Assembly: GCA_028278025.1 (NCBI GenBank) | Contig: JANQFE010000134.1 | Span: forward strand, 1-64,000 | Length of the DNA stretch: 64,000 nt | Source of the DNA: Thermodesulfobacteriota bacterium | Lineage (GTDB): Bacteria; Desulfobacterota; WTBG01; CAIYCZ01; CAIRTM01 | Direction: 5' to 3' | Shown here: piece after piece, positions 1-64,000 of the stretch | Numbering within the stretch: the stretch's first letter is position 1 | How the letters are laid out: every line of letters starts with the position of its first letter | The notes under the pieces: generated by a model | Database searches by the model: none | Seen by the model: the letters and a program-made list of their open reading frames with translations, nothing else | What the model was told of the DNA's origin: nothing | Position numbers and translations under genes: made by a program

Positions 1-751
1 AGTGGTAGGTCCAAAAAGGACGCGTTTTTCCAAAAAAGCTCTTCATTTCAATGGCATGGTTTGAGCAAAACCTAGCACATCTACCGCAGGACACGCATCT
101 ATTATTGGCGAACATAATTTTGGCCATGGTTGTTTTGCCATAAAGCAGATAGATAATTGGAAATATGGGGATTAGCCAAAACAAAAGAACAGTCCATATC
201 CCTTCATACAGGTTGTTCAAAGTAAAAATGACACGCTTGCCAGATATTATAGGGGCTAAATAAAATCCGATCTTGCTCTTAACTTTTTCTGAAATTCTTT
301 CCACAGTATTAGGAGCAAGGCTGGAGTGAAGATTGTTCATATTAGCGGCCATGTCTAAACTAAAAAAACCACGAACGTCATATCCCTTGAAAAAGAGAAC
401 TATGGCAGCAAAAAAATTAGAAAATCCTGCGGCACCTGGTATTTTTACAGGTCCGATATAGAAAGCACCACGGGTGGCAAGTGATAGGACCGGCGTCTTC
501 TTTTTATGGTGCATCCTGAACAGAAATTTTATCATAGACCAGGGCGGCATAAATCCATGGGTTGGAAATAATACAGCTATCAGTCGCCGGCCTGAATCAT
601 GAAAATCATCTTGGAAATCTGCATCCTCGATCGATTTGAGACTGGTCTCAATTTCATATCTTTCAAAATAATCCTTTATCCAGCATCCAACTCGGTATGT
701 GTTGCCGGTTCCGCTTAAAACATACAACAAGGATGTTTCAAAAGATTTCAT
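1..751 (-). CDS. EFR1-family ferrodoxin (flavodoxin-like plus ferredoxin domains), 3' end outside window
   Basis: Translating the complement gives an open frame of about 250 codons that runs off the left edge. The N-terminus (ATG at 751, in-frame stop TAA shortly upstream) carries a flavodoxin-type phosphate loop (LSGTGNTYRV), and a Cys-rich 4Fe-4S motif CVSCGRCARFC follows near the window edge. This flavodoxin-ferredoxin order is the EFR1 ferrodoxin arrangement: a small electron carrier binding FMN and, normally, two 4Fe-4S clusters, of which only the first is inside the window. A hydrophobic stretch (WTVLLFWLIPIFPIIYLLY) lies between the two domains. It is the leftmost member of the cassette array; its own attC would be beyond base 1. 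Family call is fairly secure, electron partner unknown. Confidence 0.8.
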   Translation of the reverse strand, partial: MKSFETSLLYVLSGTGNTYRVGCWIKDYFERYEIETSLKSIEDADFQDDFHDSGRRLIAVLFPTHGFMPPWSMIKFLFRMHHKKKTPVLSLATRGAFYIGPVKIPGAAGFSNFFAAIVLFFKGYDVRGFFSLDMAANMNNLHSSLAPNTVERISEKVKSKIGFYLAPIISGKRVIFTLNNLYEGIWTVLLFWLIPIFPIIYLLYGKTTMAKIMFANNRCVSCGRCARFCSNHAIEMKSFFGKTRPFWTYH

Positions 752-833
752 TTCAATATAATATTATTCCTAAAACACTTGAGATATTAATCATTATTAA
801 AAATTGTTATTCGGGTATTCTGTTTATCGAATC

Positions 834-909
834 ATATAACGGTCCTGAATTAAGTGGCCAGGACCCCTACGAAGCAGGTGGTCTGGTCCGCTTCAATGAA
901 TTGTTAGGC
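834..909 (-). repeat. attC recombination site
   Basis: Read on the minus strand the 76-bp site starts with R'' GCCTAAC (909-903) and ends with R' GTTATAT (840-834). The inner arms are canonical attC: AATTCATTGAAGCGGAC near R'' faces an imperfect complement containing CTTAATTCAGG near R'. The TAA in GCCTAAC is the stop codon of the methyltransferase gene at 904-1551. Confidence 0.85.
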
Positions 910-1551
910 GGTGCCCCCTTCTTGTTTTTTACATTTGACGGCGAACCATCCTTTATTCTTTTCCTCAAGTGCATCGAATTCCGAGTACCCAACACCTTCC
1001 AATACTTCTCGAAATTCTTCGATGCTTAGATACGTCATTCCAATGGCATCTACAATACGCTGATTTCTGCGTTCGTATTTTTCGTTTTTATAAACGGCTC
1101 CCACGATAAGGAGTTGTCCGTTTTGCTTCGTAACTCGATGAACCTCTTTGAGGTCATTACGAAAATCTGGCCAGAAATAGTGGGTCTCAAAAGCGGTGAT
1201 GAGACCAAAAGCACCATCGCTGAATCTCATCGAAGAGACAGCCTCTTGAAATATTTCCACTCGTCCTTCGTTAATAAGCGCACGATTCTTCTTCCTGGCC
1301 ACTACAACAGCATCTGGCGAATAGTCAATGCCAACGACTTTGCCATCTGTAGCGATTCTTGCAAGTCGCCCGACAGTCTTTCCGCCGCCACATCCAATGT
1401 CAAGTGCGTCTATATCACTTGCGATGTCGATAAAGCTTAAACCCCATCTCGTGAGGCCGGAATGCTCAAAATTCATTCCCCTAGCGAGAAATCGACCAAA
1501 TCGTCCACTAGGCTTTTTGCACTGACTTAGCACTCTGTTTAACAAGCTCAT
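904..1551 (-). CDS. Class I SAM-dependent methyltransferase (cassette gene)
   Basis: 215 residues. A Rossmann-type SAM-binding motif I is clear (LDIGCGGGKTV, about residues 49-59), followed by the acidic motif II region (VVGIDYSPDAV) and the motif around IFQEAVSSMRF; this is a UbiE/Methyltransf_11-type small-molecule methyltransferase, soluble and cytoplasmic. The substrate cannot be told from sequence. The stop codon is inside the attC at 834-909. Its start lies only 44 bp from the stop of the NIF3-like gene, with no attC between, so the two probably travel as one cassette. A related but distinct methyltransferase is also found at 5765-6508. Confidence 0.85.
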   Translation of the reverse strand: MSLLNRVLSQCKKPSGRFGRFLARGMNFEHSGLTRWGLSFIDIASDIDALDIGCGGGKTVGRLARIATDGKVVGIDYSPDAVVVARKKNRALINEGRVEIFQEAVSSMRFSDGAFGLITAFETHYFWPDFRNDLKEVHRVTKQNGQLLIVGAVYKNEKYERRNQRIVDAIGMTYLSIEEFREVLEGVGYSEFDALEEKNKGWFAVKCKKQEGGTA

Positions 1552-1595
1552 ACAAGATTCTTTTCTATCTACAGTGTTGCTCTGATGGTTCGATT

Positions 1596-2435
1596 TTATT
1601 TGATTCGAACAAGATTGTTACAGCACACAACGTCAATGCCTCTGATGTCCAATTCATTAATCAGTGGGTTAATACCTACAGAATCAGAACCATAATGTCC
1701 GGTTACAATGAGATTTCCTTTGTTTTCGCTTCTTAACATATCCTCTTGTTCTTTTTGAAATGGAAACAAATGAATATAGACAACAGTGTCAACCCCTGCT
1801 TCAAAAAGTGCATTTGCAACAGAATAACCACCATTTGTTCCTGCACCATGCATAACAAAAACTTTTCCGGCTTTATTTTCAGGTGAACCGCAAATCAATT
1901 GGACGGTTTCGTCCGACTTTTCTATCTCAGGTATCATTGAATATGATTCAATAAGCTGCGCAATTTGTTCTTGTGCATCGAATTGGTCAGCGGTCTTTTG
2001 CAGGACACCTCTTCCAACTTCATCACATGCAAGATGAATATTCATTAATGGAATATCAAATTCCTGTGCCTCCGTTACAATATCATCATACGTTACTCCG
2101 GTGGATACCTGCTGAACTATAAACTGCCAGAACATCTTGTTTTCATCCGATGCCTGTTCAGCAATAGCAGGATCAACACCGGCAGATACAAGCAATTCTT
2201 TATGACGATCAAGGACTTTTATAAAACCATCGTCAAGCATCATATATGGGGGATGATGTGAAATCACAAGGTCGAATCCATTTTGTTTGGCATTGATAAG
2301 ATCATCCTTGCTAATATCAATACCAAAAAGAATTTTTTTAATATTATCGCCTGGATTGTAAATCCGGCTATCTGCGGGTACATCATTGAAACCAGCCAGC
2401 TCCAATGACAAATTCATTATTTCTTGGGTATTCAT
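1596..2435 (-). CDS. NIF3-like dinuclear metal centre protein (cassette gene)
   Basis: 279 residues. The motif LVISHHPPYM (about residues 55-64) is the metal-binding His-His signature of the NIF3/YbgI family, and a second conserved end motif (NLIVTGHYGSDSVG, about 242-255) supplies further metal ligands. NIF3 proteins form toroidal hexamers with a dinuclear metal centre; some are annotated as GTP cyclohydrolase type 2, but a general enzymatic role is not settled. Length fits the short members of the family lacking the CutA-like insert. The start ATG follows the attC at 2454-2513 by about 20 bp, typical for a cassette. It is co-oriented with the methyltransferase downstream. Confidence 0.85.
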   Translation of the reverse strand: MNTQEIMNLSLELAGFNDVPADSRIYNPGDNIKKILFGIDISKDDLINAKQNGFDLVISHHPPYMMLDDGFIKVLDRHKELLVSAGVDPAIAEQASDENKMFWQFIVQQVSTGVTYDDIVTEAQEFDIPLMNIHLACDEVGRGVLQKTADQFDAQEQIAQLIESYSMIPEIEKSDETVQLICGSPENKAGKVFVMHGAGTNGGYSVANALFEAGVDTVVYIHLFPFQKEQEDMLRSENKGNLIVTGHYGSDSVGINPLINELDIRGIDVVCCNNLVRIK

Positions 2436-2453
2436 AAATAATCTTTTTGTACC

Positions 2454-2513
2454 ATCGAACGATCAAGCTCAGCGGCGCGGCTTGTCCGCGTCCGCTGAAG
2501 CGCCATGTTCGGC
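2454..2513 (-). repeat. attC recombination site
   Basis: 60 bp. On the minus strand R'' is GCCGAAC (2513-2507) and the R' end is GTTCGAT (2460-2454). The arms GGCGCTTCAGCGGACGCG and CGCGCCGCTGAGCTTGATC pair well. The stop codon of the truncated acetyltransferase lies inside the stem. Confidence 0.85.
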
Positions 2514-2765
2514 ACTAATCAATGTCTTTCTGAAAACGACCTGTCCGTCGTCAAGGTAACCATCTTTATACCAACCAAGATGTAAATAAAATCCTACTGC
2601 TCGAAGTTCAGATTCCGGCCCTGTCGAAAGCCACGCTTTTTGAACTCCCCCTCTACGCAATCCCTCTTCGGTGGCATCCATAAGCGTCCGTCCAAACCCG
2701 TTGCCTTCGAATTCAGGTTTTACAAAACAGGCGAAATTATTATTGCTTATAGCTTTTTGAACAAT
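2469..2765 (-). pseudogene. 5'-truncated GNAT N-acetyltransferase (cassette remnant)
   Basis: The frame holds the C-terminal half of a GNAT fold: the acetyl-CoA loop region is visible as VKPEFEGNGFGRTLMDATE (canonical Q/RxxGxG/A as GNGFG), followed by the final strands (FYLHLGWYKDGYLDDGQVVFRKTL). Upstream in frame there is a stop (TAA at 2768-2766) directly at the R' end of the preceding attC, and no ATG, GTG or TTG until the Met at 2681, which would delete the CoA loop. Only about 98 codons are open, against the 140-180 of a complete GNAT. I read it as a gene decapitated at the recombination boundary; an ATT start at 2765 giving a mini-protein cannot be excluded. Confidence 0.65.
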
Positions 2766-2768
2766 TTA

Positions 2769-2852
2769 TGTCAACGCTTCGGGTGATGAGCGGCCGATCA
2801 GGCCGCCTCAATCGACCCGCTTATTCTGTCGTATATCCGATTCAGTTGGTCA
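2769..2852 (-). repeat. Divergent attC-like site
   Basis: On the minus strand GACCAAC (2852-2846, which overlaps the last codons of the hydrolase gene) and GTTGACA (2775-2769) could be R'' and R'. The centre folds as GAGGCGGCC-TGATC-GGCCGCTC. The outer arms pair poorly, so this is either a degenerate attC or another palindrome in the expected place. Confidence 0.45.
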
Positions 2853-3555
2853 ATTCCTTCACGAGTTCTATAGGATTCGAAAGCATTAGCTGGTGATCAC
2901 CTTCTATAGGTATTGGAAGCACGCCGGCTTTCAGGGCATATTGTCTTGCCTGATACTCATTAATAGCTCTGTCCTTAGTCCCGCGGTAATACCGAATTCG
3001 CCCATCTAGACACGAACGCCAATCGTTTTCATATCTCACAACGCCAAAATACGGCAGTGCCGGTTCACGACATAGAAATTTGGCCCCGATATCTTCTTCG
3101 ATTTCATCGCATTGATTCTCTTGGGAGCAGTTAAACAGATCCACCTTAGCATCACCTGGAAACTCAAAGTCGCCAGTCTTCTGTACAGCCGTACGTAGTT
3201 TAGCCTGAAAGGACGTGGGAAGAAGCGAATAAGTTGTTTCCCCTTCGTTAGCTATATTGGCTGCTATAAAAACAAGTCTCTCGATTTTTTCAACGCATCG
3301 TGATACAGCGACTGCACCATGTATACCAGCAAAACTATGGCAGACTAACCGACACTTGTTATTGAATTTATGCAAGGCTTTGAGAACGGCATCTACATAA
3401 TGCGCAAGGCATATCTGAGCGATATTACCAAGACAACCATCCCGGCCGGGAAGTGATATTGCTTGAACGAGGTGCCCTTCTTTTTTTAATAGGCTAACAA
3501 GCTCTGACCACACATTCGATTTCTGAAAAGCACCATGCAAAAGCAAGTATTCCAT
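2842..3555 (-). CDS. Alpha/beta hydrolase (cassette gene)
   Basis: 237 residues of alpha/beta-hydrolase fold. The oxyanion motif HGAF is at residues 7-10, the nucleophile elbow is VCHSFAG (about residues 70-76) with Ser as nucleophile, the acid is probably the Asp in RGTKDRAI (about 191-198), and the catalytic His is in EGDHQLM near the C-terminus, so the triad is complete. It resembles salicylate esterase/hydroxynitrile-lyase-like members. Substrate unknown. It starts 6 bp after the stop of the quinone reductase gene, so the two form a two-gene cassette. Its stop codon lies in the attC-like site at 2769-2852. Confidence 0.8.
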   Translation of the reverse strand: MEYLLLHGAFQKSNVWSELVSLLKKEGHLVQAISLPGRDGCLGNIAQICLAHYVDAVLKALHKFNNKCRLVCHSFAGIHGAVAVSRCVEKIERLVFIAANIANEGETTYSLLPTSFQAKLRTAVQKTGDFEFPGDAKVDLFNCSQENQCDEIEEDIGAKFLCREPALPYFGVVRYENDWRSCLDGRIRYYRGTKDRAINEYQARQYALKAGVLPIPIEGDHQLMLSNPIELVKELTN

Positions 3556-3561
3556 ACTCTG

Positions 3562-4182
3562 TCAAGTTCCTTTATTGTTATACGATTTCGGTACGACAGA
3601 ATGCGGAGCGAATATTTTTTGACCTATAAGTTTTCCAGTTTTTAGACAAGCATCCGGGTCTGACATAAAAAGCAGTTCAGATGTTAAAACTGGTGCGCCG
3701 CAATAATCGAAAATACCGTGGTCAATCTGTGTTTTCATAGCGCCGAAATATCCATGTCTCGCGTAAGTGCGCATATCCGACCCTGCAATTGCGACAATAT
3801 GAACAGGCAAGTGTTGCATCTTTTTAATAAGCCTATCACTGGAAGTGTCATCATAAGCCCAACCATTCGTGAAGACACGGTCAATCCATCCTTTTAACAA
3901 GGCAGGGAACGACCACCAATAAATAGGGTAGACCAGCACAAGTGCGTCAGCGCGGCTGATTCTTTCCTGTTCGGCAATAATATCGGGGATGGGGTCAATT
4001 TCTCCATTCGCCATGGAAATATCTTGCGCTGTAAAACAAGGATCAAATCCTTCGGCAGCAAGATCAGCAATTTCTGAAGTGTTATCTTCGTCAGCAGCAG
4101 AAACCCCTTTGGCGACCTGCGATGCAATACCATGTGTCAGTGATTTTGGGTTTGGATGGGCAATAACAATGAGGGCAAGCAC
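3562..4182 (-). CDS. NAD(P)H:quinone oxidoreductase-like flavodoxin-fold protein (cassette gene)
   Basis: 206 residues. The N-terminus LALIVIAHPNPKSLTHGIA is the FMN phosphate-binding start of the NQO1/KefF/YwrO family (Flavodoxin_2), and VLVYPIYWWSFPALLKGWIDRVF (split here as two overlapping halves around WWSFP) is the family signature that shapes the dimer and substrate site. The expected activity is two-electron reduction of quinones or related electrophiles with NAD(P)H. It is the first gene of a two-gene cassette with the downstream hydrolase (6-bp gap). Confidence 0.85.
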   Translation of the reverse strand: MLALIVIAHPNPKSLTHGIASQVAKGVSAADEDNTSEIADLAAEGFDPCFTAQDISMANGEIDPIPDIIAEQERISRADALVLVYPIYWWSFPALLKGWIDRVFTNGWAYDDTSSDRLIKKMQHLPVHIVAIAGSDMRTYARHGYFGAMKTQIDHGIFDYCGAPVLTSELLFMSDPDACLKTGKLIGQKIFAPHSVVPKSYNNKGT

Positions 4183-4214
4183 CCTTTTACTCCTAAACGT
4201 TTGATTTCTCTGTG

Positions 4215-4325
4215 GTCTAACTTCATAACGTTAAAGCAACTTTTGACATAACGTCGTAAATAACCGGATGGCAAAAGGCGTAGAGCGGCACAGCTTTTGC
4301 CAGTCCGAGTTGATGCGGTTTTTAG
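4215..4325 (-). repeat. Long attC-like site
   Basis: Between the peptidase stop and the next start lies an imperfect palindrome whose minus-strand arms are ACTCGGACTGGCAAAAGC and GCCTTTTGCCATCCGG. The R' candidate is GTTAGAC (4221-4215). The R'' side (around CTAAAAAC at 4325-4318, containing the TAA stop of the peptidase gene) fits the consensus poorly. The position and stop-codon overlap fit a cassette site. Confidence 0.6.
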
Positions 4326-5149
4326 TCCATCTTATTAATTCTATGCAGGAAATCATCCCACAACTCTTCTAATTTTTTATGATATGCGGCTTCAATAACG
4401 GTGGTAAGCCGATCACCATTTCCAACTCCCAGCAGGAGTTTCTGATATCCAGATTCGTTTGTAGTTTCCAAAAATTTTATAAACATCATGCTTTGACGGT
4501 AAAACATATGAGGCTTTAGACCGAAATCGCTGGGTGTTTTTTTGAAAACAAACCCATCCGCTTTGTTTGGGACAAGATGCTTTCCTGCTATCAGAAACTC
4601 AGTCGCCTGTTCTTGTGATATTAAATGAGCACCTCCGCCATTTGAAACACTAGTTGCTAACCCCTCCTTGAACCACATGGGTAACCTGTTCATTTTGAAA
4701 AGGCCTATTTGTTGTTGCAGATGCAAATGTGACAACTCATGCGTCAGGTACTTTCCTGCAATCTGATCACCGTATTCAAATATACGAGGAGAGAGAAATA
4801 GTTTTGTCAACACTCCCGCACGAACATCAGCGCCGTAAAATCTCTTAAAGCTTTCCCTTGATGCGCAAACATATATGCGAACAGGTTTCACAAAATGGCG
4901 GTACTGCTTTCTCTCAATTTGCTTAATGGCTGTTGGGAGAAATGTAGCAACTTTATCAGCAAGGCATTCGGCACCCGGTTCAAAAAGGACTCTATTATCA
5001 TTCAAATTCGAAACAAAATGGTCAGTCGATCTCAAGGCCGCTACTGAATGGCGAACAAATAGGCAGCCTACTACTGATAGCAAAACGAAGATAAGCGCAA
5101 CTGTAGCTATTGAAAAATATGCTTTGGGGGGCAAATCGTTTTTTGTCAT
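4322..5149 (-). CDS. Membrane-anchored HExxH zinc metallopeptidase (cassette gene)
   Basis: 275 residues. One N-terminal membrane segment (about residues 11-30, FSIATVALIFVLLSVVGC) would place the rest in the periplasm. The zinc motif HELSH lies in the segment YLTHELSHLHLQQ (about residues 135-147) and a downstream Glu in WFKEGLA (about 162-168) is the likely third ligand, giving a gluzincin of the peptidase-MA type. Substrate unknown. The stop codon sits in the attC-like site downstream, and the start is about 30 bp from the attC at 5180-5266. Distinctive among cassette genes for being a membrane-anchored protease. Confidence 0.75.
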   Translation of the reverse strand: MTKNDLPPKAYFSIATVALIFVLLSVVGCLFVRHSVAALRSTDHFVSNLNDNRVLFEPGAECLADKVATFLPTAIKQIERKQYRHFVKPVRIYVCASRESFKRFYGADVRAGVLTKLFLSPRIFEYGDQIAGKYLTHELSHLHLQQQIGLFKMNRLPMWFKEGLATSVSNGGGAHLISQEQATEFLIAGKHLVPNKADGFVFKKTPSDFGLKPHMFYRQSMMFIKFLETTNESGYQKLLLGVGNGDRLTTVIEAAYHKKLEELWDDFLHRINKMD

Positions 5150-5179
5150 ATCTCAAATATCCAATCTTCTCTATTCTTG

Positions 5180-5266
5180 GGCTAACGCTGAGCTCAGGGT
5201 TTGCAAAATACGAAGCGAGGAACGAGCGCAGCTTTTTGCTGTCCGAGTGAATTTGCCTTGTTAGCC
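5180..5266 (-). repeat. attC recombination site
   Basis: 87 bp with complementary 7-bp ends on the minus strand: R'' GGCTAAC (5266-5260) and R' GTTAGCC (5186-5180) are perfect inverses. The inner arms include CACTCGGACAGCAAAAAGC and a partner ending CCTGAGCTCAGC. The TAA of R'' is the stop of the VOC gene. Confidence 0.85.
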
Positions 5267-5656
5267 CTTGTAGTATTGTTTAAATTCATCAGAAGGCTCA
5301 CGGTCAGAATATATGTAAACAGAATTCCCAATAGGATCAATTATTGAAAATCCTCTATCACCCCACGGGTGATCTTCTAATGGCATTGCGGTTTGCAAGC
5401 CAGCCTTGATTAATCTGGTGTGCTCTGCATCAACATCATCAACTTTGAAGTTGAGCATGACGCCTGCTCCACCAAATGTCGGCATGTTCTCCTGTGGTTG
5501 CATAAACTGAATAGTGGGACCATCTTTACCAATTCTTAAATTGACATACCAGCCACAATCAAAAATGGTGTCCGCTGCAAAATGTCGGCTATAAAATTCA
5601 CGACATTCATCTACATTATTCGTGCAGAAACATGTGGATAATTCATTCGTTTTCAT
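5261..5656 (-). CDS. VOC (glyoxalase/bleomycin-resistance) family protein (cassette gene)
   Basis: 131 residues, the size of a single vicinal-oxygen-chelate module pair. Features visible are the N-terminal strand TCFCTNNVDECREFYSRHF, the central FKVDDVDAEHTRLIKAG and the C-terminal WGDRGFSIIDPIGNSVYIY with its Asp-Pro-x-Gly-Asn element typical of the fold. Members include glyoxalase I, dioxygenases and drug-binding proteins and are among the commonest integron cassette products. The metal-ligand set is not complete enough to assign a reaction. An AAAAGGAGATGACATG ribosome site supports the start. The stop codon is in the attC downstream. Confidence 0.85.
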   Translation of the reverse strand: MKTNELSTCFCTNNVDECREFYSRHFAADTIFDCGWYVNLRIGKDGPTIQFMQPQENMPTFGGAGVMLNFKVDDVDAEHTRLIKAGLQTAMPLEDHPWGDRGFSIIDPIGNSVYIYSDREPSDEFKQYYKG

Positions 5657-5672
5657 GTCATCTCCTTTTGCG

Positions 5673-5744
5673 GGCTAGCGTGAGTTTCACCGGTTGCCGA
5701 AACGCGCAGCGTGTAGGCAATCCGCGTGCAAACTATGGTTGGGC
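5673..5744 (-). repeat. attC recombination site
   Basis: 72 bp. On the minus strand R'' is GCCCAAC (5744-5738) and the opposite end is GCTAGCC (5679-5673), one base off GTTRRRY. The inner arms CGCGGATTGCCTACACGC and GCGCGTTTCGGCAACCGG pair imperfectly, with a GC-rich centre. Confidence 0.75.
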
Positions 5745-5764
5745 CTGCATTATTTTTTTATAAT

Positions 5765-6508
5765 TTACTTCTTGAACATATAGATCGCCCATCCAAACGT
5801 CTCTCGTCCCCACCTCAAGTAATTTTCCCTATTTTCACGTATTCGTTTCAATACCTCTTCCACATCAGCATCATCCGGGTTCTCACTAGCCCATTTATCC
5901 GCTGCATACCATTGCAACCCTTCATACCTATCCCAATCATCTTGGTTGCTTACCAATGTGTAGACAAGCTTCAAACCGAGCTCTTGCCCAACCTTCATAT
6001 TTTCGTAATGCGTACCATATGCACTATGTTTTTCACCGATAGCCTCCAAATACTCAGCCGCCGGCTCTCGCTGCCAATACGGCTCTCCAACGATCACCCA
6101 ACCTCCGGGCGCTGCCATCTCATTCAAGGCCTTCAACGTTCCTCTATGCCCGCCATAAATCCAACTAGCTCCGATACAGGCCACCAAATTGAAACTTCCC
6201 CGCGGCTTCGGCTCATAATCCGCTCCGTCCATCTCCACGAAACTCAACTGAGCATTTGGAATACGTTGTTGATGTTTTTTCTTGGCATCTGAAACACAAT
6301 ATGGTGAGAGATCGACTCCTATTCCTTCAATATCATATTGCTCTGCCAACCGGATGATAAATTCTCCCTTACCTGTTGCAATTTCAAGCACGCGATCATT
6401 AGGCTCTAATCGCAGGAGTGTGACCAATTCCTCGAACTTTTCAATACTCATCGGGTTGCAAAAAACGTGTTCCCGATGTGTAATATCAAAAAATCTCCAT
6501 CGTTCCAT
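5765..6508 (-). CDS. Class I SAM-dependent methyltransferase (cassette gene)
   Basis: 247 residues from the chosen ATG at 6508, which has an AAGAGG ribosome site 7 bp upstream; the longer frame would begin with a TTG inside the R' end of the attC and is unlikely. Motif I is LEIATGKGEFIIRLA (about residues 39-53), then GIGVDLSPYCV, and the post-motif FNLVACIGASWIYGGHRGTLKAL. The motif-I GxGxG is altered to ATGKGE, as in other small-molecule methyltransferases. Substrate unknown. The gene ends about 20 bp before its attC (5673-5744). Confidence 0.8.
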   Translation of the reverse strand: MERWRFFDITHREHVFCNPMSIEKFEELVTLLRLEPNDRVLEIATGKGEFIIRLAEQYDIEGIGVDLSPYCVSDAKKKHQQRIPNAQLSFVEMDGADYEPKPRGSFNLVACIGASWIYGGHRGTLKALNEMAAPGGWVIVGEPYWQREPAAEYLEAIGEKHSAYGTHYENMKVGQELGLKLVYTLVSNQDDWDRYEGLQWYAADKWASENPDDADVEEVLKRIRENRENYLRWGRETFGWAIYMFKK

Positions 6509-6532
6509 CTTCAACCTCTTTTTCGACAAGTG

Positions 6533-6589
6533 GCCCAACGATTGAATTCAGCGTTGCCATATGGCGTCCGCTGGAATGCCTGGTTATAG
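6533..6589 (-). repeat. attC recombination site
   Basis: 57 bp. Minus-strand R'' is CTATAAC (6589-6583) and R' is GTTGGGC (6539-6533). The arms GGCATTCCAGCGGACGCC and GGCAACGCTGAATTCAATC give a compact attC. The TAA in R'' is the stop of the HEPN gene. Confidence 0.85.
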
Positions 6590-6943
6590 GTCCTGATTGT
6601 TTATTTCTAATTTGAATTGCTGAAATATATCGACGGCCTTCTGTACCAACGGAATCAGGCGACTGGGAAAAAGATCGAGTGCGTATGCATGGCTGAAGAA
6701 GTGACGAAATGCGAGAAAAGGGCTAAGTTCAGTAATAAGTTTTTCGGAGAGGATGTTGTTTTGTCCGGCGGCCAGTAACAGATCACGGTGCCATGATGAA
6801 CCCTCAGGTATAGAGATATTTTTAGCCTTGAATGCCTGCTTTAGAACATTTTCCAGGCCATTATAGAAAGTGTGCAAAAGTGCGGAAAGGGTGTATTCAA
6901 TGGTCTCATACTCGGCTTCAATACGCAAGTGGTAATCAGGCAT
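6584..6943 (-). CDS. HEPN-domain ribonuclease-type toxin (HepT-like) of a HEPN/MNT pair
   Basis: 119 residues from the ATG at 6943, which overlaps the last codons of the MNT gene by 8 bp. The catalytic HEPN motif Rx4-6H is intact as RHFFSHAY near residue 88. The all-helical sequence and length fit HepT-like proteins, which are RNA-targeting toxins neutralised by AMPylation or binding by the partner MNT protein. The stop codon is inside the attC at 6533-6589, so the toxin-antitoxin pair forms one mobile cassette, the first of the visible array. Toxin-antitoxin cassettes are known to stabilise integron arrays; that role here is inferred. Confidence 0.8.
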   Translation of the reverse strand: MPDYHLRIEAEYETIEYTLSALLHTFYNGLENVLKQAFKAKNISIPEGSSWHRDLLLAAGQNNILSEKLITELSPFLAFRHFFSHAYALDLFPSRLIPLVQKAVDIFQQFKLEINNQDL

Positions 6944-7205
6944 AGAGCACAACCCCCTCCTGTAAGACCAATTCAGTGAATTTTGTCTTTTTAGAAAGGT
7001 CCACGACATCGACTGGTTTAGATAGCGCACAGAGCAACTCACCGTAGAAGGCGTAAAAATCCTTGTCCGGTATACCTTCAACTGCAATATCGATATCCCT
7101 GCTTTCAACCGTATCGGAAAGTGCTGAGCCGAACAATAACACACGTGAGGCGTGGTATTTCCGGGCGAGATCCTGAATTGTTTTTTTTTCTTTATCGGCA
7201 ATCAT
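6936..7205 (-). CDS. Minimal nucleotidyltransferase antitoxin (MntA-like)
   Basis: 89 residues with the diagnostic polymerase-beta type motif: GSA followed ten residues later by DIDIAVEG (about residues 26-45), giving the GSx10DxD catalytic site. These proteins AMPylate the partner HEPN toxin, or were long annotated only as nucleotidyltransferase antitoxins. Order antitoxin-toxin with an 8-bp overlap is the family standard. The start ATG at 7205 has no strong ribosome site. This is the gene nearest to where an attI site would be expected. Confidence 0.85.
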   Translation of the reverse strand: MIADKEKKTIQDLARKYHASRVLLFGSALSDTVESRDIDIAVEGIPDKDFYAFYGELLCALSKPVDVVDLSKKTKFTELVLQEGVVLYA

Positions 7206-7368
7206 GAATGCACAATATCATTTTTCAGCTAATTTATCTATATCTCTTTTCATAACACACGGGATATTGGATGACCGCCTAGGCCGTCCCAAATGATCCC
7301 ATCTTTTAGTGTAATAGATTAAAAACTTAGCCTGACCCCCCAGGTTCTTGGCCCCTCAGGATGTCCGT

Positions 7369-8013
7369 TTACATTTCCGGTTCATCATCCTGCAGAATAT
7401 CAGGCGTCAGCAATATTACCAGTTCCGTAATCTTAGCCTGCCTCGGCCTGCCCTTGAAAAGGTAGCTGATCAGCGGGATATCACCTAAAATAGTCAGCCG
7501 GTTACTGTCGTTTATGTCCGTGGTAGCCTGAAATCCGCCCAGCAGAAGCGTTGTACCATCCGCTGCAAACGTTGTCAGGCTTGTCTCCTGAAGCGTGATA
7601 TCATCACTTGCAGAGATAATCCCAAGGTACAGGTTTACATAGCTGGTCCCGAAAGTCTGATCCATTGCATCACCTTTGGTAATCACACCGTTTGAATCCA
7701 TATCAGGAGCAAGTACTATATTCAATTCTTCTTCCGTTTCATCCTGGGAAAAAACATTCAGATTAAGCACATCAATTGCAAGCTGCTCAGTTGAATCCTG
7801 GGTCACCTCGGCAAGCATGGTGCCGACAAGCACTTGCTGAACAGTCTGCAGAGCTGCCTGTTCACGTTTCTTGGCAACATCTGATTGAATGATCATACCC
7901 TCAACAGCAAGGGTAATGAAATCATCTGCCGGAGGCTGTATAACGCAGCTGTAAAAACCAAGACAGACAAAACACACTATACCAAGCAACCATACAGTCT
8001 TATGCTTTCTCAT
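7369..8013 (-). CDS. Lipoprotein with a C-terminal secretin-type domain
   Basis: 214 residues. The N-terminus is a lipoprotein signal (about residues 1-22, ending FYSC). The C-terminal third (GTTLLLGGF, then ILGDIPLISYLFKGRPRQ and ELVILLTPDIL) is the conserved end of type II/III secretion secretins and PilQ, where the GDIP-LFK block forms part of the beta-barrel gate. A complete secretin is two to three times longer and has N0/N1 domains; here they are absent, so this is a mini-secretin or a secretin-derived lipoprotein. It has a perfect GGAGG ribosome site. No other pilus or secretion gene is nearby. Function unknown. Confidence 0.7.
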   Translation of the reverse strand: MRKHKTVWLLGIVCFVCLGFYSCVIQPPADDFITLAVEGMIIQSDVAKKREQAALQTVQQVLVGTMLAEVTQDSTEQLAIDVLNLNVFSQDETEEELNIVLAPDMDSNGVITKGDAMDQTFGTSYVNLYLGIISASDDITLQETSLTTFAADGTTLLLGGFQATTDINDSNRLTILGDIPLISYLFKGRPRQAKITELVILLTPDILQDDEPEM

Positions 8014-8079
8014 ATGTCCTCCTTTCTTTAACAGTATTGTTCAGAACGAAACCGCAATTATACTGATTAATTCTACTTA

Positions 8080-8108
8080 ATTATTTGACAAACAATGGCT
8101 ATTGTCAA
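8080..8108 (-). promoter_or_regulatory. Sigma-70 promoter with overlapping dyad, upstream of the secretin-like gene
   Basis: On the minus strand TTGACA (8108-8103) and AATAAT (8085-8080) are separated by 17 bp. The same bases form an inverted repeat TTGACAA...TTGTCAA (arms near 8108-8102 and 8091-8085), which could be an operator covering the promoter. Confidence 0.5.
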
Positions 8109-8332
8109 TCTGGAGAGAATAAAAAAGGAAATGCTCAAATATACAAAAGGCAGAAAGAGAAAAAAGGAGGGGTCCAAAACTCTTTCTGCCTTATATAGTA
8201 AATGTCCTGAGCCAGGACATTTAAGTATATGTTAAATATGAATTTTAAATGTAAATAAAATATTACCGAATTGTAAATAAAGTGTAAATTATTACCCTGT
8301 CAACAATTGAAGCCGTCCAGGGTGTACCCAGC
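8109..8332. terminator. Gap with two strong hairpins between the secretin-like and selenoprotein genes
   Basis: The larger hairpin (8149-8190) has an 11-bp perfect stem GGCAGAAAGAG/CTCTTTCTGCC with TTTTG following on the minus strand, so it can end transcription of the upstream DsbA-like gene. A second one (8199-8223) has a 10-bp stem TAAATGTCCT/AGGACATTTA and a 5-nt loop. No coding potential was seen in between. Confidence 0.55.
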
Positions 8333-8926
8333 CTAAAGCTGCCGCAGTTTTGCTTTAAAAACCTCCAAAGGCTGCGCACCGACAATGGAGTAGTGCTGTT
8401 CAATAATGAATACCGGAACAGCGGTAATACCGAATTCATAGGCTTCTTGAGCAGACCTGTGGAGCTGCGCTGCATAGCGCTGCTGCTGCAAAGCAGTCTG
8501 CAATTCTTTTGCATCGAGGCCCACTTTGCCGGCAATCGTTCCCAGGACATCAGAATTTCCAATGTCCTGTAGTTCGGTAAAATATGAACGCAACAGGGCC
8601 TCGTGAAATTCATCAAATTTGCCCTGGTCCCGGGCATATTCGGCTGCCTGCAGTGCCAATTTCGAGTTGGCAAGCAGGGTAACATTACCGAATTCAATAC
8701 CAAACTGAGCTCCTTTCATTCGAAGGTCCCTGTACATCTCTTCCCAGTCAATGTGAGGCAGACGTTCAGCAAGCAGGACACCTGCCGGTGGAGTTTCAGG
8801 ATGAATTTCATAGCCCAGCCACTCGTCCACGATATCAAATTCTTCTTTGAGAGTATCGACAATACCTTTGCCGACATAGCAGAAGGGTCAGATATAATCT
8901 GAAAATATGCGCACTGAAATACTCAT
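8333..8926 (-). CDS. DsbA/FrnE-family thioredoxin-fold oxidoreductase, probable selenoprotein (UGA at codon 13)
   Basis: The region 8333-8830 encodes the body of a FrnE-like DsbA protein. Extending the same frame upstream gives MSISVRIFSDYI, then UGA (8890-8888), then PFCYVGKGIVDTLKEEFD, that is an active site U-P-F-C where the family has C-P-F/W-C. The ATG at 8926 has a GAGGG ribosome site about 8 bp upstream, and the frame is otherwise uninterrupted for 197 codons, the usual family length. The cis-Pro loop (GITAVPVFII, about residues 158-167) is present. Immediately after the UGA a small stem-loop can form (CCUU/AAGG and UGC/GCA around a 7-nt loop), in the position of a bacterial SECIS. Selenocysteine at the attacking Cys is known in other thioredoxin-fold proteins. 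A nonsense mutation is the alternative. Confidence 0.75.
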
Positions 8927-9111
8927 GTGGCGGCCCTCTTAATTGTTAAAAAGTATTTAGACATTCGGCAGTAAGGTAACTATTGCAGTTAACAACCCGG
9001 TATTTAAAGACTGAACTGCATCTCCGCTCAAGCGGGAATGACAAGCAACTGTATAGTATGTTATGGTTCAAACAACAGACTGTCATTTATTCCAAAAATA
9101 CTACTTCTTGT

Positions 9112-10965
9112 TTAGCGTGCACACGGAATCGTAATGGAAAAAGCAGTCCCCTTACCGGGCCGGCTTTCAATATTGATAAACCCATTATAACGATTCACAA
9201 TACTTTTCACTATAGGCAATCCGAGACCGGTACCATCCTGAACTATTTTTTTTGCCCGGGCTGTACGGTGGAATTCATCAAAAATCTTGTCGATTTCAGC
9301 GGGTTCGATACCGATGCCCGTATCCTTAACAAGAATGCTGATGTGCTCGGCATTACGCTGCAGCGCAAACTCAACCCGGCCACCCTCCGGCGTATAGCGC
9401 AGTGCATTCTCTAGCAGGTTTGAGAAAAGACGCTGAAAATCTCCCGGGGTTTCCCGGTATACAAGCGGGGCCGGCGGCGAAATGTATTTAATTGAGACTC
9501 CTTTTTTCTGGAAGAGCATTTCAAAAAGCTTTACTGTTTCCTGGGCTACTTCATCAAGTCGTATGCCAACCGGATTCTGGTCCTGAGCAGTTGCCTGACC
9601 TTCGGCAAGGCTGAGAACATCCTTGATAAGCACCAGAAGCTGTTCCTGTTTGGCAATACACCGCTTTAGAATGTCTTGCTGTTTTTGAGAAATATCCCCG
9701 GCATACCCTTCTGTCACAGCAGACAAAAGGCTCTGTACGGCAAATACCGGAGCCCTCAGGTCATGACTCATTTTGTGAGCCAGCAGGATATTTTTTTTGT
9801 TTGTCTTTTCCAGCTTCCGCCAGGTTTTGACATTATCCAGGCTCACCGCCACGTCGTTTGCCAGTATCTTTAAGAACGAAATCTCATCAGTAGTGAATCG
9901 CCGCGGCTCTGCTGAATAGAGTCTCAAGTCGCCTTTGACCTCACCCTTGTAGGCCAATGGTATGGAAACAATTGATCTAACACCCTCCTCAACAGCCTCC
10001 CGGGGATACACAATACGCGGGTCGGTCTGAACATCTTCTACCATAACAACTTCATCAAAGTTCCTGGGGAAAATGCCATCGCCCCTTTTAACCGGGCCTT
10101 TATTTAAAAAAGTTTCAGACAATCCGAATGATGCCGTGGGGGCAAGCTCTTCTTCAGCTTCACGCACAAGGCGTATAATCGCACCCTTGGCGTGCATAAT
10201 ACGGGTGCTCTCCTGGGCAATTATATCAAGTATGGCGTCAATATCATTGCGTGAAGCCATCGTTTTGGTAGTTTCATACAGCGTTTCCATCCTTGTTAGA
10301 GATTCCTGCAGCCTCCGGCTCAACAGAAGCACATCATTCTCTCTCTCCCTGAAACGGGTCATGATGGATGTTGCCAGAAACGTAGCCGTAAAAAGAATAA
10401 AAGCATAAATACTAAAGGCAAACAGGAGTGTTATCAGGTTGAGCTCTTGAAAGCTGGTTCCGAGCCATGAAGTTGTCGATGAGAAATCCACAAGAAAATT
10501 TTCCAGAAAAAAAAGAGTACCCAGACCCATCAGGGACAGCATCGTGTATACATAACAGTGCCGGGGACGAAAAATCATCGCATTGATAATCACATGGAGT
10601 ATGAAAAAAAAGATTAAGGGGCTAAAAACTCCGCCGGTCAGGTGAACAATAATAAGTAAGGCTATCCAGTCCAAAAGCACCTGAAGGCGAGTAGAATACA
10701 GCGGTCCTTTTGAGCTCTGACCGCTTTTAGTCTGCGAAAAGATAAAAAAAACAAGATTGTAAAGGAATAAAATCAGGCATACGCTGTAGAGAATTCTGAC
10801 CGGCAGAAGATTCGGGGCCAGCACTGAAAAAAAAAGTGCCAGCAGAAAAAAAACTGCCACAGCAACCCACCTCAACCGGATAAGCCAGGAAGATACAACA
10901 GCAAATTCACCCGTATGGAAGGTGCCGGGTAACAGATATGAACGCAGCAAAGAACTTATAAACAA
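9112..10965 (-). CDS. Membrane sensor histidine kinase with GAF domain
   Basis: 617 residues. The N-terminal 200 residues hold about six hydrophobic segments, followed by a coiled coil (about 205-240), a GAF domain (about 240-375), a HisKA dimerisation domain with the phosphorylated His in HKMSHDLRAPV (about residue 401) and a HATPase domain with N box ENALRYTPEGG, G1 VKDTGIGI and G2 DGTGLGLPIV. A TTG start at 10965 with GAGGA eight bases upstream is the best supported. No response regulator is adjacent; the receiver protein at 16859-17236 on the other side of the hydrogenase operon is a conceivable partner, but that is guesswork. Confidence 0.85.
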   Translation of the reverse strand: MFISSLLRSYLLPGTFHTGEFAVVSSWLIRLRWVAVAVFFLLALFFSVLAPNLLPVRILYSVCLILFLYNLVFFIFSQTKSGQSSKGPLYSTRLQVLLDWIALLIIVHLTGGVFSPLIFFFILHVIINAMIFRPRHCYVYTMLSLMGLGTLFFLENFLVDFSSTTSWLGTSFQELNLITLLFAFSIYAFILFTATFLATSIMTRFRERENDVLLLSRRLQESLTRMETLYETTKTMASRNDIDAILDIIAQESTRIMHAKGAIIRLVREAEEELAPTASFGLSETFLNKGPVKRGDGIFPRNFDEVVMVEDVQTDPRIVYPREAVEEGVRSIVSIPLAYKGEVKGDLRLYSAEPRRFTTDEISFLKILANDVAVSLDNVKTWRKLEKTNKKNILLAHKMSHDLRAPVFAVQSLLSAVTEGYAGDISQKQQDILKRCIAKQEQLLVLIKDVLSLAEGQATAQDQNPVGIRLDEVAQETVKLFEMLFQKKGVSIKYISPPAPLVYRETPGDFQRLFSNLLENALRYTPEGGRVEFALQRNAEHISILVKDTGIGIEPAEIDKIFDEFHRTARAKKIVQDGTGLGLPIVKSIVNRYNGFINIESRPGKGTAFSITIPCAR

Positions 10966-11302
10966 GAAAGAATCCTCTTTTCAGTTCACCCTGTATTGTG
11001 CCGGTGTAGTTTGGGTCCGACAACATACGGCCGGCTAACTAAGTTCACTCGCAGTATAGGACAAAACAAGACCGTACAAGCAATGTTTTATAAAAAAAGC
11101 AAGGTATACAACTACCATAAAACACCTTTGCGGGCAACGGGCTTTTAGGCAACGCACTAAGCACCAATCGTTTAGCCCTTGTGCAAAATAATGGCTCTCT
11201 TTGAGAGACGTTGATTGTCATGGGGCGGCAAAATGTTATTATTATAAAGTATTTAAGATCAGTAAAATGTTTAAAAAAATAAGCAATTTCAAATGTTTAT
11301 TT

Positions 11303-11407
11303 AATTGTCACAATGTCTAAGCTGCAATATGCATATGCGTTGTAATTGTCAATATGGTCAGAGGATCAACGAAATACATACAGGGTATTGTCAAATTGTC
11401 ATAATGG
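11303..11407 (+). promoter_or_regulatory. Three repeated elements, candidate upstream activator sites for the hox promoter
   Basis: The motif AATTGTCANNATGG (with one variant base) occurs at 11303-11316 (AATTGTCACAATGT), 11344-11357 and 11394-11407. The first contains a perfect dyad ATTGT-C-ACAAT. Spacings of 41 and 50 bp put the sites on similar faces of the helix. They lie about 125-230 bp upstream of the expected sigma-54 start, the usual place for enhancer-binding-protein sites. Confidence 0.5.
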
Positions 11408-11506
11408 TATCTATAGTGTGACAGTATACTGTGGCAGAAGCACCCCTTAACAATAAAAAATAAAGTTTTTTCATAGGTTTGATTTGCAAACTATTCCGGT
11501 CTTGCC

Positions 11507-11522
11507 TGGCACATGATTTGCT
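11507..11522 (+). promoter_or_regulatory. Sigma-54 (RpoN) promoter of the hox operon
   Basis: TGGCACATGATTTGCT matches the -24/-12 consensus TGGCAC-N5-TTGCW exactly. The start would be near 11533, giving a leader of about 240 nt before hoxF. Sigma-54 control is known for other hydrogenase operons. Confidence 0.75.
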
Positions 11523-11773
11523 AATTATATTAACCGAATAAATAGATTGCTCCAGGCACGTTCGGTGGTATAATAATAAATAATACTTCTGTGATTGTGC
11601 CGGTGCCGTACTGCAAAGCATCATTCAGGGTTGTCGGATTGTTTTTAATATACTGTTCCACTACACTGCCATTTCGGAACATGGTTGGATTAAAAAACTT
11701 TGCATACCAGCCCAACCATAAAAACAATCACCACAGAATGAAAACAACTAATTAACCGTATATGAGGTGGCGA

Positions 11774-13594
11774 ATGAGTAAAGAGGTAGCAACCGCAGTT
11801 AAAACTATATGTACACAATGCAATAATGACCGTTCTCGCATGATGGATATTGTACGAGCCGTGCAGGAACAGTTCAGCTGCGTCTCGGATGAAGCAATTG
11901 ATGTGATTGCCCGGCAAGTTTCCACACCGCGCGTAGAGGTTGAGAGCACCGTTTCTTTTTATACTTTTCTCTCTAAGACACCAAAAGGCAAGATTGTAAT
12001 AAGACTGTGCAATGATATCATCGACCGCATGAACGGCTTCGACGTCATAGCAAATGCCTTTAAACAGGAACTGGGAATCAATTTCGGCGAGACGACTCCT
12101 GACGGCAAGATATCTCTTGAGCATACCGCCTGTATCGGTATGTGTGACCAGGCCCCTGCAGCACTCATAAACAATGTCGTCGTAACAGATCTTTCCAGTG
12201 ACAAAGTCCGTAGTATTGTAAAAACACTGAAAGAAACCGGTGATCCCCAGAAACTGGTTTCCCGCCTCGGTGACGGCAACAATGCCAACGACCTGGTAAA
12301 GGCCATGGTGCACAATAACATCCGCAAAAAAGGCGATGTCGTCTTTGCCTTTTCCGAATTCACGCCTAATGCCGGTCTGGAAAAAGCCCTTGCCATGAGT
12401 CCGGTGGAAGTCATCAATGAAGTCAATACTGCTCGACTGCGTGGCAGAGGCGGTGCAGGTTTTCCTGCCGGAATGAAGTGGGAATTTACACGCAACGCTG
12501 AGAGTGGAGAAAAATATATTATCTGTAATGCCGACGAAGGTGAGCCCGGCACATTCAAGGACCGGGTTATACTGACCGAGCTTCCTGATCGTCTGTTTGA
12601 GGGTATGACCATTGCCGGGTATGCTATCGGGGCTGAAAACGGTATCTTATATCTAAGAGGTGAATATGCATACCTGTATGATTTTCTGTCCCAAATGCTT
12701 AATGAACGCCGCCGGCAGGGGCTCTTGGGCACCGACATCCTCGGTAAAAAAGGACTTAATTTCGACATTCGTATCCAGATGGGAGCAGGTGCTTACATTT
12801 GTGGAGAGGAAACTGCTCTGATCAGTTCCTGCGAAGGGCTGCGGGGTGATCCCAAAAACCGCCCGCCGTTTCCTGCCCAGGAAGGCTATTTAAAGAATCC
12901 CACCTGCGTTAACAATGTAGAAACCTTCTGCTGTGTAGTTTCCATCCTGGACAAAGGCGCTGCCTGGTTTTCTGAAATAGGAACAAAGCAAAGTCACGGG
13001 ACAAAACTCCTGAGCGTTTCCGGTGATTGCCAAAGCCCTGGTGTGTATGAACTCCCCTTCGGCATAACAGTAAACGAGTTGCTGAAAGAAGTCGGTGCCC
13101 CAAATGCAGCAGCAGTGCAAATCGGCGGACCTTCCGGCCAGATGATCTGCAAAGATGATTTCAACAGGACAATCTGTTATGACGATCTTGCCACAGGCGG
13201 GTCTGTTATGGTTTTCGGCCCTGAGCGCAATATTCTTGACGTTGTTGATTACTTTATGGAATTCTTTATTGAAGAAAGCTGTGGTTACTGTACCCCCTGC
13301 CGGGCGGGTAATGTACTGTTAAAACAGTATCTTGAAAAAATTATTGACGGTAAAGGCGAGCCTTGCGACCTTGAAGTGCTGCAGGATCTGGGTGAAACCG
13401 TCAAGACTGCCAGCCGTTGCGGACTCGGCCAGACATCCGCTAACCCTATCCTTACCACGTTGAAGAATTTCCGTTCAGCATATGAGGCTCTTGTTAAAAA
13501 GTCAAAAGACGGCATGCAGCCCTCTTTTGACATACAGGCGGTCTTGCAGGAGTCTCAAGATATAGCAGGCAGAAAATCAGTTCATTTTTCATAA
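11774..13594 (+). CDS. hoxF: NAD-linked [NiFe] hydrogenase diaphorase subunit, HoxE-HoxF fusion
   Basis: 606 residues from the ATG at 11774, chosen for the GAGGTGG ribosome site just upstream. The N-terminal 160 residues are a HoxE/NuoE-type thioredoxin-like 2Fe-2S domain (Cys in RLCND and in ACIGMCDQAPA). The NuoF-like part has the NADH-binding LRGRGGAGFPAG, the FMN site CNADEGEPGTFKDR and the 4Fe-4S motif ESCGYCTPCRAGN. It oxidises or reduces NAD at FMN and passes electrons to the hydrogenase module. The fused EF arrangement equals that of the soluble hydrogenase HoxF of Cupriavidus. First gene of the operon; hoxU follows after 13 bp. Confidence 0.9.
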   Translation: MSKEVATAVKTICTQCNNDRSRMMDIVRAVQEQFSCVSDEAIDVIARQVSTPRVEVESTVSFYTFLSKTPKGKIVIRLCNDIIDRMNGFDVIANAFKQELGINFGETTPDGKISLEHTACIGMCDQAPAALINNVVVTDLSSDKVRSIVKTLKETGDPQKLVSRLGDGNNANDLVKAMVHNNIRKKGDVVFAFSEFTPNAGLEKALAMSPVEVINEVNTARLRGRGGAGFPAGMKWEFTRNAESGEKYIICNADEGEPGTFKDRVILTELPDRLFEGMTIAGYAIGAENGILYLRGEYAYLYDFLSQMLNERRRQGLLGTDILGKKGLNFDIRIQMGAGAYICGEETALISSCEGLRGDPKNRPPFPAQEGYLKNPTCVNNVETFCCVVSILDKGAAWFSEIGTKQSHGTKLLSVSGDCQSPGVYELPFGITVNELLKEVGAPNAAAVQIGGPSGQMICKDDFNRTICYDDLATGGSVMVFGPERNILDVVDYFMEFFIEESCGYCTPCRAGNVLLKQYLEKIIDGKGEPCDLEVLQDLGETVKTASRCGLGQTSANPILTTLKNFRSAYEALVKKSKDGMQPSFDIQAVLQESQDIAGRKSVHFS

Positions 13595-13607
13595 TAGAGG
13601 AACAGCG

Positions 13608-14309
13608 ATGAGTACAACAATTACGTTTATCATTGATGAAGTCGAAGTAAAGGCCCAAAAGGGCCAAACAATTCTGGAAGCAGCAGATGAAGCGGGCATC
13701 TACATTCCCCGGCTGTGTGCCATGAAAGACCTTACCCCCTTTGGCAGCTGCAGGGTATGTACTGTGCTGGTAAATGGCCGTCCGCAGGCTGCCTGTACCC
13801 AGCCGGTTGCGCCGGGTATTGTGGTAGAGAACAATACCGAGAAACTGCTGAATATTCGCAAAAATATAATAGAAATGCTTTTTGTTGAAGGTAATCATTT
13901 CTGCATGTTCTGCGAAAAAAGCGGCAACTGTGAACTCCAGGCCCTGGCCTACCGTTTAGGAATTGATGCACCGGCATTTCCGTATCAATTCCCCAAAAGA
14001 GAAATTGATGCGACCCATCGGGATATTTTTATTGACCGCAACCGCTGTATCCTGTGCGCCAGATGTGTGCGGGCCTCCCGCGATCTTGACGGCAAAAATG
14101 TTTTTCAATTTATCGGACGCGGCCCGGAAAAACGGATTGCAGTCAATGCCCAAATTAAATTATCAGACACCGACATCAACCTGACGGACAAGGCAGTTGA
14201 CGTCTGTCCGGTGGGTGCAATTTTGCGCAAACGGGTAGGCTACAAGGTGCCTGTAGGGCAGCGCTTATATGATCACAAACCGATAGGATCTGAGATTGAA
14301 ACACGCTAA
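13608..14309 (+). CDS. hoxU: NAD-linked hydrogenase diaphorase iron-sulfur subunit HoxU
   Basis: 233 residues homologous to the N-terminal part of NuoG. Domains in order: 2Fe-2S ferredoxin (Cys in RLCAM, GSCRVC and AACTQ, residues about 36-65), the His-Cys3 4Fe-4S segment HFCMFCEKSGNC (about 100-112), and a 4Fe-4S pair with RCILCARCVRAS (about 146-157) and VCPVGAI. It wires HoxF to HoxYH. An AGAGGAACAGCGATG ribosome site supports the start. Co-transcribed with neighbours by spacing. Confidence 0.9.
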   Translation: MSTTITFIIDEVEVKAQKGQTILEAADEAGIYIPRLCAMKDLTPFGSCRVCTVLVNGRPQAACTQPVAPGIVVENNTEKLLNIRKNIIEMLFVEGNHFCMFCEKSGNCELQALAYRLGIDAPAFPYQFPKREIDATHRDIFIDRNRCILCARCVRASRDLDGKNVFQFIGRGPEKRIAVNAQIKLSDTDINLTDKAVDVCPVGAILRKRVGYKVPVGQRLYDHKPIGSEIETR

Positions 14310-14341
14310 GTTAAAGAATCAAACTAATGAGGAGTAAATAA

Positions 14342-14887
14342 ATGGAAAAACCAAAAGTTGCAACCACTTCCCTGGCAGGCTGTTTTGGTTGTCACATGTC
14401 GCTGCTTGATATCGACGATCGCATCCTGAAATTGATCGAACTGGTTGATTTTGACAAATCTCCCGTAGATGACATAAAGGAATTTACCGGTCGGTGCCTT
14501 GTTGGATTGGTAGAGGGTGGCTGTGCAAATGAGGAAAACGTGCGTGTGCTGCAGGATTTTCGCAAACATTGTGACCTGCTCATCTCTGTTGGTGATTGCG
14601 CAACGATGGGTGGTTTGCCGGCCATGCGCAATAACGTACCGCTGAAAGAGTGTCTGGAGGAAGCCTTTATAAACGGCCCCTCAGTCTATAACCCCAGTGG
14701 TAAAGTGCCCAATGATCCCGAAATACCGCTCCTGCTCAATCAAGTGTACCCCTGTCATGAGGTGGTCAAGATTGATTATCATATTCCCGGCTGCCCCCCC
14801 TCCGCAGATACTCTCTGGGAAATACTGGTTGCCCTGTTAAACAATAAGCCCATTGATTTACCGTACGAATTAATTAAGTACGACTGA
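14342..14887 (+). CDS. hoxY: NAD-linked [NiFe] hydrogenase small subunit HoxY
   Basis: 181 residues, the short small-subunit form without a Tat signal, so the enzyme is cytoplasmic. The proximal 4Fe-4S ligands are visible: CFGCH (about residues 15-19), GGCAN, GDCATMGG and the C-terminal PGCPP. Start ATG at 14342 has GAGGAG about 8 bp upstream. It partners HoxH. Confidence 0.9.
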   Translation: MEKPKVATTSLAGCFGCHMSLLDIDDRILKLIELVDFDKSPVDDIKEFTGRCLVGLVEGGCANEENVRVLQDFRKHCDLLISVGDCATMGGLPAMRNNVPLKECLEEAFINGPSVYNPSGKVPNDPEIPLLLNQVYPCHEVVKIDYHIPGCPPSADTLWEILVALLNNKPIDLPYELIKYD

Positions 14888-14910
14888 TTTTAAACATAAG
14901 GAGGTAGCAT

Positions 14911-16356
14911 ATGGCTACGGCTGCTAACAATCTAAAAACAGTTCATATCGAGCCGATCACCCGCGTTGAGGGTCACGGCAAAGTTTCTATTCAGCTTGAT
15001 GAAAACAACCAGGTCCAGCAGGCCCGCCTGCACGTTGTAGAGTTTCGGGGCTTTGAGCGTTTCGTGCAGGGACGCCCTTTTTGGGAAGCACCTGTGCTTG
15101 TACAGCGTCTGTGCGGCATTTGTCCGGTCAGCCATCACCTGGCTGCTGCCAAGGCCATGGATATTATTGTGGGAGGTGAAAACCTGACCCCTACTGCCGA
15201 AAAAATGCGCCGGCTGATGCATTACGGCCAGTTTTTTCAGTCGCATGCCCTGCATTTCTTTCACCTGGTTTCCCCTGATCTGCTTTTTGGCTTTGATGCT
15301 GATCCGGCTATACGCAATGTTATCGGGGTTGCTCAAAAACACCCTGATCTTGCGGTCCAGGGTGTTATGATGCGCAAATACGGGCAGGAAATTATTAAGG
15401 CTACGGCCGGAAAAAAGATTCACGGTACCGGCGCCATACCCGGCGGCATTAACAAGAACCTTTCCATTGAGGAACGCGATTCATTTCTTAAAGATCTTGA
15501 TCAAATGGTGCAGTGGTCCCGGGGTGCCCTGAAAATTGCTAAAGATTATACTGTAGAAAACATTGAAAAATTGAAACCTTTTGGTTCCTTCGATTCTAAT
15601 CACATGGCCCTTGTTACTGATGACGGGGCAATGGATTTTTACCACGGCAATCTGCGTGCTATTGATGCCCAGGGCAACCGGATACTCGATGATATCGACT
15701 ATCAGAACTATCTTGATCACGTTGCCGAGGAGGTGCGCGACTGGTCCTATATGAAATTTCCGTTTATTAAGTCTCTTGGCCCTGAAAAGGGCTGGTATCG
15801 AGTCGGTCCGCTGGCGAGGATCAACTGCTGCGACTCTATTGACACTCCGGAAGCTGAAGAAGCCCGTAAGGAGTTCATGGCGGTAACCGATGGCAAGCCA
15901 AACAACATTACCATGGCTTACCACTGGGCCCGCATGGTTGAACTGCTGCACTCAATTGAAAAAATAAAAGAATTGCTTAACGATTCCGATCTGCAGGGCG
16001 AAGATCTGGTGGTCACCGGAGATCGTCGTGAAGAGGGCGTTGGTCTTGTCGAAGCTCCGCGGGGCACCCTGTTTCACCATTACAAAGTCGATCAGAACGA
16101 TCAGATCGTCATGGCAAATCTCATCGTCTCTACAACCAATAATAATGAATCCATGAACCAGGCCGTACAAAAAATAGCCCGCGATCATCTCTCCGGCACT
16201 ACCATCACGGAGGGGTTGTTGAATCATATAGAAGTCGGCATTCGCGCCTATGATCCCTGTTTATCCTGTGCAACGCACGCTATGGGCCAGATGCCGCTGA
16301 CCGTGGAACTGCTCGACTGTCAGGGAAATATGCTTGACAGGAAAAGCAAAAATTGA
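14911..16356 (+). CDS. hoxH: NAD-linked [NiFe] hydrogenase large subunit HoxH
   Basis: 481 residues. Both Ni-Fe ligand pairs are present: N-terminal RLCGICPVSH (about residues 66-75) and C-terminal DPCLSCATH followed by a 25-residue tail that would be removed after the His by the maturation protease. All four ligands are Cys, so there is no selenocysteine here even though the genome may use it. The motif RVEGHGK near residue 18 is conserved for the family. GGAGGTAGCAT gives a strong ribosome site. It splits or forms H2 in the cytoplasm, coupled to NAD(P). Confidence 0.92.
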   Translation: MATAANNLKTVHIEPITRVEGHGKVSIQLDENNQVQQARLHVVEFRGFERFVQGRPFWEAPVLVQRLCGICPVSHHLAAAKAMDIIVGGENLTPTAEKMRRLMHYGQFFQSHALHFFHLVSPDLLFGFDADPAIRNVIGVAQKHPDLAVQGVMMRKYGQEIIKATAGKKIHGTGAIPGGINKNLSIEERDSFLKDLDQMVQWSRGALKIAKDYTVENIEKLKPFGSFDSNHMALVTDDGAMDFYHGNLRAIDAQGNRILDDIDYQNYLDHVAEEVRDWSYMKFPFIKSLGPEKGWYRVGPLARINCCDSIDTPEAEEARKEFMAVTDGKPNNITMAYHWARMVELLHSIEKIKELLNDSDLQGEDLVVTGDRREEGVGLVEAPRGTLFHHYKVDQNDQIVMANLIVSTTNNNESMNQAVQKIARDHLSGTTITEGLLNHIEVGIRAYDPCLSCATHAMGQMPLTVELLDCQGNMLDRKSKN

Positions 16357-16832
16357 CGACAGCTGCCGCCAAGAAGGTTTTAGTGATAGGTTATGGGAAT
16401 CCGGCACGCGAGGATGACGGCCTGGGGCCGGCGGCGGCAGAGGCAATTGAAAAATATGCAATCACCGGCATCAGTGTTGATGCAGATTATCAGCTTACGG
16501 TTGAAGATGCTGCCGCGGTTGCCCAGCATGATATAGTTATATTTATTGATGCAGCAGTAAAAGGAAAGGAACCTTTTTCCTTTTCCCGCTTGACACCCAA
16601 AAGGCAGGAAAGTTTCAGCAGTCATTCTGTTGATCCGGAAGCAGTGGTCGGACTGGCAAAGGAACTCTTTAACGCTTCAACCGAAACATATATATTGGCC
16701 ATACGCGGTTATTCCTTTGCCATGTTCAAGGAGGAAATGACTGCCCAAGCTTCAGATAACCTGAATAAGGCCCTGCAATTCATCGTTCCGCTGCTAAAGG
16801 CACGGTCTTTTAAACAGGCATTGAAAGGATAA
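16353..16832 (+). CDS. hoxW: Hydrogenase maturation endopeptidase (HoxW-type)
   Basis: 159 residues. The N-terminus VLVIGYGNPAREDDGLGPA is the HycI/HyaD/HoxW signature with the nickel-sensing Glu (AREDDG) and a central Asp (IFIDAAV). It would cut the C-terminal tail of HoxH after nickel insertion. The TTG start overlaps the hoxH stop (TTGA), with AGGAAA upstream, so translation is coupled. No hyp genes for cofactor assembly are in the window. Confidence 0.88.
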   Translation: MTTAAAKKVLVIGYGNPAREDDGLGPAAAEAIEKYAITGISVDADYQLTVEDAAAVAQHDIVIFIDAAVKGKEPFSFSRLTPKRQESFSSHSVDPEAVVGLAKELFNASTETYILAIRGYSFAMFKEEMTAQASDNLNKALQFIVPLLKARSFKQALKG

Positions 16833-16858
16833 CAAAAACTTCATCACAAGGGGAACAC

Positions 16859-17236
16859 ATGAAAGACGGAAAACATGTTATTTTATGTATTGATGATGAC
16901 CAGGATATACTTGATGCACTTCGGATGGTTCTTGAAAAGAATGCATACGTCATGGTAGAAGCTCCTTCTGCTGAGGAGGGTCTTAAGGTCTACAAAAATG
17001 AAAATCCTGACTTTATTCTGGTAGATTTAATGATGGAAGAGGTAGATGCAGGCAAAAATTTTGCCAAGGAACTGAAACTGCTTAATAATACTGCACCGGT
17101 ATACATGCTGTCCTCTGTTGGAGACTCTCTGGCGTCAAATATTGACTATTCGGAAATCGGTTTTATGGGGGTTTTTCAGAAGCCTATTGATTACAACACC
17201 CTGCTTGCAACACTAAAAGTGAAGCTTAAATCATAA
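16859..17236 (+). CDS. Stand-alone response-regulator receiver protein
   Basis: 125 residues, a single REC domain: acidic pocket DDDQD (about 13-17), phosphoacceptor Asp in ILVDLMM (about 56-62), conserved Ser in LSSVG and Lys in FQKPID. It has no output domain, so it acts by protein contact or phosphorelay. It lies 26 bp after hoxW and before the terminator, so it belongs to the hydrogenase operon; a role in redox or H2-related signalling is inferred only from position. Confidence 0.85.
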   Translation: MKDGKHVILCIDDDQDILDALRMVLEKNAYVMVEAPSAEEGLKVYKNENPDFILVDLMMEEVDAGKNFAKELKLLNNTAPVYMLSSVGDSLASNIDYSEIGFMGVFQKPIDYNTLLATLKVKLKS

Positions 17237-17253
17237 CACCGTCCAGCCTGGCA

Positions 17254-17308
17254 AAAAAGGGGTTTGCCTCGCTGCACATGCAGCTGCGGTGAAACCCCTT
17301 TTTATTTA
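17254..17308 (+). terminator. Intrinsic terminator of the hox operon
   Basis: Stem AAAGGGGTTT/AAACCCCTTT with a further inner helix around GCTGCACATGCAGC, flanked by an A-run on the left and TTTTTATTT on the right, so it can serve the convergent gene at 17302-18243 too. Confidence 0.8.
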
Positions 17309-18243
17309 TTAGCTTTGTTAGTCAGCCGTATGCTACTCACGATATCTTTCAGCAATTTTTTACCAGGCTCCGGATATAAGAGATCATACACCCCTGCCAC
17401 AAAAGTATCACTTTGCACCGTAATAATTTTATTGTGATAGGGTTCTTCCGCAACGAATCCCTTTTCTCCCGTCTCCGTAAAATCTTTATATTCTTTGCCT
17501 GACTGCTGCAAAAACGATTTATACAGTTCTAAGGCCTTACGAGCAGCAGCCTGAGAGGGCAGGAAAGCAACAAAAGCGGATACCTTTCTCCCCTCAAGCC
17601 GGTAGCTGCACACCATACCTCTATCTAAAAATGCATGTCCGAGAATACCGCCACGGACATAACGCTCAGAACCTTTTATCCTGGCGGTGTCCGGAAAATA
17701 GGAAAGCTGCGCCGGAGCCGTATTTGAGCCCGGCAATTGTTCTGCAATTCTTTCAGCTACCTCTCTAAGCGGCAATTTACGGTGAGCTGCCGTCACGCTG
17801 CCCTGGATCTCAACATAAAATCTGTCCTTATAAAAAACGAGATAATCATCCGTACCGAAACAGTCTGCACCTACAGGCAGCGTCGGAGCACTCGTATCCC
17901 TGCGTGATTGAAATACACCAAAGGCATTCAGCTTCTCGCCCATATCATAGATATCTGCCGTTATTGTGTCGCCTTGTCCGGCACCTGCTGTATAATGTGC
18001 CCCGGTAAGCCTGGAAAATCCATAAGCAATAAAAAAATCTGCAGCGCCGTTAATATAGTTGTAGAGATTTACAGGGATAAAATGATAGGGCTTCTCTTGA
18101 AGTTTCCATCCGGAAATCTTAACTGTATCGGTAAAAATGACATCAAGATCAGGTTCGGTCGCAGCCCCGACAGCTGCAATACATACCAATGTCAAAGCAA
18201 TATGAACAAAACAGCTGCGCTGTACCAGCCGCAGCATGGTCAT
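17302..18243 (-). CDS. Secreted DUF6599-family protein
   Basis: 313 residues from the ATG at 18243, four bases after the aldo/keto reductase stop. A signal peptide (about residues 1-27, hydrophobic FVHIALTLVCIAAVGA) precedes a domain with YNYINGAADFFIAYGF and IYDMGEKLNAFGVFQS, which I associate with DUF6599; no catalytic motif is evident. Translational coupling to the upstream Tat-type reductase suggests the two act together outside the cytoplasmic membrane. Function unknown. Confidence 0.7.
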   Translation of the reverse strand: MTMLRLVQRSCFVHIALTLVCIAAVGAATEPDLDVIFTDTVKISGWKLQEKPYHFIPVNLYNYINGAADFFIAYGFSRLTGAHYTAGAGQGDTITADIYDMGEKLNAFGVFQSRRDTSAPTLPVGADCFGTDDYLVFYKDRFYVEIQGSVTAAHRKLPLREVAERIAEQLPGSNTAPAQLSYFPDTARIKGSERYVRGGILGHAFLDRGMVCSYRLEGRKVSAFVAFLPSQAAARKALELYKSFLQQSGKEYKDFTETGEKGFVAEEPYHNKIITVQSDTFVAGVYDLLYPEPGKKLLKDIVSSIRLTNKANK

Positions 18244-18247
18244 CTTT

Positions 18248-19453
18248 TTATGCAAACACACTGTGAGCATAACGCATGCGCTCCGCAATATTCATTCCAT
18301 TACTACATTTACAGGCGGGCTCAAAACAGCTCAGACACGTACGACCGTTCTCTGCTGAGGAGAGCCCTTGATATGTACCGCGACCCAGCTGGAAATCTCC
18401 ATAGCCTTCCCAGTACATGAGACAGCGGTTAATTGTCGAAATATTTACCGCACTGCTGCAGGTGGAAGTACAGGCACCACATCTCAGGCACAGACGGTCT
18501 TTAACCGCATCATAGTATGCCTGCAGAATTTTTCTATCGCTCCAGCTCGTCTTCTTCCCAACAGCACCTGCGTTTTGTGCAAGCTGCTCCAGGTTAACCA
18601 TTCCGGGCACTGCACAGTCAATATACGGCTGATCAAGCACCCATCTCAGGGCGGCCTGATGGGGATTAAGCACCTTGGTTACACCCTGGGTATATCCGCC
18701 TGCCTGGGTTTTCATAGCAACAATTCCTATATTGTTCTTATGCGCACGTTTGAGTGCATCGATGTGCTCGGGAGGACTTTTGTAATTAATCGTTGCCAGA
18801 AACACATCATAAAAACCGGTTAACAATGCCCGGTTAACAATTTCAACATAGGCGTCACCGGCCTCATGAAAAGAAATCCCTACAAAGCGTGCCTTGCCCT
18901 TCTTCTTCATTTTCCGGCAAAACTCTATTAATGTTTCATGAGACGGCCACTCAGGTTCAGAGACGGCATGCAGGAATAGAACATCTACATAATCGGTCTT
19001 AAGCCTGCGCAGGCTCTCATCCATCTTCTGTTCCATTGTTGTAGTGTCTTCAAGAACCTTCTTTTTGAGCTCCCTGCGAAAAGGTGGAATTTTTGTGGCA
19101 ATATAAACGTTCTGACGACCGAACTGTTTGAGGACATCTCCAAGCATTTTTTCATTATTGCCGTTTTGGTATACATGAGCTGTATCAAAATAGTTGATTC
19201 CCATATCCAGTGCTTTAAAAAGGACTGCCGGCTCATTGAGACGCATTACCCCGAAGCTGAGCGCTGACACCTGCAGGCCTGTTTTACCGAGTCGACGGTA
19301 TTGAACATTGGGTGGTTTTTGCACACCGGCAGTTCCCGGACCTGTCCCTAAAACACTGCGCACTGCAAACGTATTCAGATACAAACTGCTGCCGGCAAAA
19401 GTCACGGAAGCATCGCGGACAAAGCGACGACGAGTAATTTTTTGCTGAATCAT
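18248..19453 (-). CDS. Tat-exported aldo/keto reductase with C-terminal iron-sulfur motifs
   Basis: 401 residues. An N-terminal twin-arginine signal (TRRRFVRDA) precedes a TIM-barrel aldo/keto reductase domain: RRLGKTGLQVSALSFG, the catalytic Tyr region NYFDTAHVYQNGNNE and the Lys in YIATKIP. The C-terminus carries CLRCGACTSTC and CLSCFEPAC, as in the ferredoxin-like tail of the AKR subfamily with a 4Fe-4S domain. Export suggests a periplasmic or envelope redox role with an unknown substrate. It begins the two-gene operon with the DUF6599 protein. Confidence 0.8.
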   Translation of the reverse strand: MIQQKITRRRFVRDASVTFAGSSLYLNTFAVRSVLGTGPGTAGVQKPPNVQYRRLGKTGLQVSALSFGVMRLNEPAVLFKALDMGINYFDTAHVYQNGNNEKMLGDVLKQFGRQNVYIATKIPPFRRELKKKVLEDTTTMEQKMDESLRRLKTDYVDVLFLHAVSEPEWPSHETLIEFCRKMKKKGKARFVGISFHEAGDAYVEIVNRALLTGFYDVFLATINYKSPPEHIDALKRAHKNNIGIVAMKTQAGGYTQGVTKVLNPHQAALRWVLDQPYIDCAVPGMVNLEQLAQNAGAVGKKTSWSDRKILQAYYDAVKDRLCLRCGACTSTCSSAVNISTINRCLMYWEGYGDFQLGRGTYQGLSSAENGRTCLSCFEPACKCSNGMNIAERMRYAHSVFA

Positions 19454-19843
19454 AATGCCCTCTCCTCTAAAAAATGTATTTTTTTAAAATTTTTACGGTT
19501 TTAACACTACTAAACAAGATATTCAAGAGGGTAGTTGTAAAACAGCGTGTCGCACATAATAAGAATAGTAATTGATTAACCAAAAGATATCATTCCCGAA
19601 AAAAGCGGGAATCTATTCATATATATTATAAAAAAAAAGGAGTTGCAACGCAAATGTACGCAGGCCCTCTTCTCCAAACAAAAACAGACAGAGCAATTGA
19701 TGCTCGGCCTGTAAAGCAGCATGCTTATAAAGAAGCCCTGCCCTTTAGATTGCCGTTGTGCGATTAGATAAAAAAAGCAATAATTACTATAGTCTTTTCA
19801 ATGTTGGAGAGGTAAGGAGCAGGTAGTGTATATATGTTTTTTG
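19454..19843. other. Intergenic region with a REP-like hairpin
   Basis: 390 bp. A short palindrome ATTCCCGAAAAAAGCGGGAAT (in the span 19589-19611) resembles the GTCATTCCCGC-type repeats seen at about 9022-9043 and 43676-43728. A 37-codon open frame at 19654-19767 was seen but not accepted. Confidence 0.5.
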
Positions 19844-20011
19844 CTATCCTTTTGTTTTTTCCAGAAAATTGTCCAGAGATTTTTTACTATAAGCAATAAG
19901 CTTATCTTTCGTTACAAACTCAGGTCCTCTTTTTTTGTTTCTCCAGACATTAAGTGTATGAACGCTTATTCTAAGGTACTGACTTGCCTCCGGTACTGTT
20001 AATAACTTCAC
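19844..20011 (-). CDS. Small MerR/excisionase-type helix-turn-helix protein
   Basis: 55 residues. Translating the complement from a GTG at 20011 (GGGAGGA about 11 bp upstream) gives KLLTVPEASQYLRISVHTLN, WRNKKRGPEFV and a C-terminal helix ending SLDNFLEKTKG. The order 'LTVxEAAxYLxIS-xHTL-W-GP-F' is that of the HTH_17 excisionase/helix-turn-helix family, which binds DNA as phage excisionases or small regulators. No integrase or prophage gene is beside it; recD2 is divergent. Its target may be its own or the recD2 promoter, which is inference. Confidence 0.75.
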   Translation of the reverse strand: MKLLTVPEASQYLRISVHTLNVWRNKKRGPEFVTKDKLIAYSKKSLDNFLEKTKG

Positions 20012-20101
20012 TGCAAAATGTCCTCCCTGTGCTGTGACGGTTTCTTTAGAACTGAAAATTTGAATTTTTTATCGGACGGTTTTATAAAAACTTAATTTTT
20101 T

Positions 20102-20130
20102 TTGGATTTATACTAGTAATACTATATAAT
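20102..20130 (+). promoter_or_regulatory. Sigma-70 promoter for recD2
   Basis: TTGGAT, a 17-bp spacer and a perfect TATAAT, about 55 bp before the recD2 start. Confidence 0.6.
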
Positions 20131-20185
20131 CAGCATGAACTGTGGGCGTTTATCCGTCAACTAAACGGTAATCTATATTAATTAT

Positions 20186-22378
20186 ATGTGTAACGCTATG
20201 ATCACCGACCTTCAAGGACATATAGAACATATTGTTTACACCAATGAAGAAAACGGATATACCATTGCCAAGGTTAAACTGGCCGGCAGCAGGAAAAGCA
20301 TAACCGTTGTTGGAAGTCTGCTTGCTCCGGCCCCCGGGGAACTCATCCGGATGCAGGGCCAATGGACAAACCATCCAAGATATGGGGAACAGTTCAAAAT
20401 AAACCGCTATGAGGTTAAAGAACCGGCTTCAGTACATGGCATAGAAAAGTATCTGGGTTCAGGCCTTATAAAAGGCCTAGGCCCGGTGATGGCAAAACGC
20501 ATTGTTGCGGTATTCGGCAAGGATACACTTAACGTGATTGAACATGAGACCTCCAGGCTTACAGAGGTTGACGGTATCGGGCCTGTTCGCATCGGTATGA
20601 TAAAGAAAGCGTGGGATGAGCAGAAGGAAATTCGTGATGTGATGCTCTTCTTGCAGTCCTATGATGTAAGTTCAGGATATGCTACCAAAATTTATAAGCG
20701 CTATGGCCGGCAGTCCATAGCAGTGGTAAAGGAAAATCCTTACCGCCTGGCCAGCGATATCTTCGGTATCGGATTTACGACTGCCGACAAGATTGCGTCA
20801 AAGCTGGGTATTGCAAAGCATTCTGCAAAGCGTGTAGAAGCCGGGATACAGTATGTGCTGTTTCAGCTTGCTGATGAAGGTCACGTTTATTATCCCTACA
20901 GCCCGCTTATTCAAAAATGCTCGGAAATACTTGAGGTTGATCGTGATGTCGTAGCAGCGGCCTTCGGCGCAATTGCACTTCAAAAAATTATTGTTATTGA
21001 GGATTTAAATAAAAATGCGGCAGAGTTTCACGAAAACAATAAGGCCGTATATCTGGCACGGTTCCACCACTGTGAAACAGCCATAGCAGAAAAGCTGAAA
21101 GCACTTGCCGGTGGTCCCAAGGCACTGCAGCACATTGATCCTGAAAAAGCTATTACACAGATACAAACACAGATCGCGATCAACCTTGCACCACAGCAGG
21201 TTGAGGCTATCAAGCTCGCCTTACATGAAAAGATTATGGTGATAACAGGTGGTCCCGGTACAGGTAAAACTACAATTACCAATGCAATTTTGAAAATTTT
21301 TGCAAACCGGGGTCTTACCATGCTGCTTACCGCGCCTACCGGCCGGGCCGCTAAAAGGATGAGTGAGATCACCGGCCGTGAGGCCCAAACAATCCACCGC
21401 CTGCTTAAATATAATGTCCGTACCGGTGACTTTGACAAAAATGAACATAATTCGCTGCAGTGTGATCTGCTTATAGTAGATGAAGCCTCTATGATAGATA
21501 CGCTCCTTATGCATCATCTGCTGAAAGCTGTCCCGCCTAATACCACGCTTATTCTGGTTGGAGATAGTAACCAACTGCCTTCCATTGGGGCCGGCAATAT
21601 TTTAAAAGACATTATACACGCCGGTACTGTTCCGGTTGTTGAACTCAACGAGATTTTCAGGCAGGCCCGGGAAAGTCAAATCATTATCAACGCCCATAAA
21701 ATAAACAGTGGAATTATGCCGCAGCTGAAATCACCGCGGGAGAAGCTCACAGATTTTTATTTTATCGAAAAAGAGAATCCTGAGGATGCTTTGGATATGA
21801 TTCTTGAGTTGATCGGTCGGCGTATACCTAAAAGATTCGGCTTTGACCCTGTTGACGACATCCAGGTTGTGACCCCTATGCATCGAGGTATTGTCGGCAC
21901 CGAGAATCTGAACGTAGAGCTGCAAAAAGTTCTCAATCCCCCTGGTAATAGTGCCGTGGCCAAGGGCCCACGCAGCTTTCGTGTGCATGATAAGGTGATG
22001 CAGGTCAGAAACAACTATGACAAGGATGTCTTTAATGGCGACATCGGCAGAATCTATGCGGTTGACACGGAAAAGCAGGCGATCGTCGTTTCATTCGAAG
22101 GACGGCAGGTAACCTATGATTACAGCGACCTTGATGAAATCATGCACGCTTATGCAATATCAGTACACAAATCACAAGGGTCTGAATTTCCGGCTGTGGT
22201 TATTCCCGTACTTACCCAGCACTATATACTGCTCCAGAGAAATCTGATCTATACTGCTGTAACACGCGGCAAAAGGCTGGTAGTAATTATCGGTACACGC
22301 AAGGCTCTTGCCATAGGTGTTGCTAATGACAAACCCGCTCAAAGGTACACCTACCTGCGATACAGGTTAACCGATTAG
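20186..22378 (+). CDS. recD2: RecD2-type ATP-dependent 5'-3' DNA helicase
   Basis: 730 residues. N-terminal OB-like domain (GHIEHIVYTNEENGYTIAKV), helix-hairpin-helix region (TEVDGIGPVRIGMIK, GIGFTTADKIASKLGI), then two RecA-like helicase domains with Walker A ITGGPGTGKTTI (about residue 353), Walker B LLIVDEASMID, SF1 motif III VGDSNQLPSIGAG, and C-terminal motifs YAISVHKSQGSEF and YTAVTRGKR. This is the stand-alone RecD2, not the RecBCD subunit, and acts in replication-fork and repair work. Either the ATG at 20186 or that at 20198 may be the start; neither has a clear ribosome site. Confidence 0.9.
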   Translation: MCNAMITDLQGHIEHIVYTNEENGYTIAKVKLAGSRKSITVVGSLLAPAPGELIRMQGQWTNHPRYGEQFKINRYEVKEPASVHGIEKYLGSGLIKGLGPVMAKRIVAVFGKDTLNVIEHETSRLTEVDGIGPVRIGMIKKAWDEQKEIRDVMLFLQSYDVSSGYATKIYKRYGRQSIAVVKENPYRLASDIFGIGFTTADKIASKLGIAKHSAKRVEAGIQYVLFQLADEGHVYYPYSPLIQKCSEILEVDRDVVAAAFGAIALQKIIVIEDLNKNAAEFHENNKAVYLARFHHCETAIAEKLKALAGGPKALQHIDPEKAITQIQTQIAINLAPQQVEAIKLALHEKIMVITGGPGTGKTTITNAILKIFANRGLTMLLTAPTGRAAKRMSEITGREAQTIHRLLKYNVRTGDFDKNEHNSLQCDLLIVDEASMIDTLLMHHLLKAVPPNTTLILVGDSNQLPSIGAGNILKDIIHAGTVPVVELNEIFRQARESQIIINAHKINSGIMPQLKSPREKLTDFYFIEKENPEDALDMILELIGRRIPKRFGFDPVDDIQVVTPMHRGIVGTENLNVELQKVLNPPGNSAVAKGPRSFRVHDKVMQVRNNYDKDVFNGDIGRIYAVDTEKQAIVVSFEGRQVTYDYSDLDEIMHAYAISVHKSQGSEFPAVVIPVLTQHYILLQRNLIYTAVTRGKRLVVIIGTRKALAIGVANDKPAQRYTYLRYRLTD

Positions 22379-22385
22379 TAGTAAA

Positions 22386-22670
22386 CTAGGCACTTGGGCT
22401 ATTGAGAACCTTTTTCAGTACAGGACTTGCCTTGAATGTGAGAACTTTGCGTGCAGAAATCTGAATTGCTTCTCCGGTTTGAGGATTGCGACCCCGTCTG
22501 ATATTCTTGGATCGGACAGTAAAGTTGCCGAACCCTGAGATTTTAACCTTTTCGTCGTTTTCCAGGGCATTGCGCATTAATTCAAATACGAGTTCAACAA
22601 TCTTGCTGGATTCTTTGTTTGAAAACCCTACTGTTTCATAGACAGCAGAGATGAGGTCCGCTTTTGTCAT
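22386..22670 (-). CDS. ihfA: Integration host factor alpha-type DNA-bending protein
   Basis: 94 residues of HU/IHF fold: MTKADLISAVYETVGFSNKE, the conserved core KISGFGNFTVR, and the DNA-arm GRNPQTGEAIQI with the intercalating Pro. The sequence is closer to IhfA (GRNP..GE..I.ARKVLTFKAS) than to HU, though alpha/beta separation by eye is not certain. It has its own promoter upstream. IHF is needed for sigma-54 activation and for CRISPR leader recognition in some systems, both relevant to this window. Confidence 0.88.
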   Translation of the reverse strand: MTKADLISAVYETVGFSNKESSKIVELVFELMRNALENDEKVKISGFGNFTVRSKNIRRGRNPQTGEAIQISARKVLTFKASPVLKKVLNSPSA

Positions 22671-22741
22671 AGTACATCTCCTATTGATGGATTATTCCCT
22701 GTCTATCCTCAAACTTCTCTTGCTCTGTTTGGAGTAAAAAC

Positions 22742-22770
22742 AGTATAGGGTAAAGGAATTTGCGTGTCAA
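22742..22770 (-). promoter_or_regulatory. Sigma-70 promoter for the IHF gene
   Basis: On the minus strand TTGACA (22770-22765), 17-bp spacer, TATACT (22747-22742). Confidence 0.7.
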
Positions 22771-22792
22771 TGGAAAAAACTAAAAAAAACAG

Positions 22793-22942
22793 TTAATTCA
22801 GTGCTGCTTTACTATGGGTTGCGCTCTTGACAAAAATGCTTGATTGGAGATCACTCAGGGCCTCCATCAAATCTTCTCCGCAAACCATGTCCGACAATTG
22901 CTCACCTTCATCAATACAGTCCAGACCATAAAAACCCTGCAT
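22793..22942 (-). CDS. Hypothetical small acidic protein
   Basis: 49 residues starting [16 protein letters not shown], with a strong GAGAGGTGA ribosome site 8 bp before the ATG. I do not recognise the family. The sequence is acidic in the middle, has two Cys and no membrane segment. It sits between the IHF gene and a divergent sigma-70 fragment. Supported by the ribosome site only. Confidence 0.35.
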
Positions 22943-22985
22943 AAAAAAATCACCTCTCAGAGAGAAAAAAGAGCTGATTGGAATT

Positions 22986-23171
22986 ATGCGTAAGCTTTTG
23001 GCAGCAGACCGACAAATAAGGCATCTCAAGGATGAACTGGTAAAGGCCAACCTGAGACTGGTAGTAGGAATCGCTAAAAAGCACATCAATGCTCAAAAAG
23101 GCGCGTACCTTGCAGACCTTATTCAGGAAGGCCACTTAGGGCTTTTGCGGGCAATTGAAAAATTTCCATAA
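22986..23171 (+). pseudogene. Sigma-70 family region 2 fragment
   Basis: The frame reads [23 protein letters not shown] and then [19 protein letters not shown] before a stop. This is region 2.1-2.2 of RpoD/RpoH-type sigma factors. Region 2.3-2.4 (DNA melting and -10 recognition) and regions 3-4 are missing downstream, and the frame upstream closes within 60 bp at a stop near 22926. It is a remnant or a solitary core-binding fragment of about 60-75 residues rather than a working sigma factor. Confidence 0.6.
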
Positions 23172-23447
23172 GTATTTTTAAACATCTCCTTTATCGCGAC
23201 CACAATATTGTGTGAAATGCTCTAATACTTTACAACACAGTCTACTATTGACACTCCCATAATAAAACTTTAGGATTATTAAGAACCTGTTTGTCACCAT
23301 GAAAACTATTATTACCTTAAAAACAGCCGCATGAAAACAAACGTCTTGGACATACTACTACAGCTTCACCATTAATTTTTTACATAAAATTTAAAATTTT
23401 TACTAAGGGATAATGCTTGATTTTGTTTAGAAAGGAATACCTGTCAC
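23172..23447. other. AT-rich intergenic region before the MoxR-type gene
   Basis: No gene seen. An AGAAAGGAATACC ribosome region precedes the ATG at 23448. Confidence 0.5.
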
Positions 23448-24848
23448 ATGAAATTTCCGCAAACACTTGCTGAACTTGAACAGTCCGGTTATCAGCCGCG
23501 GAGCGTTAAAGCTGAGCTGCAGGCCAATCTGATTGAGAAAATTCGCAAAGGCCGGGAGCTGTTTCCGGGCATTATCGGTTATGATAATACGGTTATTCCC
23601 GAGATAGAAAATGCTGTTCTTTCCGGACATGACATTATTTTTTTAGGGGAACGCGGCCAGGCCAAAACCCGCATCATGCGAAGCCTCATAGAACTTCTTG
23701 ATGCATCAATACCGGTTATTGCCGGCTGTGAAATAAATGATAATCCGTTTAAACCGATCTGCAAAAAATGTCATGCTGCCTTGGATGAACACAAGGGCGC
23801 TACTCGGATTGCATGGCTGCCGCGCAGTAGGCGCTATGCAGAAAAACTTGCTACCCCGGATGTGACCATAGCTGATCTGATCGGTGATATTGATCCCATC
23901 AAGGTTGCCGAGGGACGCTATCTGGCTGATGAGCATGCGGTACATTACGGCCTGGTACCCCGGACCAACCGGGGAATTTTTTCAATCAATGAGATTCCTG
24001 ACCTGCACGAGAAGATCCAGGTAGGTCTCTTCAACCTGCTTGAAGAACGCGACGTGCAGATACGGGGCTACCAGGTTGCACTGCCGCTGGACATATGTAT
24101 TGTTGCCACGGCCAACCCCGAGGATTACACCAGCCGGGGAAGAATTATCACGCCACTCAAAGACCGGTTCGGTGCCCAGATACGTACCCATTACCCCGCA
24201 ACGCTTGATGAGGAGTGCGCTATAGTGCGCCAGGAGATGAATCGCTTTCAATTCGATGGTTTCAGGGTTACCCTGCCCGAATTTATGGAAAAAGTTATTG
24301 TAGAGATTTCCCAAACTGCCAGACGAAGATCAGAGATCAATCATTCCTCCGGCATCAGTGTTCGTATGACCATTCATAACATGGAGACCCTGATCAGCAA
24401 TGCCCTGCGCAGGGCTATCCGTTTAAACGAGCAGGAGGTTATTCCAAGGATTTCTGATCTTGTGCACCTGCCTGCCACGATGAAAGGAAAAATCGAATGG
24501 AATTTTGCCGAAAACCACGAAGAAGAGGGAAAAATCGCCGCCCTTATCCGGGATGCCGTCCAAAAAATATTTAGAGAAACATTTCCCCGAGGTGCTTTTG
24601 AACCGTTTTTAAAGCAGTTTAGCGGCGAAGATACACTGGAGGTGTCGGAATGTACAGATTCCCTGAGCTATGCCGAAAAGATTGAACGCTATTCGTCATT
24701 GCGGGAAAAGGCAGCCGGGCTTGTAGACCGGTCAACACCGGCTGCTTTAGCCTCTGCGGCTGAATTCGTTCTGGAAGGCCTGTTCATCACCGGGCGCATT
24801 CTCAAGGAAACACACGACCATCATACCCGGTACGGCACCAAACCATGA
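23448..24848 (+). CDS. MoxR/ChlI-type AAA+ ATPase
   Basis: 466 residues. The AAA+ core is of the magnesium-chelatase ChlI/MoxR clade: Walker A IIFLGERGQAKTRIMR (about residues 64-79, GERGQAK), Walker B and the region GIFSINEIPDLHEKIQVGLFNLLEE (shown in part), sensor 1 IVATANPEDY, and the Arg finger region GRIITPLKDRFG. Such ATPases remodel targets together with VWA-domain partners; metal insertion into enzymes is one known role. It overlaps the VWA gene by 4 bp (ATGA), so the two products act as a pair. Client protein unknown. Confidence 0.85.
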   Translation: MKFPQTLAELEQSGYQPRSVKAELQANLIEKIRKGRELFPGIIGYDNTVIPEIENAVLSGHDIIFLGERGQAKTRIMRSLIELLDASIPVIAGCEINDNPFKPICKKCHAALDEHKGATRIAWLPRSRRYAEKLATPDVTIADLIGDIDPIKVAEGRYLADEHAVHYGLVPRTNRGIFSINEIPDLHEKIQVGLFNLLEERDVQIRGYQVALPLDICIVATANPEDYTSRGRIITPLKDRFGAQIRTHYPATLDEECAIVRQEMNRFQFDGFRVTLPEFMEKVIVEISQTARRRSEINHSSGISVRMTIHNMETLISNALRRAIRLNEQEVIPRISDLVHLPATMKGKIEWNFAENHEEEGKIAALIRDAVQKIFRETFPRGAFEPFLKQFSGEDTLEVSECTDSLSYAEKIERYSSLREKAAGLVDRSTPAALASAAEFVLEGLFITGRILKETHDHHTRYGTKP

Positions 24849-26317
24849 AAGTTTTTACCTACCTTCCCGGCACACGCAGTGCAGTATCACATCATGAAAC
24901 TGATACGGTTTCTTTTGAAACCCTCTCCGATATGCTTTTTGAATACACATCCCTTAAAGAAGCCCTTCAGCAGCTTCAGCGTGAAGGCTGTGAACATTCT
25001 GACAAAACGAAATCTTTTCAGGGCATTACATCCCTTCTGGAAGAAGTATGGAAGCTGGAGCAACAAACAGCAGGCCGACTGCTGGAGATCTGCCTGAATA
25101 AAAAAACACCGGGTGAACACGTAGGCAAGAGACTGCGCGAACTCCTTGAAGCACTGCCCGCTGCAACCGACAGCAATGGAACCAAAAAATCAGGTCGGCC
25201 TATGAATCGCGATGCACTGCAGGCAATTGCGCGTTTTGTAAGGGAACATCCTGATGATACTCTAAAAACAACCTTTGAGAAATGTGAGAAACTTGGGCAT
25301 CTGGAAAAGGCCTTGCGCCGGGCCCGCTGGGGATATGATTTAAGCAGTATTGATGATGCTTTGCTGCAGGAACTGCTGGGAGAAGAATCTGCCGCCTGCT
25401 GGCAGAAAATAAAAAATCTGCCCGCACGGCTTATTGAGCGAGGATATGCAGAAGAAAGCCGGACAGGTCTCAGATTAACAGTGCCCGGCTTGCAGCGGGT
25501 TGCCTGGAACATTCTGCGGGAAATATTCAAACCCGGTAAAACAGATCATCTCACCCGCAGGATCGATAGCAACCTCAATACCGAACCATACCTTGTACAG
25601 GGCACCAGACGCTTTCAGTTCGGTGACCACCTGCAGATTGACACCGCCCGGTCACTGCTCAACGCCTTAAAGCGAACAGGAGCTGCGAAGCCTATCCATC
25701 TCACAGAAGAAGATTTTGAGGTCTATGAAAAAGAACCGATCATGCGCTCAGCAACGGTTGTGCTGCTGGACCTGAGCAAATCCATGCGGTTTGAAAAACG
25801 TTATGTTGCAGCCAAAAAGGTTGCAATGGCACTCTATGCCTTAGTGCGCAAGCGATATCCCCAGGACAAAATAGGTGTAATCGGCTTCTCGACAAAAACA
25901 CTTGTGTTCGGCCAGGCTGAACTGCCGTTCCTAACCTGGAATGAGCAAGACCCCTATACCAATATGGAAGAGGCCTTTGCAGCAGCACAGAAAGTTCTTG
26001 CCGGATATAAAGAGTATCGGCAGCAGATATTCCTTATTACTGACGGGGAACCCACAGCCCACAGGGAGCAGGGCGCTGTTTTTTTTCAATTTCCTCCTCA
26101 TCCCCGCAGCCTGCAAAAAACACTTTTGGCAATAGACATGATTTCCCGTAAAAACATATCGTTAAGCATCTTTCTCCTGGCCCGTGAAAAAGACAGTGTC
26201 TCCTTCATGCATAATATGGCCCGCAGGGCTGGTGGTAAGCTGTTTCATATCCACCCCTCAGCTCTGGGCCGGTGTATGCTTATGGATTATCTAGAGAGGA
26301 AAAGCAAGTGGATTTAA
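24845..26317 (+). CDS. VWA-domain partner of the MoxR-type ATPase
   Basis: 490 residues. The C-terminal 200 residues are a von Willebrand A domain with an intact MIDAS: DLSKS (about residues 305-309), the Thr of DPYTNME and the Asp of LITDGEPT. The N-terminal 250 residues are helical, charged and without a recognised domain. Overlap with the upstream ATPase gene fixes the partnership. Similar two-gene units assemble cofactor-containing enzymes or stress complexes; a link to the tungsten, nickel or hydrogenase enzymes in this window is only a guess. Confidence 0.85.
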   Translation: MKVFTYLPGTRSAVSHHETDTVSFETLSDMLFEYTSLKEALQQLQREGCEHSDKTKSFQGITSLLEEVWKLEQQTAGRLLEICLNKKTPGEHVGKRLRELLEALPAATDSNGTKKSGRPMNRDALQAIARFVREHPDDTLKTTFEKCEKLGHLEKALRRARWGYDLSSIDDALLQELLGEESAACWQKIKNLPARLIERGYAEESRTGLRLTVPGLQRVAWNILREIFKPGKTDHLTRRIDSNLNTEPYLVQGTRRFQFGDHLQIDTARSLLNALKRTGAAKPIHLTEEDFEVYEKEPIMRSATVVLLDLSKSMRFEKRYVAAKKVAMALYALVRKRYPQDKIGVIGFSTKTLVFGQAELPFLTWNEQDPYTNMEEAFAAAQKVLAGYKEYRQQIFLITDGEPTAHREQGAVFFQFPPHPRSLQKTLLAIDMISRKNISLSIFLLAREKDSVSFMHNMARRAGGKLFHIHPSALGRCMLMDYLERKSKWI

Positions 26318-26346
26318 AAATGTAACTAAGTAGTGCTAACATTTCA

Positions 26347-26375
26347 TTGACACATGCCGGGCTTTTTCATATAGT
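26347..26375 (+). promoter_or_regulatory. Sigma-70 promoter for the small lipoprotein
   Basis: TTGACA (26347-26352), 17-bp spacer, TATAGT (26370-26375), about 90 bp before the start codon. Confidence 0.75.
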
Positions 26376-26464
26376 ACGCTCATAAAAACAGGTATCCTAT
26401 ACCCTGTTTATGTATAGACCAGCAACAAATCTCTAACAGTCTTTAACCATTGGGAGGATGGAGC

Positions 26465-26848
26465 ATGAAAAAAATAAGTATTGTCCTTGCAATAGCTGTT
26501 TTAGGATTCGGCTGTACCATACGCCATGCAGATTTTACTGTTCTTTCAAACAAAAATGTTGAGATCAGCCGGGTTGATCTCAAACGAATTCAACTGGTAC
26601 GCAACCAGGAAGGACGGGACGGCCGTTTATGGTTCCTGATCTTCCCTCTGGGAATGTCGCCGACCCTTGAGGAAGCAGTCGACCAGTGTCTGGAAGACGG
26701 GGGTGGTGATTTTATGACCAGTGCTGTTATTTCCCGCAAGTGGTGGTCATTTATCCTGTTTTCATATGGTGCCTGGTATATAAAAGGTGATGTCGGCAAC
26801 TCGCTGTCATATGCATCCGGGGATCTTCCGGACAGAAGGCTTCCGTAA
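26465..26848 (+). CDS. Small predicted lipoprotein
   Basis: 127 residues from the ATG at 26465 (GGGAGGATGG upstream). Signal peptide with lipobox ending LGFGC at about residue 18, then a short domain with WFLIFPLGMSPTLEEAVDQCLEDGGGDFM, which is the pattern of small envelope lipoproteins carrying a glycine-zipper-free 'DxxLxxGGGD' end. No enzyme motif. It has its own promoter and stands alone. Confidence 0.7.
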   Translation: MKKISIVLAIAVLGFGCTIRHADFTVLSNKNVEISRVDLKRIQLVRNQEGRDGRLWFLIFPLGMSPTLEEAVDQCLEDGGGDFMTSAVISRKWWSFILFSYGAWYIKGDVGNSLSYASGDLPDRRLP

Positions 26849-27149
26849 CACAACACGCCTCAGGATCTGAGGCTGGAGCATTTCCCTTTTTTCTACGGCC
26901 CTTGAGCACTGCAGAGGCTGATGGGGTAAAAACAGCGGCGGCGGTGCAAGCAATGGACAATATAGTAACTTCCGGATATTCCAGCGGGCACATAGCCGCA
27001 GGCGGTTGAACCGCATCAGCCTCTGCAGCCACAACTGTGAGGCTACACTTTTTTGCAAGATGCTCTAAACAGAAATTACTTTATGCTGACATACAGGGCT
27101 TTGCCGATTGTAATATCGGCAAAGCCTTTTTTCAGGTCTTTTGTGGTTG
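26849..27149. repeat. Intergenic region with dispersed repeat (copy B1) and terminator
   Basis: About 26920-27062 is a copy of a dispersed repeat also found inverted in context at about 42330-42475; both contain CTTCCGGATATTCCAGCG and GAACCGCATCAGCCT. It is not coding. A terminator follows at 27097-27132. Confidence 0.65.
27097..27132 (+). terminator. Intrinsic terminator
   Basis: Stem GGCTTTGCCGAT/ATCGGCAAAGCC with a small loop, followed by TTTTTT. It stops plus-strand transcription before the convergent cytochrome gene. Confidence 0.8.
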
Positions 27150-29030
27150 TCAGGGTGATTGTTCAGGCTGTTTGTGCCGGATCTGATCTATCTGTTTTTC
27201 AAAATCAAAGTCGGGATCATCCTCCGGGGAATGACAGCTGCGGCAAATCTGTTCAACAACGCAGCTCATGCAGTCATCACCCAGGCTGACTATATAGGAA
27301 TCACCCTTGGCCTCCGGTTCAGCAAGGTGTCGTTCTCCGGGGCCGTGACAGGCTTCGCACTGGACACCTTCACGCCCCTGTTCAGGATAGCCCCCCTCAC
27401 TGCCGAGTCCGGTATGATAGCGAAACAGTTTTTCAGGCGGGACGGGTTTGTCTATTGCGGCTGTATGCGCTCTGGCATGTAAAGTTTTGCCCCAGTGATC
27501 GTACTGGTATCCATGACAGTTCTTGCAGGATTCAGCACCGACATATTGTGCCGGATTGTCGAATATATTCTCTTTTTTGTTATATTCCTGTAAAAGTGTG
27601 AGCTTTTCCTGACGGGTCATTGATGCAAGATCCGGAAGGCTGGAGTGTAAAACCCGGGGGTACCGTTTGGCAAATTTAAAATTTAAAGACTCTTTTTCCG
27701 TATGGCATGAAATGCAGATCTGCTTCCATGCCGCCGCTTTTTTCTTCTCGGGATTGCTGCCGGTAAAGGCTGTGCAGGCTTCATGACCGGGGCCGTGACA
27801 TGACTCGCACTGAACATTTTTCAGGTGTTTGGACCGCCGCCGGTTTTCCATCATATAGCCCCCTTGCTTACCAAACCCGGTAACGTGACAGGACAGACAG
27901 GCGCCGTCATCCTCTTTGCCTTTACGTATCAGGGATTGGAACGCATCTGCATGGCGTGTCAGGCTCCATTGCATGTGCTCTTTTTCATGACATATTCTGC
28001 AGCGCTGTTCACCGGAATAGCCCGCTTTGAACAAAAGCGGCGGATTGGGCAGGGCGACAAGCTTCTTAAGTTCCATAACATAAACATCACGCAGATAGCT
28101 GTTAAAGCCTGAATGCGCCGCATTAATACGGCCTTGAGTATCAATGATAAAACTTATGGGAACAGGCCCGACAAAGGAGGGAAACTGTGAACAGATTTTT
28201 CGGGCCGGATCACTAATAACAGGAAATCCGTATTTTTTTTGAGAAAAAAATTCTGCTGTGGCCCTTTTGTTATAAATGCTGATTGCAACTATTTCAAAGG
28301 TACCGCTAAGCTCCCCGGAAGAATAAACAGACTGCAGAAAATCAAGTTCTTTTCTGCAGTTGCTGCATTTTGGAGAAAAAATAACTATAATAACCGGTTT
28401 ACTTTTATACAGCTCTTGTATGCTGAGGGTGTTGCCGTCCAGTGTTTCTGCTTCGAAATGGGGCACCGGTGGTTTGCTGTCCAGAAAGGGCTGGTCGTCC
28501 GGTATATGGCCGAGACTGAGGTATCTGCTTGCATATGCGCGCCAGTTGTGTTTGAGGTTAACATGGGCAGGGGTATAGACCGCCCATTTTCGCGCTATGG
28601 GTTTACCGTGTTTATCAAATATATACACACCAAGTGAGCCCTTCATTTTCAGCCGTAATGCAAGCCGTTTTTCATGATCGAGATACACCGGAAAATTGAT
28701 TTTATGTGTCTGATTAAAAAGCTGCACATCTTCGGCCTTGTCTGCATTTAGACAAACACCGGCTACTCTGTAGTTGTATTCTTTCTGGATAACGTGGAGA
28801 TCATTCATCAGGCTTACCGCTTCACCGGCACGGGGGTCGTATATAGAATACAGCAGCAGTACGACTTTTTCACCGCGGTATGCAGTAAGGTTAAACTCGT
28901 CGGCCGGGGGCAACGCTGTACCTGAAGCCTGTTCTTTTTGTTCGGCATAAACAGAATTAAATAACATGTGCAAAACAAACATACCGACGATTATCGTAAT
29001 AAAATTTTTGGCGATATTTTTTTTGTGCAT
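27150..29030 (-). CDS. Secreted fusion of two thioredoxin-fold domains with a heptaheme cytochrome c
   Basis: 626 residues. Signal peptide (about 1-29), a first thioredoxin/AhpC-like domain (about 45-165) with no CxxC (LYSIYDPRAGEA at the active-site position), a second thioredoxin-like domain (about 185-330) with a CxxC in SPKCSNCRKEL, then a cytochrome part resembling c554-type multiheme proteins. Seven CxxCH haem sites are visible (CRICH, CLSCH, CESCH, CISCH, CKNCH, CEACH, CRSCH); an eighth Cys pair, CMSCV, lacks the His. It would work in the periplasm, moving electrons between haems and a thiol/disulfide or peroxide-type site. Upstream and downstream genes give no further clue. Confidence 0.85.
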   Translation of the reverse strand: MHKKNIAKNFITIIVGMFVLHMLFNSVYAEQKEQASGTALPPADEFNLTAYRGEKVVLLLYSIYDPRAGEAVSLMNDLHVIQKEYNYRVAGVCLNADKAEDVQLFNQTHKINFPVYLDHEKRLALRLKMKGSLGVYIFDKHGKPIARKWAVYTPAHVNLKHNWRAYASRYLSLGHIPDDQPFLDSKPPVPHFEAETLDGNTLSIQELYKSKPVIIVIFSPKCSNCRKELDFLQSVYSSGELSGTFEIVAISIYNKRATAEFFSQKKYGFPVISDPARKICSQFPSFVGPVPISFIIDTQGRINAAHSGFNSYLRDVYVMELKKLVALPNPPLLFKAGYSGEQRCRICHEKEHMQWSLTRHADAFQSLIRKGKEDDGACLSCHVTGFGKQGGYMMENRRRSKHLKNVQCESCHGPGHEACTAFTGSNPEKKKAAAWKQICISCHTEKESLNFKFAKRYPRVLHSSLPDLASMTRQEKLTLLQEYNKKENIFDNPAQYVGAESCKNCHGYQYDHWGKTLHARAHTAAIDKPVPPEKLFRYHTGLGSEGGYPEQGREGVQCEACHGPGERHLAEPEAKGDSYIVSLGDDCMSCVVEQICRSCHSPEDDPDFDFEKQIDQIRHKQPEQSP

Positions 29031-29169
29031 ACTGTTTGATCCTTTATGAATAGACTATACTCTACCTGAATATATTCTATACGAAAGCCGTTGACAGAAA
29101 GAGAAACTGCGTTTATTATGATAGCCGCGTATATAGAAATATATATACAACATTGGTGCAATAATAACA

Positions 29170-29826
29170 ATGGCTGAAGAGAAGAGCAATACGTTTGAAG
29201 TGGCCTATGAGCAGGCTTTTACCCTGGCCTGTGAAGAACTCCTTAAAAAGGATATCCCTCTCTGCTGCACCTATGCAGGCGCACAGGTTATTGACCGACA
29301 GGAAAATACGTTCAGCATAGAAATCACATTTTTGAATAAAACAATCCATATTACTATCCCTCAATTTGTGTTTACTGCAAACGGTTCAGATGATGTGCAC
29401 ATCTGGGAGAAAATAGTAATTTTACATTACCTGGCAAATTCCGACGGCACCGATTTAGCAGGCTCCATGATTAATTACAAACAGGTTAAAGACGGATCAC
29501 TCTATTTTCCTACATTTGATAAGCGCAGCATTAAGCCGCTTGTTGCTGTTTTTGGTGAAGCACCCCATATGCTTGTCAAAGCCTCAGCCTCGCTTGGCGC
29601 TGAGGAGATTGACTATGGTGATGTCGGCATAAAAATCATGGCATTTCCGATGGTGCCCCTGTTTTTTGTCATCTGGAAGGGTGACGAAGAATTTCCAGCG
29701 GAAGGGGGCATCATGTTTGATGCAAGTATTGAGAAAAGACTCTCGGCAGAAGATATTGCGGTTCTCTGTCAGCAGATTGTTTTCAGGATAATCAAAATCA
29801 AAAAACAGATTGAATCCCTCGCCTGA
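29170..29826 (+). CDS. DUF3786 domain protein
   Basis: 218 residues. The sequence (FEVAYEQAFTLACEEL, FTANGSDDVHIWEKIVILHYL, ISPL-type region YFPTFDKRSIKPLVAVFG, FPMVPLFFVIWKGDEEFPAEGG) is that of DUF3786, a family common in anaerobes with corrinoid or acetyl-CoA pathway genes; its function is not established. Soluble, cytoplasmic. It is divergent from the cytochrome gene and stands alone. Confidence 0.8.
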   Translation: MAEEKSNTFEVAYEQAFTLACEELLKKDIPLCCTYAGAQVIDRQENTFSIEITFLNKTIHITIPQFVFTANGSDDVHIWEKIVILHYLANSDGTDLAGSMINYKQVKDGSLYFPTFDKRSIKPLVAVFGEAPHMLVKASASLGAEEIDYGDVGIKIMAFPMVPLFFVIWKGDEEFPAEGGIMFDASIEKRLSAEDIAVLCQQIVFRIIKIKKQIESLA

Positions 29827-30310
29827 AAGGCAAGGCTTCAGGATGCTCCCTAAAAGGGGGCTTCAAAATCTCCACTGATATTCATACAGCTCTGATAGAA
29901 AAAAAGCTTTTGCGGTTTGTTCATAATGGTTTTTTCTCCTATCCCATTGCAACGCAGCCGAGTGCAAGGATTTCAGACGGATTAAAGGGTCGACATGTTT
30001 GAGTCCCGGCTTGCCGGGATGCGTTTGTTGACCCGCCGGCTGAAATCCTGCCGCGAGGGCATCCCGACAAGTCGGGACAAGTTGCAGGGTGCCTTTTCTT
30101 TTGTTACTTTTCTTTGGAGCACGCAAAGAAAAGTAAATGTTCTATCTAGTGTATATGCCCCGGATCGGTGGGAACAGTCGGTTCGAGTACAAGGGTGGTG
30201 CGAGCCGCCCATAATGTATAAAAAAGGATCCACCCATTGCGAGCACATAGCCCGCAGCAATCAAGCAGGTGCGAGCCCAGCTTACGCCCAATGTTAATTG
30301 TCTTCATGTA
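29827..30310. repeat. Intergenic repeats: hairpins and dispersed repeat copy A1
   Basis: 484 bp without a gene. A pair of small palindromes occurs near 30004-30020 (CCCGGCTTGCCGGG) and 30062-30078 (CCCGACAAGTCGGG). A 13-bp perfect inverted repeat with 7-nt loop lies at 30104-30136 (TTACTTTTCTTTG and its complement). From about 30165 to 30280 is copy A1 of a repeat with about 70 percent identity to 39175-39285 (both contain ACAGTCGGTTCGAG and GAGCCGCC). Confidence 0.65.
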
Positions 30311-31852
30311 CTAGGTTTTGCCGGTAACAAACCCTAAAATCTTTCGAAATATAGATCTACTCCTGGCCGGCGCGTGCGGCAGCACCGGCTGTTCCGCAAA
30401 AGATGATTCGGAAGGCTGCTTAAAGTCCTCGCCGTACTTCTTGCGGTAGTAGTCCAGACGTCCCTCATGGGTTGCGGGTTTGGGGGCACGTCGCTTTTGA
30501 TCAAATCTCTTTATAACATTTTTGCGCGGCTTTGCGGTAGTACCGCCGGGCTTGGTCCTGCTGACTGTTTTGCGCGGTGCTGATTTTTTTGCGAAAGAAC
30601 CTTTCTGTGCAGAAACGCTGCGGACAGTCTGCTGTTGGCGAGGACCTTTGCGGCGGCTTTCCTTGAGGGCGTTGCGCTTCCCGGCAAATGATTTACCGAT
30701 GCTCTCATCCTTAAAAAAAAGTTCTTCGTCAGCATAGGCTACGGGGATTTTCATTTTAATATATTTCTCGATAGCTTCCAGACTGTATACGTACTGGTCA
30801 CAGGCCAAAGTAACAGCCTTGCCGTGTTTACCCACCCGTGCGGTTCGGCCGATGCGGTGCACGTAATATTCACTCTCTTGAGGCAGATCGTAGTTCACCA
30901 CCATCTCGAGGTCATTAATATGCAGACCGCGAGCCGCCACATCTGTGGCTACCAGGTAACGTATCTTACCGGACTTTATCTTCTCGATGATCCTGGTGCG
31001 TCTGGACTGCGGCAGATCACCGATAATGAATTCACAGGTATAGCCGTTACATTCCAGGCGATTGGCCACCTCCACCGCGGCATGCTTGGTGTTGGTGAAG
31101 ATAAGGGCGTTGCCGGGCTGTTCTTGTTTCAGTATGCCCAGCAGCAAGCTCATTTTATCTTCCTTTGCGACGTGGTGTATTTCTTGGGTTATATTTTCAA
31201 CCGTAACCTGCTCGGGCTTGATTTCAATCTCAACCGGCGTATCCATATACTCCCAGGCGAGCTCTCGCACCCGATAGTCGAGTGTTGCGCTGAACATCAT
31301 GGTGATGCGTCGGGAAGGCGGCGGCATTTTCTTAACCATACGCCGCACATCCGGCAGGAATCCCATGTCAAACATGCGATCCGCTTCATCGATCACCAGA
31401 ATTCCAATATCCTGGAAATGCAGTTTTCCCTGATGGTAAAAATCAAGCAGCCGCCCGGGTGTCCCGATAATAATATGTGCGTTTTGCGCCAGCAGCCTTT
31501 CCTGCTTTGCATACCCCACGCCACCATACAGGCAGCCAATGGTGAAATCAAGATAACGGCCGAGCAGTTTGGCTTCACTCTCTATCTGGATGGCAAGTTC
31601 CCGGGTGGGGGCAATGATCAGGGCTGCTTTGTTGGAAAACTTTTTATCATGCAGCAGAAGATGGAAGATGGAAATAAGGAATGCGGCTGTCTTGCCTGAG
31701 CCGGTTTGCGACTGAACATAGACATCTCTGCCTTTGAAGGTATATGCATAGGTTTCTTCCTGCACCGGCAAGCAGTGCGAAAACCCTGCCTCGACAATTC
31801 CTTCTAACAGTTTTTCATGAAGTTGCAGTTTGGTGAAATGTGCAGTAGTCAC
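30311..31852 (-). CDS. DEAD-box RNA helicase
   Basis: 513 residues. All core motifs are present: Q motif (FSHCLPVQEETY), I SQTGSGKTAAF, Ia APTRELA, II DEADRMFDMGF (DEAD), III SAT, V ATDVAARGLH and VI HRIGRTARVG. The C-terminal 130 residues are basic and low-complexity (rich in K, R, S, P), as in RhlE/RhlB-type helicases where the tail contacts RNA. Likely roles are RNA decay or ribosome assembly. Single-gene unit. Confidence 0.92.
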   Translation of the reverse strand: MTTAHFTKLQLHEKLLEGIVEAGFSHCLPVQEETYAYTFKGRDVYVQSQTGSGKTAAFLISIFHLLLHDKKFSNKAALIIAPTRELAIQIESEAKLLGRYLDFTIGCLYGGVGYAKQERLLAQNAHIIIGTPGRLLDFYHQGKLHFQDIGILVIDEADRMFDMGFLPDVRRMVKKMPPPSRRITMMFSATLDYRVRELAWEYMDTPVEIEIKPEQVTVENITQEIHHVAKEDKMSLLLGILKQEQPGNALIFTNTKHAAVEVANRLECNGYTCEFIIGDLPQSRRTRIIEKIKSGKIRYLVATDVAARGLHINDLEMVVNYDLPQESEYYVHRIGRTARVGKHGKAVTLACDQYVYSLEAIEKYIKMKIPVAYADEELFFKDESIGKSFAGKRNALKESRRKGPRQQQTVRSVSAQKGSFAKKSAPRKTVSRTKPGGTTAKPRKNVIKRFDQKRRAPKPATHEGRLDYYRKKYGEDFKQPSESSFAEQPVLPHAPARSRSIFRKILGFVTGKT

Positions 31853-32162
31853 TTTTCTGTACAGCGCCTCGGTTCAAACATTTCCGGTAGCGGTCCGGCA
31901 TCTATAATGAGGGTCCTTCTATATGGTGAATAAGCAGTTTCTGCTCATGTTTTCCGATTATGCGGAATCTTAGATACTTATATAATTATTTGTAGTATAG
32001 CACAGAGTATATAAAAAATAAAGACTGCTGTCAACGCTCAGGATTCCGTATCTCCTGAAGACCGGCTGATACGTTCGACTTTGCCCTGAGAGGGCCACAA
32101 ACCTCCGGCACAGCTAGGAGGTTTGCCTATGATTAATTATTTACAGCTCCCGACTACAGAAG
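31853..32162. other. Intergenic region with a short hairpin
   Basis: 310 bp with no gene seen. An inverted repeat AAACCTCC/GGAGGTTT (about 32099-32124) precedes the end of the aminopeptidase gene; it lacks a T-run. Confidence 0.45.
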
Positions 32163-35100
32163 TTACAGCGTAACCGGCACAACTATCTCTTTGTATCCAC
32201 GCATAAGGCGCTTGCGCTTAACTGTTACCTGCAGCACATCTCCTTTTTTATGATTGAGCAGGAAAATTTTGAGACCGGCTATATCTGTAATATCGCGCTT
32301 ATCAACAGCCACGATTATATCTTCTTCCCTGAGCCCCGCTTGTTCTGCAGGACCGCCGGGCATGATTTTCTCGATAACGACACCGTGCTGCTCTTCCTTG
32401 ATCATTACCATCAAGCGCGGGCTTTGAGGAGCCGCTAAAGGCTCCGGGAATAAAACAAAATCGGCAATACCCCTGTCAATTTCACCGCCATTGCTGTTAA
32501 GAATAACGACCGGGGTCTCTCCGGTAAGCCGCTGCAGCCTGCCCGGGATACCCCATGAATAGCGCAGGTGCCCGTTGCCTGCCAGCACAACCAGGGGCGT
32601 ATCGGGGTATGTCTGCAGAGCCTCAGCAGCATTATGGGCCATAGTTTCGTCCCACAGGATCTGAGATTGAAAAAAGTTTTCAAAATCCTTGCTGTTGCTG
32701 ACGGTATGGTAGGAAAACACCTTTTGCATACTCTGCCGGTAATCCTGGTTGGTCATGTCGATAGCAGCGGGTATGTGCTGCTGCTCTTCCTCAGTAAGCA
32801 TTTCCAAGCCGTGAGCCGAGACTTTTTTGATAATCTCCGCACCAAGATTCAATGCTATCACCGGTATCTTGTGAGCACGAGCAAAATGCATGATTTCCCG
32901 GTACAGATTATAGTCGAATTTCCAGCGGGTAAAATATTCCGTTTTTTGCAAAAAATCTTCTTCAGAGATCTCACCCTGAATATACCGGTCAAGATACTCC
33001 TGAAAAGGCTGCTGAAACATCTCCATACCAATCACCAGGCGCCCCTTCAGTTTGTATAACCGTCTGATAATTTCAAGCTGCATCACATGGTGGGCATATT
33101 CACTGTGCACCTCACCAACAAATACGACCCGCCTGTCCTGAATGCTGTCTACAATCTCTTCAAGGGTAAGGTTGTTCTGCGGAACTACGGCTTGGGCCCT
33201 TAAAGTGAAATCCTTAACTATCCCCGGCACCGACTCTGCCAGCTGTTTTGTAATGTTTTTTCCATCCTCAAAAAGCAGGTAAGAGTAGGTACCGTATCTG
33301 TATATTTTCCTGAAGGCCTTGGCAAACTCATCGCTACTGCGGGCCTGCATAAGAAGCGCAACTTTATCTTCAGCAAGGGGGTTTGTGCGGGCCTGCACAA
33401 TCAAACCCGCATCCGGTAGCGGTTTGTCGGCAAACAGCCGTCTATATACCCCGTTGTGTGCAGACATGAAGAGTACCGGCCTTTTTACTATATCCCTGTT
33501 GGTTACCTCATTTTCGGTTTTTACTGCATAACCCCGGTCCTCAAAAAATGTTACCGCCGGATCATATAGTTCCCGGTCATCGGCAGGCATAATAACCAAC
33601 CCATGCGGGCTGCCGGTAAAAGCCGAAATCACCGGTGGTTTTTCTGCCGCAGTCAGGTCCCGCATGATATCATACCGGGCATCAAGCACTATCCGTTCGG
33701 GTCTTTCTGTAAACATCTTCTGCATATGCACCCGTCTGGTGTCTATGTGCACATGAGACTCCTCACGACCCAGAGACGTTTCAACACACACCGGCACGTC
33801 AAGGTCGTATATTTCCTTTTTTTGCACTATGTCGACCTCTAAAAGATAGGTGCCGTTACGGTATAGCACCGCTATATTCTCCACATCCACGGATGGGATT
33901 CCTTTTCTGTATACCCACTGCCCAAAAAAATCTTCCAGATCATTTTCTGTTTCCGACGCAAAGGCATGCTTAACATCATCCCAAGAAGCCTGTTTATATT
34001 GTGACAAAGTTATAAACTGTTTGAGTCCTCTGAAAAAGACTGTATCGCCCAGTTTCATTCTCAGCATGTGAAAAAGCATTGCGCCCTTGCCGTACCCAAC
34101 GGCCCTGGAGGAACGATTTTGCACCCCCGAAAATCTTTCCAGGGTCAGCTCACTATGCGGTGATACATAATTCATATAACCAATGAGAATTTTCTTACGG
34201 TATTCAGGCCCTTCACCTGCCAGATGTTTATACCAGTGGTCGGCAAGATAGGTAACAAGCCCTTCCGACCAGTTTCCTTTTTCATAATCAACATATATGT
34301 GGTTACCAAACCACTGATGCAAAATCTCATGTCCGAGGGAGGTCTCCACTATAAAGGGCAGCTTCAGGACTTTTGTGCCCAGCAGTGTATAGGTTGGAAA
34401 GGAGTAGCCCGTTTGGAACCGATTTTCCACGATAGCAAAGCTTGCATAGGGAAACCGCCCGAGCATTGATTCATAAAGTTCCAGGTAGCGCTTTGTATGC
34501 TGGAAATAGGTTGAAGCCAGTTTTTTGTCGGCTGAAAACAAGAAGGCCTTAAGGCTAATACCACGGAAATCTTCTTGATACACCGTATACCTGCCTGCAA
34601 TCAGGGTCAGCCCGGGAAGCGGATGAGCAAAGGTAAAACTGACGGCTTTACGGTCGCCGGTGATCTGAGCTGTGGCGGTATTTGCCTCGGAAACTGCCTC
34701 AAAATCCGACGGCACATCTACGATGAGGCTGTATGCCGCAAGTCCCGCAACCGCCGGATACCAGTCTGAAAGAAGCGTTATTCCTGAATCATCCAGTATA
34801 TTACGGCCTGATGAACCGTGACCTATAGTATCTTCCTTCTGCTGTGAGGCTGGAAATTCGGCCGTGTAGTTGATTATAATAGTTTTATCTTCAGCTTCTG
34901 CCTCGATCACGGCCGGTATGTTTTGCCCGCCTGTATTGTGAGAGCCGCTCATCACCCAGGACAGTATCTCGCAGTCACCCGGCTGGATAGCCAGGTTCAT
35001 TCCTGCCGGAACAGTAATATGAGCCCGCCCCTCAAGCAATCGGCTTTCGGGCAAGACCTTTACATGCAATGCATACCGGGGGATCTCTACCGCCCACAGG

Positions 35101-35165
35101 TTGCACACACCCGCTGCCAGAAAGATAAAAAGGAGAGCTGTAGTGGTTTTTATATATGGTATCAT
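32163..35165 (-). CDS. Secreted M1-family metallopeptidase fused to ChaN-like and PDZ domains
   Basis: 1000 residues from the ATG at 35165; a GTG at 35204 is the alternative. A signal peptide (about 1-25, TALLFIFLAAGVCNLWA) is followed by an M1 (gluzincin) peptidase with HEILHQWFGN (about residue 280) and the second Glu in NWSEGLVTYLADHW, a linker, then a ChaN/Tiki-like domain (about 665-880: RVVFVGEVHSEYAHHVMQLE, IGMEMFQQPFQEYLDRY, with its conserved Glu/His set) and a C-terminal PDZ domain (about 910-1000: MPGGPAEQAGLREEDIIV). M1 cuts N-terminal residues, ChaN binds haem in other bacteria. Such a three-part combination is unusual. Located in the periplasm. Confidence 0.85.
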   Translation of the reverse strand: MIPYIKTTTALLFIFLAAGVCNLWAVEIPRYALHVKVLPESRLLEGRAHITVPAGMNLAIQPGDCEILSWVMSGSHNTGGQNIPAVIEAEAEDKTIIINYTAEFPASQQKEDTIGHGSSGRNILDDSGITLLSDWYPAVAGLAAYSLIVDVPSDFEAVSEANTATAQITGDRKAVSFTFAHPLPGLTLIAGRYTVYQEDFRGISLKAFLFSADKKLASTYFQHTKRYLELYESMLGRFPYASFAIVENRFQTGYSFPTYTLLGTKVLKLPFIVETSLGHEILHQWFGNHIYVDYEKGNWSEGLVTYLADHWYKHLAGEGPEYRKKILIGYMNYVSPHSELTLERFSGVQNRSSRAVGYGKGAMLFHMLRMKLGDTVFFRGLKQFITLSQYKQASWDDVKHAFASETENDLEDFFGQWVYRKGIPSVDVENIAVLYRNGTYLLEVDIVQKKEIYDLDVPVCVETSLGREESHVHIDTRRVHMQKMFTERPERIVLDARYDIMRDLTAAEKPPVISAFTGSPHGLVIMPADDRELYDPAVTFFEDRGYAVKTENEVTNRDIVKRPVLFMSAHNGVYRRLFADKPLPDAGLIVQARTNPLAEDKVALLMQARSSDEFAKAFRKIYRYGTYSYLLFEDGKNITKQLAESVPGIVKDFTLRAQAVVPQNNLTLEEIVDSIQDRRVVFVGEVHSEYAHHVMQLEIIRRLYKLKGRLVIGMEMFQQPFQEYLDRYIQGEISEEDFLQKTEYFTRWKFDYNLYREIMHFARAHKIPVIALNLGAEIIKKVSAHGLEMLTEEEQQHIPAAIDMTNQDYRQSMQKVFSYHTVSNSKDFENFFQSQILWDETMAHNAAEALQTYPDTPLVVLAGNGHLRYSWGIPGRLQRLTGETPVVILNSNGGEIDRGIADFVLFPEPLAAPQSPRLMVMIKEEQHGVVIEKIMPGGPAEQAGLREEDIIVAVDKRDITDIAGLKIFLLNHKKGDVLQVTVKRKRLMRGYKEIVVPVTL

Positions 35166-35237
35166 GTTTTTTTTGATAGTCGACAGATTGCCAGAAGACT
35201 GCACCCGACCTCAGGGGACTGCAACAGTAGAAACAAA

Positions 35238-35600
35238 CTATGCTTCCTCATAATTCCTCTTCCAGTTTTCATACCCATAATCCAGCAAATAGGCTTTATC
35301 TTCAGGTTTTATCATTTGCAATTCGCCTCCGGCCATATAACTGTAGCCTTCTGCGCAATTTGATTCTTTTATCCATTTGAGATGTACCACGGCATGTACC
35401 GGCTCTATGCGTATAGGAATATCTATTTCCAGCTTGAGACTCGGACCGATAGCAACTTTCTCGTTTAACAGTAGTTTTACGGCAAGGCCCTGCCTGCTTA
35501 TTTGAGTTACCTTACAATGAAGGTCTTCCTGCGTTTCGTCACCCATGCACATAGCATGAAGTTCTAGGGGAAATCGTTGAAACTTTCTCTTTTCTTCCAT
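35238..35600 (-). CDS. PilZ-domain protein
   Basis: 120 residues. The c-di-GMP-binding motifs are seen as KRKFQRFPL (RxxxR) near residues 4-12 and QISRQGLAV (close to D/NxSxxG) near 33-41. Single-domain PilZ proteins act as c-di-GMP-dependent adaptors. The Asp of the second motif is replaced by Gln-Ile-Ser, so binding strength is uncertain. About 70 bp separate it from the peptidase downstream. Confidence 0.75.
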   Translation of the reverse strand: MEEKRKFQRFPLELHAMCMGDETQEDLHCKVTQISRQGLAVKLLLNEKVAIGPSLKLEIDIPIRIEPVHAVVHLKWIKESNCAEGYSYMAGGELQMIKPEDKAYLLDYGYENWKRNYEEA

Positions 35601-35769
35601 CCTGCCCCCCGCTATTCGTTTATATAATCTCGAGGTGTAAAAACTCGGTTTTTAAAAATGATTCAAGGATGTTGGAAGCATTGTAATCTCTGGGCCTGGA
35701 CATGTCAAGGCTATTAGGCCAGAGGGTTTTCGCTTATCTGGAAAATTATCCGTATGACACAATATTTAA

Positions 35770-36951
35770 TCAGGTACCCTGGTCAGGGCCAATTGGTTGC
35801 TGCCCATAAAAGGCACACATCGCCGGATCAGGTGCCAGGGGATAGGGGGCGCGGAAACGGCAGCCCCCGGCACAATCATCAAGAAACCGACAGTTTCTGC
35901 ACTCAAGTTGAGTAAGTGCAATATGCTGCCGTTTAAGCCAGCATGCAGACAGACTGTGACGGGCGTCACCAAGAGGCTCATCTTCATAAAAACCGCACTT
36001 TACCGCTGAACCCGTAGGCAGAACCGTCATCAGATGCCTGCCGCAGGCAAAGCCGTCTGAAGAGCCGTGATAACTATTCCCGTAAGAATAGTGCCTATAG
36101 GCTGCTGCCGCTTCGTAGGGAACCGTCAAATCCTGATGCTGCCTGAGCATACCGGCCATGCACAGTACATCTATATCCCAGGCAGTTGCGCCGATTTCTT
36201 CGGCAAAGTCCTGCAGTCGTTTAAACTCATCCAGATTACCCTTGTGAATCATCGTAGCTAGAGAGACCGGGATCCCGGCCTGTCGAGCCAGCTGCACGCC
36301 GCGCAAGGTGCGCTCAAAAGTTCCCGGCCCTCTCAGCACATCATGTCCCTGCTGCCACCCGTCCAGGCTGAACTGGATATTGTCAACGCTAAGCCAGGAA
36401 ATGTTTTTTTTAGTAATCAGGGTTCCATTGGTCAGCAATACCCGCCGCAGTTTCAGATCGGATGTTTCTGCAATAAAATCTTTTAAATATGGATACATCA
36501 CAGGCTCGCCACCGGAGATCAGCAGGCGCAAACCGCCAAGAGATGAAAACTGGTGTGCAATCGCAAGGGCGTCATCAAGCAACAGCATATCCTGCTTTTT
36601 GTCCCCCAGATAGCAGTGGCGGCACTGCAGGTTGCAGCGATGCAGCAGCTGCAGCTCAAGATACCGCAAAGAGGGTTCTGGTGCATTATAGCAGGTAACC
36701 GGTATTGGCTGCGGTTGACTGAGCGCCTCCAGCAGCCCCTCCCCCAGACAGTACTCAACAAACTCGGCCTCTGCGGTCAGTATGCCGCCCGGGACGGAAC
36801 CATTACAGCGGGCCAGAAACGCCAGTGCTTTTTCATCAATTTCATACAGCTCATCCCGGCCGATATGATAGACAGAGGGCTGTTCCAGGTTTTTCAGGCT
36901 CACCTGGGGCTGAAGGCGCAGAAAGGCTCTTCGCCAGTTTGTATCATGCAC
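35770..36951 (-). CDS. Radical SAM/SPASM peptide maturase with N-terminal PqqD-like domain
   Basis: 393 residues. The N-terminal 90 residues look like a PqqD-type peptide-recognition fold (FLRLQPQVSLKNLE, YEIDEKALAFLARCNG, EFVEYCLGEGLLEAL). The radical SAM core starts at about 93 with CNLQCRHCYLG (CxxxCxxC as CNLQCRHC), then ISGGEPVMYP and FSLDG. The C-terminus holds SPASM-type Cys: KCGFYEDEPLG, ECRNCRFLDDCAGGCRF and the final C near PDPAMCAFYG. This is the architecture of enzymes that install thioether or other cross-links in ribosomal peptides. The GTG start overlaps the Cys-rich gene by 8 bp. The 20-aa peptide gene at 37546-37608 is the obvious substrate candidate. Confidence 0.85.
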   Translation of the reverse strand: MHDTNWRRAFLRLQPQVSLKNLEQPSVYHIGRDELYEIDEKALAFLARCNGSVPGGILTAEAEFVEYCLGEGLLEALSQPQPIPVTCYNAPEPSLRYLELQLLHRCNLQCRHCYLGDKKQDMLLLDDALAIAHQFSSLGGLRLLISGGEPVMYPYLKDFIAETSDLKLRRVLLTNGTLITKKNISWLSVDNIQFSLDGWQQGHDVLRGPGTFERTLRGVQLARQAGIPVSLATMIHKGNLDEFKRLQDFAEEIGATAWDIDVLCMAGMLRQHQDLTVPYEAAAAYRHYSYGNSYHGSSDGFACGRHLMTVLPTGSAVKCGFYEDEPLGDARHSLSACWLKRQHIALTQLECRNCRFLDDCAGGCRFRAPYPLAPDPAMCAFYGQQPIGPDQGT

Positions 36952-37306
36952 TGCACATCTCCTCGATATTCGATAGGGTCAGCATGCCCTGTTCCATCAA
37001 AAGACTCAGCAGTATATACCCGCCGCAGGGCTCTGCATCAGGGGGCCGGTTTGGGGATTGAAAGTCACAGCCTTCTGCACGGAATTCACAATGCCGGCAC
37101 ACGCACACTTCAAGTCCCGGGTCACGCTGATCCCATAAGTGCGAAGATTTCCCCGTCTGAGGCATTGCAGGCGGATTCAACAAACCGCTTTGCACCATAT
37201 GCTCAATTACGCTTGCTCCCCGGCAGGCCATCTCTTCCTTATGGCCTTCACGAAAAAATTTACAAAACGGTCGGCAAATATAGTCCTTGAAATCTCTTTT
37301 ACTCAT
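36944..37306 (-). CDS. Cys-rich partner protein of the radical SAM maturase
   Basis: 120 residues with nine Cys, including YICRPFC near the start and VCVCRHCEFRAEGCDF in the middle (about residues 68-83), and a last Cys two residues from the end. I do not recognise a family; the Cys spacing suggests iron-sulfur or zinc binding. The C-terminal stretch GGYILLSLLMEQGMLTLSNIEEM is amphipathic. Its stop overlaps the maturase start by 8 bp, so the two are made together. It may be an adaptor or electron carrier for the peptide modification; that is inference from position. Confidence 0.65.
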   Translation of the reverse strand: MSKRDFKDYICRPFCKFFREGHKEEMACRGASVIEHMVQSGLLNPPAMPQTGKSSHLWDQRDPGLEVCVCRHCEFRAEGCDFQSPNRPPDAEPCGGYILLSLLMEQGMLTLSNIEEMCSA

Positions 37307-37480
37307 AGGTCATTGTATCCAAAAATTTCATATTGAGCGTTTGTCTGAGAACCCGCACACAGGGAGGCTGGTGGGGAATGTTCAGATGTAAGTTGCAAAT
37401 CCCGCTTGCGGGGGCGCATGAAATCCTGAGGAATGAGGTCCGCCGTGGCGGGAAAGATGGAGGTTTCCCGACAGTCTCCT
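37307..37480. other. Spacer between peptide terminator and Cys-rich gene
   Basis: No accepted gene. The only long frame (37303-37491) starts within the terminator and is discussed under rejected items. Confidence 0.4.
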
Positions 37481-37520
37481 GAAAAAAACAAGGCCGATAG
37501 TTTTTATATACCTATCGGCC
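37481..37520 (-). terminator. Intrinsic terminator (attenuator) after the peptide gene
   Basis: On the minus strand a perfect 9-bp stem GGCCGATAG/CTATCGGCC with an 11-nt loop is followed by TTGTTTTTTT. It lies 26 bp after the peptide stop and before the maturation genes, so it would give much more peptide mRNA than maturase mRNA. Confidence 0.85.
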
Positions 37521-37545
37521 CTTCTTCAGCATACAACCTGTATCG

Positions 37546-37608
37546 CTAGCAAGAACCACCGCATTTACAAAGTCCCTTGGATGTCTTTTTTACTTTTTTG
37601 ATCTTCAT
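37546..37608 (-). CDS. 20-residue Lys-rich, Cys-rich peptide; candidate RiPP precursor
   Basis: The complement reads MKIKKVKKTSKGLCKCGGSC then TAG. The ATG has AAGGGGA six bases upstream, a strong ribosome site. The basic N-terminal half could be the leader and the C-terminal LCKCGGSC, with three Cys and two Gly, the core to be modified. It has a consensus promoter, a dyad operator and an intrinsic terminator of its own, and lies in the same orientation as a Cys-rich protein and a PqqD/radical SAM/SPASM enzyme. Thioether (sactipeptide or ranthipeptide type) links from the Cys are plausible. A free metal-binding peptide is the alternative. Confidence 0.7.
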   Translation of the reverse strand: MKIKKVKKTSKGLCKCGGSC

Positions 37609-37621
37609 TGTGTCCCCTTTC

Positions 37622-37636
37622 TTCGCATAGTGCGAA
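37622..37636 (-). promoter_or_regulatory. Dyad operator before the peptide gene
   Basis: TTCGCATAGTGCGAA, a 15-bp inverted repeat with 6-bp arms, located between the promoter and the ribosome site in the mRNA leader. It could be a repressor site or a small RNA hairpin. Confidence 0.5.
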
Positions 37637-37683
37637 TATAAAAATTTAAAAAATACAAAACACCGGGAAAATAATATATTTAA

Positions 37684-37711
37684 TTTATAACGTTAAAATC
37701 ATAGTTGTCAA
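37684..37711 (-). promoter_or_regulatory. Sigma-70 promoter of the peptide gene
   Basis: Minus strand TTGACA (37711-37706), 16-bp spacer, TATAAA (37689-37684), giving a leader of about 65-70 nt. Confidence 0.65.
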
Positions 37712-37852
37712 GCAGGGGTAAGAATCATTTTGCAGATAGTCTGGATACCCTGTACAATATATCAGGCAGTATGATAATACTTGTCACATATTTCAGGCAT
37801 GGCACATTTGGAAAGCTTGCCTCAAAGTTTAATCTTTGTTACAAAAGGGGTT

Positions 37853-38404
37853 ATGGAAACAGTATACGGTAATCATGCCTATACGAGATATATTTGTGTC
37901 GCGGTTTTCTGCGCTCTGGTTACAATCAGCTGTGCCCATGTCCAAAAGCGCAGCATGGAAATCACGGCCTATTGCGGATGCAAAGCATGCTGCAGCTGGC
38001 AGCGCGGTCAGTGGAAATATCTCAAGTTGAATTTCTGGCAGCGCTATTATTCAGCAGGGCCTGACAAGGGAAAACGCTATCGCGGGCGAACCGCCAGCGG
38101 TACAGAACCGCGCCAGTCGGGCCCTGGACTGTTCTCGCTCAGCAGTTTAAAAAATCCTTGGATGATACCGGTCCGCATTATATTTTTCCCCTGGCTGCTG
38201 CTGCCTCAGCCCGGCACCATTGCTGCAGATACTAAGTATTACCCGTTTGGAACGGTAATGTATATCCCCGGGTATGGTAAAGGGGTTATAGAGGACCGCG
38301 GCTCTGCCATTAAAGGACCCCACCGGCTGGACCTATACTTTCGTTCACACCGCAAAGCACTGCAATGGGGCCGACAGACAAAGACGGTGAAGATCAAGAG
38401 GTAG
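37853..38404 (+). CDS. 3D-domain (MltA C-terminal-like) secreted protein
   Basis: 183 residues from the ATG at 37853, which has AAAAGGGG upstream; a longer frame to 37781 lacks support. N-terminal hydrophobic segment with a possible lipobox ending TISC, then a domain with the three conserved Asp of the 3D family: GTIAADTKYYPFGTVMYIPGY, GVIEDRGSAI and HRLDLYF. These domains form the double-psi barrel catalytic part of lytic transglycosylases and related peptidoglycan enzymes. A Cys-rich insert (YCGCKACCSWQ) follows the membrane anchor. Confidence 0.75.
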   Translation: METVYGNHAYTRYICVAVFCALVTISCAHVQKRSMEITAYCGCKACCSWQRGQWKYLKLNFWQRYYSAGPDKGKRYRGRTASGTEPRQSGPGLFSLSSLKNPWMIPVRIIFFPWLLLPQPGTIAADTKYYPFGTVMYIPGYGKGVIEDRGSAIKGPHRLDLYFRSHRKALQWGRQTKTVKIKR

Positions 38405-38486
38405 TCAATAACCGCGCATAAAGAGGGCAAAGGGTTTTTTAGTGCATACATTTGAGCAATCTTTATAAAGTAGCCTGGTTATGTGA

Positions 38487-38746
38487 TCAGCGGTATGCTT
38501 CTTTTCTGTGACGGACGCGAACTATTTCTATAATCAACTCTGTTTTAAAAATTTGGTAAATAATTCGGTAGTCACCGATTCTAATTCGGTAGGAATGCTC
38601 CCCGCCTTGAATTTTGCGAACACCTGCAGGAAATGGGTTTGCTGCCAGACCTTCGACAGTCTGGACAACTAGAGAAATGAATTTCGGTTGATTTTCTTTA
38701 GTTCTTTAAGGGCTGAGGGCTTCCAATCAATCCGATAGATATCCAT
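38487..38746 (-). pseudogene. RelE/ParE-family toxin, frameshifted
   Basis: Starting at the ATG at 38746 the frame reads DIYRIDWKPSALKELKKINR and then stops (TAG) within 26 codons. Shifting by one base near 38676-38690 restores VVQTVEGLAANPFPAGVRK, then SYRIRIGDYRIIYQI and RVRHRKEAYR, the complete C-terminal half of a RelE toxin including its Arg/Tyr residues. So one base is missing in an otherwise intact toxin gene. It overlaps the antitoxin gene by 20 bp. Either the toxin is dead or the sequence has an indel error. Confidence 0.8.
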
Positions 38747-38933
38747 CGCCCTTTAGCTCCTCTTTAACTTTATCAAAAGAGATAGTGGGTTCATCCTTTC
38801 TTTCAGCAATGACAGCGAGATCATGAAGATCTTCCAGCAATTCATTATATTCATCAATGGGTAAAATCACTTCAGTTTTTCGTCCTTCACGGTCTGTTAC
38901 GAATTTTGGATGAAGATTTTTTGCAGTTGCCAT
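38727..38933 (-). CDS. Antitoxin of a RelE-type toxin-antitoxin pair
   Basis: 68 residues, with HPKFVTDREGRKTEVILPID and EYNELLEDLHDLAVIAER, the Phd/YefM-like or RelB-like small antitoxin pattern with a C-terminal tail that wraps the toxin. It is first in the pair and overlaps the toxin start. With the toxin frameshifted, it may persist as a solitary antitoxin. Confidence 0.75.
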   Translation of the reverse strand: MATAKNLHPKFVTDREGRKTEVILPIDEYNELLEDLHDLAVIAERKDEPTISFDKVKEELKGDGYLSD

Positions 38934-39007
38934 AACAATAAATCCAAAGTTGTTATAATTCTTAAAATTTATAGCTTATATTGAATATTTTAACAATCTT
39001 TTTTACC

Positions 39008-39075
39008 GCATAACGCGCTGCTCAGGGGCCGCACGGGCGAAGCCCTCAGAAGTTCCTTGCAGCAGAATGTTAGAT
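39008..39075. repeat. Solitary attC-like site
   Basis: 68 bp between GCATAAC (39008-39014) and GTTAGAT (39069-39075). Arms GCGCTGCTCAGGGGC and CCTTGCAGCAGAAT pair imperfectly around a CGGGCGAAGCCC-type centre. On the minus strand the ends are ATCTAAC and GTTATGC. It lies upstream of the toxin-antitoxin pair, with no gene on the right side up to 39295. Confidence 0.6.
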
Positions 39076-39174
39076 GAGATTCTCAAAGATCATTAGCGCG
39101 ATAGTGAGTATAGAAAAAAATTAGTTTGGCCCAGTCCCGGACCGGTACAGCTTCACAATTAATTTTATCAGTTC

Positions 39175-39285
39175 AACCGGTGGAAACAGTCGGTTCGAGG
39201 ATAAGGCGCTGTGAGCCGCCGATGATGCATACAAATGATACGGCCGTTGCGAACACTTAGTCCACAGCAAACGCACCGCCTGTTT
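39175..39285. repeat. Dispersed repeat copy A2
   Basis: Related to 30165-30280: both share ACAGTCGGTTCGAG, a GAGCCGCC block and an imperfect GCGA-CAC-TAG-CC-CAGCA tail. Non-coding. Confidence 0.55.
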
Positions 39286-39294
39286 CCAGTTTAT

Positions 39295-40446
39295 TTATTG
39301 AGCCTGTTCCAGCCATACGGCCAGATCAATTTCCTGGGATATGTTCCCAATCGTCACCGTTACTGTGGTATCACAGGTTCCGTCCCCGAAATCAATACTC
39401 GCGGTAAATTCGGGATCACTGCTGTCAACATCCATCGTGCCGGCAGCCGGAAAAAAACACTGGAAGTCTGAGGTTACATCATGGAGTGCGGCACTGTACT
39501 GCTTGTCTTCAGCGCTGGTAAATGTTCCCGTGCCGTTAAGCCCATAGCTGTCCTGAGTGGGGTCGCCTGTTTTGGAAAATTCCACCACCGCTGTCAAGTC
39601 CGAGACCTCAAGGGTATTATCATTGGTGCTAATGGCACCGTTGATGACGACCTCTGCCTGATCCTGTGTAGCCGTGCCCTGGAGAACGACAGTGCCGTCT
39701 GTTGTAACATCATTAATCCGGTAGTTATCAATGTCCAGATCAATGGTAAGTCCTTCACCCAGTTCAAAGCTCCACAGACCGGTTATCCGGCCTGATATGC
39801 TTACTCCATTAATCATGCAATCGTTTTCATAGGAAATTACCAGGGTCAGGTTGTTCAGGTTTCCTTCCAGAGTAACGACCGGACAGCTGTTGTTATCATA
39901 GAGCTCCTCCCCGCCGCCAAAATCTATAAACATTTCATATTCATCAGCCTGCTTGTCCAGGGTAGCAGCTTTTGACTGCGACGTTGAAAATGCTGTAGAG
40001 GCGGTACTGGTCACTACCGAGGTATTAAATGCTGCTCCGGCTGCATCATAAAAATCTTCCTGGGTGGGCAGATAGACAAAAGCAACTTCCGACAGCACAC
40101 TTTCATTGCCGTTTGTATCCAGGGCCGTGATCCAGCAAAAATATGTTTTTCCGTTGGCAAGACCGGTTATGGTTATTGTGGTATCACCGGTCTCATCCTG
40201 TTGTTCTTTTTGACCCTCTTCTGAATCAGCTGCTATATAAACGCGATACAGAGCCAGATCAATTTCTTCATTAGCTGTCCAGACCAGCTCTACCGCCCCA
40301 TCACCTGCCGTAGCCTTCAATCCCTGGGGGGCTGCAGGTGGTGTTTTGTCAAGAGGGCCACCTCTGTCACAACCGCTTATTTCCAGTGCAAAAACAAAAC
40401 TTATTAATGTTATAAAAAGAAAATATATTTTTTTTGGTGTCCCCAT
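39295..40446 (-). CDS. Lipoprotein with fibronectin type III domain
   Basis: 383 residues from the ATG at 40446, with GGGGAGGA perfectly placed upstream. Lipoprotein signal with lipobox ISGC (about residue 26), then one fibronectin-III domain (about 36-130: PPAAPQGLKATAGDGAVELVW, YRVYIAA, ITGLANGKTYFCWITA-type pattern), and a long region of beta-rich sequence without a known domain (Asp/Thr-rich, FDFGGGEEL..., DFGDGTCDTTVTVTIG near the end). Probably an outer-membrane or surface protein; function unknown. Confidence 0.75.
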   Translation of the reverse strand: MGTPKKIYFLFITLISFVFALEISGCDRGGPLDKTPPAAPQGLKATAGDGAVELVWTANEEIDLALYRVYIAADSEEGQKEQQDETGDTTITITGLANGKTYFCWITALDTNGNESVLSEVAFVYLPTQEDFYDAAGAAFNTSVVTSTASTAFSTSQSKAATLDKQADEYEMFIDFGGGEELYDNNSCPVVTLEGNLNNLTLVISYENDCMINGVSISGRITGLWSFELGEGLTIDLDIDNYRINDVTTDGTVVLQGTATQDQAEVVINGAISTNDNTLEVSDLTAVVEFSKTGDPTQDSYGLNGTGTFTSAEDKQYSAALHDVTSDFQCFFPAAGTMDVDSSDPEFTASIDFGDGTCDTTVTVTIGNISQEIDLAVWLEQAQ

Positions 40447-40723
40447 ACTAATCCTCCCCGGCAATTGCATTTAGTTTAAAAACGTGGTTTTAACAGTATG
40501 TTAGATCGAATATACAAATGGGGAACTTTAGTTTTTTATGGGCTGCCTGAAGATGATCGAGAGGGTAAAAATCCGGGGGCACTGGGGGCTGTTCAAAAAT
40601 GTTCGAATACAATGCCTGCGCTGTCTGTGACACCTGCTTGCAGGCAATCATGAGGGATGCGGTTCGCCGAGAGACAGATTGCAATGACAAATGCTTGAGT
40701 TCACTGCAGTAGATGGACGTTTT
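40447..40723. other. Intergenic region between the FnIII lipoprotein and the HD-GYP regulator
   Basis: No gene seen. Two copies of a motif like GGCTGTTGAAAAA occur (near 40577 in direct and near 40720-40735 in inverted form). Confidence 0.45.
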
Positions 40724-42298
40724 TCAACAGCCTCCCAGGGTGCGGATAATCTCATCGACATAGTCAGGACGGAAATGAGTGCCCCGATATTGCAGGAGTG
40801 CCCGGGGCAGGCACACAATGAAGGCTGCAACAACATCGGAATCAAAATGAGTTCCCGCGTCTTGTTTGAGAATATCAATAGCTTTAGCCAGAGGCATTGG
40901 TTCACAGTCCAGCGTTTCATCCCTGGTATATTTTGGGTAGTCACGAGATGAGGTAAGGGCATCAAACACATCACTGACAGCCAGTATCCTGGAAGCCAGC
41001 GGGATTTCATCACCCTTGAGCCCGTCAGGATAGCCTTCCCCGTTAATCTTTTCATGGTGATGGGCTGCTATGAAGGGCACATCTTGAAGCAGCTTAGGGA
41101 AGTGAAAATTTTCCAGGATTGACTGGGTTTTCACCGTATGCTGTTTCATCTCCTCACGCTCTTGTGGGGTGAACTGCCCGAATTTCAACAATACCTCGTC
41201 CCTAATGCCTATTTTACCGATATCATGCAGCAGGCCGGCATACCGGATGACTTTTTGATCCTCTTCATCAAGCCCCAGTTGGCGTGCAATCATAAGAGAG
41301 TATTCCGTTACCCTTTGAGAATGGCCGGCAGTCAAACGATGGCGGGCGTCAACCGTGGCCGATAGAGTCCGGACTGAGCTCTCAAATGAAAGGCTCACCT
41401 CCTCCATGAGCTGTGAGTTCTCCAGTGCAATTGCAATCTGAGAGCTGAGCACGGTAAGCAGATCAATATCTTCCTGGGTAAAGCCGTGCTCTCCCATCTT
41501 ATTCATAACCTGGATAACCGCAACACGCGCACCGGTACGATTGCAGATGGGCATACACAACACTGATTTCGTAGTGAAGTTATGCTTTATGTCAAAGGCG
41601 CGGTCAAAGTACGGCAGAGTTGCCACATCATCAACATTAATTGTTTCCCCGGTTTCTGCTACACGGCCGCTTATGCCTTTGCCGATAGGAAGGCGGATCT
41701 GATCAACCTGCTCGGCAACTTTGGTCCATATCTCGTTGCGGTCCCGGTCAATAAAATAGAGGCTTGTCCTCTGGGCCTCCATCGTTTTGGTAACATGACC
41801 GACAATCAGCGCAACCAGACGTTCAAAATCAAGCTCAGCCGTAAGGTCCAGGGCAACCTTCAGCAGGTGTTCAAGCTTTTTTTGTATGGACTTGTGTTTT
41901 TGTAATAACTCCTCATTTTCACGTGCCAAACTGCGCTCTTTGAAAATTCGGTTCAGCTTGTTCTTAAGCTCCTGAGAAGTAAACGGTTTTCTGATAAAAT
42001 CATTTGCACCTGCTTTAATGACACGATCATAACTATAATCTTCACTATAACCGGTGATGACAATAAAGGGGATATCAGCTATAAGATGGTGAACTTCTTG
42101 AATCAATGTAATTCCATTCATTCCCGGCATGCGCACATCCGATATTATCATATCAAAATGATGATCGCGTACTAATGCAAGGGCCTCATCAGCATGTGAT
42201 GCGCTCATACAGGTGTGGCCGAAAGATTGAAGCATTCCGGTAATAAGATCACGTACTTCCCGGTCATCGTCTACTATCAAAATATGTTCGTCTACCAC
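40724..42298 (-). CDS. Response regulator with GAF and HD-GYP domains
   Basis: 524 residues from a GTG at 42298 with TGAGG upstream. REC domain (about 1-120, phosphoacceptor Asp in IISDVRMPG), coiled coil (130-155), GAF domain (about 155-310), then HD-GYP (about 325-520) with HDIGKIG and HHEKINGEGYPDGLKG, the metal-binding and GYP motifs of c-di-GMP phosphodiesterases. Likely degrades c-di-GMP in response to a kinase and a GAF ligand. The GYP motif is complete, so activity is expected. Two PilZ proteins in the window are possible downstream readers. Confidence 0.88.
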   Translation of the reverse strand: MVDEHILIVDDDREVRDLITGMLQSFGHTCMSASHADEALALVRDHHFDMIISDVRMPGMNGITLIQEVHHLIADIPFIVITGYSEDYSYDRVIKAGANDFIRKPFTSQELKNKLNRIFKERSLARENEELLQKHKSIQKKLEHLLKVALDLTAELDFERLVALIVGHVTKTMEAQRTSLYFIDRDRNEIWTKVAEQVDQIRLPIGKGISGRVAETGETINVDDVATLPYFDRAFDIKHNFTTKSVLCMPICNRTGARVAVIQVMNKMGEHGFTQEDIDLLTVLSSQIAIALENSQLMEEVSLSFESSVRTLSATVDARHRLTAGHSQRVTEYSLMIARQLGLDEEDQKVIRYAGLLHDIGKIGIRDEVLLKFGQFTPQEREEMKQHTVKTQSILENFHFPKLLQDVPFIAAHHHEKINGEGYPDGLKGDEIPLASRILAVSDVFDALTSSRDYPKYTRDETLDCEPMPLAKAIDILKQDAGTHFDSDVVAAFIVCLPRALLQYRGTHFRPDYVDEIIRTLGGC

Positions 42299-42805
42299 AT
42301 CCGACCTCAACTACAGTATCTCAGTATATCTACAGCTGCGGCGGTGTGCGCGATGAAACGATATAGTATCTTCCGGATATTCCAGCGAGCACAGAGCCGC
42401 CGGCAGTCGAACCGCATCAGCCTGGGCCGCCTCACCTGTAAAGCTGCGCTTTTTTGCGAAATGCTCGAAGACTGCAAAGCAAAAATATAAATCACCGGTG
42501 TTCATAGTAATAATATCGGACAGACCTTGAAAAATTGATTCTTTTTTAGTATTGGATGAACATCATTGTTTTTCCATTAAATCTTATAAATAAAAAATTG
42601 TTTTGATATTAATTTTTTGCTTGAAACGTGGTTCCTTATATAGTATGTTTTAATTTAGGAGATACAATATATAGAGCTTTTACTAAAAACAGATAAATAA
42701 AATTACAACTATTATTGTATTAATTCATATATGGTCAATCATTACATAGTTTAACATAAATTTGTTAAAATAAATAAAACTTAGCATGAGGGGAGGGGTG
42801 GCAAC
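42299..42805. repeat. Intergenic region with dispersed repeat copy B2
   Basis: 507 bp without a gene. 42330-42475 matches 26920-27062 (CTTCCGGATATTCCAGCG, GAACCGCATCAGCCT and the end CTTTTTTGC..GATGCTC). The rest (42490-42790) is AT-rich and may carry the promoter of the PilZ gene. Confidence 0.6.
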
Positions 42806-43183
42806 ATGGAATCTGAACGAAGGGAAGATGTTCGTTTCATGGCAAAGAATAATTCCTATGCCTCGTTCGGGCCAGGCTTCACCAAAGTAGGCAGTTTAAA
42901 GGACATAAGTAAAGGGGGCTTATCTTTTGAGTATATCTTTTATGAGGAACTGGACAAGGAGCCGTCAAGCCAGGTAGACATATTTCTGTCAATGAATGGT
43001 TTTCATCTGGAAAGTGTTCCGTGCCGCATGGTATATGACGTCCCCCATCGAACAAGCACAAACAATCTCTTTATAGTAAAACGGTGCGGTTTAAGTTTCG
43101 AAGATCTTACCCAGGAGCAGGCCATACAACTCTATTTTTTTCTGGAAAATCATACCAGCGGTATAGCTTTCAAAAAAGAATAA
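42806..43183 (+). CDS. PilZ-domain protein
   Basis: 125 residues with GGGGAGGGGTGGCAAC ahead of the ATG. Motifs ERREDVRF (RxxxR) near residues 4-11 and DISKGGLSF (D/NxSxxG) near 37-45 are both intact, so c-di-GMP binding is likely. No other domain. Followed after 70 bp by a small lipoprotein gene in the same direction. Confidence 0.8.
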   Translation: MESERREDVRFMAKNNSYASFGPGFTKVGSLKDISKGGLSFEYIFYEELDKEPSSQVDIFLSMNGFHLESVPCRMVYDVPHRTSTNNLFIVKRCGLSFEDLTQEQAIQLYFFLENHTSGIAFKKE

Positions 43184-43254
43184 CAAAGCAGTCACCCTTT
43201 CATTTTGACCAAAATGTGCCGCGCTGTGCACGGGAAGCATCAGGTATATCCCGG

Positions 43255-43668
43255 ATGGATCTTAAAATGTATCGACAAATCTGCTCAAAATTGTGTCTAT
43301 TGGCAACCGTAACCATAATGATGTATAGCCTATTATCATGCACCCTGGAAAAAGATAATACAGCTATACCGGGGGGGAATCTTACAGGCAATTGGAAGAC
43401 AAACCTGGTTAGCCTGACACTCACACAGTCCGGCAACAGCATAAGTGGTTCCTACAACTACAAAGGGGGCAAAATAAAAGGTATCCTATCCGGCAATCGG
43501 CTTGAGTATACCTGGACACAAACCGACGGCAAAAAGGGCAAGGGTTACTTTATTATTTCAAAGGACTGGCAATCTATTGCCGGCACGTACGGGTACAATG
43601 ACGATGATTCGGGCGGTGGTGAGTGGAAAGGAACAAAAGTGGGCGGTCCGGAAGTTTTTTCCAAATAA
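43255..43668 (+). CDS. Small lipoprotein with beta-sheet (META/lipocalin-like) domain
   Basis: 137 residues. Signal peptide with lipobox YSLLSC at about residue 28, then GNWKTNLVSLTLTQSGNSIS and a run of short strands ending GGEWKGTKVGG. Repeated 'G-x-W/Y-x-G' elements suggest an up-and-down barrel. I do not recognise a named family with confidence. No clear ribosome site; MYRQIC (43267) is an alternative start. Confidence 0.6.
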   Translation: MDLKMYRQICSKLCLLATVTIMMYSLLSCTLEKDNTAIPGGNLTGNWKTNLVSLTLTQSGNSISGSYNYKGGKIKGILSGNRLEYTWTQTDGKKGKGYFIISKDWQSIAGTYGYNDDDSGGGEWKGTKVGGPEVFSK

Positions 43669-43675
43669 AAGATAC

Positions 43676-43728
43676 ATTGTCATTCCCTTGCAAGAGGGAA
43701 TCTATGGATTCCGGAATGACAATCGTAT
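43676..43728. repeat. REP-like inverted repeat
   Basis: ATTGTCATTCC and GGAATGACAAT are 11-bp complementary arms around about 30 bp that include a second pair (CCCTTGCAAGAGGG). Similar CATTCCCGC-type hairpins occur near 9022-9043 and 19589-19611. Confidence 0.6.
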
Positions 43729-43884
43729 GATCAGTGCCTTAACGGCATTTGTAAAAAAAACACTTAGCCTAAAGCTTCAGTAAGTTCAGTTCACTTTAGA
43801 CACTTTTCTTTGCCTCTGCTGTGCCGGTAAAATTCTTATTTGTACGAAATTATCCCCAATGGTGAGTCTTGTTTCTGCTTTATA

Positions 43885-44904
43885 TTATACATATTTTTTA
43901 CTGCGATACCAGGCAATAGTTTTTTCTACTATGGTCTGCAGAGGTGTCTGAGGAATGTTCAGTTCAGTCCGGGCCCTGGAAAAGTCAACCTGCTTTTTGA
44001 GTGCAAGCGCCCGTATATTGGCAGGCGTGGCAACCGGTTCACGGTGGGTTATATGATCAGCAACAGCAGTCAGCATATAGGCCCACGCTAAAGCCATAAA
44101 AACCGGAACACGAATCCCGGGGGGTCTGACCCCTCCGCACTGAGCAATAAGTACAAAAAGCTCTTTCATAGTAGTAAAATTACCTTGACAGCCAAGATTG
44201 TAGCTTTCGCCTTCCTGTCCCATCTGCATTGCCCGAATATGGCCTGCAGCAACATCAGCAACATCAACAACATCAATGCCTCCGTCAAAATATGACGGGA
44301 CGGTACCCCGCAGAATGTCCAGTACCAGCTTACCGGATGGAGTCGGATACACATCGCCCTCACCCATCACCAGAGCCGGCCGCACAACCACAACCGGCAG
44401 CCCTTTGCGAAAAAGCTCAAATGCAGCCTGCTCTGATTCATATTTGGAGACTTCATAGGGGAGTTTCAAATGGGACAGATTAAATGGCGTGTTCTCATCA
44501 GAAGGCCGGCCGTCATCCCTGATACCCAGTGCCGCAATGGAACCGGTATGGACAACCTTTTGTAAACCTGCCTGCAGGGCTGCTTCAAGTACGTTGCGGG
44601 TGCCGACAACATTAACCCGGTAAAGCATCCCGTAGTCATGCATCCATGACCTGTACAGACCGGCCACATGATACAGGGAAGAGCACCCCACTAAGGCCCT
44701 TTTTATTGACCCTTTATCAAGGATATCACCCTTGACCCGCTCAATGTGAAGGCCGTCTATATTGCTTGTGTTGCTGTCATCCCTGACAATAATGCGTACG
44801 GTTTCACCCTGCTGCAGGAGCTTTCTAACAAGTGCAGACCCGACAAAACCGGTTGCACCGGTTACGAGTACTTTTTCTGAAATTTCCGAATCCTCCCAAT
44901 ACAA
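43885..44904 (-). CDS. hpnA: NAD-dependent epimerase/dehydratase, HpnA-like
   Basis: 339 residues in the longest frame. Rossmann SDR motif VTGATGFVGSAL (about residues 14-25), catalytic Tyr-xxx-Lys in PYEVSKYE, Ser in HTGSIAALG, and the C-terminal RALALKKQVDFSRARTELN typical of the hopanoid-associated sugar epimerase HpnA. The start is doubtful: the frame allows TTG at 44904, while GGGAGG sits just inside the frame before an ATT. The gene begins 5 bp after the large lipoprotein gene. The HpnA name rests on sequence pattern, not on other hopanoid genes, none of which is in the window. Confidence 0.75.
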   Translation of the reverse strand: MYWEDSEISEKVLVTGATGFVGSALVRKLLQQGETVRIIVRDDSNTSNIDGLHIERVKGDILDKGSIKRALVGCSSLYHVAGLYRSWMHDYGMLYRVNVVGTRNVLEAALQAGLQKVVHTGSIAALGIRDDGRPSDENTPFNLSHLKLPYEVSKYESEQAAFELFRKGLPVVVVRPALVMGEGDVYPTPSGKLVLDILRGTVPSYFDGGIDVVDVADVAAGHIRAMQMGQEGESYNLGCQGNFTTMKELFVLIAQCGGVRPPGIRVPVFMALAWAYMLTAVADHITHREPVATPANIRALALKKQVDFSRARTELNIPQTPLQTIVEKTIAWYRSKKYV

Positions 44905-44909
44905 AATTT

Positions 44910-47231
44910 TTATGAATCAGAAACCACAAATCCTTTCCAGGTGACCTCCCCGGTGCGTTCTTCGGCATTGGTTACCCGGCAGCGAATAGAATAGGTGCCG
45001 GCATCATCCCGGGCCGTTTTCCATTTCCAGGCAGGATGATTGCGGCCAACGGTCTGCCATTCAGATGATCCTTCCTCCTGCAGAAACCATGCATAGCTGT
45101 AGTGCCCACAGTTGGAGCCGGCCAGAGATGCTTTAAAGGTTACTGTTTCCCCGGCAGCTATGTTCTCAATTTCGCCGTTTGTAATATACACCAGGGGGCT
45201 TGTTACTGCAGCAAGTACATGCTTTGCAAGCAGCTCGCCCACACGCGGGTCATCACTGGGCGTGACATACATATCCCAGGTGCCGGTGTATTGGTCCTGT
45301 ACCGGGCCGTTCGGATCAGGAGGGCCCAGAGTCGGGTCATAGCCTAAGTGGCCGTAGTCGCTAAGATCATAAGCCAGAGATGGATCCATATCCTCTCGGT
45401 CTTCATCCAGTGGGGCCTGTCGCGGCGGCGGGTACTCACGGCCGTCATCACAGCCGCCCATCTCAAAACAGCAAGGCTCCCCGCCGCAATCGGTGTCTAC
45501 CCAGTTGCCCCAGTAATCGGCAAAAGGATGCCCGACACCGGGATAGCTTTCATTATCACCCTCATCATATCTCAACCATGTTTTTACGCCGACCTCCTTA
45601 CCAACCTGATTGAAATACTCCACCATCGTTAAAACAGAGTCGGTTACAACCTGGGGAAACCCGACCACGATATGCTTGACCCCCCGATCTTTCAGATATT
45701 CAAGAGCATCCCAGTAACGGTAGCCCCATTCGTCTCCCGGCATATCCTGGTCGGTTTCATGCAGGTAGGAATAGGCCAGATCTTCGCCGCGCATTGGACG
45801 GGTGCGTTCAAATATACCGTTTTCCGGATTTACTTCACGCGACCCCCCATATGCTCCGATAATATTGTCCGGGTCCATATCGGGATGCTGTTCCAAAAGC
45901 AGTGATTTAATGTTTTCATTGAGCACAACGGAATCATCAATCTTGGGATCATAAAAGCGCCGGTCCGGGTCAAAAAGACCATGGTTGAAAAGCAGCACCG
46001 CCGTATCGGCATCACTGACATCACTGGACATGCCTGCCTCTATACCTTCAAGATTCAGGGCTGCCAATTCCATGTCTTCCGCAAGCGGATTCGGGCGCCC
46101 TTGTACCAGCACATGCCGGTCCTCAGTAGGCTCTCCCATGATGGGGGTCCAGTTCTCAGGTGCTACCGGATAGGAATCCTCCATAAGATCGGCATAATCA
46201 TTTACCCACAACAGGGGTACAGAGGTGTCGTGCTCGGCATTCCACCTTTCAAGCACTTTCTTGGTCATCTGAATAACCTCAAAGGTCTTATAAAAACGCA
46301 CACCACCTACTGTCAGGTCAACAACCAGTATGCGCGTTACGCCCTTTGCAAGCAGTCGCTCAGCCGGACCGTCAACATTATAGCGGTCAGGGTCACACCC
46401 TGGCCAGTGGATCGTGCCGGCAGCTTCAGCCCTGCCGCCGCTGCTGCCGCTGAGAGCATCACCGGCTTCAAAATAATTTCCCAGACACAAATCAAAACCG
46501 CAATCCGCATCTACAGTGCAGGCGTCACCGCTCCTGCCGCAAAATCCGGTTGCATACACTATATCTGAAAGGGCCAGCAAGCCGGCTGCATCGCCGCCGG
46601 CCCAGGACCCCGATTCAAGGGTAACTTCATCAATAACCGCAGTTGCACCCGTTGACCCCGTCAGGGTTGCCCCCACTGCAAACTCGCTGCCGCCGTTGGT
46701 GAAATCCAGTACAACAGATTTGGTTTCCTGCTCGCCGCAGTAGGTAACACTGTCGCCCCCTTCCGGTGGTGACTGCAAAAAACGCGGATACGGAAAATGT
46801 TCCGGACGGTCGCCCGACATCCAGCTGGCAAAGTCTACCTCAAACTCCAGCCCGTACGGATTCTGATCCAGGACGGCCTTCATGTCGGCAAGCTGAATAT
46901 CCGAAAGCGCATGGAAGGGATCCAGCCCCCCGATGCGTTCATATTCAAATTCAAATTTTCGCCGGAACTTAATCGAAAATTCACTATCAAGAACCGTTGA
47001 CCATGCCGCAGAATTCCACATGATTAACGAATGCACCGGATGGTTGGGGTCATAGGCAAATTGGTGCAATGCTGCATCAAAAAGATTAAGCGGCACATAC
47101 TCATCCATGCCACCGTGAAGCACAAAGAGCACTCCTATTTTTTCATCCTTCTGGGCACATGACAGGGTCATACTCAGGGCTGCAATAATAAGTAACCCAA
47201 TAATAATAAAAAATTTTTTGCGGGGTTTCAT
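44910..47231 (-). CDS. Large secreted lipoprotein with chelatase-like and Ig-like parts
   Basis: 773 residues. Lipobox near residue 25 (TLSC) after a hydrophobic signal. The body alternates stretches that recall ferrochelatase-type proteins (GVLFVLHGGMDEY at the start, IGAYGGSREVNPENG and LKDRGVKHIVVGFPQVVTDSV later) with a beta-rich Gly/Ser/Ala insert (about 170-270, GATLTGSTGATAVIDEVTL) and a C-terminal Ig/PKD-like module (about 690-773). The chelatase likeness is by eye and weak. The gene sits between CooC and HpnA-like genes with gaps of 22 and 5 bp. I do not assign a function. Confidence 0.6.
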   Translation of the reverse strand: MKPRKKFFIIIGLLIIAALSMTLSCAQKDEKIGVLFVLHGGMDEYVPLNLFDAALHQFAYDPNHPVHSLIMWNSAAWSTVLDSEFSIKFRRKFEFEYERIGGLDPFHALSDIQLADMKAVLDQNPYGLEFEVDFASWMSGDRPEHFPYPRFLQSPPEGGDSVTYCGEQETKSVVLDFTNGGSEFAVGATLTGSTGATAVIDEVTLESGSWAGGDAAGLLALSDIVYATGFCGRSGDACTVDADCGFDLCLGNYFEAGDALSGSSGGRAEAAGTIHWPGCDPDRYNVDGPAERLLAKGVTRILVVDLTVGGVRFYKTFEVIQMTKKVLERWNAEHDTSVPLLWVNDYADLMEDSYPVAPENWTPIMGEPTEDRHVLVQGRPNPLAEDMELAALNLEGIEAGMSSDVSDADTAVLLFNHGLFDPDRRFYDPKIDDSVVLNENIKSLLLEQHPDMDPDNIIGAYGGSREVNPENGIFERTRPMRGEDLAYSYLHETDQDMPGDEWGYRYWDALEYLKDRGVKHIVVGFPQVVTDSVLTMVEYFNQVGKEVGVKTWLRYDEGDNESYPGVGHPFADYWGNWVDTDCGGEPCCFEMGGCDDGREYPPPRQAPLDEDREDMDPSLAYDLSDYGHLGYDPTLGPPDPNGPVQDQYTGTWDMYVTPSDDPRVGELLAKHVLAAVTSPLVYITNGEIENIAAGETVTFKASLAGSNCGHYSYAWFLQEEGSSEWQTVGRNHPAWKWKTARDDAGTYSIRCRVTNAEERTGEVTWKGFVVSDS

Positions 47232-47253
47232 AATCTTTCTCCCTAAAGAAAAT

Positions 47254-48027
47254 TTACTTGATTAGTTTTACCGCCATATCCTTTATTTCGTCCAGGGCCT
47301 GAGGACTAAGTTCCCAGGGCGGCAGCCGTTTCATATCTGCCTGCATAATAGCATCGTCAAACGGCAAAAATCCCAGCAGGTCCAGCCCTGTTGTATGTTC
47401 CCGCAGAAATGATTTATCCTCCTCGCTCCGGACCTTGTTTGCCACCAGCGAGACTTTGGAAAGATGGATGTCTTCAGCAAGCTCTTTAATTTTGCGCGCA
47501 GTCTCTATACTGCGCTTGCCCGGCTCAACTACCACTACAAGCCGGTCTACGGCCTGCGCTGTTGCACGGCCCAGATGCTCAATACCGGCCTCCATGTCCA
47601 TCACTACAGCCTCTTTTCTGAAAAGCAGTAGATTCTGTATCATGCTTTTCAGCATGGCGCCCTCAGGACACATACAGCCGTGTCCCCCGTGCTGCACGGT
47701 TCCCATGAGCAGCAGCCTGATCCCATCCCTTTCCTTCCAGAGCTTTTCTGGAAGATCATCCACCTTGGGATTCAATTTAAAAACAGCACCGCTGCTGCCG
47801 GCCGGGGCCCCGGTTCGTTCCTCAATCAGTTCTTTCATCTCAACCAGCGGTGTGATTTCGATGTGCTCAGGAAACCCCAGAGCTGATGACAGATTGGCAT
47901 CAGGATCAGCATCAACAGCCACAACCCTGTAGCCCTCCTGGCTCAGGGCTCTGCACATCAAGGCCGCTACAGTAGTTTTCCCTACCCCGCCTTTACCAGT
48001 AATAGCCAGCTTAATTGATTCATCCAT
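47254..48027 (-). CDS. CooC-type nickel-handling ATPase
   Basis: 257 residues. Deviant Walker A KGGVGKTT (about residues 12-19), Walker B-like VVMDMEAGIEHLGR, and the CxC motif GCMCPEGAM near residue 117 that binds nickel/zinc at the dimer interface in CooC. The family delivers Ni to carbon monoxide dehydrogenase. No CODH gene is in the window, so the target may be elsewhere or may be another Ni enzyme. First gene of the three-gene operon with the large lipoprotein and HpnA-like epimerase. Confidence 0.85.
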   Translation of the reverse strand: MDESIKLAITGKGGVGKTTVAALMCRALSQEGYRVVAVDADPDANLSSALGFPEHIEITPLVEMKELIEERTGAPAGSSGAVFKLNPKVDDLPEKLWKERDGIRLLLMGTVQHGGHGCMCPEGAMLKSMIQNLLLFRKEAVVMDMEAGIEHLGRATAQAVDRLVVVVEPGKRSIETARKIKELAEDIHLSKVSLVANKVRSEEDKSFLREHTTGLDLLGFLPFDDAIMQADMKRLPPWELSPQALDEIKDMAVKLIK

Positions 48028-48762
48028 ATAATTGCCTTTTCAGCATTTGCGTATCTTAGGTATGTAAAATCAGTCCTGCAATCCGCTTTTATAAAACAAG
48101 TCCTTACTGATCCTGTCAAAACCGTTTATAGATGGAAATGTAATAAAACAGCAACTTTTTACGTGTAATGGAAAGACACCCTTATGTGCACTGCAAAGAA
48201 AAATTTGAGAAAAAAAAGAGCGGTTTTGTAAGACCGCTCCTTTTACGCATGTTTATTTTTACATATCATATTGTATATTGTATTGCAAACAGAGAATTTC
48301 AGGCTCAAAATCAGGCAAAATGTTATTTTTGAAATCCCACAATAATAATATCAGGTTTTAACTAACCACAGCTTTGGTTATTAAAATTTATAGAGGCCAG
48401 TTTTAGACATGGCTCATAAAATTATTATGAGCCATGCAAAGACGTGCCCCCCTTTATTGACTTTAATTATCCCTATTGGCTATGGGCTCTTTGCCTGGTG
48501 GCTACATTTCTGTTTCCGGTTCACTGTTTGCTATTTATTTTTTTGTTGAAATAAACTTTTATAGTGCTAATATTCTCTTATCTTTAGAGGGCGAAAGATG
48601 AGGAAAAAAGGAGAGATAATAAAGATAAATAAAAAGGCTTCTTACAGTACAAGCGTACTGAAGAAGCCTTTTTTATGTGGAAAACAAATGCTGATATTTT
48701 TTCTTGTTTTAATCAATATGATAGAGATAATTCTTTTTAAACAATAGTTCGGCACAGAAATC
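48028..48762. other. Intergenic region with two terminator-type hairpins
   Basis: 735 bp. 48218-48239: stem GAGCGGT/ACCGCTC, followed on the minus strand by eight T. 48631-48674: stem AAAAAGGCTTCTT/AAGAAGCCTTTTT with T-runs on both strands. A hairpin ATGGCTCATAA/TTATGAGCCAT lies at 48409-48435. No credible protein gene between; a small RNA is possible but not shown. Confidence 0.5.
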
Positions 48763-49245
48763 ATGAGCATAAAACATCGAATTGATGATGCGCTGGCCCT
48801 ATACCGAGCGGGGCGATTTGAGGGTGCCCTCTTGAATGTGCTGGTAGCTGCTGCTGCCACATCGGCGAATGAAGCCCCAAAAAAACTCACAGGTGATCGA
48901 GCACGCTTTGAAACCTTCCTGAAGAAAGGAGCATTTACTCGGATCGCCAAGGTTGAGTTTCGTGAGGAGATGCACTCTCTCCCTCATATCTTCTACAAAT
49001 GGCTTAGGTGCGAACTTGTGCACGAGGCTGGTGTTCCATTCGATATTGAGTTTATCGGGAATCCTGAAGATCCCATGCTCAGCGTTCGGGCTGGAGGAGC
49101 CCCGAACTACGTCCTTCAACTCGGGTATGGTTGGTTTTTCGAGATTCTGGAATTAGTTCAGTCTGCTCCCACAAACAGCAAGCAATTCTCAAAAGAGGGG
49201 GCCGAACCTGCAGGTGCACCGGACGCTCATTCTTCGCGCCGGTGA
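48763..49245 (+). CDS. Hypothetical cassette protein
   Basis: 160 residues, beginning MSIKHRIDDALALYRAGRF. I do not recognise a domain; the N-terminal 50 residues are helical and Ala-rich, the middle has FREEMHSLPHIFYKWLRCELVHEAG, suggestive of a helical bundle with a conserved Glu-His pattern. The last 15 codons and the stop are inside the attC at 49201-49259, so the C-terminus is encoded by the recombination site, which is usual for cassette genes. A family of integron-borne hypothetical proteins of this type is likely. Confidence 0.6.
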   Translation: MSIKHRIDDALALYRAGRFEGALLNVLVAAAATSANEAPKKLTGDRARFETFLKKGAFTRIAKVEFREEMHSLPHIFYKWLRCELVHEAGVPFDIEFIGNPEDPMLSVRAGGAPNYVLQLGYGWFFEILELVQSAPTNSKQFSKEGAEPAGAPDAHSSRR

Positions 49246-49259
49246 CCTCGTCGTTAGGC
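49201..49259 (+). repeat. attC recombination site, isolated
   Basis: 59 bp from GCCGAAC (49201-49207) to GTTAGGC (49253-49259). The arms CACCGGACGC and GCGCCGGTG pair perfectly around TCATTCTTC-type loop sequence. Orientation is plus, opposite to the array at 1-7.25 kb. Confidence 0.85.
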
Positions 49260-49379
49260 TTTCAAATGTTTGCAAGTAGGAGATTTTCATGAGTAAACGG
49301 GTCAAGTCTTTGCATGGCTCATAACGTGTCTTATGGGTCAAGCAAAAATCCTTTTCCAAATATTAATAAGGTGAATTAG

Positions 49380-50255
49380 ATGGTTAATAGTATAAAGGAT
49401 AGAACTGTAAACAGTATTGTAGAAATACTAATTAAAAAAAGTTACAGTCTAGGAGTTTTCCCTCCAGTATTGAGGGAATTTTTTGAAAAATCAAGCGATA
49501 AAAGTTTACCTGAACTTGCAAGGATTTTAAGAGCTGACCCTGAACTTGCAACACAATGTGTTAAAACAGCAAATGCTGTTTATTATTCATATGAAAGAGT
49601 AAAAACAATAGAATCAGCTTTAATTCGTATAGGTCTTCGCCAAGCTAAAAGCATAATCTTATCAGCTCGTACCTTCTTAATTGGTAAGAGTTTATCAGAT
49701 GAAGATTATAAGAAATTTGAAAATTTATGGAAACGTAGCATAAAAGCGGCCACAGTTGCAAAAGTTATTGCTCATGAGGTTTTGGATTGGCATGACATAA
49801 ATAAGGCAGAGGTATACTTCGCTGGACTGCTAAGTCATTGTATGGAAATAATATGGGGAAGAATTATAGGAAAATGGATGGTAATCCCAAAATTAGCTTC
49901 TGAAGAATTAAAAAATGTAGCTTTTGATAATAAAAAAATCAATCTGTTTGAATGTGGGGAAATATACTTTGATAAATTAAAAATGCCAGATGAAATAATT
50001 GAAATTTACAATAAATTAAAAAAAGATCCAGCCCCAATTAATATTGATGAGGCAAACAAAATTATTCGTTCTCGAGTTCCTGTTTCTGATGTTGCATATG
50101 TGGGAATCCTAATGGCTGAAATAATTTTTGGTGAACAAGAAGATCAAAAAGAAAATCTCTGGGAGGTTACTGGATTATTAAGCAAACAAAAAAAGATAAA
50201 AAAAGAATCTGAAGAAATTTATAATGATACCCTAAAGGAATACGGTATTGCTTAA
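49380..50255 (+). CDS. HDOD-domain protein in an AT-rich island
   Basis: 291 residues. The HDOD pattern is seen in LPELARILRADPELATQCVKT, SALIRIGLRQAKSIILSART, and the degenerate HD site region LLSHCMEIIWGRI, so it is a non-catalytic HD-like signalling domain. AAGGTGAATTAG precedes the ATG. Codon use and AT-content differ strongly from the surrounding genes, a sign of transfer. Followed after 42 bp by a membrane protein of the same composition. Confidence 0.75.
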   Translation: MVNSIKDRTVNSIVEILIKKSYSLGVFPPVLREFFEKSSDKSLPELARILRADPELATQCVKTANAVYYSYERVKTIESALIRIGLRQAKSIILSARTFLIGKSLSDEDYKKFENLWKRSIKAATVAKVIAHEVLDWHDINKAEVYFAGLLSHCMEIIWGRIIGKWMVIPKLASEELKNVAFDNKKINLFECGEIYFDKLKMPDEIIEIYNKLKKDPAPINIDEANKIIRSRVPVSDVAYVGILMAEIIFGEQEDQKENLWEVTGLLSKQKKIKKESEEIYNDTLKEYGIA

Positions 50256-50297
50256 ATTATGATTTATTTATATATTTATTTTAACAGGTAATGAATT

Positions 50298-51182
50298 ATG
50301 GAACATTGGGCATTAAAATCGTTACTAATTGCAGTATCGCTTTTACCGGGTTATCTACTAATTACAGTTATAAGAAAAAAATATTTTCGCATTCGTGACA
50401 ATTTAAAGGATCCAGTAATATTTGCTTGTGCAATATTATTCACGATTATATTTAATTTAATATATATAATGTTACTTGATATATTTTTAAAAACATACCG
50501 TGAAAGTCCAAATTTAACATTTTTTAAGATATTAAGAGATCAAGTTTGCGCCTTGGGTGAAATAAATAATTTTTTTCAGATAGTAATAATAAATTTTACA
50601 TTATTTATCTATATATTTTTAGCTATTTTATCAGCTTATCTATTTGGCATATTTATTAGTATTGGTGCTCGTAAATATACAAATTCAAAATTTGGAATTA
50701 TTTTTAGAAAATTATCTCCTAGCACACGGGATATTAATGCATTTGATAATTTATATCTTAAATATAGAAATGAAAAGATTATAGAAAAAACAATGGAAGT
50801 AAAATTATATAGTAAAATTGAAAAAAATAAATACAAAATATTATTAAATAGAATAAAATTTTATTTTTTTGGTTCCATAGATTTTGGTATGCCAGAAGTT
50901 ATAGTTTCTATTGGGCAAGGTTGTTATAAAGGATATCTTAGATGGGCTCCAAGAGAATATAATTCAAACTCTTGTCCTGGAATTATTCTTGAAAAAGCAC
51001 GTTATTTTGAAAATTGTGAAAATGCACGATGGGGCAAGGATAAAGATATCATTGATGAAAAAAAGAAAGATTATTTTGATGACGTTGTAACTGTATATAT
51101 TCCTTTAAATACTACAAGATATTTAGAAGTGTTAAAAGTCAGTAGCGTTGGGACGTTGGGGTCCGGCCCCCACGTCAAGTAA
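50298..51182 (+). CDS. Membrane protein of unknown function (AT-rich island)
   Basis: 294 residues with three hydrophobic segments (about 8-24, 38-60, 93-120) followed by a basic soluble C-terminal region of about 170 residues. The layout (N-terminal membrane region, soluble tail with VIVSIGQGCYKGYLRWAPRE) is reminiscent of DUF6338-like proteins, but I am not sure. Very AT-rich like its upstream neighbour, with which it probably forms one unit. The last few residues derive from the GC-rich border (GTLGSGPHVK), so the native C-terminus may have been replaced at the junction. Confidence 0.6.
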   Translation: MEHWALKSLLIAVSLLPGYLLITVIRKKYFRIRDNLKDPVIFACAILFTIIFNLIYIMLLDIFLKTYRESPNLTFFKILRDQVCALGEINNFFQIVIINFTLFIYIFLAILSAYLFGIFISIGARKYTNSKFGIIFRKLSPSTRDINAFDNLYLKYRNEKIIEKTMEVKLYSKIEKNKYKILLNRIKFYFFGSIDFGMPEVIVSIGQGCYKGYLRWAPREYNSNSCPGIILEKARYFENCENARWGKDKDIIDEKKKDYFDDVVTVYIPLNTTRYLEVLKVSSVGTLGSGPHVK

Positions 51183-51312
51183 TTGAAATTACAATAAGAG
51201 AAATTTAGTGACACAGGGGCTGTTGAAAAACCCCCTCTGCCATTCGACAGGCTCATGGCCCTGAGCAAAACCGAAGGGCTGCGTTGCGCTCATCATTCGT
51301 CACTGCGACGTA

Positions 51313-52104
51313 CGCAGGAAATATAGGAAATATAGGGACACTTCCCGCATTAAGTTGCTTGGGCCTTTTTAGGCATTCCTGCTTTGCCGGGTAATAGCCT
51401 CCGTGACAGCCTTCTCTCAAGCTTCTTTATGAAACCTTCACTGCCCAAAGGACGTCCCGTTGAAGTGGCCTGCCTGATTTTCTGCTCCTTTTCAAAATCC
51501 TGCTGCCTTAGAAATTTCCTATACTCCTTTCTTGTTGCTCCGTCAAGCCACTCCTGACCGCGGACCACTGCATCGCCTTTGCCGCTTATGTTGGCCCGGC
51601 AACTTGACCATGCATAGCCTTCCGCCTTTTCTACCAGATATGTCTTTACCGGATTCATTTCTATATAGCGTACAACTGCCCATACATACTCATCAGTATC
51701 CACGATGGTTGAGAAAAACCGGTTCTGCCACAATCGTCCGCTGCGGTTGTACTTTCGGTTGATGTGCTGGGTATACAATAGGTTCGTTCGGCCGATACAC
51801 TGGCTCAGCGATTCTGCTTTGTGCGGCACTGCCAGCAAATGCACATGGTTTGCCATAAGGCAGTACGCCCATATGGAAACGTTATACTTTTTACTATAGC
51901 TTTTCAGAAGAGTTAAATAGACACCCCGATCTTCATCATCAAAGAAGACCTCCGCCTGATTATTGCCCCGCTGGGTAATATGGTGAGGATATTTTGCTGC
52001 TACGACTCGGGCTATTCTCGGCATACCTTATGCTATTACGCTATCCACTGCTGCATGTCAACATTATTATGGGAAGTGTCCCTATATTTCCTATATTTCC
52101 TGCG
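51313..52104. mobile_element. RAYT transposon with 34-bp perfect terminal inverted repeats
   Basis: The 34-bp ends (51313-51346 and 52071-52104, starting CGCAGGAAATATAGG and ending GGGACACTTCCC) are exact reverse complements. They enclose the transposase gene at 51350-52024. An internally deleted relative lies at 59764-60043. Confidence 0.8.
51350..52024 (-). CDS. REP-associated tyrosine transposase (RAYT)
   Basis: 224 residues. Y1-transposase domain with the HUH motif MANHVHLLAVP (about residues 60-70), catalytic region VVRYIEMNPVKT (Tyr near 120), and the opening RIARVVAAKYPHHITQRGN. The family cuts single strands at hairpins and is related to IS200/IS605 TnpA; many RAYTs mobilise REP palindromes. 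It fills almost the whole element between the inverted repeats. Intact by length. Confidence 0.9.
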   Translation of the reverse strand: MPRIARVVAAKYPHHITQRGNNQAEVFFDDEDRGVYLTLLKSYSKKYNVSIWAYCLMANHVHLLAVPHKAESLSQCIGRTNLLYTQHINRKYNRSGRLWQNRFFSTIVDTDEYVWAVVRYIEMNPVKTYLVEKAEGYAWSSCRANISGKGDAVVRGQEWLDGATRKEYRKFLRQQDFEKEQKIRQATSTGRPLGSEGFIKKLERRLSRRLLPGKAGMPKKAQAT

Positions 52105-52136
52105 GCCTTCCAGTATAGGTCAGTATTGAGGGTTCT

Positions 52137-53411
52137 CTAATACGTCTTCTGCAGATTCTGGATGGTAAACAGCTTCCTGTCGACCTTCTTCAGCCCGACA
52201 CCAATCCACTCCTCCCACATAATGCCCGCGTGGTTGCGCTGAAAATCAAGGGTCAAAAGACCCGAAATCATCTTTTTTGTCTCACCCTTCATTGTCTTGA
52301 AATCCGTGTGGGGCAGCAAAAACGTCTTCCAGAACTTGCCAAGGTCATCATACAGGTCAGTCCAGGGGATCATGTAGGTTTCCGGGTCCATGTACCAGAT
52401 TCTCTTGCTGTAGATGTAGTTGGGGTCCTTGCTGTAGACCTCAACTACCAGTGTTTTTAGGCGCTCAAACTGCATGTTACTCGGCAGGGCCTGGCCCGGT
52501 TGCCGGATGTGGCGCTTGAGATCTGCCTGGCGCATGCATAGTAGCTCTTTTGTGCCCACGTACTTATAGGTATTGCGGGTGATATGGCCGTCCCAGCCGT
52601 ACTGGTCATCATAAATCATGTCTGATCCGTCAATCGCGTCGGTTCTCTGACCCACTGCGATGCGCCTGATCCGGCGAAATGGCGCGTAGAACATATACGT
52701 GTCTTCGCTTTTGTCCGGCGAGATATAGGTCAGACTGAAATACCGGGTGTTCATGCTCTCCGAGGGCTCATACATGTGCTGAAACATGCCCCGGTGGATG
52801 CCCTTCTTGTTCTTATCGTACTTGGGCAGCGGCTCAACGTCCACCCGGTGGATCCAGAACAGCTCCCAGCGCTCGGACTTCATGTACCGCTCAATCGAGC
52901 TTGCCGGCGCGATGACCGGACCATAGGCCCAGTAGTGGTTGGCGTCGCCCCTTGTGTTGAAGTCGAAGTTCCAGGCTATCTCCTGGCCCGTCTTGGGAGC
53001 GGGAAAGGGTATGCCGGCTATGTCGGCATAATTCTCGATCCACCCGTCGGCGTTCATCTTGACCTGGGGCGCATACTTCTTGGTAGCTGCTATCATACCC
53101 TTGGTCTCTATAGCCTGCTTGTACGGGATGATCACGAAATACCAATCATCCGGCGGTGCGCCCCACTTGACCGGGTTCTTAAAGGCCCTCACGTAGGATT
53201 CCGGAAAAAACTCGGCTATCTGGTCGATGTTGGTTTTGTCGATCTTTTTGCCAGCCCAGGTCTTTTCCCACTCCCTGACCTCGGCCAGTTCCTCCGCTGT
53301 GTAGGCCGCTACCGGGTACTTTACCTCCCTTGCCTGGACCGCAGCGGGTATCATCAGAGCCGCCATAAGTACCAGGCTCAATATCGAAATCTTCTTGCTT
53401 TGTCTGAACAT
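52137..53411 (-). CDS. DUF1329-family periplasmic protein
   Basis: 424 residues. Signal peptide (about 1-27, AAVQA cut), then the long beta-rich body of DUF1329, a LolA/LppX-like fold; recognisable parts are YFVIIPYKQAIETKG and WNFDFNTRGDANHYW and the C-terminal MYETYMIPWTDLYDD-like region (YMDPETYMIPWTDLYDDLG). It pairs with a DUF1302 protein upstream by 33 bp, as often seen in anaerobes and pseudomonads with hydrophobic-compound transport or metabolism. Carriage of a hydrophobic ligand across the periplasm is inferred. Confidence 0.8.
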   Translation of the reverse strand: MFRQSKKISILSLVLMAALMIPAAVQAREVKYPVAAYTAEELAEVREWEKTWAGKKIDKTNIDQIAEFFPESYVRAFKNPVKWGAPPDDWYFVIIPYKQAIETKGMIAATKKYAPQVKMNADGWIENYADIAGIPFPAPKTGQEIAWNFDFNTRGDANHYWAYGPVIAPASSIERYMKSERWELFWIHRVDVEPLPKYDKNKKGIHRGMFQHMYEPSESMNTRYFSLTYISPDKSEDTYMFYAPFRRIRRIAVGQRTDAIDGSDMIYDDQYGWDGHITRNTYKYVGTKELLCMRQADLKRHIRQPGQALPSNMQFERLKTLVVEVYSKDPNYIYSKRIWYMDPETYMIPWTDLYDDLGKFWKTFLLPHTDFKTMKGETKKMISGLLTLDFQRNHAGIMWEEWIGVGLKKVDRKLFTIQNLQKTY

Positions 53412-53444
53412 GAGTATATCTCCCTCTACACGAGTGTTACGTAA

Positions 53445-55001
53445 TTAGAATTCATAACGGACACGCACCAAGAGTCCATCCTTGTCATGCAGTCCCTTGT
53501 TGCTGGTTGATTTATACCCGTAGAGTGCCAGGGCGGCTTCACAGCGCCAGTGTTTTCCCGGAGCATATGCGATAATGGGTGACATGAAGTATTTGCCATG
53601 GGGCCGCCAGCTGCCCGTGAACATGAACATCACCTTCTGGTGAAAGGCAAACTGCTGGAAGCTCCAGGTAAAGCTCGTCGCGTGGCTATCACCGGTGCGG
53701 TGCCCACGGCCGCTGTCAAGCAACAGGTCTCGGTCGAAGTTCAGCACCTTTTCATAAAAGATGGTAAAGCTGACCGTCAGCTTTTTGTTGTCAAACCAGC
53801 GGCGGGAGAAATAAGGAATCTCGAACCGGTCGGCATAGGTCAAACCGCCGCCGATGATATCCCGCTTGACCTCATCATAAATCGCGTTATCCTCGCCGTT
53901 TTCACCTTTGTTCCAGTGCTGGCCGATCTCGTAGAACCATTCAAGACGCCACTCCGAGCCGTGCAGCCAGTCGATAATAGTCTGGGCCGTGCCGCCGATG
54001 ACCTCGTAACGCTTGTAATTAAATACCCGCTTGCCGAAGGAGTCGGGGTTGGGGTGTGCGTTCTGATCGTAGATAATCGATTCCAGACCGGCCCGCACAT
54101 AGCCCCGCGTGTAGGCGTTGATTCTCCTGGGGTTGGCGGTAAAAGCATCATTGAGGCAATTAAAATAAAAAATAGACCAGTCAATGTCCCAGGTGTAGCC
54201 CCTGACCTTTAACCCAAGCTCCCAGTTGCTGGTATTCCAGCCGGGCTCGTCTTTGCGCGCTTTTTCAAAGAGCCAGTGGGTGATACCGTGGATTTTACCG
54301 GGATTGAACGAAGTCGTTGCTGGGCTGGGTCCCCTGAGAGTACCCTCATAAGGCAGCCGCTGGGCTTCGTAGTCGCCGGGGTTGAAGATGAACTCAAACA
54401 GCAGCTGACCCGGCAGGTTAGACTGGTAAAATCCCCTGATCATGTACAGGCCCAACTTGATGTCCTCCCAGTTCTCGGTGCCGGGGGAACCGTAGCGCAG
54501 GTCAAGGGGGTTGATGACATCTGCGGTGCGCTGCAGATTCGTCTCCCCCCAGACCACGATCTGCTTACCGATCTTGAACTGCCAGGGGCCTTTGATGATG
54601 TCGATATAGGCCTCGGTGATGAAGTCATCTTGGCGCGGCATGCTGTATTCGTGGCGCACTCGGTGGGGAATGCCCCGGCGCACCTCCTCATCAAATCTGG
54701 CGATGGCTTCATAGTACCAGTGCAACCCGGCGAACAGGTTGATGGTAAGATCTTCTTTTTTAATCAATTTGTAAAGACCCTCGACAAACATACTGGTGCG
54801 GGCAAAGTTGAGGCTGCCGGAATGAAAATCCTTCTCTTCACTGGGAATATGGGTCCGCAGATATACCTGCTGCTTGAAGTACCCGTTAACCAGAAACTTG
54901 CCGTCCATGAGAAACACCATGGCCCGGACCGGCTGGGCTGCCGGAAAGACAAATACCCCGCCTGCTACAAGACATACCAGCATAAAAACTTTTTTTTTCA
55001 T
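53445..55001 (-). CDS. DUF1302-family outer-membrane beta-barrel protein
   Basis: 518 residues from the ATG at 55001 (GGAAGGGGG upstream), with a signal peptide (about 1-28) and a body of alternating beta-strand pattern ending in Phe (VRVRYEF), a typical outer-membrane barrel end. Motifs KIGKQIVVWGETNLQRTADV and INPLDLRYG are hallmark DUF1302 stretches. Likely a channel partner of the DUF1329 protein. The longer frame to 55088 lacks a ribosome site. Confidence 0.85.
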   Translation of the reverse strand: MKKKVFMLVCLVAGGVFVFPAAQPVRAMVFLMDGKFLVNGYFKQQVYLRTHIPSEEKDFHSGSLNFARTSMFVEGLYKLIKKEDLTINLFAGLHWYYEAIARFDEEVRRGIPHRVRHEYSMPRQDDFITEAYIDIIKGPWQFKIGKQIVVWGETNLQRTADVINPLDLRYGSPGTENWEDIKLGLYMIRGFYQSNLPGQLLFEFIFNPGDYEAQRLPYEGTLRGPSPATTSFNPGKIHGITHWLFEKARKDEPGWNTSNWELGLKVRGYTWDIDWSIFYFNCLNDAFTANPRRINAYTRGYVRAGLESIIYDQNAHPNPDSFGKRVFNYKRYEVIGGTAQTIIDWLHGSEWRLEWFYEIGQHWNKGENGEDNAIYDEVKRDIIGGGLTYADRFEIPYFSRRWFDNKKLTVSFTIFYEKVLNFDRDLLLDSGRGHRTGDSHATSFTWSFQQFAFHQKVMFMFTGSWRPHGKYFMSPIIAYAPGKHWRCEAALALYGYKSTSNKGLHDKDGLLVRVRYEF

Positions 55002-55232
55002 ACCCCCTTCCTTTCTAAAGACAGCTTGGTTCATCTTTTTAAAGATAAAATTGGGCTTAAGCAGCAAATGCTGCTGTTGCCGTGACATTTCTTTTGCAAC
55101 TGCTTTTTAGATACACGCCCCCCTTTCCCGATTACCCATGCTGTGCACTACAAATTCAGGACTTTTCCGGGTTTTAGGTTTCATTTTTCTCTGCTTTCTC
55201 AGGGGTTATTATAACCTCAAACCGTCTCTCAG

Positions 55233-57194
55233 CTATTCCCTGTATTTGTACACTTTCTTTTGAACAGCTACGTCCTCAAGACCAAGCTTCTGTAATGTGT
55301 CCTCTTGGATATATCCTGTCTTTAAATCCCAGCCTCTTAGCTGATAGTATTCATCTTTCATCTTTTCAAATTTTTCTCTATCGACCACCATGCCCTGCCT
55401 ATAAATAACTTCTCCATTTTTCCCGGGCATTGAACTTTTTGGATCGGACCCTGATGTTTTAGGCAATGGAACGGTGTAGTCAAACTCGGGGAGGACGTCA
55501 TCTTTTCGCCCTTCATGGCCTTCTCTTAAAAGTATGGCCCTCTGGAGATTAAAAATTCTCTCACCTATGCTATCGAGTTCCTGTACCTCCATTTCTCTAC
55601 CAGTGACAGCGGCAAATACTTTACTGGGGAGACTCCGATCACCCACATGGTCTTGAGAATGTTTGACATCCATCATAGGCCAGGCAAAATCACAGAGGTT
55701 GAGACATTCCTTCACATATACACGATCCTGAAGTTGTTTTGCGGCCAACGCTTTACCTTCATAAGTGGAAAAATCCAGAGCATCCTCACTGCCAAAAAAT
55801 TTCTTGGAAAGAGAACGGATAACTTCATCCGAGACATACGCACCCTCTATCTTATTACACCAGTCCCACCACAGATGTATTGGAAAAACAATTTCATGAA
55901 GCTGGGGCATGGGAGCCCGGGGTTCTGTCATGAATGAAAGCCCTGTTATAATAAATTTCCTTGGCTGATAGGGGTAGGGTGTTCCTGTTCGAGGATAAAT
56001 CCAGTTTTCTAACTGTTTTTTCGCCGCTGAACCCAACTTGTCTGCCGCCCTCATAACGCCCAGAGCAAGCACATCTCCAAATCCTTGGCGTAAGGATAGT
56101 TGCTTAACCAGTGTGTCTATAAACTCAAGGCTTCCAATCTTTGATATAGGAATGCCTATTTTTTCGTCTGTCACAATCCCTGCACGATAACACTTGTGCA
56201 ACCACCCGATTATTGTTGCAATTGAAAACACATCAAGACCATATTCATTACACAGTCGGCTCGCATGGAAATGAACGTCGTTCCATGCTCCAATTTGTTT
56301 AGAGGGATCTGCATAAAAAACGGCAGCAACACACAAATATTTGCCTTTCTGCCCATTTTCTGCCTCATAGGTTGCCCTCGTGCAACCACTTCCACAACCA
56401 TAGCAGGTAGATTTTTTTAATTTTGGATTCAATTTCAGATTTTCCGGAACATATGCCGACCACATACGGTGAGGTCCGGCAAAAATAAATCGTGAATCTT
56501 TCTTCAATCTCCGAATATGTCTGATCAACTCTTGGAGTTTTTCCGGGTTTGCTGCGATTACATTTCTCTCACTCGTTCCTACAGCAATAGCTTTTAGTTT
56601 TTTAGAACCCATAACCGCCCCAAAGCCGCATGAGCCTGATGAATCATCTTCGGCAATAATGTTAGCCATCACTGCTTTATTATCCCCGGCAGGGCCTATA
56701 GCTGCAACCCGTATACTCTTTCCATGTATTCCTTTCAACATCTCACGTACCTCAAGGGCTCCTTTGCCCCAGAGAAAGGAGGCCTCTTTTAACTCAGCTT
56801 TGCCATCCTGTATCAGCAGATAAACGGGAGTGTCTGATATGCCTTCTATTATTACTGCATCGTAGCCGGCGAATTTGAGCCAAGCACCCCAGCTTCCTCC
56901 AAAATTAGCGTAGGAAAAAAACTCCGGGATTATACCGGGCGATTTGCCACACACCTGCCACCGGGAACCGGCCAAACCAGGAAACCCAGCCAGCGGACCG
57001 TTAGCAAATATCAATCGGTTTTGTGGATCGTAAGCTTTATGCTCAGGGGCTGAGCTGTCCCAATAGATTTTCGCTGCAAAACCTCGGCCACCAACAAATC
57101 TGTCAGCATACTCTTTCGTTGGCAGGCTCACCAGATCTCCCTGTGACAAATCTACTTGGAGAATACTCCCGGCATAGCCATACGTATTCGACAT
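55233..57194 (-). CDS. Tungsten-containing aldehyde:ferredoxin oxidoreductase
   Basis: 653 residues. AOR N-terminal domain with the tungstopterin-binding FVGGRGFAAKIYWD and GSRWQVCGKSPG, 4Fe-4S ligands in CYGCGSGC (about residue 265) and the distant Cys in ECLNLCDFAWPM (about 500). It oxidises aldehydes to acids with ferredoxin in the cytoplasm. No pterin-synthesis genes are nearby. The ATG at 57194 is preceded by GGAGGTAG. The divergent or upstream PAS-LuxR regulator (57317-58315), same strand, may control it. Confidence 0.9.
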   Translation of the reverse strand: MSNTYGYAGSILQVDLSQGDLVSLPTKEYADRFVGGRGFAAKIYWDSSAPEHKAYDPQNRLIFANGPLAGFPGLAGSRWQVCGKSPGIIPEFFSYANFGGSWGAWLKFAGYDAVIIEGISDTPVYLLIQDGKAELKEASFLWGKGALEVREMLKGIHGKSIRVAAIGPAGDNKAVMANIIAEDDSSGSCGFGAVMGSKKLKAIAVGTSERNVIAANPEKLQELIRHIRRLKKDSRFIFAGPHRMWSAYVPENLKLNPKLKKSTCYGCGSGCTRATYEAENGQKGKYLCVAAVFYADPSKQIGAWNDVHFHASRLCNEYGLDVFSIATIIGWLHKCYRAGIVTDEKIGIPISKIGSLEFIDTLVKQLSLRQGFGDVLALGVMRAADKLGSAAKKQLENWIYPRTGTPYPYQPRKFIITGLSFMTEPRAPMPQLHEIVFPIHLWWDWCNKIEGAYVSDEVIRSLSKKFFGSEDALDFSTYEGKALAAKQLQDRVYVKECLNLCDFAWPMMDVKHSQDHVGDRSLPSKVFAAVTGREMEVQELDSIGERIFNLQRAILLREGHEGRKDDVLPEFDYTVPLPKTSGSDPKSSMPGKNGEVIYRQGMVVDREKFEKMKDEYYQLRGWDLKTGYIQEDTLQKLGLEDVAVQKKVYKYRE

Positions 57195-57316
57195 TTTTTA
57201 CTACCTCCACAATGGAGCGCTGAGCATTTTTTTATAGCTGCTAATTATCTTAAGAGGAATTTTGGGAGGGGTCAATATAGTATTAATATTGTAAAAATGG
57301 GGTACTTTTATAGTTA

Positions 57317-58315
57317 TTATTCGAAGGTCATGAGATGGGTTTTCAGGTTTATTTTCTTGTTTTTTATTCCCAGTTTCCTTCTGATACTGTCCCGGTATGC
57401 ATCGATTGTGTTTTTGGAAAGGTACAGCGTATTGGCTATTTCCTGGGATGATTTGCCGCCCCTGATAAGCGCGGCAATTTTGAGTTCTGTAGAGGTAAGG
57501 TTGAAAAATTTTAAAGAAAGGCTGTGCAGGAAAGGTGAGACAATATCCGTTAAGTTCCTTTCAATAATTTCAAGGAGGGTTTTGCGCTCTGGTGGTGCCG
57601 GATCCTTTTTTAGTTTTTCTATATAAGGCAGAATCAACTCCCGCACGTTCAGCAACACCTTTTCCCCCAGCTCTTTTTTGTCCTCGTCCCTTTTTTCCAG
57701 CAACACGTTTAAAGCAACATTTGTTTCCTCGAGTCTTTTTGTTTTTGCCTCCAATTCAGCCGTACGTTCTTCTACACGCTGTTCCAGTTCTTTGTTTAAG
57801 GCCTTCAGCTTTTTTTCATTAAGCTTGCTCTCTGTTATATCCTGTATTATAGTTGCGGCTGCTACAACTTCGCCCTGTTCGTTGTATATTAAAGCAGGGT
57901 TTTCATAGATTCTAATAACCTTGCCGTCTTTGCGGAAACCAAAACTCTCAAACCGTGGGACTCTTCCATCTTTAAACAATGCCGCAACCATTTCGCGTGT
58001 CTTCTTAAAAAAATCTTCATCTATTTCAATTGTCTCACCGGCAGTTGTCTCATATCGGCCGGGTTCCCAGGGGGCAAACTCTATCATACATCTTCCGGCA
58101 ACTTCCTCACGTGTGCAGCCAAACATTTCTAAAAAGGCATCATTAAACCGTGTAATACAACCGCTGGTGTCGGTAACCACAATGGCGCACAAAGATGTTT
58201 CTATGATGCTGTCTGCCAATGCAGTCTGACCTCTTTCAGCAAGCTGGCTGCTTTTGGAAAGTCCCTGCTGGATGCTGTCGTCAGCCTGTTTTGTTTTATG
58301 ATGTTTGTATCTCAT
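57317..58315 (-). CDS. PAS-domain LuxR-type transcriptional regulator
   Basis: 332 residues. PAS domain (about 35-165: IVVTDTSGCITRFNDAFLEMFGCTREEVAG, with a short PAC end AATIIQDITESKLNEK), coiled coil (about 165-225), and C-terminal LuxR HTH (about 268-320: LTSTELKIAALIRGGKSSQEIANTL, split here, with NTIDAYRDSIRRKLGI). A cytoplasmic sensor that activates or represses transcription; ligand unknown. It lies upstream of the AOR gene in the same direction with a 122-bp gap. Confidence 0.85.
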   Translation of the reverse strand: MRYKHHKTKQADDSIQQGLSKSSQLAERGQTALADSIIETSLCAIVVTDTSGCITRFNDAFLEMFGCTREEVAGRCMIEFAPWEPGRYETTAGETIEIDEDFFKKTREMVAALFKDGRVPRFESFGFRKDGKVIRIYENPALIYNEQGEVVAAATIIQDITESKLNEKKLKALNKELEQRVEERTAELEAKTKRLEETNVALNVLLEKRDEDKKELGEKVLLNVRELILPYIEKLKKDPAPPERKTLLEIIERNLTDIVSPFLHSLSLKFFNLTSTELKIAALIRGGKSSQEIANTLYLSKNTIDAYRDSIRRKLGIKNKKINLKTHLMTFE

Positions 58316-58780
58316 GAAGTTTCAATATCAGCTATAAGAAAATGAAGCCTTGCAACCCCCGAAAATTTCATACATTCAGCAGTAGTATAAAAATTGAGAA
58401 ATATCAAGGCAATCTTGCTCTATACGCAACATATCTATTTTAAGATTTTTTTTTGATACCAATCTCAACCTATACAAATTCAGCATTCACAGTTACATAT
58501 AAATGCACTACAACCATGGAAATACGGGGACACTGAGGCTGTTGAAAAACCCCCATCAGTCCCGCCACGGCGGGATTGCGCTCATCACCTGTTTGAAAGA
58601 CCTATGCCCGTTTTTGTTTTTTGCTTCTTAATGCTTATTTGCTCGTGGTATGCTCCCCCCTTTTTTTCTTAAAAGCCCATTGTGTACCTAAAATTGACCT
58701 TCTAAGACCTAAAAACAAGTCAAATTTTATATTTTGTTTTGCTATTACAGATACTTCCCTAGGACCGATCCCGGCCTGCC
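58316..58780. other. Intergenic region between PAS-LuxR and phosphotransferase genes
   Basis: 465 bp, no gene seen. It has a GAGGCTGTTGAAAAACCCCC motif (58531-58550) also present near 51210, and a short palindrome CCCGCCACGGCGGG near 58561. Confidence 0.45.
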
Positions 58781-59749
58781 TCACGCACCAAACAACCTCT
58801 TCAACTTCACGTCGAATTGGGGCAAGTGCTTCATTGGGTTTAGGTCGAAGTTCACGACGTAGTTGGCGAACATCAATAGGCGAGCGATCACCAGTTGATC
58901 AAGCTGTTGGCCGGACTCAAGCGGCCAGGGCAGAACTTCTTCATATCCTTCCTTGAAGGCGCCAAGCAATTCGGGATAATCATTCCGGAAACGAACATAG
59001 TACATTGCCGTTCCAATGTCCTGCTCTGGGAATCCCCAGGTAATATCTTCGAAATCATACAAGGACAACTTGTCACGATGAACCTTCACATTACAGGGAT
59101 GAAGGTCGTTATGGATGACGATCGGCTTTGTCGACGACCAAAGTGACTCTATGGCTTGCTGTGCACATTGTGCGCCCTTCTTGTAGAGATTCTGGCGCCT
59201 CTTCGGGAGGAGTCTTGAAGCTCGCTGCGAGAGAATAGTCTCTTTGTCCCAGTAGAAAACTCGATCATTGGTCAGGATCCTAAACCCTGACGGAGGTCTA
59301 AACGACCGTGAAACTTGATGGAGCAGCGCTGAGCACTTACCGAGATAACGATACGAGCGTGCTGAGATGGAATGTTCCAACTGATTACCGGGGACCCAGC
59401 TACAAAGGGCCAGGTGTGCTGGTCCAGGCATCCAATTCGTTGCGATCTCAGTGACGAACTCACCATCACTGTTTGCCAGTGGGGTTTCGATACACAGTTC
59501 GGAACGTCTCGAAACGTGATCGAGAAACTGCATCTGTCCAACCATCTGAGAAAGCACATGCTCTTTAGGATCATGAAACTTGGCGGCAAAACAGCCGAGA
59601 TCAGCATCAACACGATAGACCGGCTTTGATTCGAATGACACGAATCGCAGTGAGTTCACCTTGAGGGGATACCGCTCAAGCGCTTGGGCAAGAGTCCTTC
59701 GATATCTCAGCAACTTGCCCCGTCTGGTGAGTGATTCGAAATTCTTCAT
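58781..59749 (-). CDS. Aminoglycoside-phosphotransferase-family kinase
   Basis: 322 residues from the ATG at 59749. Protein-kinase-like APH fold with catalytic loop HNDLHPCNVKV (about residue 190, Asp and Asn) and the metal Asp in LYDFEDITWG (about 208). Substrates of this group range from aminoglycosides to homoserine, choline and CotH/Stk-like targets; it is not typical of resistance enzymes. The 5' side borders the deleted RAYT copy; the frame runs into it, but the true start is before it. Confidence 0.75.
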   Translation of the reverse strand: MKNFESLTRRGKLLRYRRTLAQALERYPLKVNSLRFVSFESKPVYRVDADLGCFAAKFHDPKEHVLSQMVGQMQFLDHVSRRSELCIETPLANSDGEFVTEIATNWMPGPAHLALCSWVPGNQLEHSISARSYRYLGKCSALLHQVSRSFRPPSGFRILTNDRVFYWDKETILSQRASRLLPKRRQNLYKKGAQCAQQAIESLWSSTKPIVIHNDLHPCNVKVHRDKLSLYDFEDITWGFPEQDIGTAMYYVRFRNDYPELLGAFKEGYEEVLPWPLESGQQLDQLVIARLLMFANYVVNFDLNPMKHLPQFDVKLKRLFGA

Positions 59750-59763
59750 CTTCTTTCTGCCGG

Positions 59764-60043
59764 TAAATATAGGGACACTTCCCCTATTAAGTTGCTTGGG
59801 CCTTTTTGGGTCTTCCTGCTTTGCCGGGCAATAGCCTCCGGGACAGCCTTCTCTCAAGCTTCTTTATGAAACCCTCACTGCCCAAGGGGCGTCCCGTTGA
59901 CGTGGCCTGTCTGATTATTACCCCGCTGGGTAATATGGTGAGGATATTTTGCTGCTACGACTCGGGCTATTCTCGGCATACCCTATGTTATTACGCTGTC
60001 CACTGCTGCATGTCAACATTAATAAGGTAAGTCCCTGGTTTTT
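59764..60043. mobile_element. Internally deleted RAYT element copy
   Basis: 59764-59910 matches 51330-51478 and 59911-60025 matches 51955-52070; the middle of the gene is missing. The joint is at CCTGATT, which occurs at both deletion edges in the complete copy (51474 and 51958), so a 479-bp deletion at a short direct repeat is likely. The left end keeps AAATATAGGGACACTTCCC; the right end is degenerate and abuts the CRISPR array. Confidence 0.75.
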
Positions 60044-62371
60044 CCCGTATGGGGTGCGACGCCTGGGGGAGAAGAGAACTATCTGGTTTAGGTGGTTTCA
60101 ATCCACGCACCCGTATGGGGTGCGACTTGTTTCGTTCCTCCTCCCTCCATTAAATCAGTAGTTTCAATCCACGCACCCGTATGGGGTGCGACTTTTGCGC
60201 TTGGTTAATCTGCTGTCTTATGCTTTGTTTCAATCCACGCACCCGTATGGGGTGCGACAATGTCGGTTTCAGCTTGCATCCAACACCATTTGTTTCAATC
60301 CACGCACCCGTATGGGGTGCGACGATACTAAAGGCCAGCAGTTCCATTGATCGACTGATCGTTTCAATCCACGCACCCGTATGGGGTGCGACCCAACCAA
60401 CTGCGGTAGGCAAGCTAAATGGTATGTTTCAATCCACGCACCCGTATGGGGTGCGACGCCCGCATCAGGCTGCTTGCACGGTGAAGTTCGGTGTTTCAAT
60501 CCACGCACCCGTATGGGGTGCGACACATGTTTCCGTAAGCTTAAGTCAGAAATTAAAAGGTTTCAATCCACGCACCCGTATGGGGTGCGACTTGGACGAT
60601 ACGACGCTTCTTCACAGATGACAGTGTTTCAATCCACGCACCCGTATGGGGTGCGACCACGACGCATCTGTTCGATTTCCTGTAACAATCCGTTTCAATC
60701 CACGCACCCGTATGGGGTGCGACTTTCTGGACGTGATCAACTGGTTTTGCATAAGTTGTTTCAATCCACGCACCCGTATGGGGTGCGACATGGCGCGGAC
60801 CCTGGGTTTTACACAAGAGGTAATGTTTCAATCCACGCACCCGTATGGGGTGCGACGCAGATTGCCTTTAAAGTGTTTGGCAAAATGGTGGTTTCAATCC
60901 ACGCACCCGTATGGGGTGCGACTTTGGTGCATCAGGAATTCCCTATCAGAAAATATGTTTCAATCCACGCACCCGTATGGGGTGCGACTACAGCACTGTG
61001 TTTTTCATATAACGGTTTTGCTGTTTCAATCCACGCACCCGTATGGGGTGCGACCGTTGACTTTTCAATGGTCAATTCGGCTGTTCTGGTTTCAATCCAC
61101 GCACCCGTATGGGGTGCGACCTTCCTTGTATGGTATTTCGTATGCACCACTGGCGTTTCAATCCACGCACCCGTATGGGGTGCGACTCAAACACAGCGTT
61201 GTCTTTACGAAGTGGCGTGGTTTCAATCCACGCACCCGTATGGGGTGCGACGTGACCAGTTCCGTCATTGCTTTTGTGTTAGATTGTTTCAATCCACGCA
61301 CCCGTATGGGGTGCGACGGCATGAAGGTGAACAAATTGGACATTTCAGATGTTTCAATCCACGCACCCGTATGGGGTGCGACTTTCCTCCTTTCTTAATA
61401 GTATTCATAAATTATGTTTCAATCCACGCACCCGTATGGGGTGCGACTTGATCTGTCAAATACAGCCTACACTATGGGCGGTTTCAATCCACGCACCCGT
61501 ATGGGGTGCGACCCTTTCTGTGTTTTGGTTTGAAAGATTTAAAATTGTTTCAATCCACGCACCCGTATGGGGTGCGACTTACGCAGCCTGCAAAACTCTT
61601 GCAAGTCCTGCCGTTTCAATCCACGCACCCGTATGGGGTGCGACCTGATCGCGCGTGCATCTTCAGCAGATCCAGAGTGTTTCAATCCACGCACCCGTAT
61701 GGGGTGCGACTTCACAGTCAAGTGTTATCAAGCGCGCCGTAAAAGTTTCAATCCACGCACCCGTATGGGGTGCGACTCCTTACCCTTACAATTAGTATTC
61801 GTAAATTATGTTTCAATCCACGCACCCGTATGGGGTGCGACGAAGTTTCAGGCTTTCGTCTTCGTACTTCATTTTGTTTCAATCCACGCACCCGTATGGG
61901 GTGCGACTTTTCTGCTGCTTCCTCAGCTTCCTGCCGGGACGGTTTCAATCCACGCACCCGTATGGGGTGCGACACACCCTAATTGGGGATCAGATGGGTT
62001 TAGGTAGTTTCAATCCACGCACCCGTATGGGGTGCGACTAGCCTTGATGCAGTCATGGCCGACAACATTATTGTTTCAATCCACGCACCCGTATGGGGTG
62101 CGACTCGGGTGGGATGTCTCGGGAGCCAGCAACCTGGAGGTTTCAATCCACGCACCCGTATGGGGTGCGACTCGTCCAGACCTAGTGTTGACAGTGTCGA
62201 AAAAAGTTTCAATCCACGCACCCGTATGGGGTGCGACGCACCATTGATGACCTAAAAAAGCCGAAGCCGAATGTTTCAATCCACGCACCCGTATGGGGTG
62301 CGACTAAGCTCCCACCACTTCACAAGAGCTACTTAGTTAGTTTCAATCCACGCACCCGTATGGGGTGCGAC
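60044..62371 (-). CRISPR. CRISPR array, type I-C-like, 35 full repeats plus one truncated
   Basis: Thirty-five identical 32-bp repeats (plus-strand GTTTCAATCCACGCACCCG...GGGGTGCGAC; complement ends GATTGAAAC, the type I-C form) start at 60095 and end at 62371, with spacers of 33-37 bp (mostly 34). A truncated repeat, CCCGTATGGGGTGCGAC, lies at 60044-60060, so there are 35 spacers in all. The leader and cas genes are on the right, so the array is transcribed leftwards on the minus strand and the truncated repeat is at the old (trailer) end. Confidence 0.97.
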
Positions 62372-62567
62372 AGTTTCTTATTAACATTTTAATTTTCTTT
62401 TATTTATTTATTATTTTATGCGAACCATACCCAACACGCTTTCAATGCTTGCACAACATATTTAATTGTCAAAGAACGAATGCAATAAAAACCTTTTTTT
62501 ACAGTGGCAATAGAATTTCCGCGAACTTTACGGTTTTATAACGACTGCTTCAGGTTCGCGGAAACAT
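62372..62567 (-). promoter_or_regulatory. CRISPR leader
   Basis: AT-rich 196-bp region between the newest repeat and cas2, the expected leader with promoter and adaptation signals. It contains a 10-bp perfect inverted repeat TTCCGCGAAC (62517-62526) with GTTCGCGGAA (62554-62563). Confidence 0.7.
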
Positions 62568-62858
62568 TTACACAATCAAAGGACCTTCAGGATCAACTGA
62601 TTCTTTTGCACCTATATGTTCCACACGGCGCCTCCAGTTTGCTCCTAGATAATAAAATCTCAGACTGTCTTTTTTCGGATCAATCTCATCTATCAAACGT
62701 TGCCTAAGCACTGTCCATTGGGCCGGGTCCAAACTGCATTCAAACACAGAAAACTGTACTCTCTGGCCATAATCCTGACATGCCTTTGCAACCCTGCGCA
62801 ACCTGCGAGCCCCACCCGGCTCTGTAACTGCTACATCATAGCTTACAAGCACCAGCAC
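62568..62858 (-). CDS. cas2: CRISPR-associated endoribonuclease Cas2
   Basis: 96 residues, ferredoxin-like fold with LVLVSYDVAV at the N-terminus (the conserved Asp at residue 8) and FSVFECSLDPAQW and a C-terminal DPEGPLIV. With Cas1 it forms the spacer-integration complex. Located next to the leader, 14 bp after cas1. Confidence 0.92.
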   Translation of the reverse strand: MLVLVSYDVAVTEPGGARRLRRVAKACQDYGQRVQFSVFECSLDPAQWTVLRQRLIDEIDPKKDSLRFYYLGANWRRRVEHIGAKESVDPEGPLIV

Positions 62859-62872
62859 AATATCTTCCTCTT

Positions 62873-63904
62873 TTACTTCCAGATAAATGGCGGGTAACCG
62901 TCCAGATCACCTCTTAAAAAGCGCGCCATTAATAATGCCTGGATAAAAAACAACATCCCGGTTGTAGTCTTTTCCTCAATGAACGGATGAAAAATTTCCT
63001 GTTGTTTTCTGTTTTGATAAGCAATGAGCACCTGTTTTCTTGCTTCATCGTCTATCAGCACTGCTCCCGATTCCGACTTTTTAAAATCTTTGTCCTGCAC
63101 CTGGCGAAGATTAATAAGCGACAATGCCAGACGATCCGCCAAAAACGGCCTGAACTCCTCCATCATGTCAAGTGCAAGACCGGGCCTTCCCGGACGATCT
63201 CTGTGAAGATATCCCACAGCAGGATCAAGACCTACCGATTCAAGTGCTGATCTTACATCATGCAAAACAAGTGTATAGATAAATGAAAGCAGGCAATTCA
63301 CACTGTCAAGCGGGGGTCTTCGGCTGCGTTCTTTAAAAAAGAATGCTTCCTTTTGCGAAACAATCAGATGGTCAAATACACTAAAATACATTCTTGCTGC
63401 ATCACCTTCATAACCTCTTACTACATTAAGCACATGTTCTGTACGAATAGAGCCTAGTATATTGTTCAGTCGTTTTACAGCAAACCGGACTTTATCAGCA
63501 TTAATTTTTTCAGTATGGTCCCGAATTGCCCTCTGAAGCACAGCACGGCTGTTAAGGACTTTGCCGGTGAGAATAGCCTGTGCTATGCCTGTGGAAAATT
63601 TTTCATCATCAGCTTTTCTATACTGCTCCCGGCGAAGCAGCACATTGCCTGATACAGGCCCCTGCACCCGCGCAAGAAAACGCCCATGCTCCGTCAAAAA
63701 GCTGATAGCCACATCATTCTTCGCGCAAAAGCCCATGAGAAAAGGACTGCATGATATCTGCCCCAGACAGACAATCCCGCCGATAGTATGTATCGGTACC
63801 CGAAGGCGGATCTCATTGTCCACCTTGACCGCAACCGTCTCACCTTCTTTTGCCAGATATGCGCCCTGAGTAGTTACAAAAAGCGTGTTTAGATGCTTTT
63901 TCAT
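62873..63904 (-). CDS. cas1: CRISPR-associated integrase Cas1 (type I-C)
   Basis: 343 residues. N-terminal beta domain, C-terminal helical domain with the metal ligands Glu in VRGYEGDAARMYF (about residue 166), His in GYLHRDRPGRPGLALD and Asp/Glu of LDMMEEFRP, as in Cas1 nucleases. ATG overlaps the preceding Cas4 stop (ATGA). Direction and spacing give the order cas4-cas1-cas2-leader. Confidence 0.93.
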   Translation of the reverse strand: MKKHLNTLFVTTQGAYLAKEGETVAVKVDNEIRLRVPIHTIGGIVCLGQISCSPFLMGFCAKNDVAISFLTEHGRFLARVQGPVSGNVLLRREQYRKADDEKFSTGIAQAILTGKVLNSRAVLQRAIRDHTEKINADKVRFAVKRLNNILGSIRTEHVLNVVRGYEGDAARMYFSVFDHLIVSQKEAFFFKERSRRPPLDSVNCLLSFIYTLVLHDVRSALESVGLDPAVGYLHRDRPGRPGLALDMMEEFRPFLADRLALSLINLRQVQDKDFKKSESGAVLIDDEARKQVLIAYQNRKQQEIFHPFIEEKTTTGMLFFIQALLMARFLRGDLDGYPPFIWK

Positions 63905-64000
63905 TCTCTTTCCATCAAATAGCGCAGTGCTGATCGTGATTTTGTGATAACTTTAGGCATACATAAGCCGTTCAATGAGCAGCTTTCGCATTTCGATCCG
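63901..64000 (-). CDS. cas4: Cas4, C-terminal end only
   Basis: The frame reads GSKCESCSLNGLCMPKVITK and ends ALRYLMERE. The Cys cluster CESC...C matches the three C-terminal iron-sulfur ligands of Cas4, and the TGA overlaps the cas1 ATG. Cas4 processes prespacers and checks the PAM. The rest, and cas3-cas5-cas8c-cas7, are expected to the right of the window. Confidence 0.85.
   Translation of the reverse strand, partial: GSKCESCSLNGLCMPKVITKSRSALRYLMERE

Follow-up and report, generated by a model that had tools for sequence, protein, structure and literature searches.

We report here a FrnE-type gene of the DsbA family that very probably encodes a genuine selenoenzyme, predicted from its sequence and a structural model to be a cytoplasmic thiol-disulfide oxidoreductase with selenocysteine (Sec) as its catalytic nucleophile. 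The gene lies in a window of 64,000 nt (the whole stretch of DNA that was analysed), and its features are collected in Table 1. It is a further DsbA-like UxxC (COG2761/PF01323) selenoprotein, of a kind already known since 2005; COG2761 corresponds to the FrnE group. Sec-containing DsbA-like proteins with a UxxC motif (COG2761) were first reported in 2005 in the Sargasso Sea selenoproteome (PMC1088965), and members from Deltaproteobacteria and Desulfotomaculum followed in 2006 (PMC1794560). They are described from marine samples as DsbA 1 (PMC2398784) and have an entry as DsbA-like protein form 1 in a 2026 review (PMC13188914). The DsbA fold, Sec in UxxC, a bacterial SECIS after the UGA and widespread Cys homologues are shared with this family (PMC1088965, PMC13188914), and no essential difference was found, the members in PMC1794560 being set beside the gene by description. 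What is added here for the UPFC clade is the tracing of the stem-loop in a fixed register and a Sec/Cys sister pair.

Table 1. Features of the predicted selenoprotein gene, in window coordinates
Feature	Position	Strand	Basis or remark
FrnE-type DsbA-like selenoprotein gene (predicted), complete	8333..8926	-	197 residues + stop; one-TGA translation, Pfam PF01323, FrnE structure match
In-frame TGA read as selenocysteine, U13 (predicted)	8888..8890	-	Nucleophile position of U-P-F-C; column TGA or TGC/TGT only
TGC, Cys16, resolving cysteine (predicted)	8879..8881	-	Invariant in alignment A1; the protein's only Cys
CCG, Pro171	8414..8416	-	Invariant in alignments A1 and A2
Shine-Dalgarno-like AGAGGG	8934..8939	-	7 nt 5' of ATG; read from sequence
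165-codon ORF with GTG start at 8830	8333..8830	-	Plain ORF caller's version; active site missing
SECIS-like stem-loop	8855..8875	-	8 pairs, 5-nt loop AGGTA with guanosine; minimum-energy structure and conservation

A single in-frame UGA at the active site

The gene runs on the minus strand from an ATG at 8926-8924 to a TAG at 8335-8333 (594 nt), and the sole internal stop of this frame is the TGA at 8890-8888, residue 13, in the context FSDYI-U-PFCYVGK. Read through this codon, the protein matches the Pfam DSBA model (PF01323) over residues 5-194 (E 2.6e-28, 99.6 bits against a curated cut-off of 25.6), and because the match crosses the TGA, the sequence on both sides of it forms one domain. 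A sequence-only reading of this DNA had placed a DsbA/FrnE-like gene at 8333-8926, with a UGA at the nucleophilic Cys codon of a CxxC, a ribosome site, conserved sequence on both sides of the UGA and no other defect, and it had expected gene callers to start past the UGA. Its coordinates are correct, the strand having been absent from it, and the identity is borne out by the Pfam match and by FrnE as the best match both in the sequence search and by Foldseek. The ribosome site is there too, there is exactly one in-frame stop, close relatives are free of other stops and frame breaks, and a caller would indeed begin at the GTG and lose the active site.

No signal peptide was apparent in the 197-residue protein, strand 1 of the model beginning at residue 3, and none of the NCBIfam models scored over its cut-off against the protein. 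No second copy of the FrnE-like gene was found in the genome at E <= 0.001, and the organism is thus without a close Cys paralogue as a fallback.

The gene stands alone, with no conserved neighbourhood in the loci compared, so that context names no partner. Just downstream of it lies a 214-residue secretin-domain protein (7369-8013, minus strand), unusually small for a secretin. Further along (6584-7205, minus strand), a Nucleotidyltransferase (Polbeta) ORF overlaps a HepT-like ORF, an arrangement like that of MNT/HepT toxin-antitoxin pairs. The window also holds a CRISPR array at 60081-62240, which may continue, with about 35 copies of GTTTCAATCCACGCACCCGTATGGGGTGCGAC at a spacing of 65-69 nt. 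An Rfam search of the 64,000-nt window returned nothing at or above the gathering score, and a crude scan of the window, blind to short pre-TGA parts, gave no convincing further TGA-split genes.

Conservation of the UGA codon among homologues

Across 297 related genomes, homologues had either zero stops or a single TGA. The site codon was TGA in 58 of the 69 loci checked base by base (TGC in six, TGT in five) and in 63 of 80 loci of named genomes (TGC/TGT in 17), a set that overlaps in part with the first; after removal of duplicates the tree held 110 TGA and 27 Cys (TGC/TGT) sequences, with TAA or TAG in none. Because loci were fetched with UPFC-group patterns, the ratio of Sec forms to Cys forms in these counts is biased. 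In all 58 TGA loci of the base-by-base set the stop sits at the identical codon and is always TGA, which is not chance. The alignment of homologues called for by the sequence-only reading thus shows C or U (TGA) and nothing else at this position. Cys16, the motif's second Cys, is kept in every locus examined, and the protein is conserved both N- and C-terminal of the TGA. The homologue of Oceanirhabdus seepicola (L151) has U-G-F-C in place of U-P-F-C.

Could the TGA be a nonsense mutation or a sequencing error in a Cys-type FrnE gene, that is, a recent pseudogene? TGC to TGA is a one-base change, and the assembly that holds the window is fragmented into 170 contigs. However, 110 distinct homologues, drawn from several phyla, have TGA at the same codon and none has TAA or TAG there, close homologues are without any other stop, and conservation of the protein flanks the TGA. 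We therefore rejected a pseudogene or an error, on the independent conservation of TGA in relatives, and give such an origin practically no credence.

Equally hard to credit is a true start after the UGA, at GTG 8830, with the upstream part untranslated. This is the ORF that a plain caller gives, but the domain would then be without strand 1, helix 1 and the active site, and Cys homologues are full length. Moreover, over 11 codons 5' of the TGA the protein sequence is conserved, many of the codon differences being synonymous (57, as against 44 non-synonymous) and I7, D10 and Y11 being invariant in the alignment, and on this ground the later start was rejected.

A conserved SECIS-like stem-loop follows the UGA

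In the minimum-energy structure, bases 15-22 pair with bases 28-35 (U of UGA = 0), which puts the loop 20 nt past the UGA. This stem-loop agrees with bacterial SECIS elements as PMC1088965 describes them, just 3' of the UGA and with a small apical loop carrying a guanosine. Its support from comparison is much stronger than that from the single-sequence fold, whose stability against shuffles is modest (z -2.2). We scored the stem in one fixed register over all homologues, with synonymous-codon shuffling as the null. The UPFC TGA group (n=16) keeps 6.94 of the 8 pairs (5.4 under shuffling) and the UPWC TGA group (n=42) keeps 6.88 (4.8 under shuffling), against 3.0 in the Cys homologues (3.9 under shuffling).

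Over the 56 distinct TGA rows pairing holds in 385 of 448 cells, whereas reassigning whole 3' arms among sequences gives 312 +/- 7 and reached 385 in 0 of 2000 trials; two-sided (compensatory) changes number 84 as against 30. Both kinds of shuffle ignore relatedness among the sequences. The best slid register pairs 243 cells. The UPWC group passes the covariation test alone (281/328 vs 249); the sequences of the UPFC group alone (104/120 vs 102) are too alike for such a test. The same stem is built from different letters in the two groups (GUCGGCAA/UUGUCGAU and UUCAGUAC/GUAUUGAA), and position 2 of the loop is G in 53 of the 56 rows. The stem-loop that the sequence-only reading had noticed after the UGA is therefore conserved with compensatory changes and decayed in Cys homologues, and the SECIS check that it proposed gave an 8-pair stem whose 5-nt loop carries the expected G.

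Some homologues depart from the common register. Two TGA homologues (L049, L050) have a long stem displaced by three bases, GGGCGAGA/UCUCGCCC, which suggests turnover of the SECIS within the family. L081, L083 and L084 form a separate deep TGA clade (UPWC, same site) that is poor in the common stem register; it is possible that this clade represents an independent origin of Sec. A Gaiellales homologue with TGC (L152), in a genome with selA, keeps 7 of the 8 SECIS pairs. It was the only Cys homologue above its synonymous null in a fossil-stem test (p 0.021, one of 17 tests), with no significance left after correction for the 17 tests, and it may be a recent change from Sec to Cys that has left a fossil SECIS.

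Selenocysteine machinery

All four Sec genes named for checking by the sequence-only reading (selA, selB, selC and selD) were found in the genome. SelA (610 bits), selB (375 bits) and tRNA-Sec (selC, 72.7 bits) are all above their curated cut-offs; selD is broken by the assembly into two pieces (L008 and L009, on contigs C91 and C33) whose contig ends overlap by exactly 99 nt. The N-terminal part of selD has an in-frame TGA of its own, in KAG-U-AAKLSP, and selenophosphate synthetase is here likely to be a selenoprotein itself.

A further alternative is that suppression, or a reassigned code, makes the UGA specify Cys or Trp and not Sec. Other homologues do have Cys at the site; against this stand the complete Sec system of the genome and the downstream stem-loop, which is kept with TGA and lost with TGC/TGT. 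TGA is, moreover, an ordinary stop in the window, ending 10 of its 39 long ORFs, which argues against general recoding and led us to reject general UGA reassignment. Decoding as Cys or Trp by any route is, in our judgement, highly improbable, and Sec is the preferred reading of the codon.

By hand count, 71 of the 73 genomes with a verified site TGA have selA over its cut-off, as do 14 of the 24 Cys genomes, so that Cys at the site needs no loss of the machinery. Since selA is frequent among these relatives (266 of the 297 searched), its co-occurrence across the phylum contributes little, and it is the comparison of sister genomes that carries weight. Two TGA homologues come from genomes without selA over cut-off: L063 (G208), with 8/8 stem pairs and a genome that also lacks selB and tRNA-Sec over cut-off, and L184 (Desulfocucumis palustris, G319). 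Both are draft assemblies, and missing contigs are the likeliest reason for the absent selA. In a contamination check, the tetranucleotide make-up of G208 contig C37 was not clearly foreign.

Fold, subfamily and proposed function

The AlphaFold model (pLDDT 92.7, pTM 0.88) has as its top Foldseek match the FrnE of Deinococcus radiodurans (TM 0.90, 32% identity), followed by SCO1869; a sequence search likewise gave D. radiodurans FrnE as the closest solved structure (E 3.4e-24). Together with a CP(W/F)C-type site, these best matches by sequence and fold place the protein in the FrnE subfamily. PMC8945050 describes FrnE proteins as DsbA-family thiol oxidoreductases, predicted to be cytoplasmic, with a CP(W/F)C motif; many of them, though not all, have a C-terminal CxxxxC that plays a part in regeneration. 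Our protein has a single Cys and no such pair. The pair is also missing from the FrnE of S. roseofulvus and D. maricopensis (PMC8945050), and hence does not define the family. The protein has the fold, active-site position and predicted cytoplasmic location of D. radiodurans FrnE (DR_0659; PDB 5CNW and others), but with Sec in place of Cys22, without the C-terminal CxxxxC and with 197 rather than about 250 residues. Streptomyces coelicolor SCO1869 (PDB 3GL5), a putative DsbA oxidoreductase, has the same fold (TM 0.90) but is a Cys form with 25% identity.

We infer how Sec would be inserted and what chemistry, reaction direction and reductant the enzyme would have. SelA and SelD would produce Sec-tRNA(Sec) from selC, and SelB would bind the stem-loop just 3' of the UGA and bring Sec to that codon. 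The selenolate of U13, at the start of helix 1 (which begins at residue 14 in the model), would then attack a substrate disulfide or oxidised thiol, and Cys16 would resolve the selenosulfide; Pro171, judging by the fold family, would occupy the cis-proline position of the thioredoxin fold. An external reductant, for example thioredoxin or glutathione, would regenerate the enzyme, a step proposed in view of the missing C-terminal CxxxxC pair, which D. radiodurans FrnE has.

The main job of the selenoprotein may, however, be something other than protein disulfide exchange, with glutathione disulfide, electrophiles, peroxides or metal(loid)s as possible substrates. Its structural neighbours in Foldseek include kappa GST and HCCA isomerase (TM 0.74-0.79), which share the fold, and there is no conserved neighbourhood to name a partner. 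Listeria Lmo1059, a DsbA-family protein with a CPFC motif, is a strong reductant of GSSG and a weak one of insulin (PMC10715225), which makes GSSG reduction a live alternative; it is a Cys form, likened here by description. On the other side, the best sequence and structure matches are FrnE disulfide oxidoreductases, and the UPFC pair suits dithiol-type exchange. We regard a different main substrate as unlikely, if well worth keeping in mind, and favour a thiol-disulfide oxidoreductase of the FrnE type.

Sec and Cys forms in the evolution of the family

In the tree, the sister of the window sequence (support 99/87) is the homologue L108 of the Thermodesulfobacteriota MAG SKW55 (G003), whose site codon is TGC. 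The search for Sec genes in this genome (97% complete) gave no selA match and neither selB nor tRNA-Sec over the curated cut-off, and five of the 8 stem pairs are left, all 8 being intact in the window sequence. The remaining close tree rows carry TGA, which makes Sec-to-Cys the simpler direction for this pair. Three Bathyarchaeota Cys forms (L168, L170, L171) are placed among bacterial Sec forms, a position in the tree that suggests that archaea acquired the gene by transfer and that it changed to Cys.

We tentatively propose, as a plausible view that falls a little short of probable, that Sec forms predominate in the UPFC FrnE clade, an ancient subfamily spread across Thermodesulfobacteriota, Bacillota, Actinomycetota, Nitrospirota, Chloroflexota and Armatimonadota, a spread that rests on the loci fetched, some of them from MAGs with possibly wrong labels. 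Cys forms would have arisen repeatedly from Sec, for example after loss of the machinery, the reverse of the trend from Cys to Sec that has been reported for the majority of thiol selenoproteins.

To conclude, ordinary annotation cuts this selenoprotein gene short, and since no NCBIfam model scores over its cut-off either, many such genes are probably mis-annotated. The same gene is present in cultured Desulfotruncus, Alicyclobacillus and Pseudalkalibacillus, and its function is thus open to testing. The sister pair, one member with Sec, the machinery and a SECIS, the other with Cys, a decayed stem and without the machinery, provides a useful natural experiment on selenocysteine loss.

Follow-up and report, generated by a model that had tools for sequence, protein, structure and literature searches.

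Two cofactor pathways, those of PQQ (PqqA/PqqD/PqqE) and mycofactocin (MftA), start from a very short precursor peptide, employ a PqqD-like RRE together with a radical SAM/SPASM enzyme and display a cofactor-like conservation; the core of PqqA carries a Glu/Tyr pair. Sactipeptide maturase systems act on Cys-containing peptides, and the common fold of SkfB, AlbA and CteB combines an RRE, a radical SAM and a SPASM/Twitch domain. SuiB is the enzyme that forms the Lys-Trp bond of streptide. Further radical SAM/SPASM enzymes with small partners, several of them in anaerobes, are represented in NCBIfam by GeoRSP, SCIFF, SynChlorMet and other radical SAM-peptide systems.

Here, we analysed a stretch of 64,000 nucleotides from a Thermodesulfobacteriota bacterium (the window), which contains a locus with the general traits of an RRE-dependent radical SAM RiPP system, namely a maturase with RRE (by predicted fold), radical SAM and SPASM parts, and a conserved ribosomal precursor peptide paired with it. 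Like the PQQ and mycofactocin systems, it brings together a very short precursor, a PqqD-like RRE, a radical SAM/SPASM enzyme and a cofactor-like conservation, but its core is different and the protease and dehydrogenase partners are not conserved. The Cys-containing substrate is shared with the sactipeptide systems, from which the locus differs in its 20-aa precursor, its CKCxxSC tail, an additional Cys-rich partner and the lack of bacteriocin genes. At the level of family models, the maturase stayed well below the cut-offs, reaching 70.9 bits against the sactisynthase StsB (cut-off 625), 74.3 bits against the PqqE equivalog (381), 61 bits against the mycofactocin radical SAM equivalog (265) and 55.3 bits against the GeoRSP_rSAM equivalog (400), and none of the GeoRSP, SCIFF, SynChlorMet or other such models matched the peptide, the Cys-rich partner or an associated cupin. 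In NCBIfam (June 2026) and Pfam, these four proteins matched no model at cut-off except the generic Radical_SAM family, and a search largely confined to open papers found none with the peptide strings or the system. An earlier note on this DNA could not match the peptide or the Cys-rich protein to a named class. We consider the locus to be a putative peptide-modifying system of the RRE-radical SAM-SPASM kind, whose precursor class and helper protein are both new.

Layout and expression signals of the locus

All features described here lie on the minus strand. The peptide gene (37546..37608; 63 bp, ATG to TAG), a member of a conserved family, is followed by an intrinsic terminator (~37481..37522), the gene of a 120-aa protein with nine Cys, seven of them family-invariant (36944..37306), and the gene of a 393-aa radical SAM protein (35770..36951), whose GTG start overlaps the preceding gene by 8 nt, an arrangement already described in the earlier note. 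The peptide has the sequence MKIKKVKKTSKGLCKCGGSC, with a predicted leader of residues 1-13 and the core CKCGGSC, and contains neither Tyr nor Glu.

The ribosome-binding site AAAGGGG (37614..37620), read directly from the sequence, is located 5 nt 5' of the peptide ATG. Upstream of it, the proposed promoter TTGACA-18-TAAATT (37682..37711) is sigma-70-like in 10 of 12 positions, being a consensus match only. Between the two, in the 5' leader, lies the short dyad TTCGCA-CTA-TGCGAA (37622..37636); since it folds weakly (z -1.2) and was not seen upstream of the peptide genes of the closest relatives, the role of an operator that it had been given is unsupported.

The intrinsic terminator is strong. 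Made up of a GGCCGATAG stem, CTATCGGCC and then TTGTTTTTTT, its hairpin has a folding energy of -24.4 kcal/mol (z -6.6 against shuffles), and it had been missed by a mechanical scan because of its long loop. Terminator-like hairpins with unrelated stem sequences were found 3' of at least 39 of 69 members of the peptide family, so that the peptide often forms its own short transcript. This separate termination supports the notion of a high precursor-to-enzyme ratio, which had been deduced from the layout.

The maturase

The radical SAM/SPASM nature of the 393-aa enzyme is supported by a Pfam match to Radical_SAM (E 2.7e-19) and by a confident AlphaFold2 model (pLDDT 94.5, pTM 0.92). Among solved structures, its fold comes closest to SkfB (Z 26.8, model residues 15-374) and SuiB (Z 25.5 over 353 residues, model residues 10-384), followed by anSME, CteB, ChlB and PqqE, while the identity with SkfB, AlbA and CteB in the aligned fold amounts to only about 20% or less. 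As the SkfB and SuiB alignments begin at model residues 10-15 and cover the N-terminal RRE, the designation of the N-terminus as PqqD-like is correct at the fold level, with the predicted RRE domain spanning residues 10-78 (36718..36924). C106, C110 and C113 of the radical SAM motif C106-x3-C110-x2-C113 (36613..36636) and the seven Cys of the SPASM region (35815..36045), C303, C319, C351, C354, C360, C364 and C379, are invariant in 37 sequences. The predicted architecture is RRE, radical SAM and seven-Cys SPASM.

Seven SPASM Cys are too few for the full ligation of two auxiliary clusters. AlbA has the same number, on which grounds it was proposed to have an open substrate-binding site, and an open Aux I site was seen in CteB, whereas the Aux clusters of SuiB are fully ligated (PMC6231123). 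The seven-Cys SPASM of our maturase, by analogy, favours a chemistry at a substrate cysteine. Together with the likeness to the SkfB fold it would point to a thioether between Cys S and C-alpha of the sactipeptide type, both pointers being only indirect; the Cys count is no proof of thioether chemistry, as SuiB, likewise one of the nearest folds, forms a Lys-Trp bond and a non-Cys ligand is possible. With SuiB, the maturase shares the overall architecture and the core has an invariant Lys, but the peptides contain no Trp.

The peptide family

The family comprises 62 distinct peptides, 54 of them exactly 20 residues long and lengths of 19-22 being rare exceptions beside the maturases, with the pattern MxIxK[VI]x[KR]...CKCxxSC, and a ribosome site precedes the peptide gene in every relative listed. 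Among the 54 distinct 20-mers, M1, I3, K5, C14, K15, C16, S19 and C20 are invariant or nearly so, while the codons of these positions vary, and the synonymous share of the codon differences is 0.60 against a neutral expectation of 0.22 (non-independent pairs with 75-99% DNA identity). The 63-bp frame is a real gene family under purifying selection. The earlier note had taken the 20-residue peptide to be a true gene product and had named the lack of a conserved short frame near maturase homologues as evidence against this; length, leader, tail and the 20-codon frame itself proved to be conserved.

A gene of 63 bases falls below the usual limits of gene finding, and most genomes probably lack an annotation for this family; the substrate can be located genome-wide by the pattern CKCxx[ST]C-stop combined with an M-x-I-x-K start. 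The peptides are on average more similar to each other than the maturases (mean identity 61% versus 44%), and peptide distance tracks maturase distance (Mantel r 0.51, p 0.0002).

Some genomes carry two peptide copies. At locus L036, two genes (230-292 and 1673-1735) flank the cupin and a methyltransferase-like gene, and at L146 two genes stand in tandem. Additional paralogues with CKCHSSC tails were noticed at L207 (4327-4410) and L211 (2664-2747), adjoining heavy-metal ATPase, FeoB/Fur-like or YHS-domain genes.

Co-occurrence and distribution of peptide and maturase

In 98 related genomes, a peptide ending in CKCxx[ST]C-stop was present in all 13 maturase-positive and in none of the 85 maturase-negative members (Fisher p 1.9e-16). 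Across 395 genomes of the phylum, the ending occurred in 37 of the 38 maturase-positive and in 7 of the 357 maturase-negative genomes, where the seven matches are due to chance, none having the leader. Of the 38, only G223 departs from this, and its maturase locus is flanked by repeats. The genomes surveyed were mostly MAGs. At 34 of the 45 named orthologous loci, the peptide is encoded on the maturase strand no more than 1.5 kb away, 17 times upstream and 17 times downstream of the maturase; at six of the remaining 11 it is found elsewhere in the genome.

The maturase orthologues, mostly 33-62% identical, belong by name to Desulfobacterota, Nitrospirota, Actinomycetota and Rokubacteria and, among the archaea, to Archaeoglobus, Geoglobus, Methanoperedens, Hydrothermarchaeum and Asgard archaea. 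With the leader pattern, no peptide was detected either in G223 or in the Asgard genomes, and none was recognised at the three Asgard loci (L077, L081 and L084), of which two are truncated at a contig end. In L081 and L084, a short form of the Cys-rich partner follows the maturase. The Asgard maturases may use a diverged substrate.

With three Cys codons in a short frame, and a strong terminator ahead of the structural genes, the peptide could also be taken for a cysteine-sensing attenuation leader peptide that controls the enzyme genes through the terminator. Such a leader always lies directly upstream of the gene it regulates, but half of the linked copies are located downstream of the maturase and several are unlinked, which speaks against an attenuator despite the terminator; moreover, purifying selection extends over most of the peptide and takes in the basic N-terminus, which lies well away from the Cys codons. 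We rejected this explanation, which is hardly credible. The near-perfect co-occurrence makes it very probable instead that the peptide is the raw material of a modified peptide or peptide-derived cofactor, in agreement with the original view of the locus as a RiPP locus, and we are highly confident that peptide and enzyme represent precursor and maturase.

Partner proteins of the maturase

The Cys-rich protein, conserved as a partner of the maturase, has the seven family-invariant Cys C11, C15, C28, C70, C73, C80 and C94. It occurs in a long form, in a short form (about 50-80 aa) matching the C-terminal half of the long one (hhalign probability 96%), and fused to the N-terminal side of the maturase (L030, L032, L047, L049, L059 and L214). 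When fused, maturase-only and Cys-only proteins were aligned together, the Cys proteins were wrongly placed on the SPASM region, and this alignment was dropped. The partner was modelled as all-helical (pLDDT 86.5), and its fold gave no PDB match with E <3, from which the novelty of the fold does not follow. Viral contigs revealed no such Cys protein.

Next to the maturase, 7 of the 13 positive relatives encode a small cupin whose tail is rich in His; the 85 negative genomes have none (p 1.2e-7). This cupin is an accessory partner, absent from the genome studied here. At L041, L042, L043, L055 and L080, the cassette is adjoined by another radical SAM/SPASM protein (about 315-343 aa, with a motif like IQFFPTLRCNxxCxFCFN), which may be a further tailoring enzyme. 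The 25 commonest families shown in a pooled Pfam scan of 143 neighbours included no dedicated peptidase, transporter or target protein.

Proposed modification and product

In the mechanism that we propose, the separately terminated 20-codon gene would supply the precursor peptide, its basic N-terminal part (MKIKKV...) would bind to the RRE domain of the maturase, and the maturase, aided by the small Cys-rich partner, would modify the invariant CKCxxSC tail. The likeliest reaction, to which we give an even chance, would be the formation of at least one thioether or other cross-link from the core cysteines. As a whole, the reading of a RiPP-type pair with a modified CKCxxSC tail and an intracellular metal- or redox-active product appears probable to us.

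As the sactisynthases SkfB and CteB are among the closest folds, a bacteriocin-type sactipeptide or ranthipeptide directed against competitors also has to be considered. Its core, however, is almost invariant across phyla and in two domains of life, the precursor is very short, and no immunity, export or protease gene recurs among the conserved neighbours, which leaves this a very improbable explanation. The higher conservation of the peptide than of the enzyme, the lack of such partners and the spread over two domains make a bacteriocin less likely and favour a cofactor-like or metal-binding product inside the cell. Near-invariance across phyla, in bacteria and archaea, is to be expected of a housekeeping product rather than of a weapon, and the same pattern marked PQQ and mycofactocin. 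Taken by itself, the assignment of the product as an intracellular metal- or redox-active peptide or cofactor precursor, and not an antibiotic, falls somewhat short of an even chance.

A special case of our main reading would be that the peptide serves as precursor of a small redox cofactor which is excised, as for PQQ and mycofactocin, so that the free small molecule is the product. The length similar to that of PqqA, the RRE with a radical SAM/SPASM enzyme, the near-invariant sequence, the wide spread in anaerobes, the presence of PqqE among the fold matches and the cupin as a possible extra tailoring protein agree with this, but no peptidase or dehydrogenase partner is conserved nearby, the cupin is missing from this genome, and the peptide does not have a Glu/Tyr pair as in PqqA; we therefore regard excision as unlikely, though worth keeping in mind.

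Returning to the presumed modified peptide, the system is very probably an enzyme-substrate pair of minimal size with a new, sometimes maturase-fused family of Cys-rich helpers. We suggest, as a tentative possibility, that a 20-residue peptide, a dedicated radical SAM enzyme and this new type of helper give rise to a peptide-derived redox or metal cofactor that was unknown until now. If true, it would be a new cofactor common to anaerobic bacteria and archaea, overlooked by annotation since its gene has only 63 bases.

Gene neighbourhood

Heavy-metal ATPase, YHS, Fur or FeoB-like genes, named by reading their sequences, stand beside some of the peptide genes. These neighbours, together with the plausible thiolate site CKC-x2-SC (sometimes CKCHSSC) and the His-rich tail of the cupin, would suit an unmodified metal-binding microprotein, in which case the maturase would act on another substrate of the pathway. 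An RRE-bearing maturase, near-perfect co-occurrence and matched divergence are best accounted for by an enzyme and its substrate, so we consider an unmodified peptide quite unlikely and maintain the precursor-maturase pair.

Rubrerythrin genes are weakly enriched: at nine loci (L035, L041, L048, L051, L055, L057, L060, L061 and L201) they lie no more than 3 kb from the maturase or from an unlinked peptide gene (10 near versus 3 far hits, p 0.03 uncorrected). As a clue to the role in the cell, the rubrerythrin and metal-related neighbours are only suggestive. Links to CODH/acetyl-CoA synthase (10 of 13 positive and 60 of 85 negative genomes, p 0.75) and to the dissimilatory sulfite reductase DsrB (6 of 13 and 37 of 85, p 1.0) were rejected.

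In the window, a PilZ-domain protein (35238-35600, minus strand; Pfam E 5.5e-7) is encoded directly 3' of the maturase and is not a conserved neighbour. Nor is the gene of a 1013-aa protein (32163-35204, minus strand) conserved beside the cassette elsewhere; by eye, its product combines an M1-type metallopeptidase part (HEILHQWFG) with a segment resembling ChaN/TraB and, at the C-terminus, a PDZ-like domain. A 2-oxoacid:ferredoxin oxidoreductase-like gene is found near the cassette in two lineages (L034, L055, L057, L060, L064 and L201).
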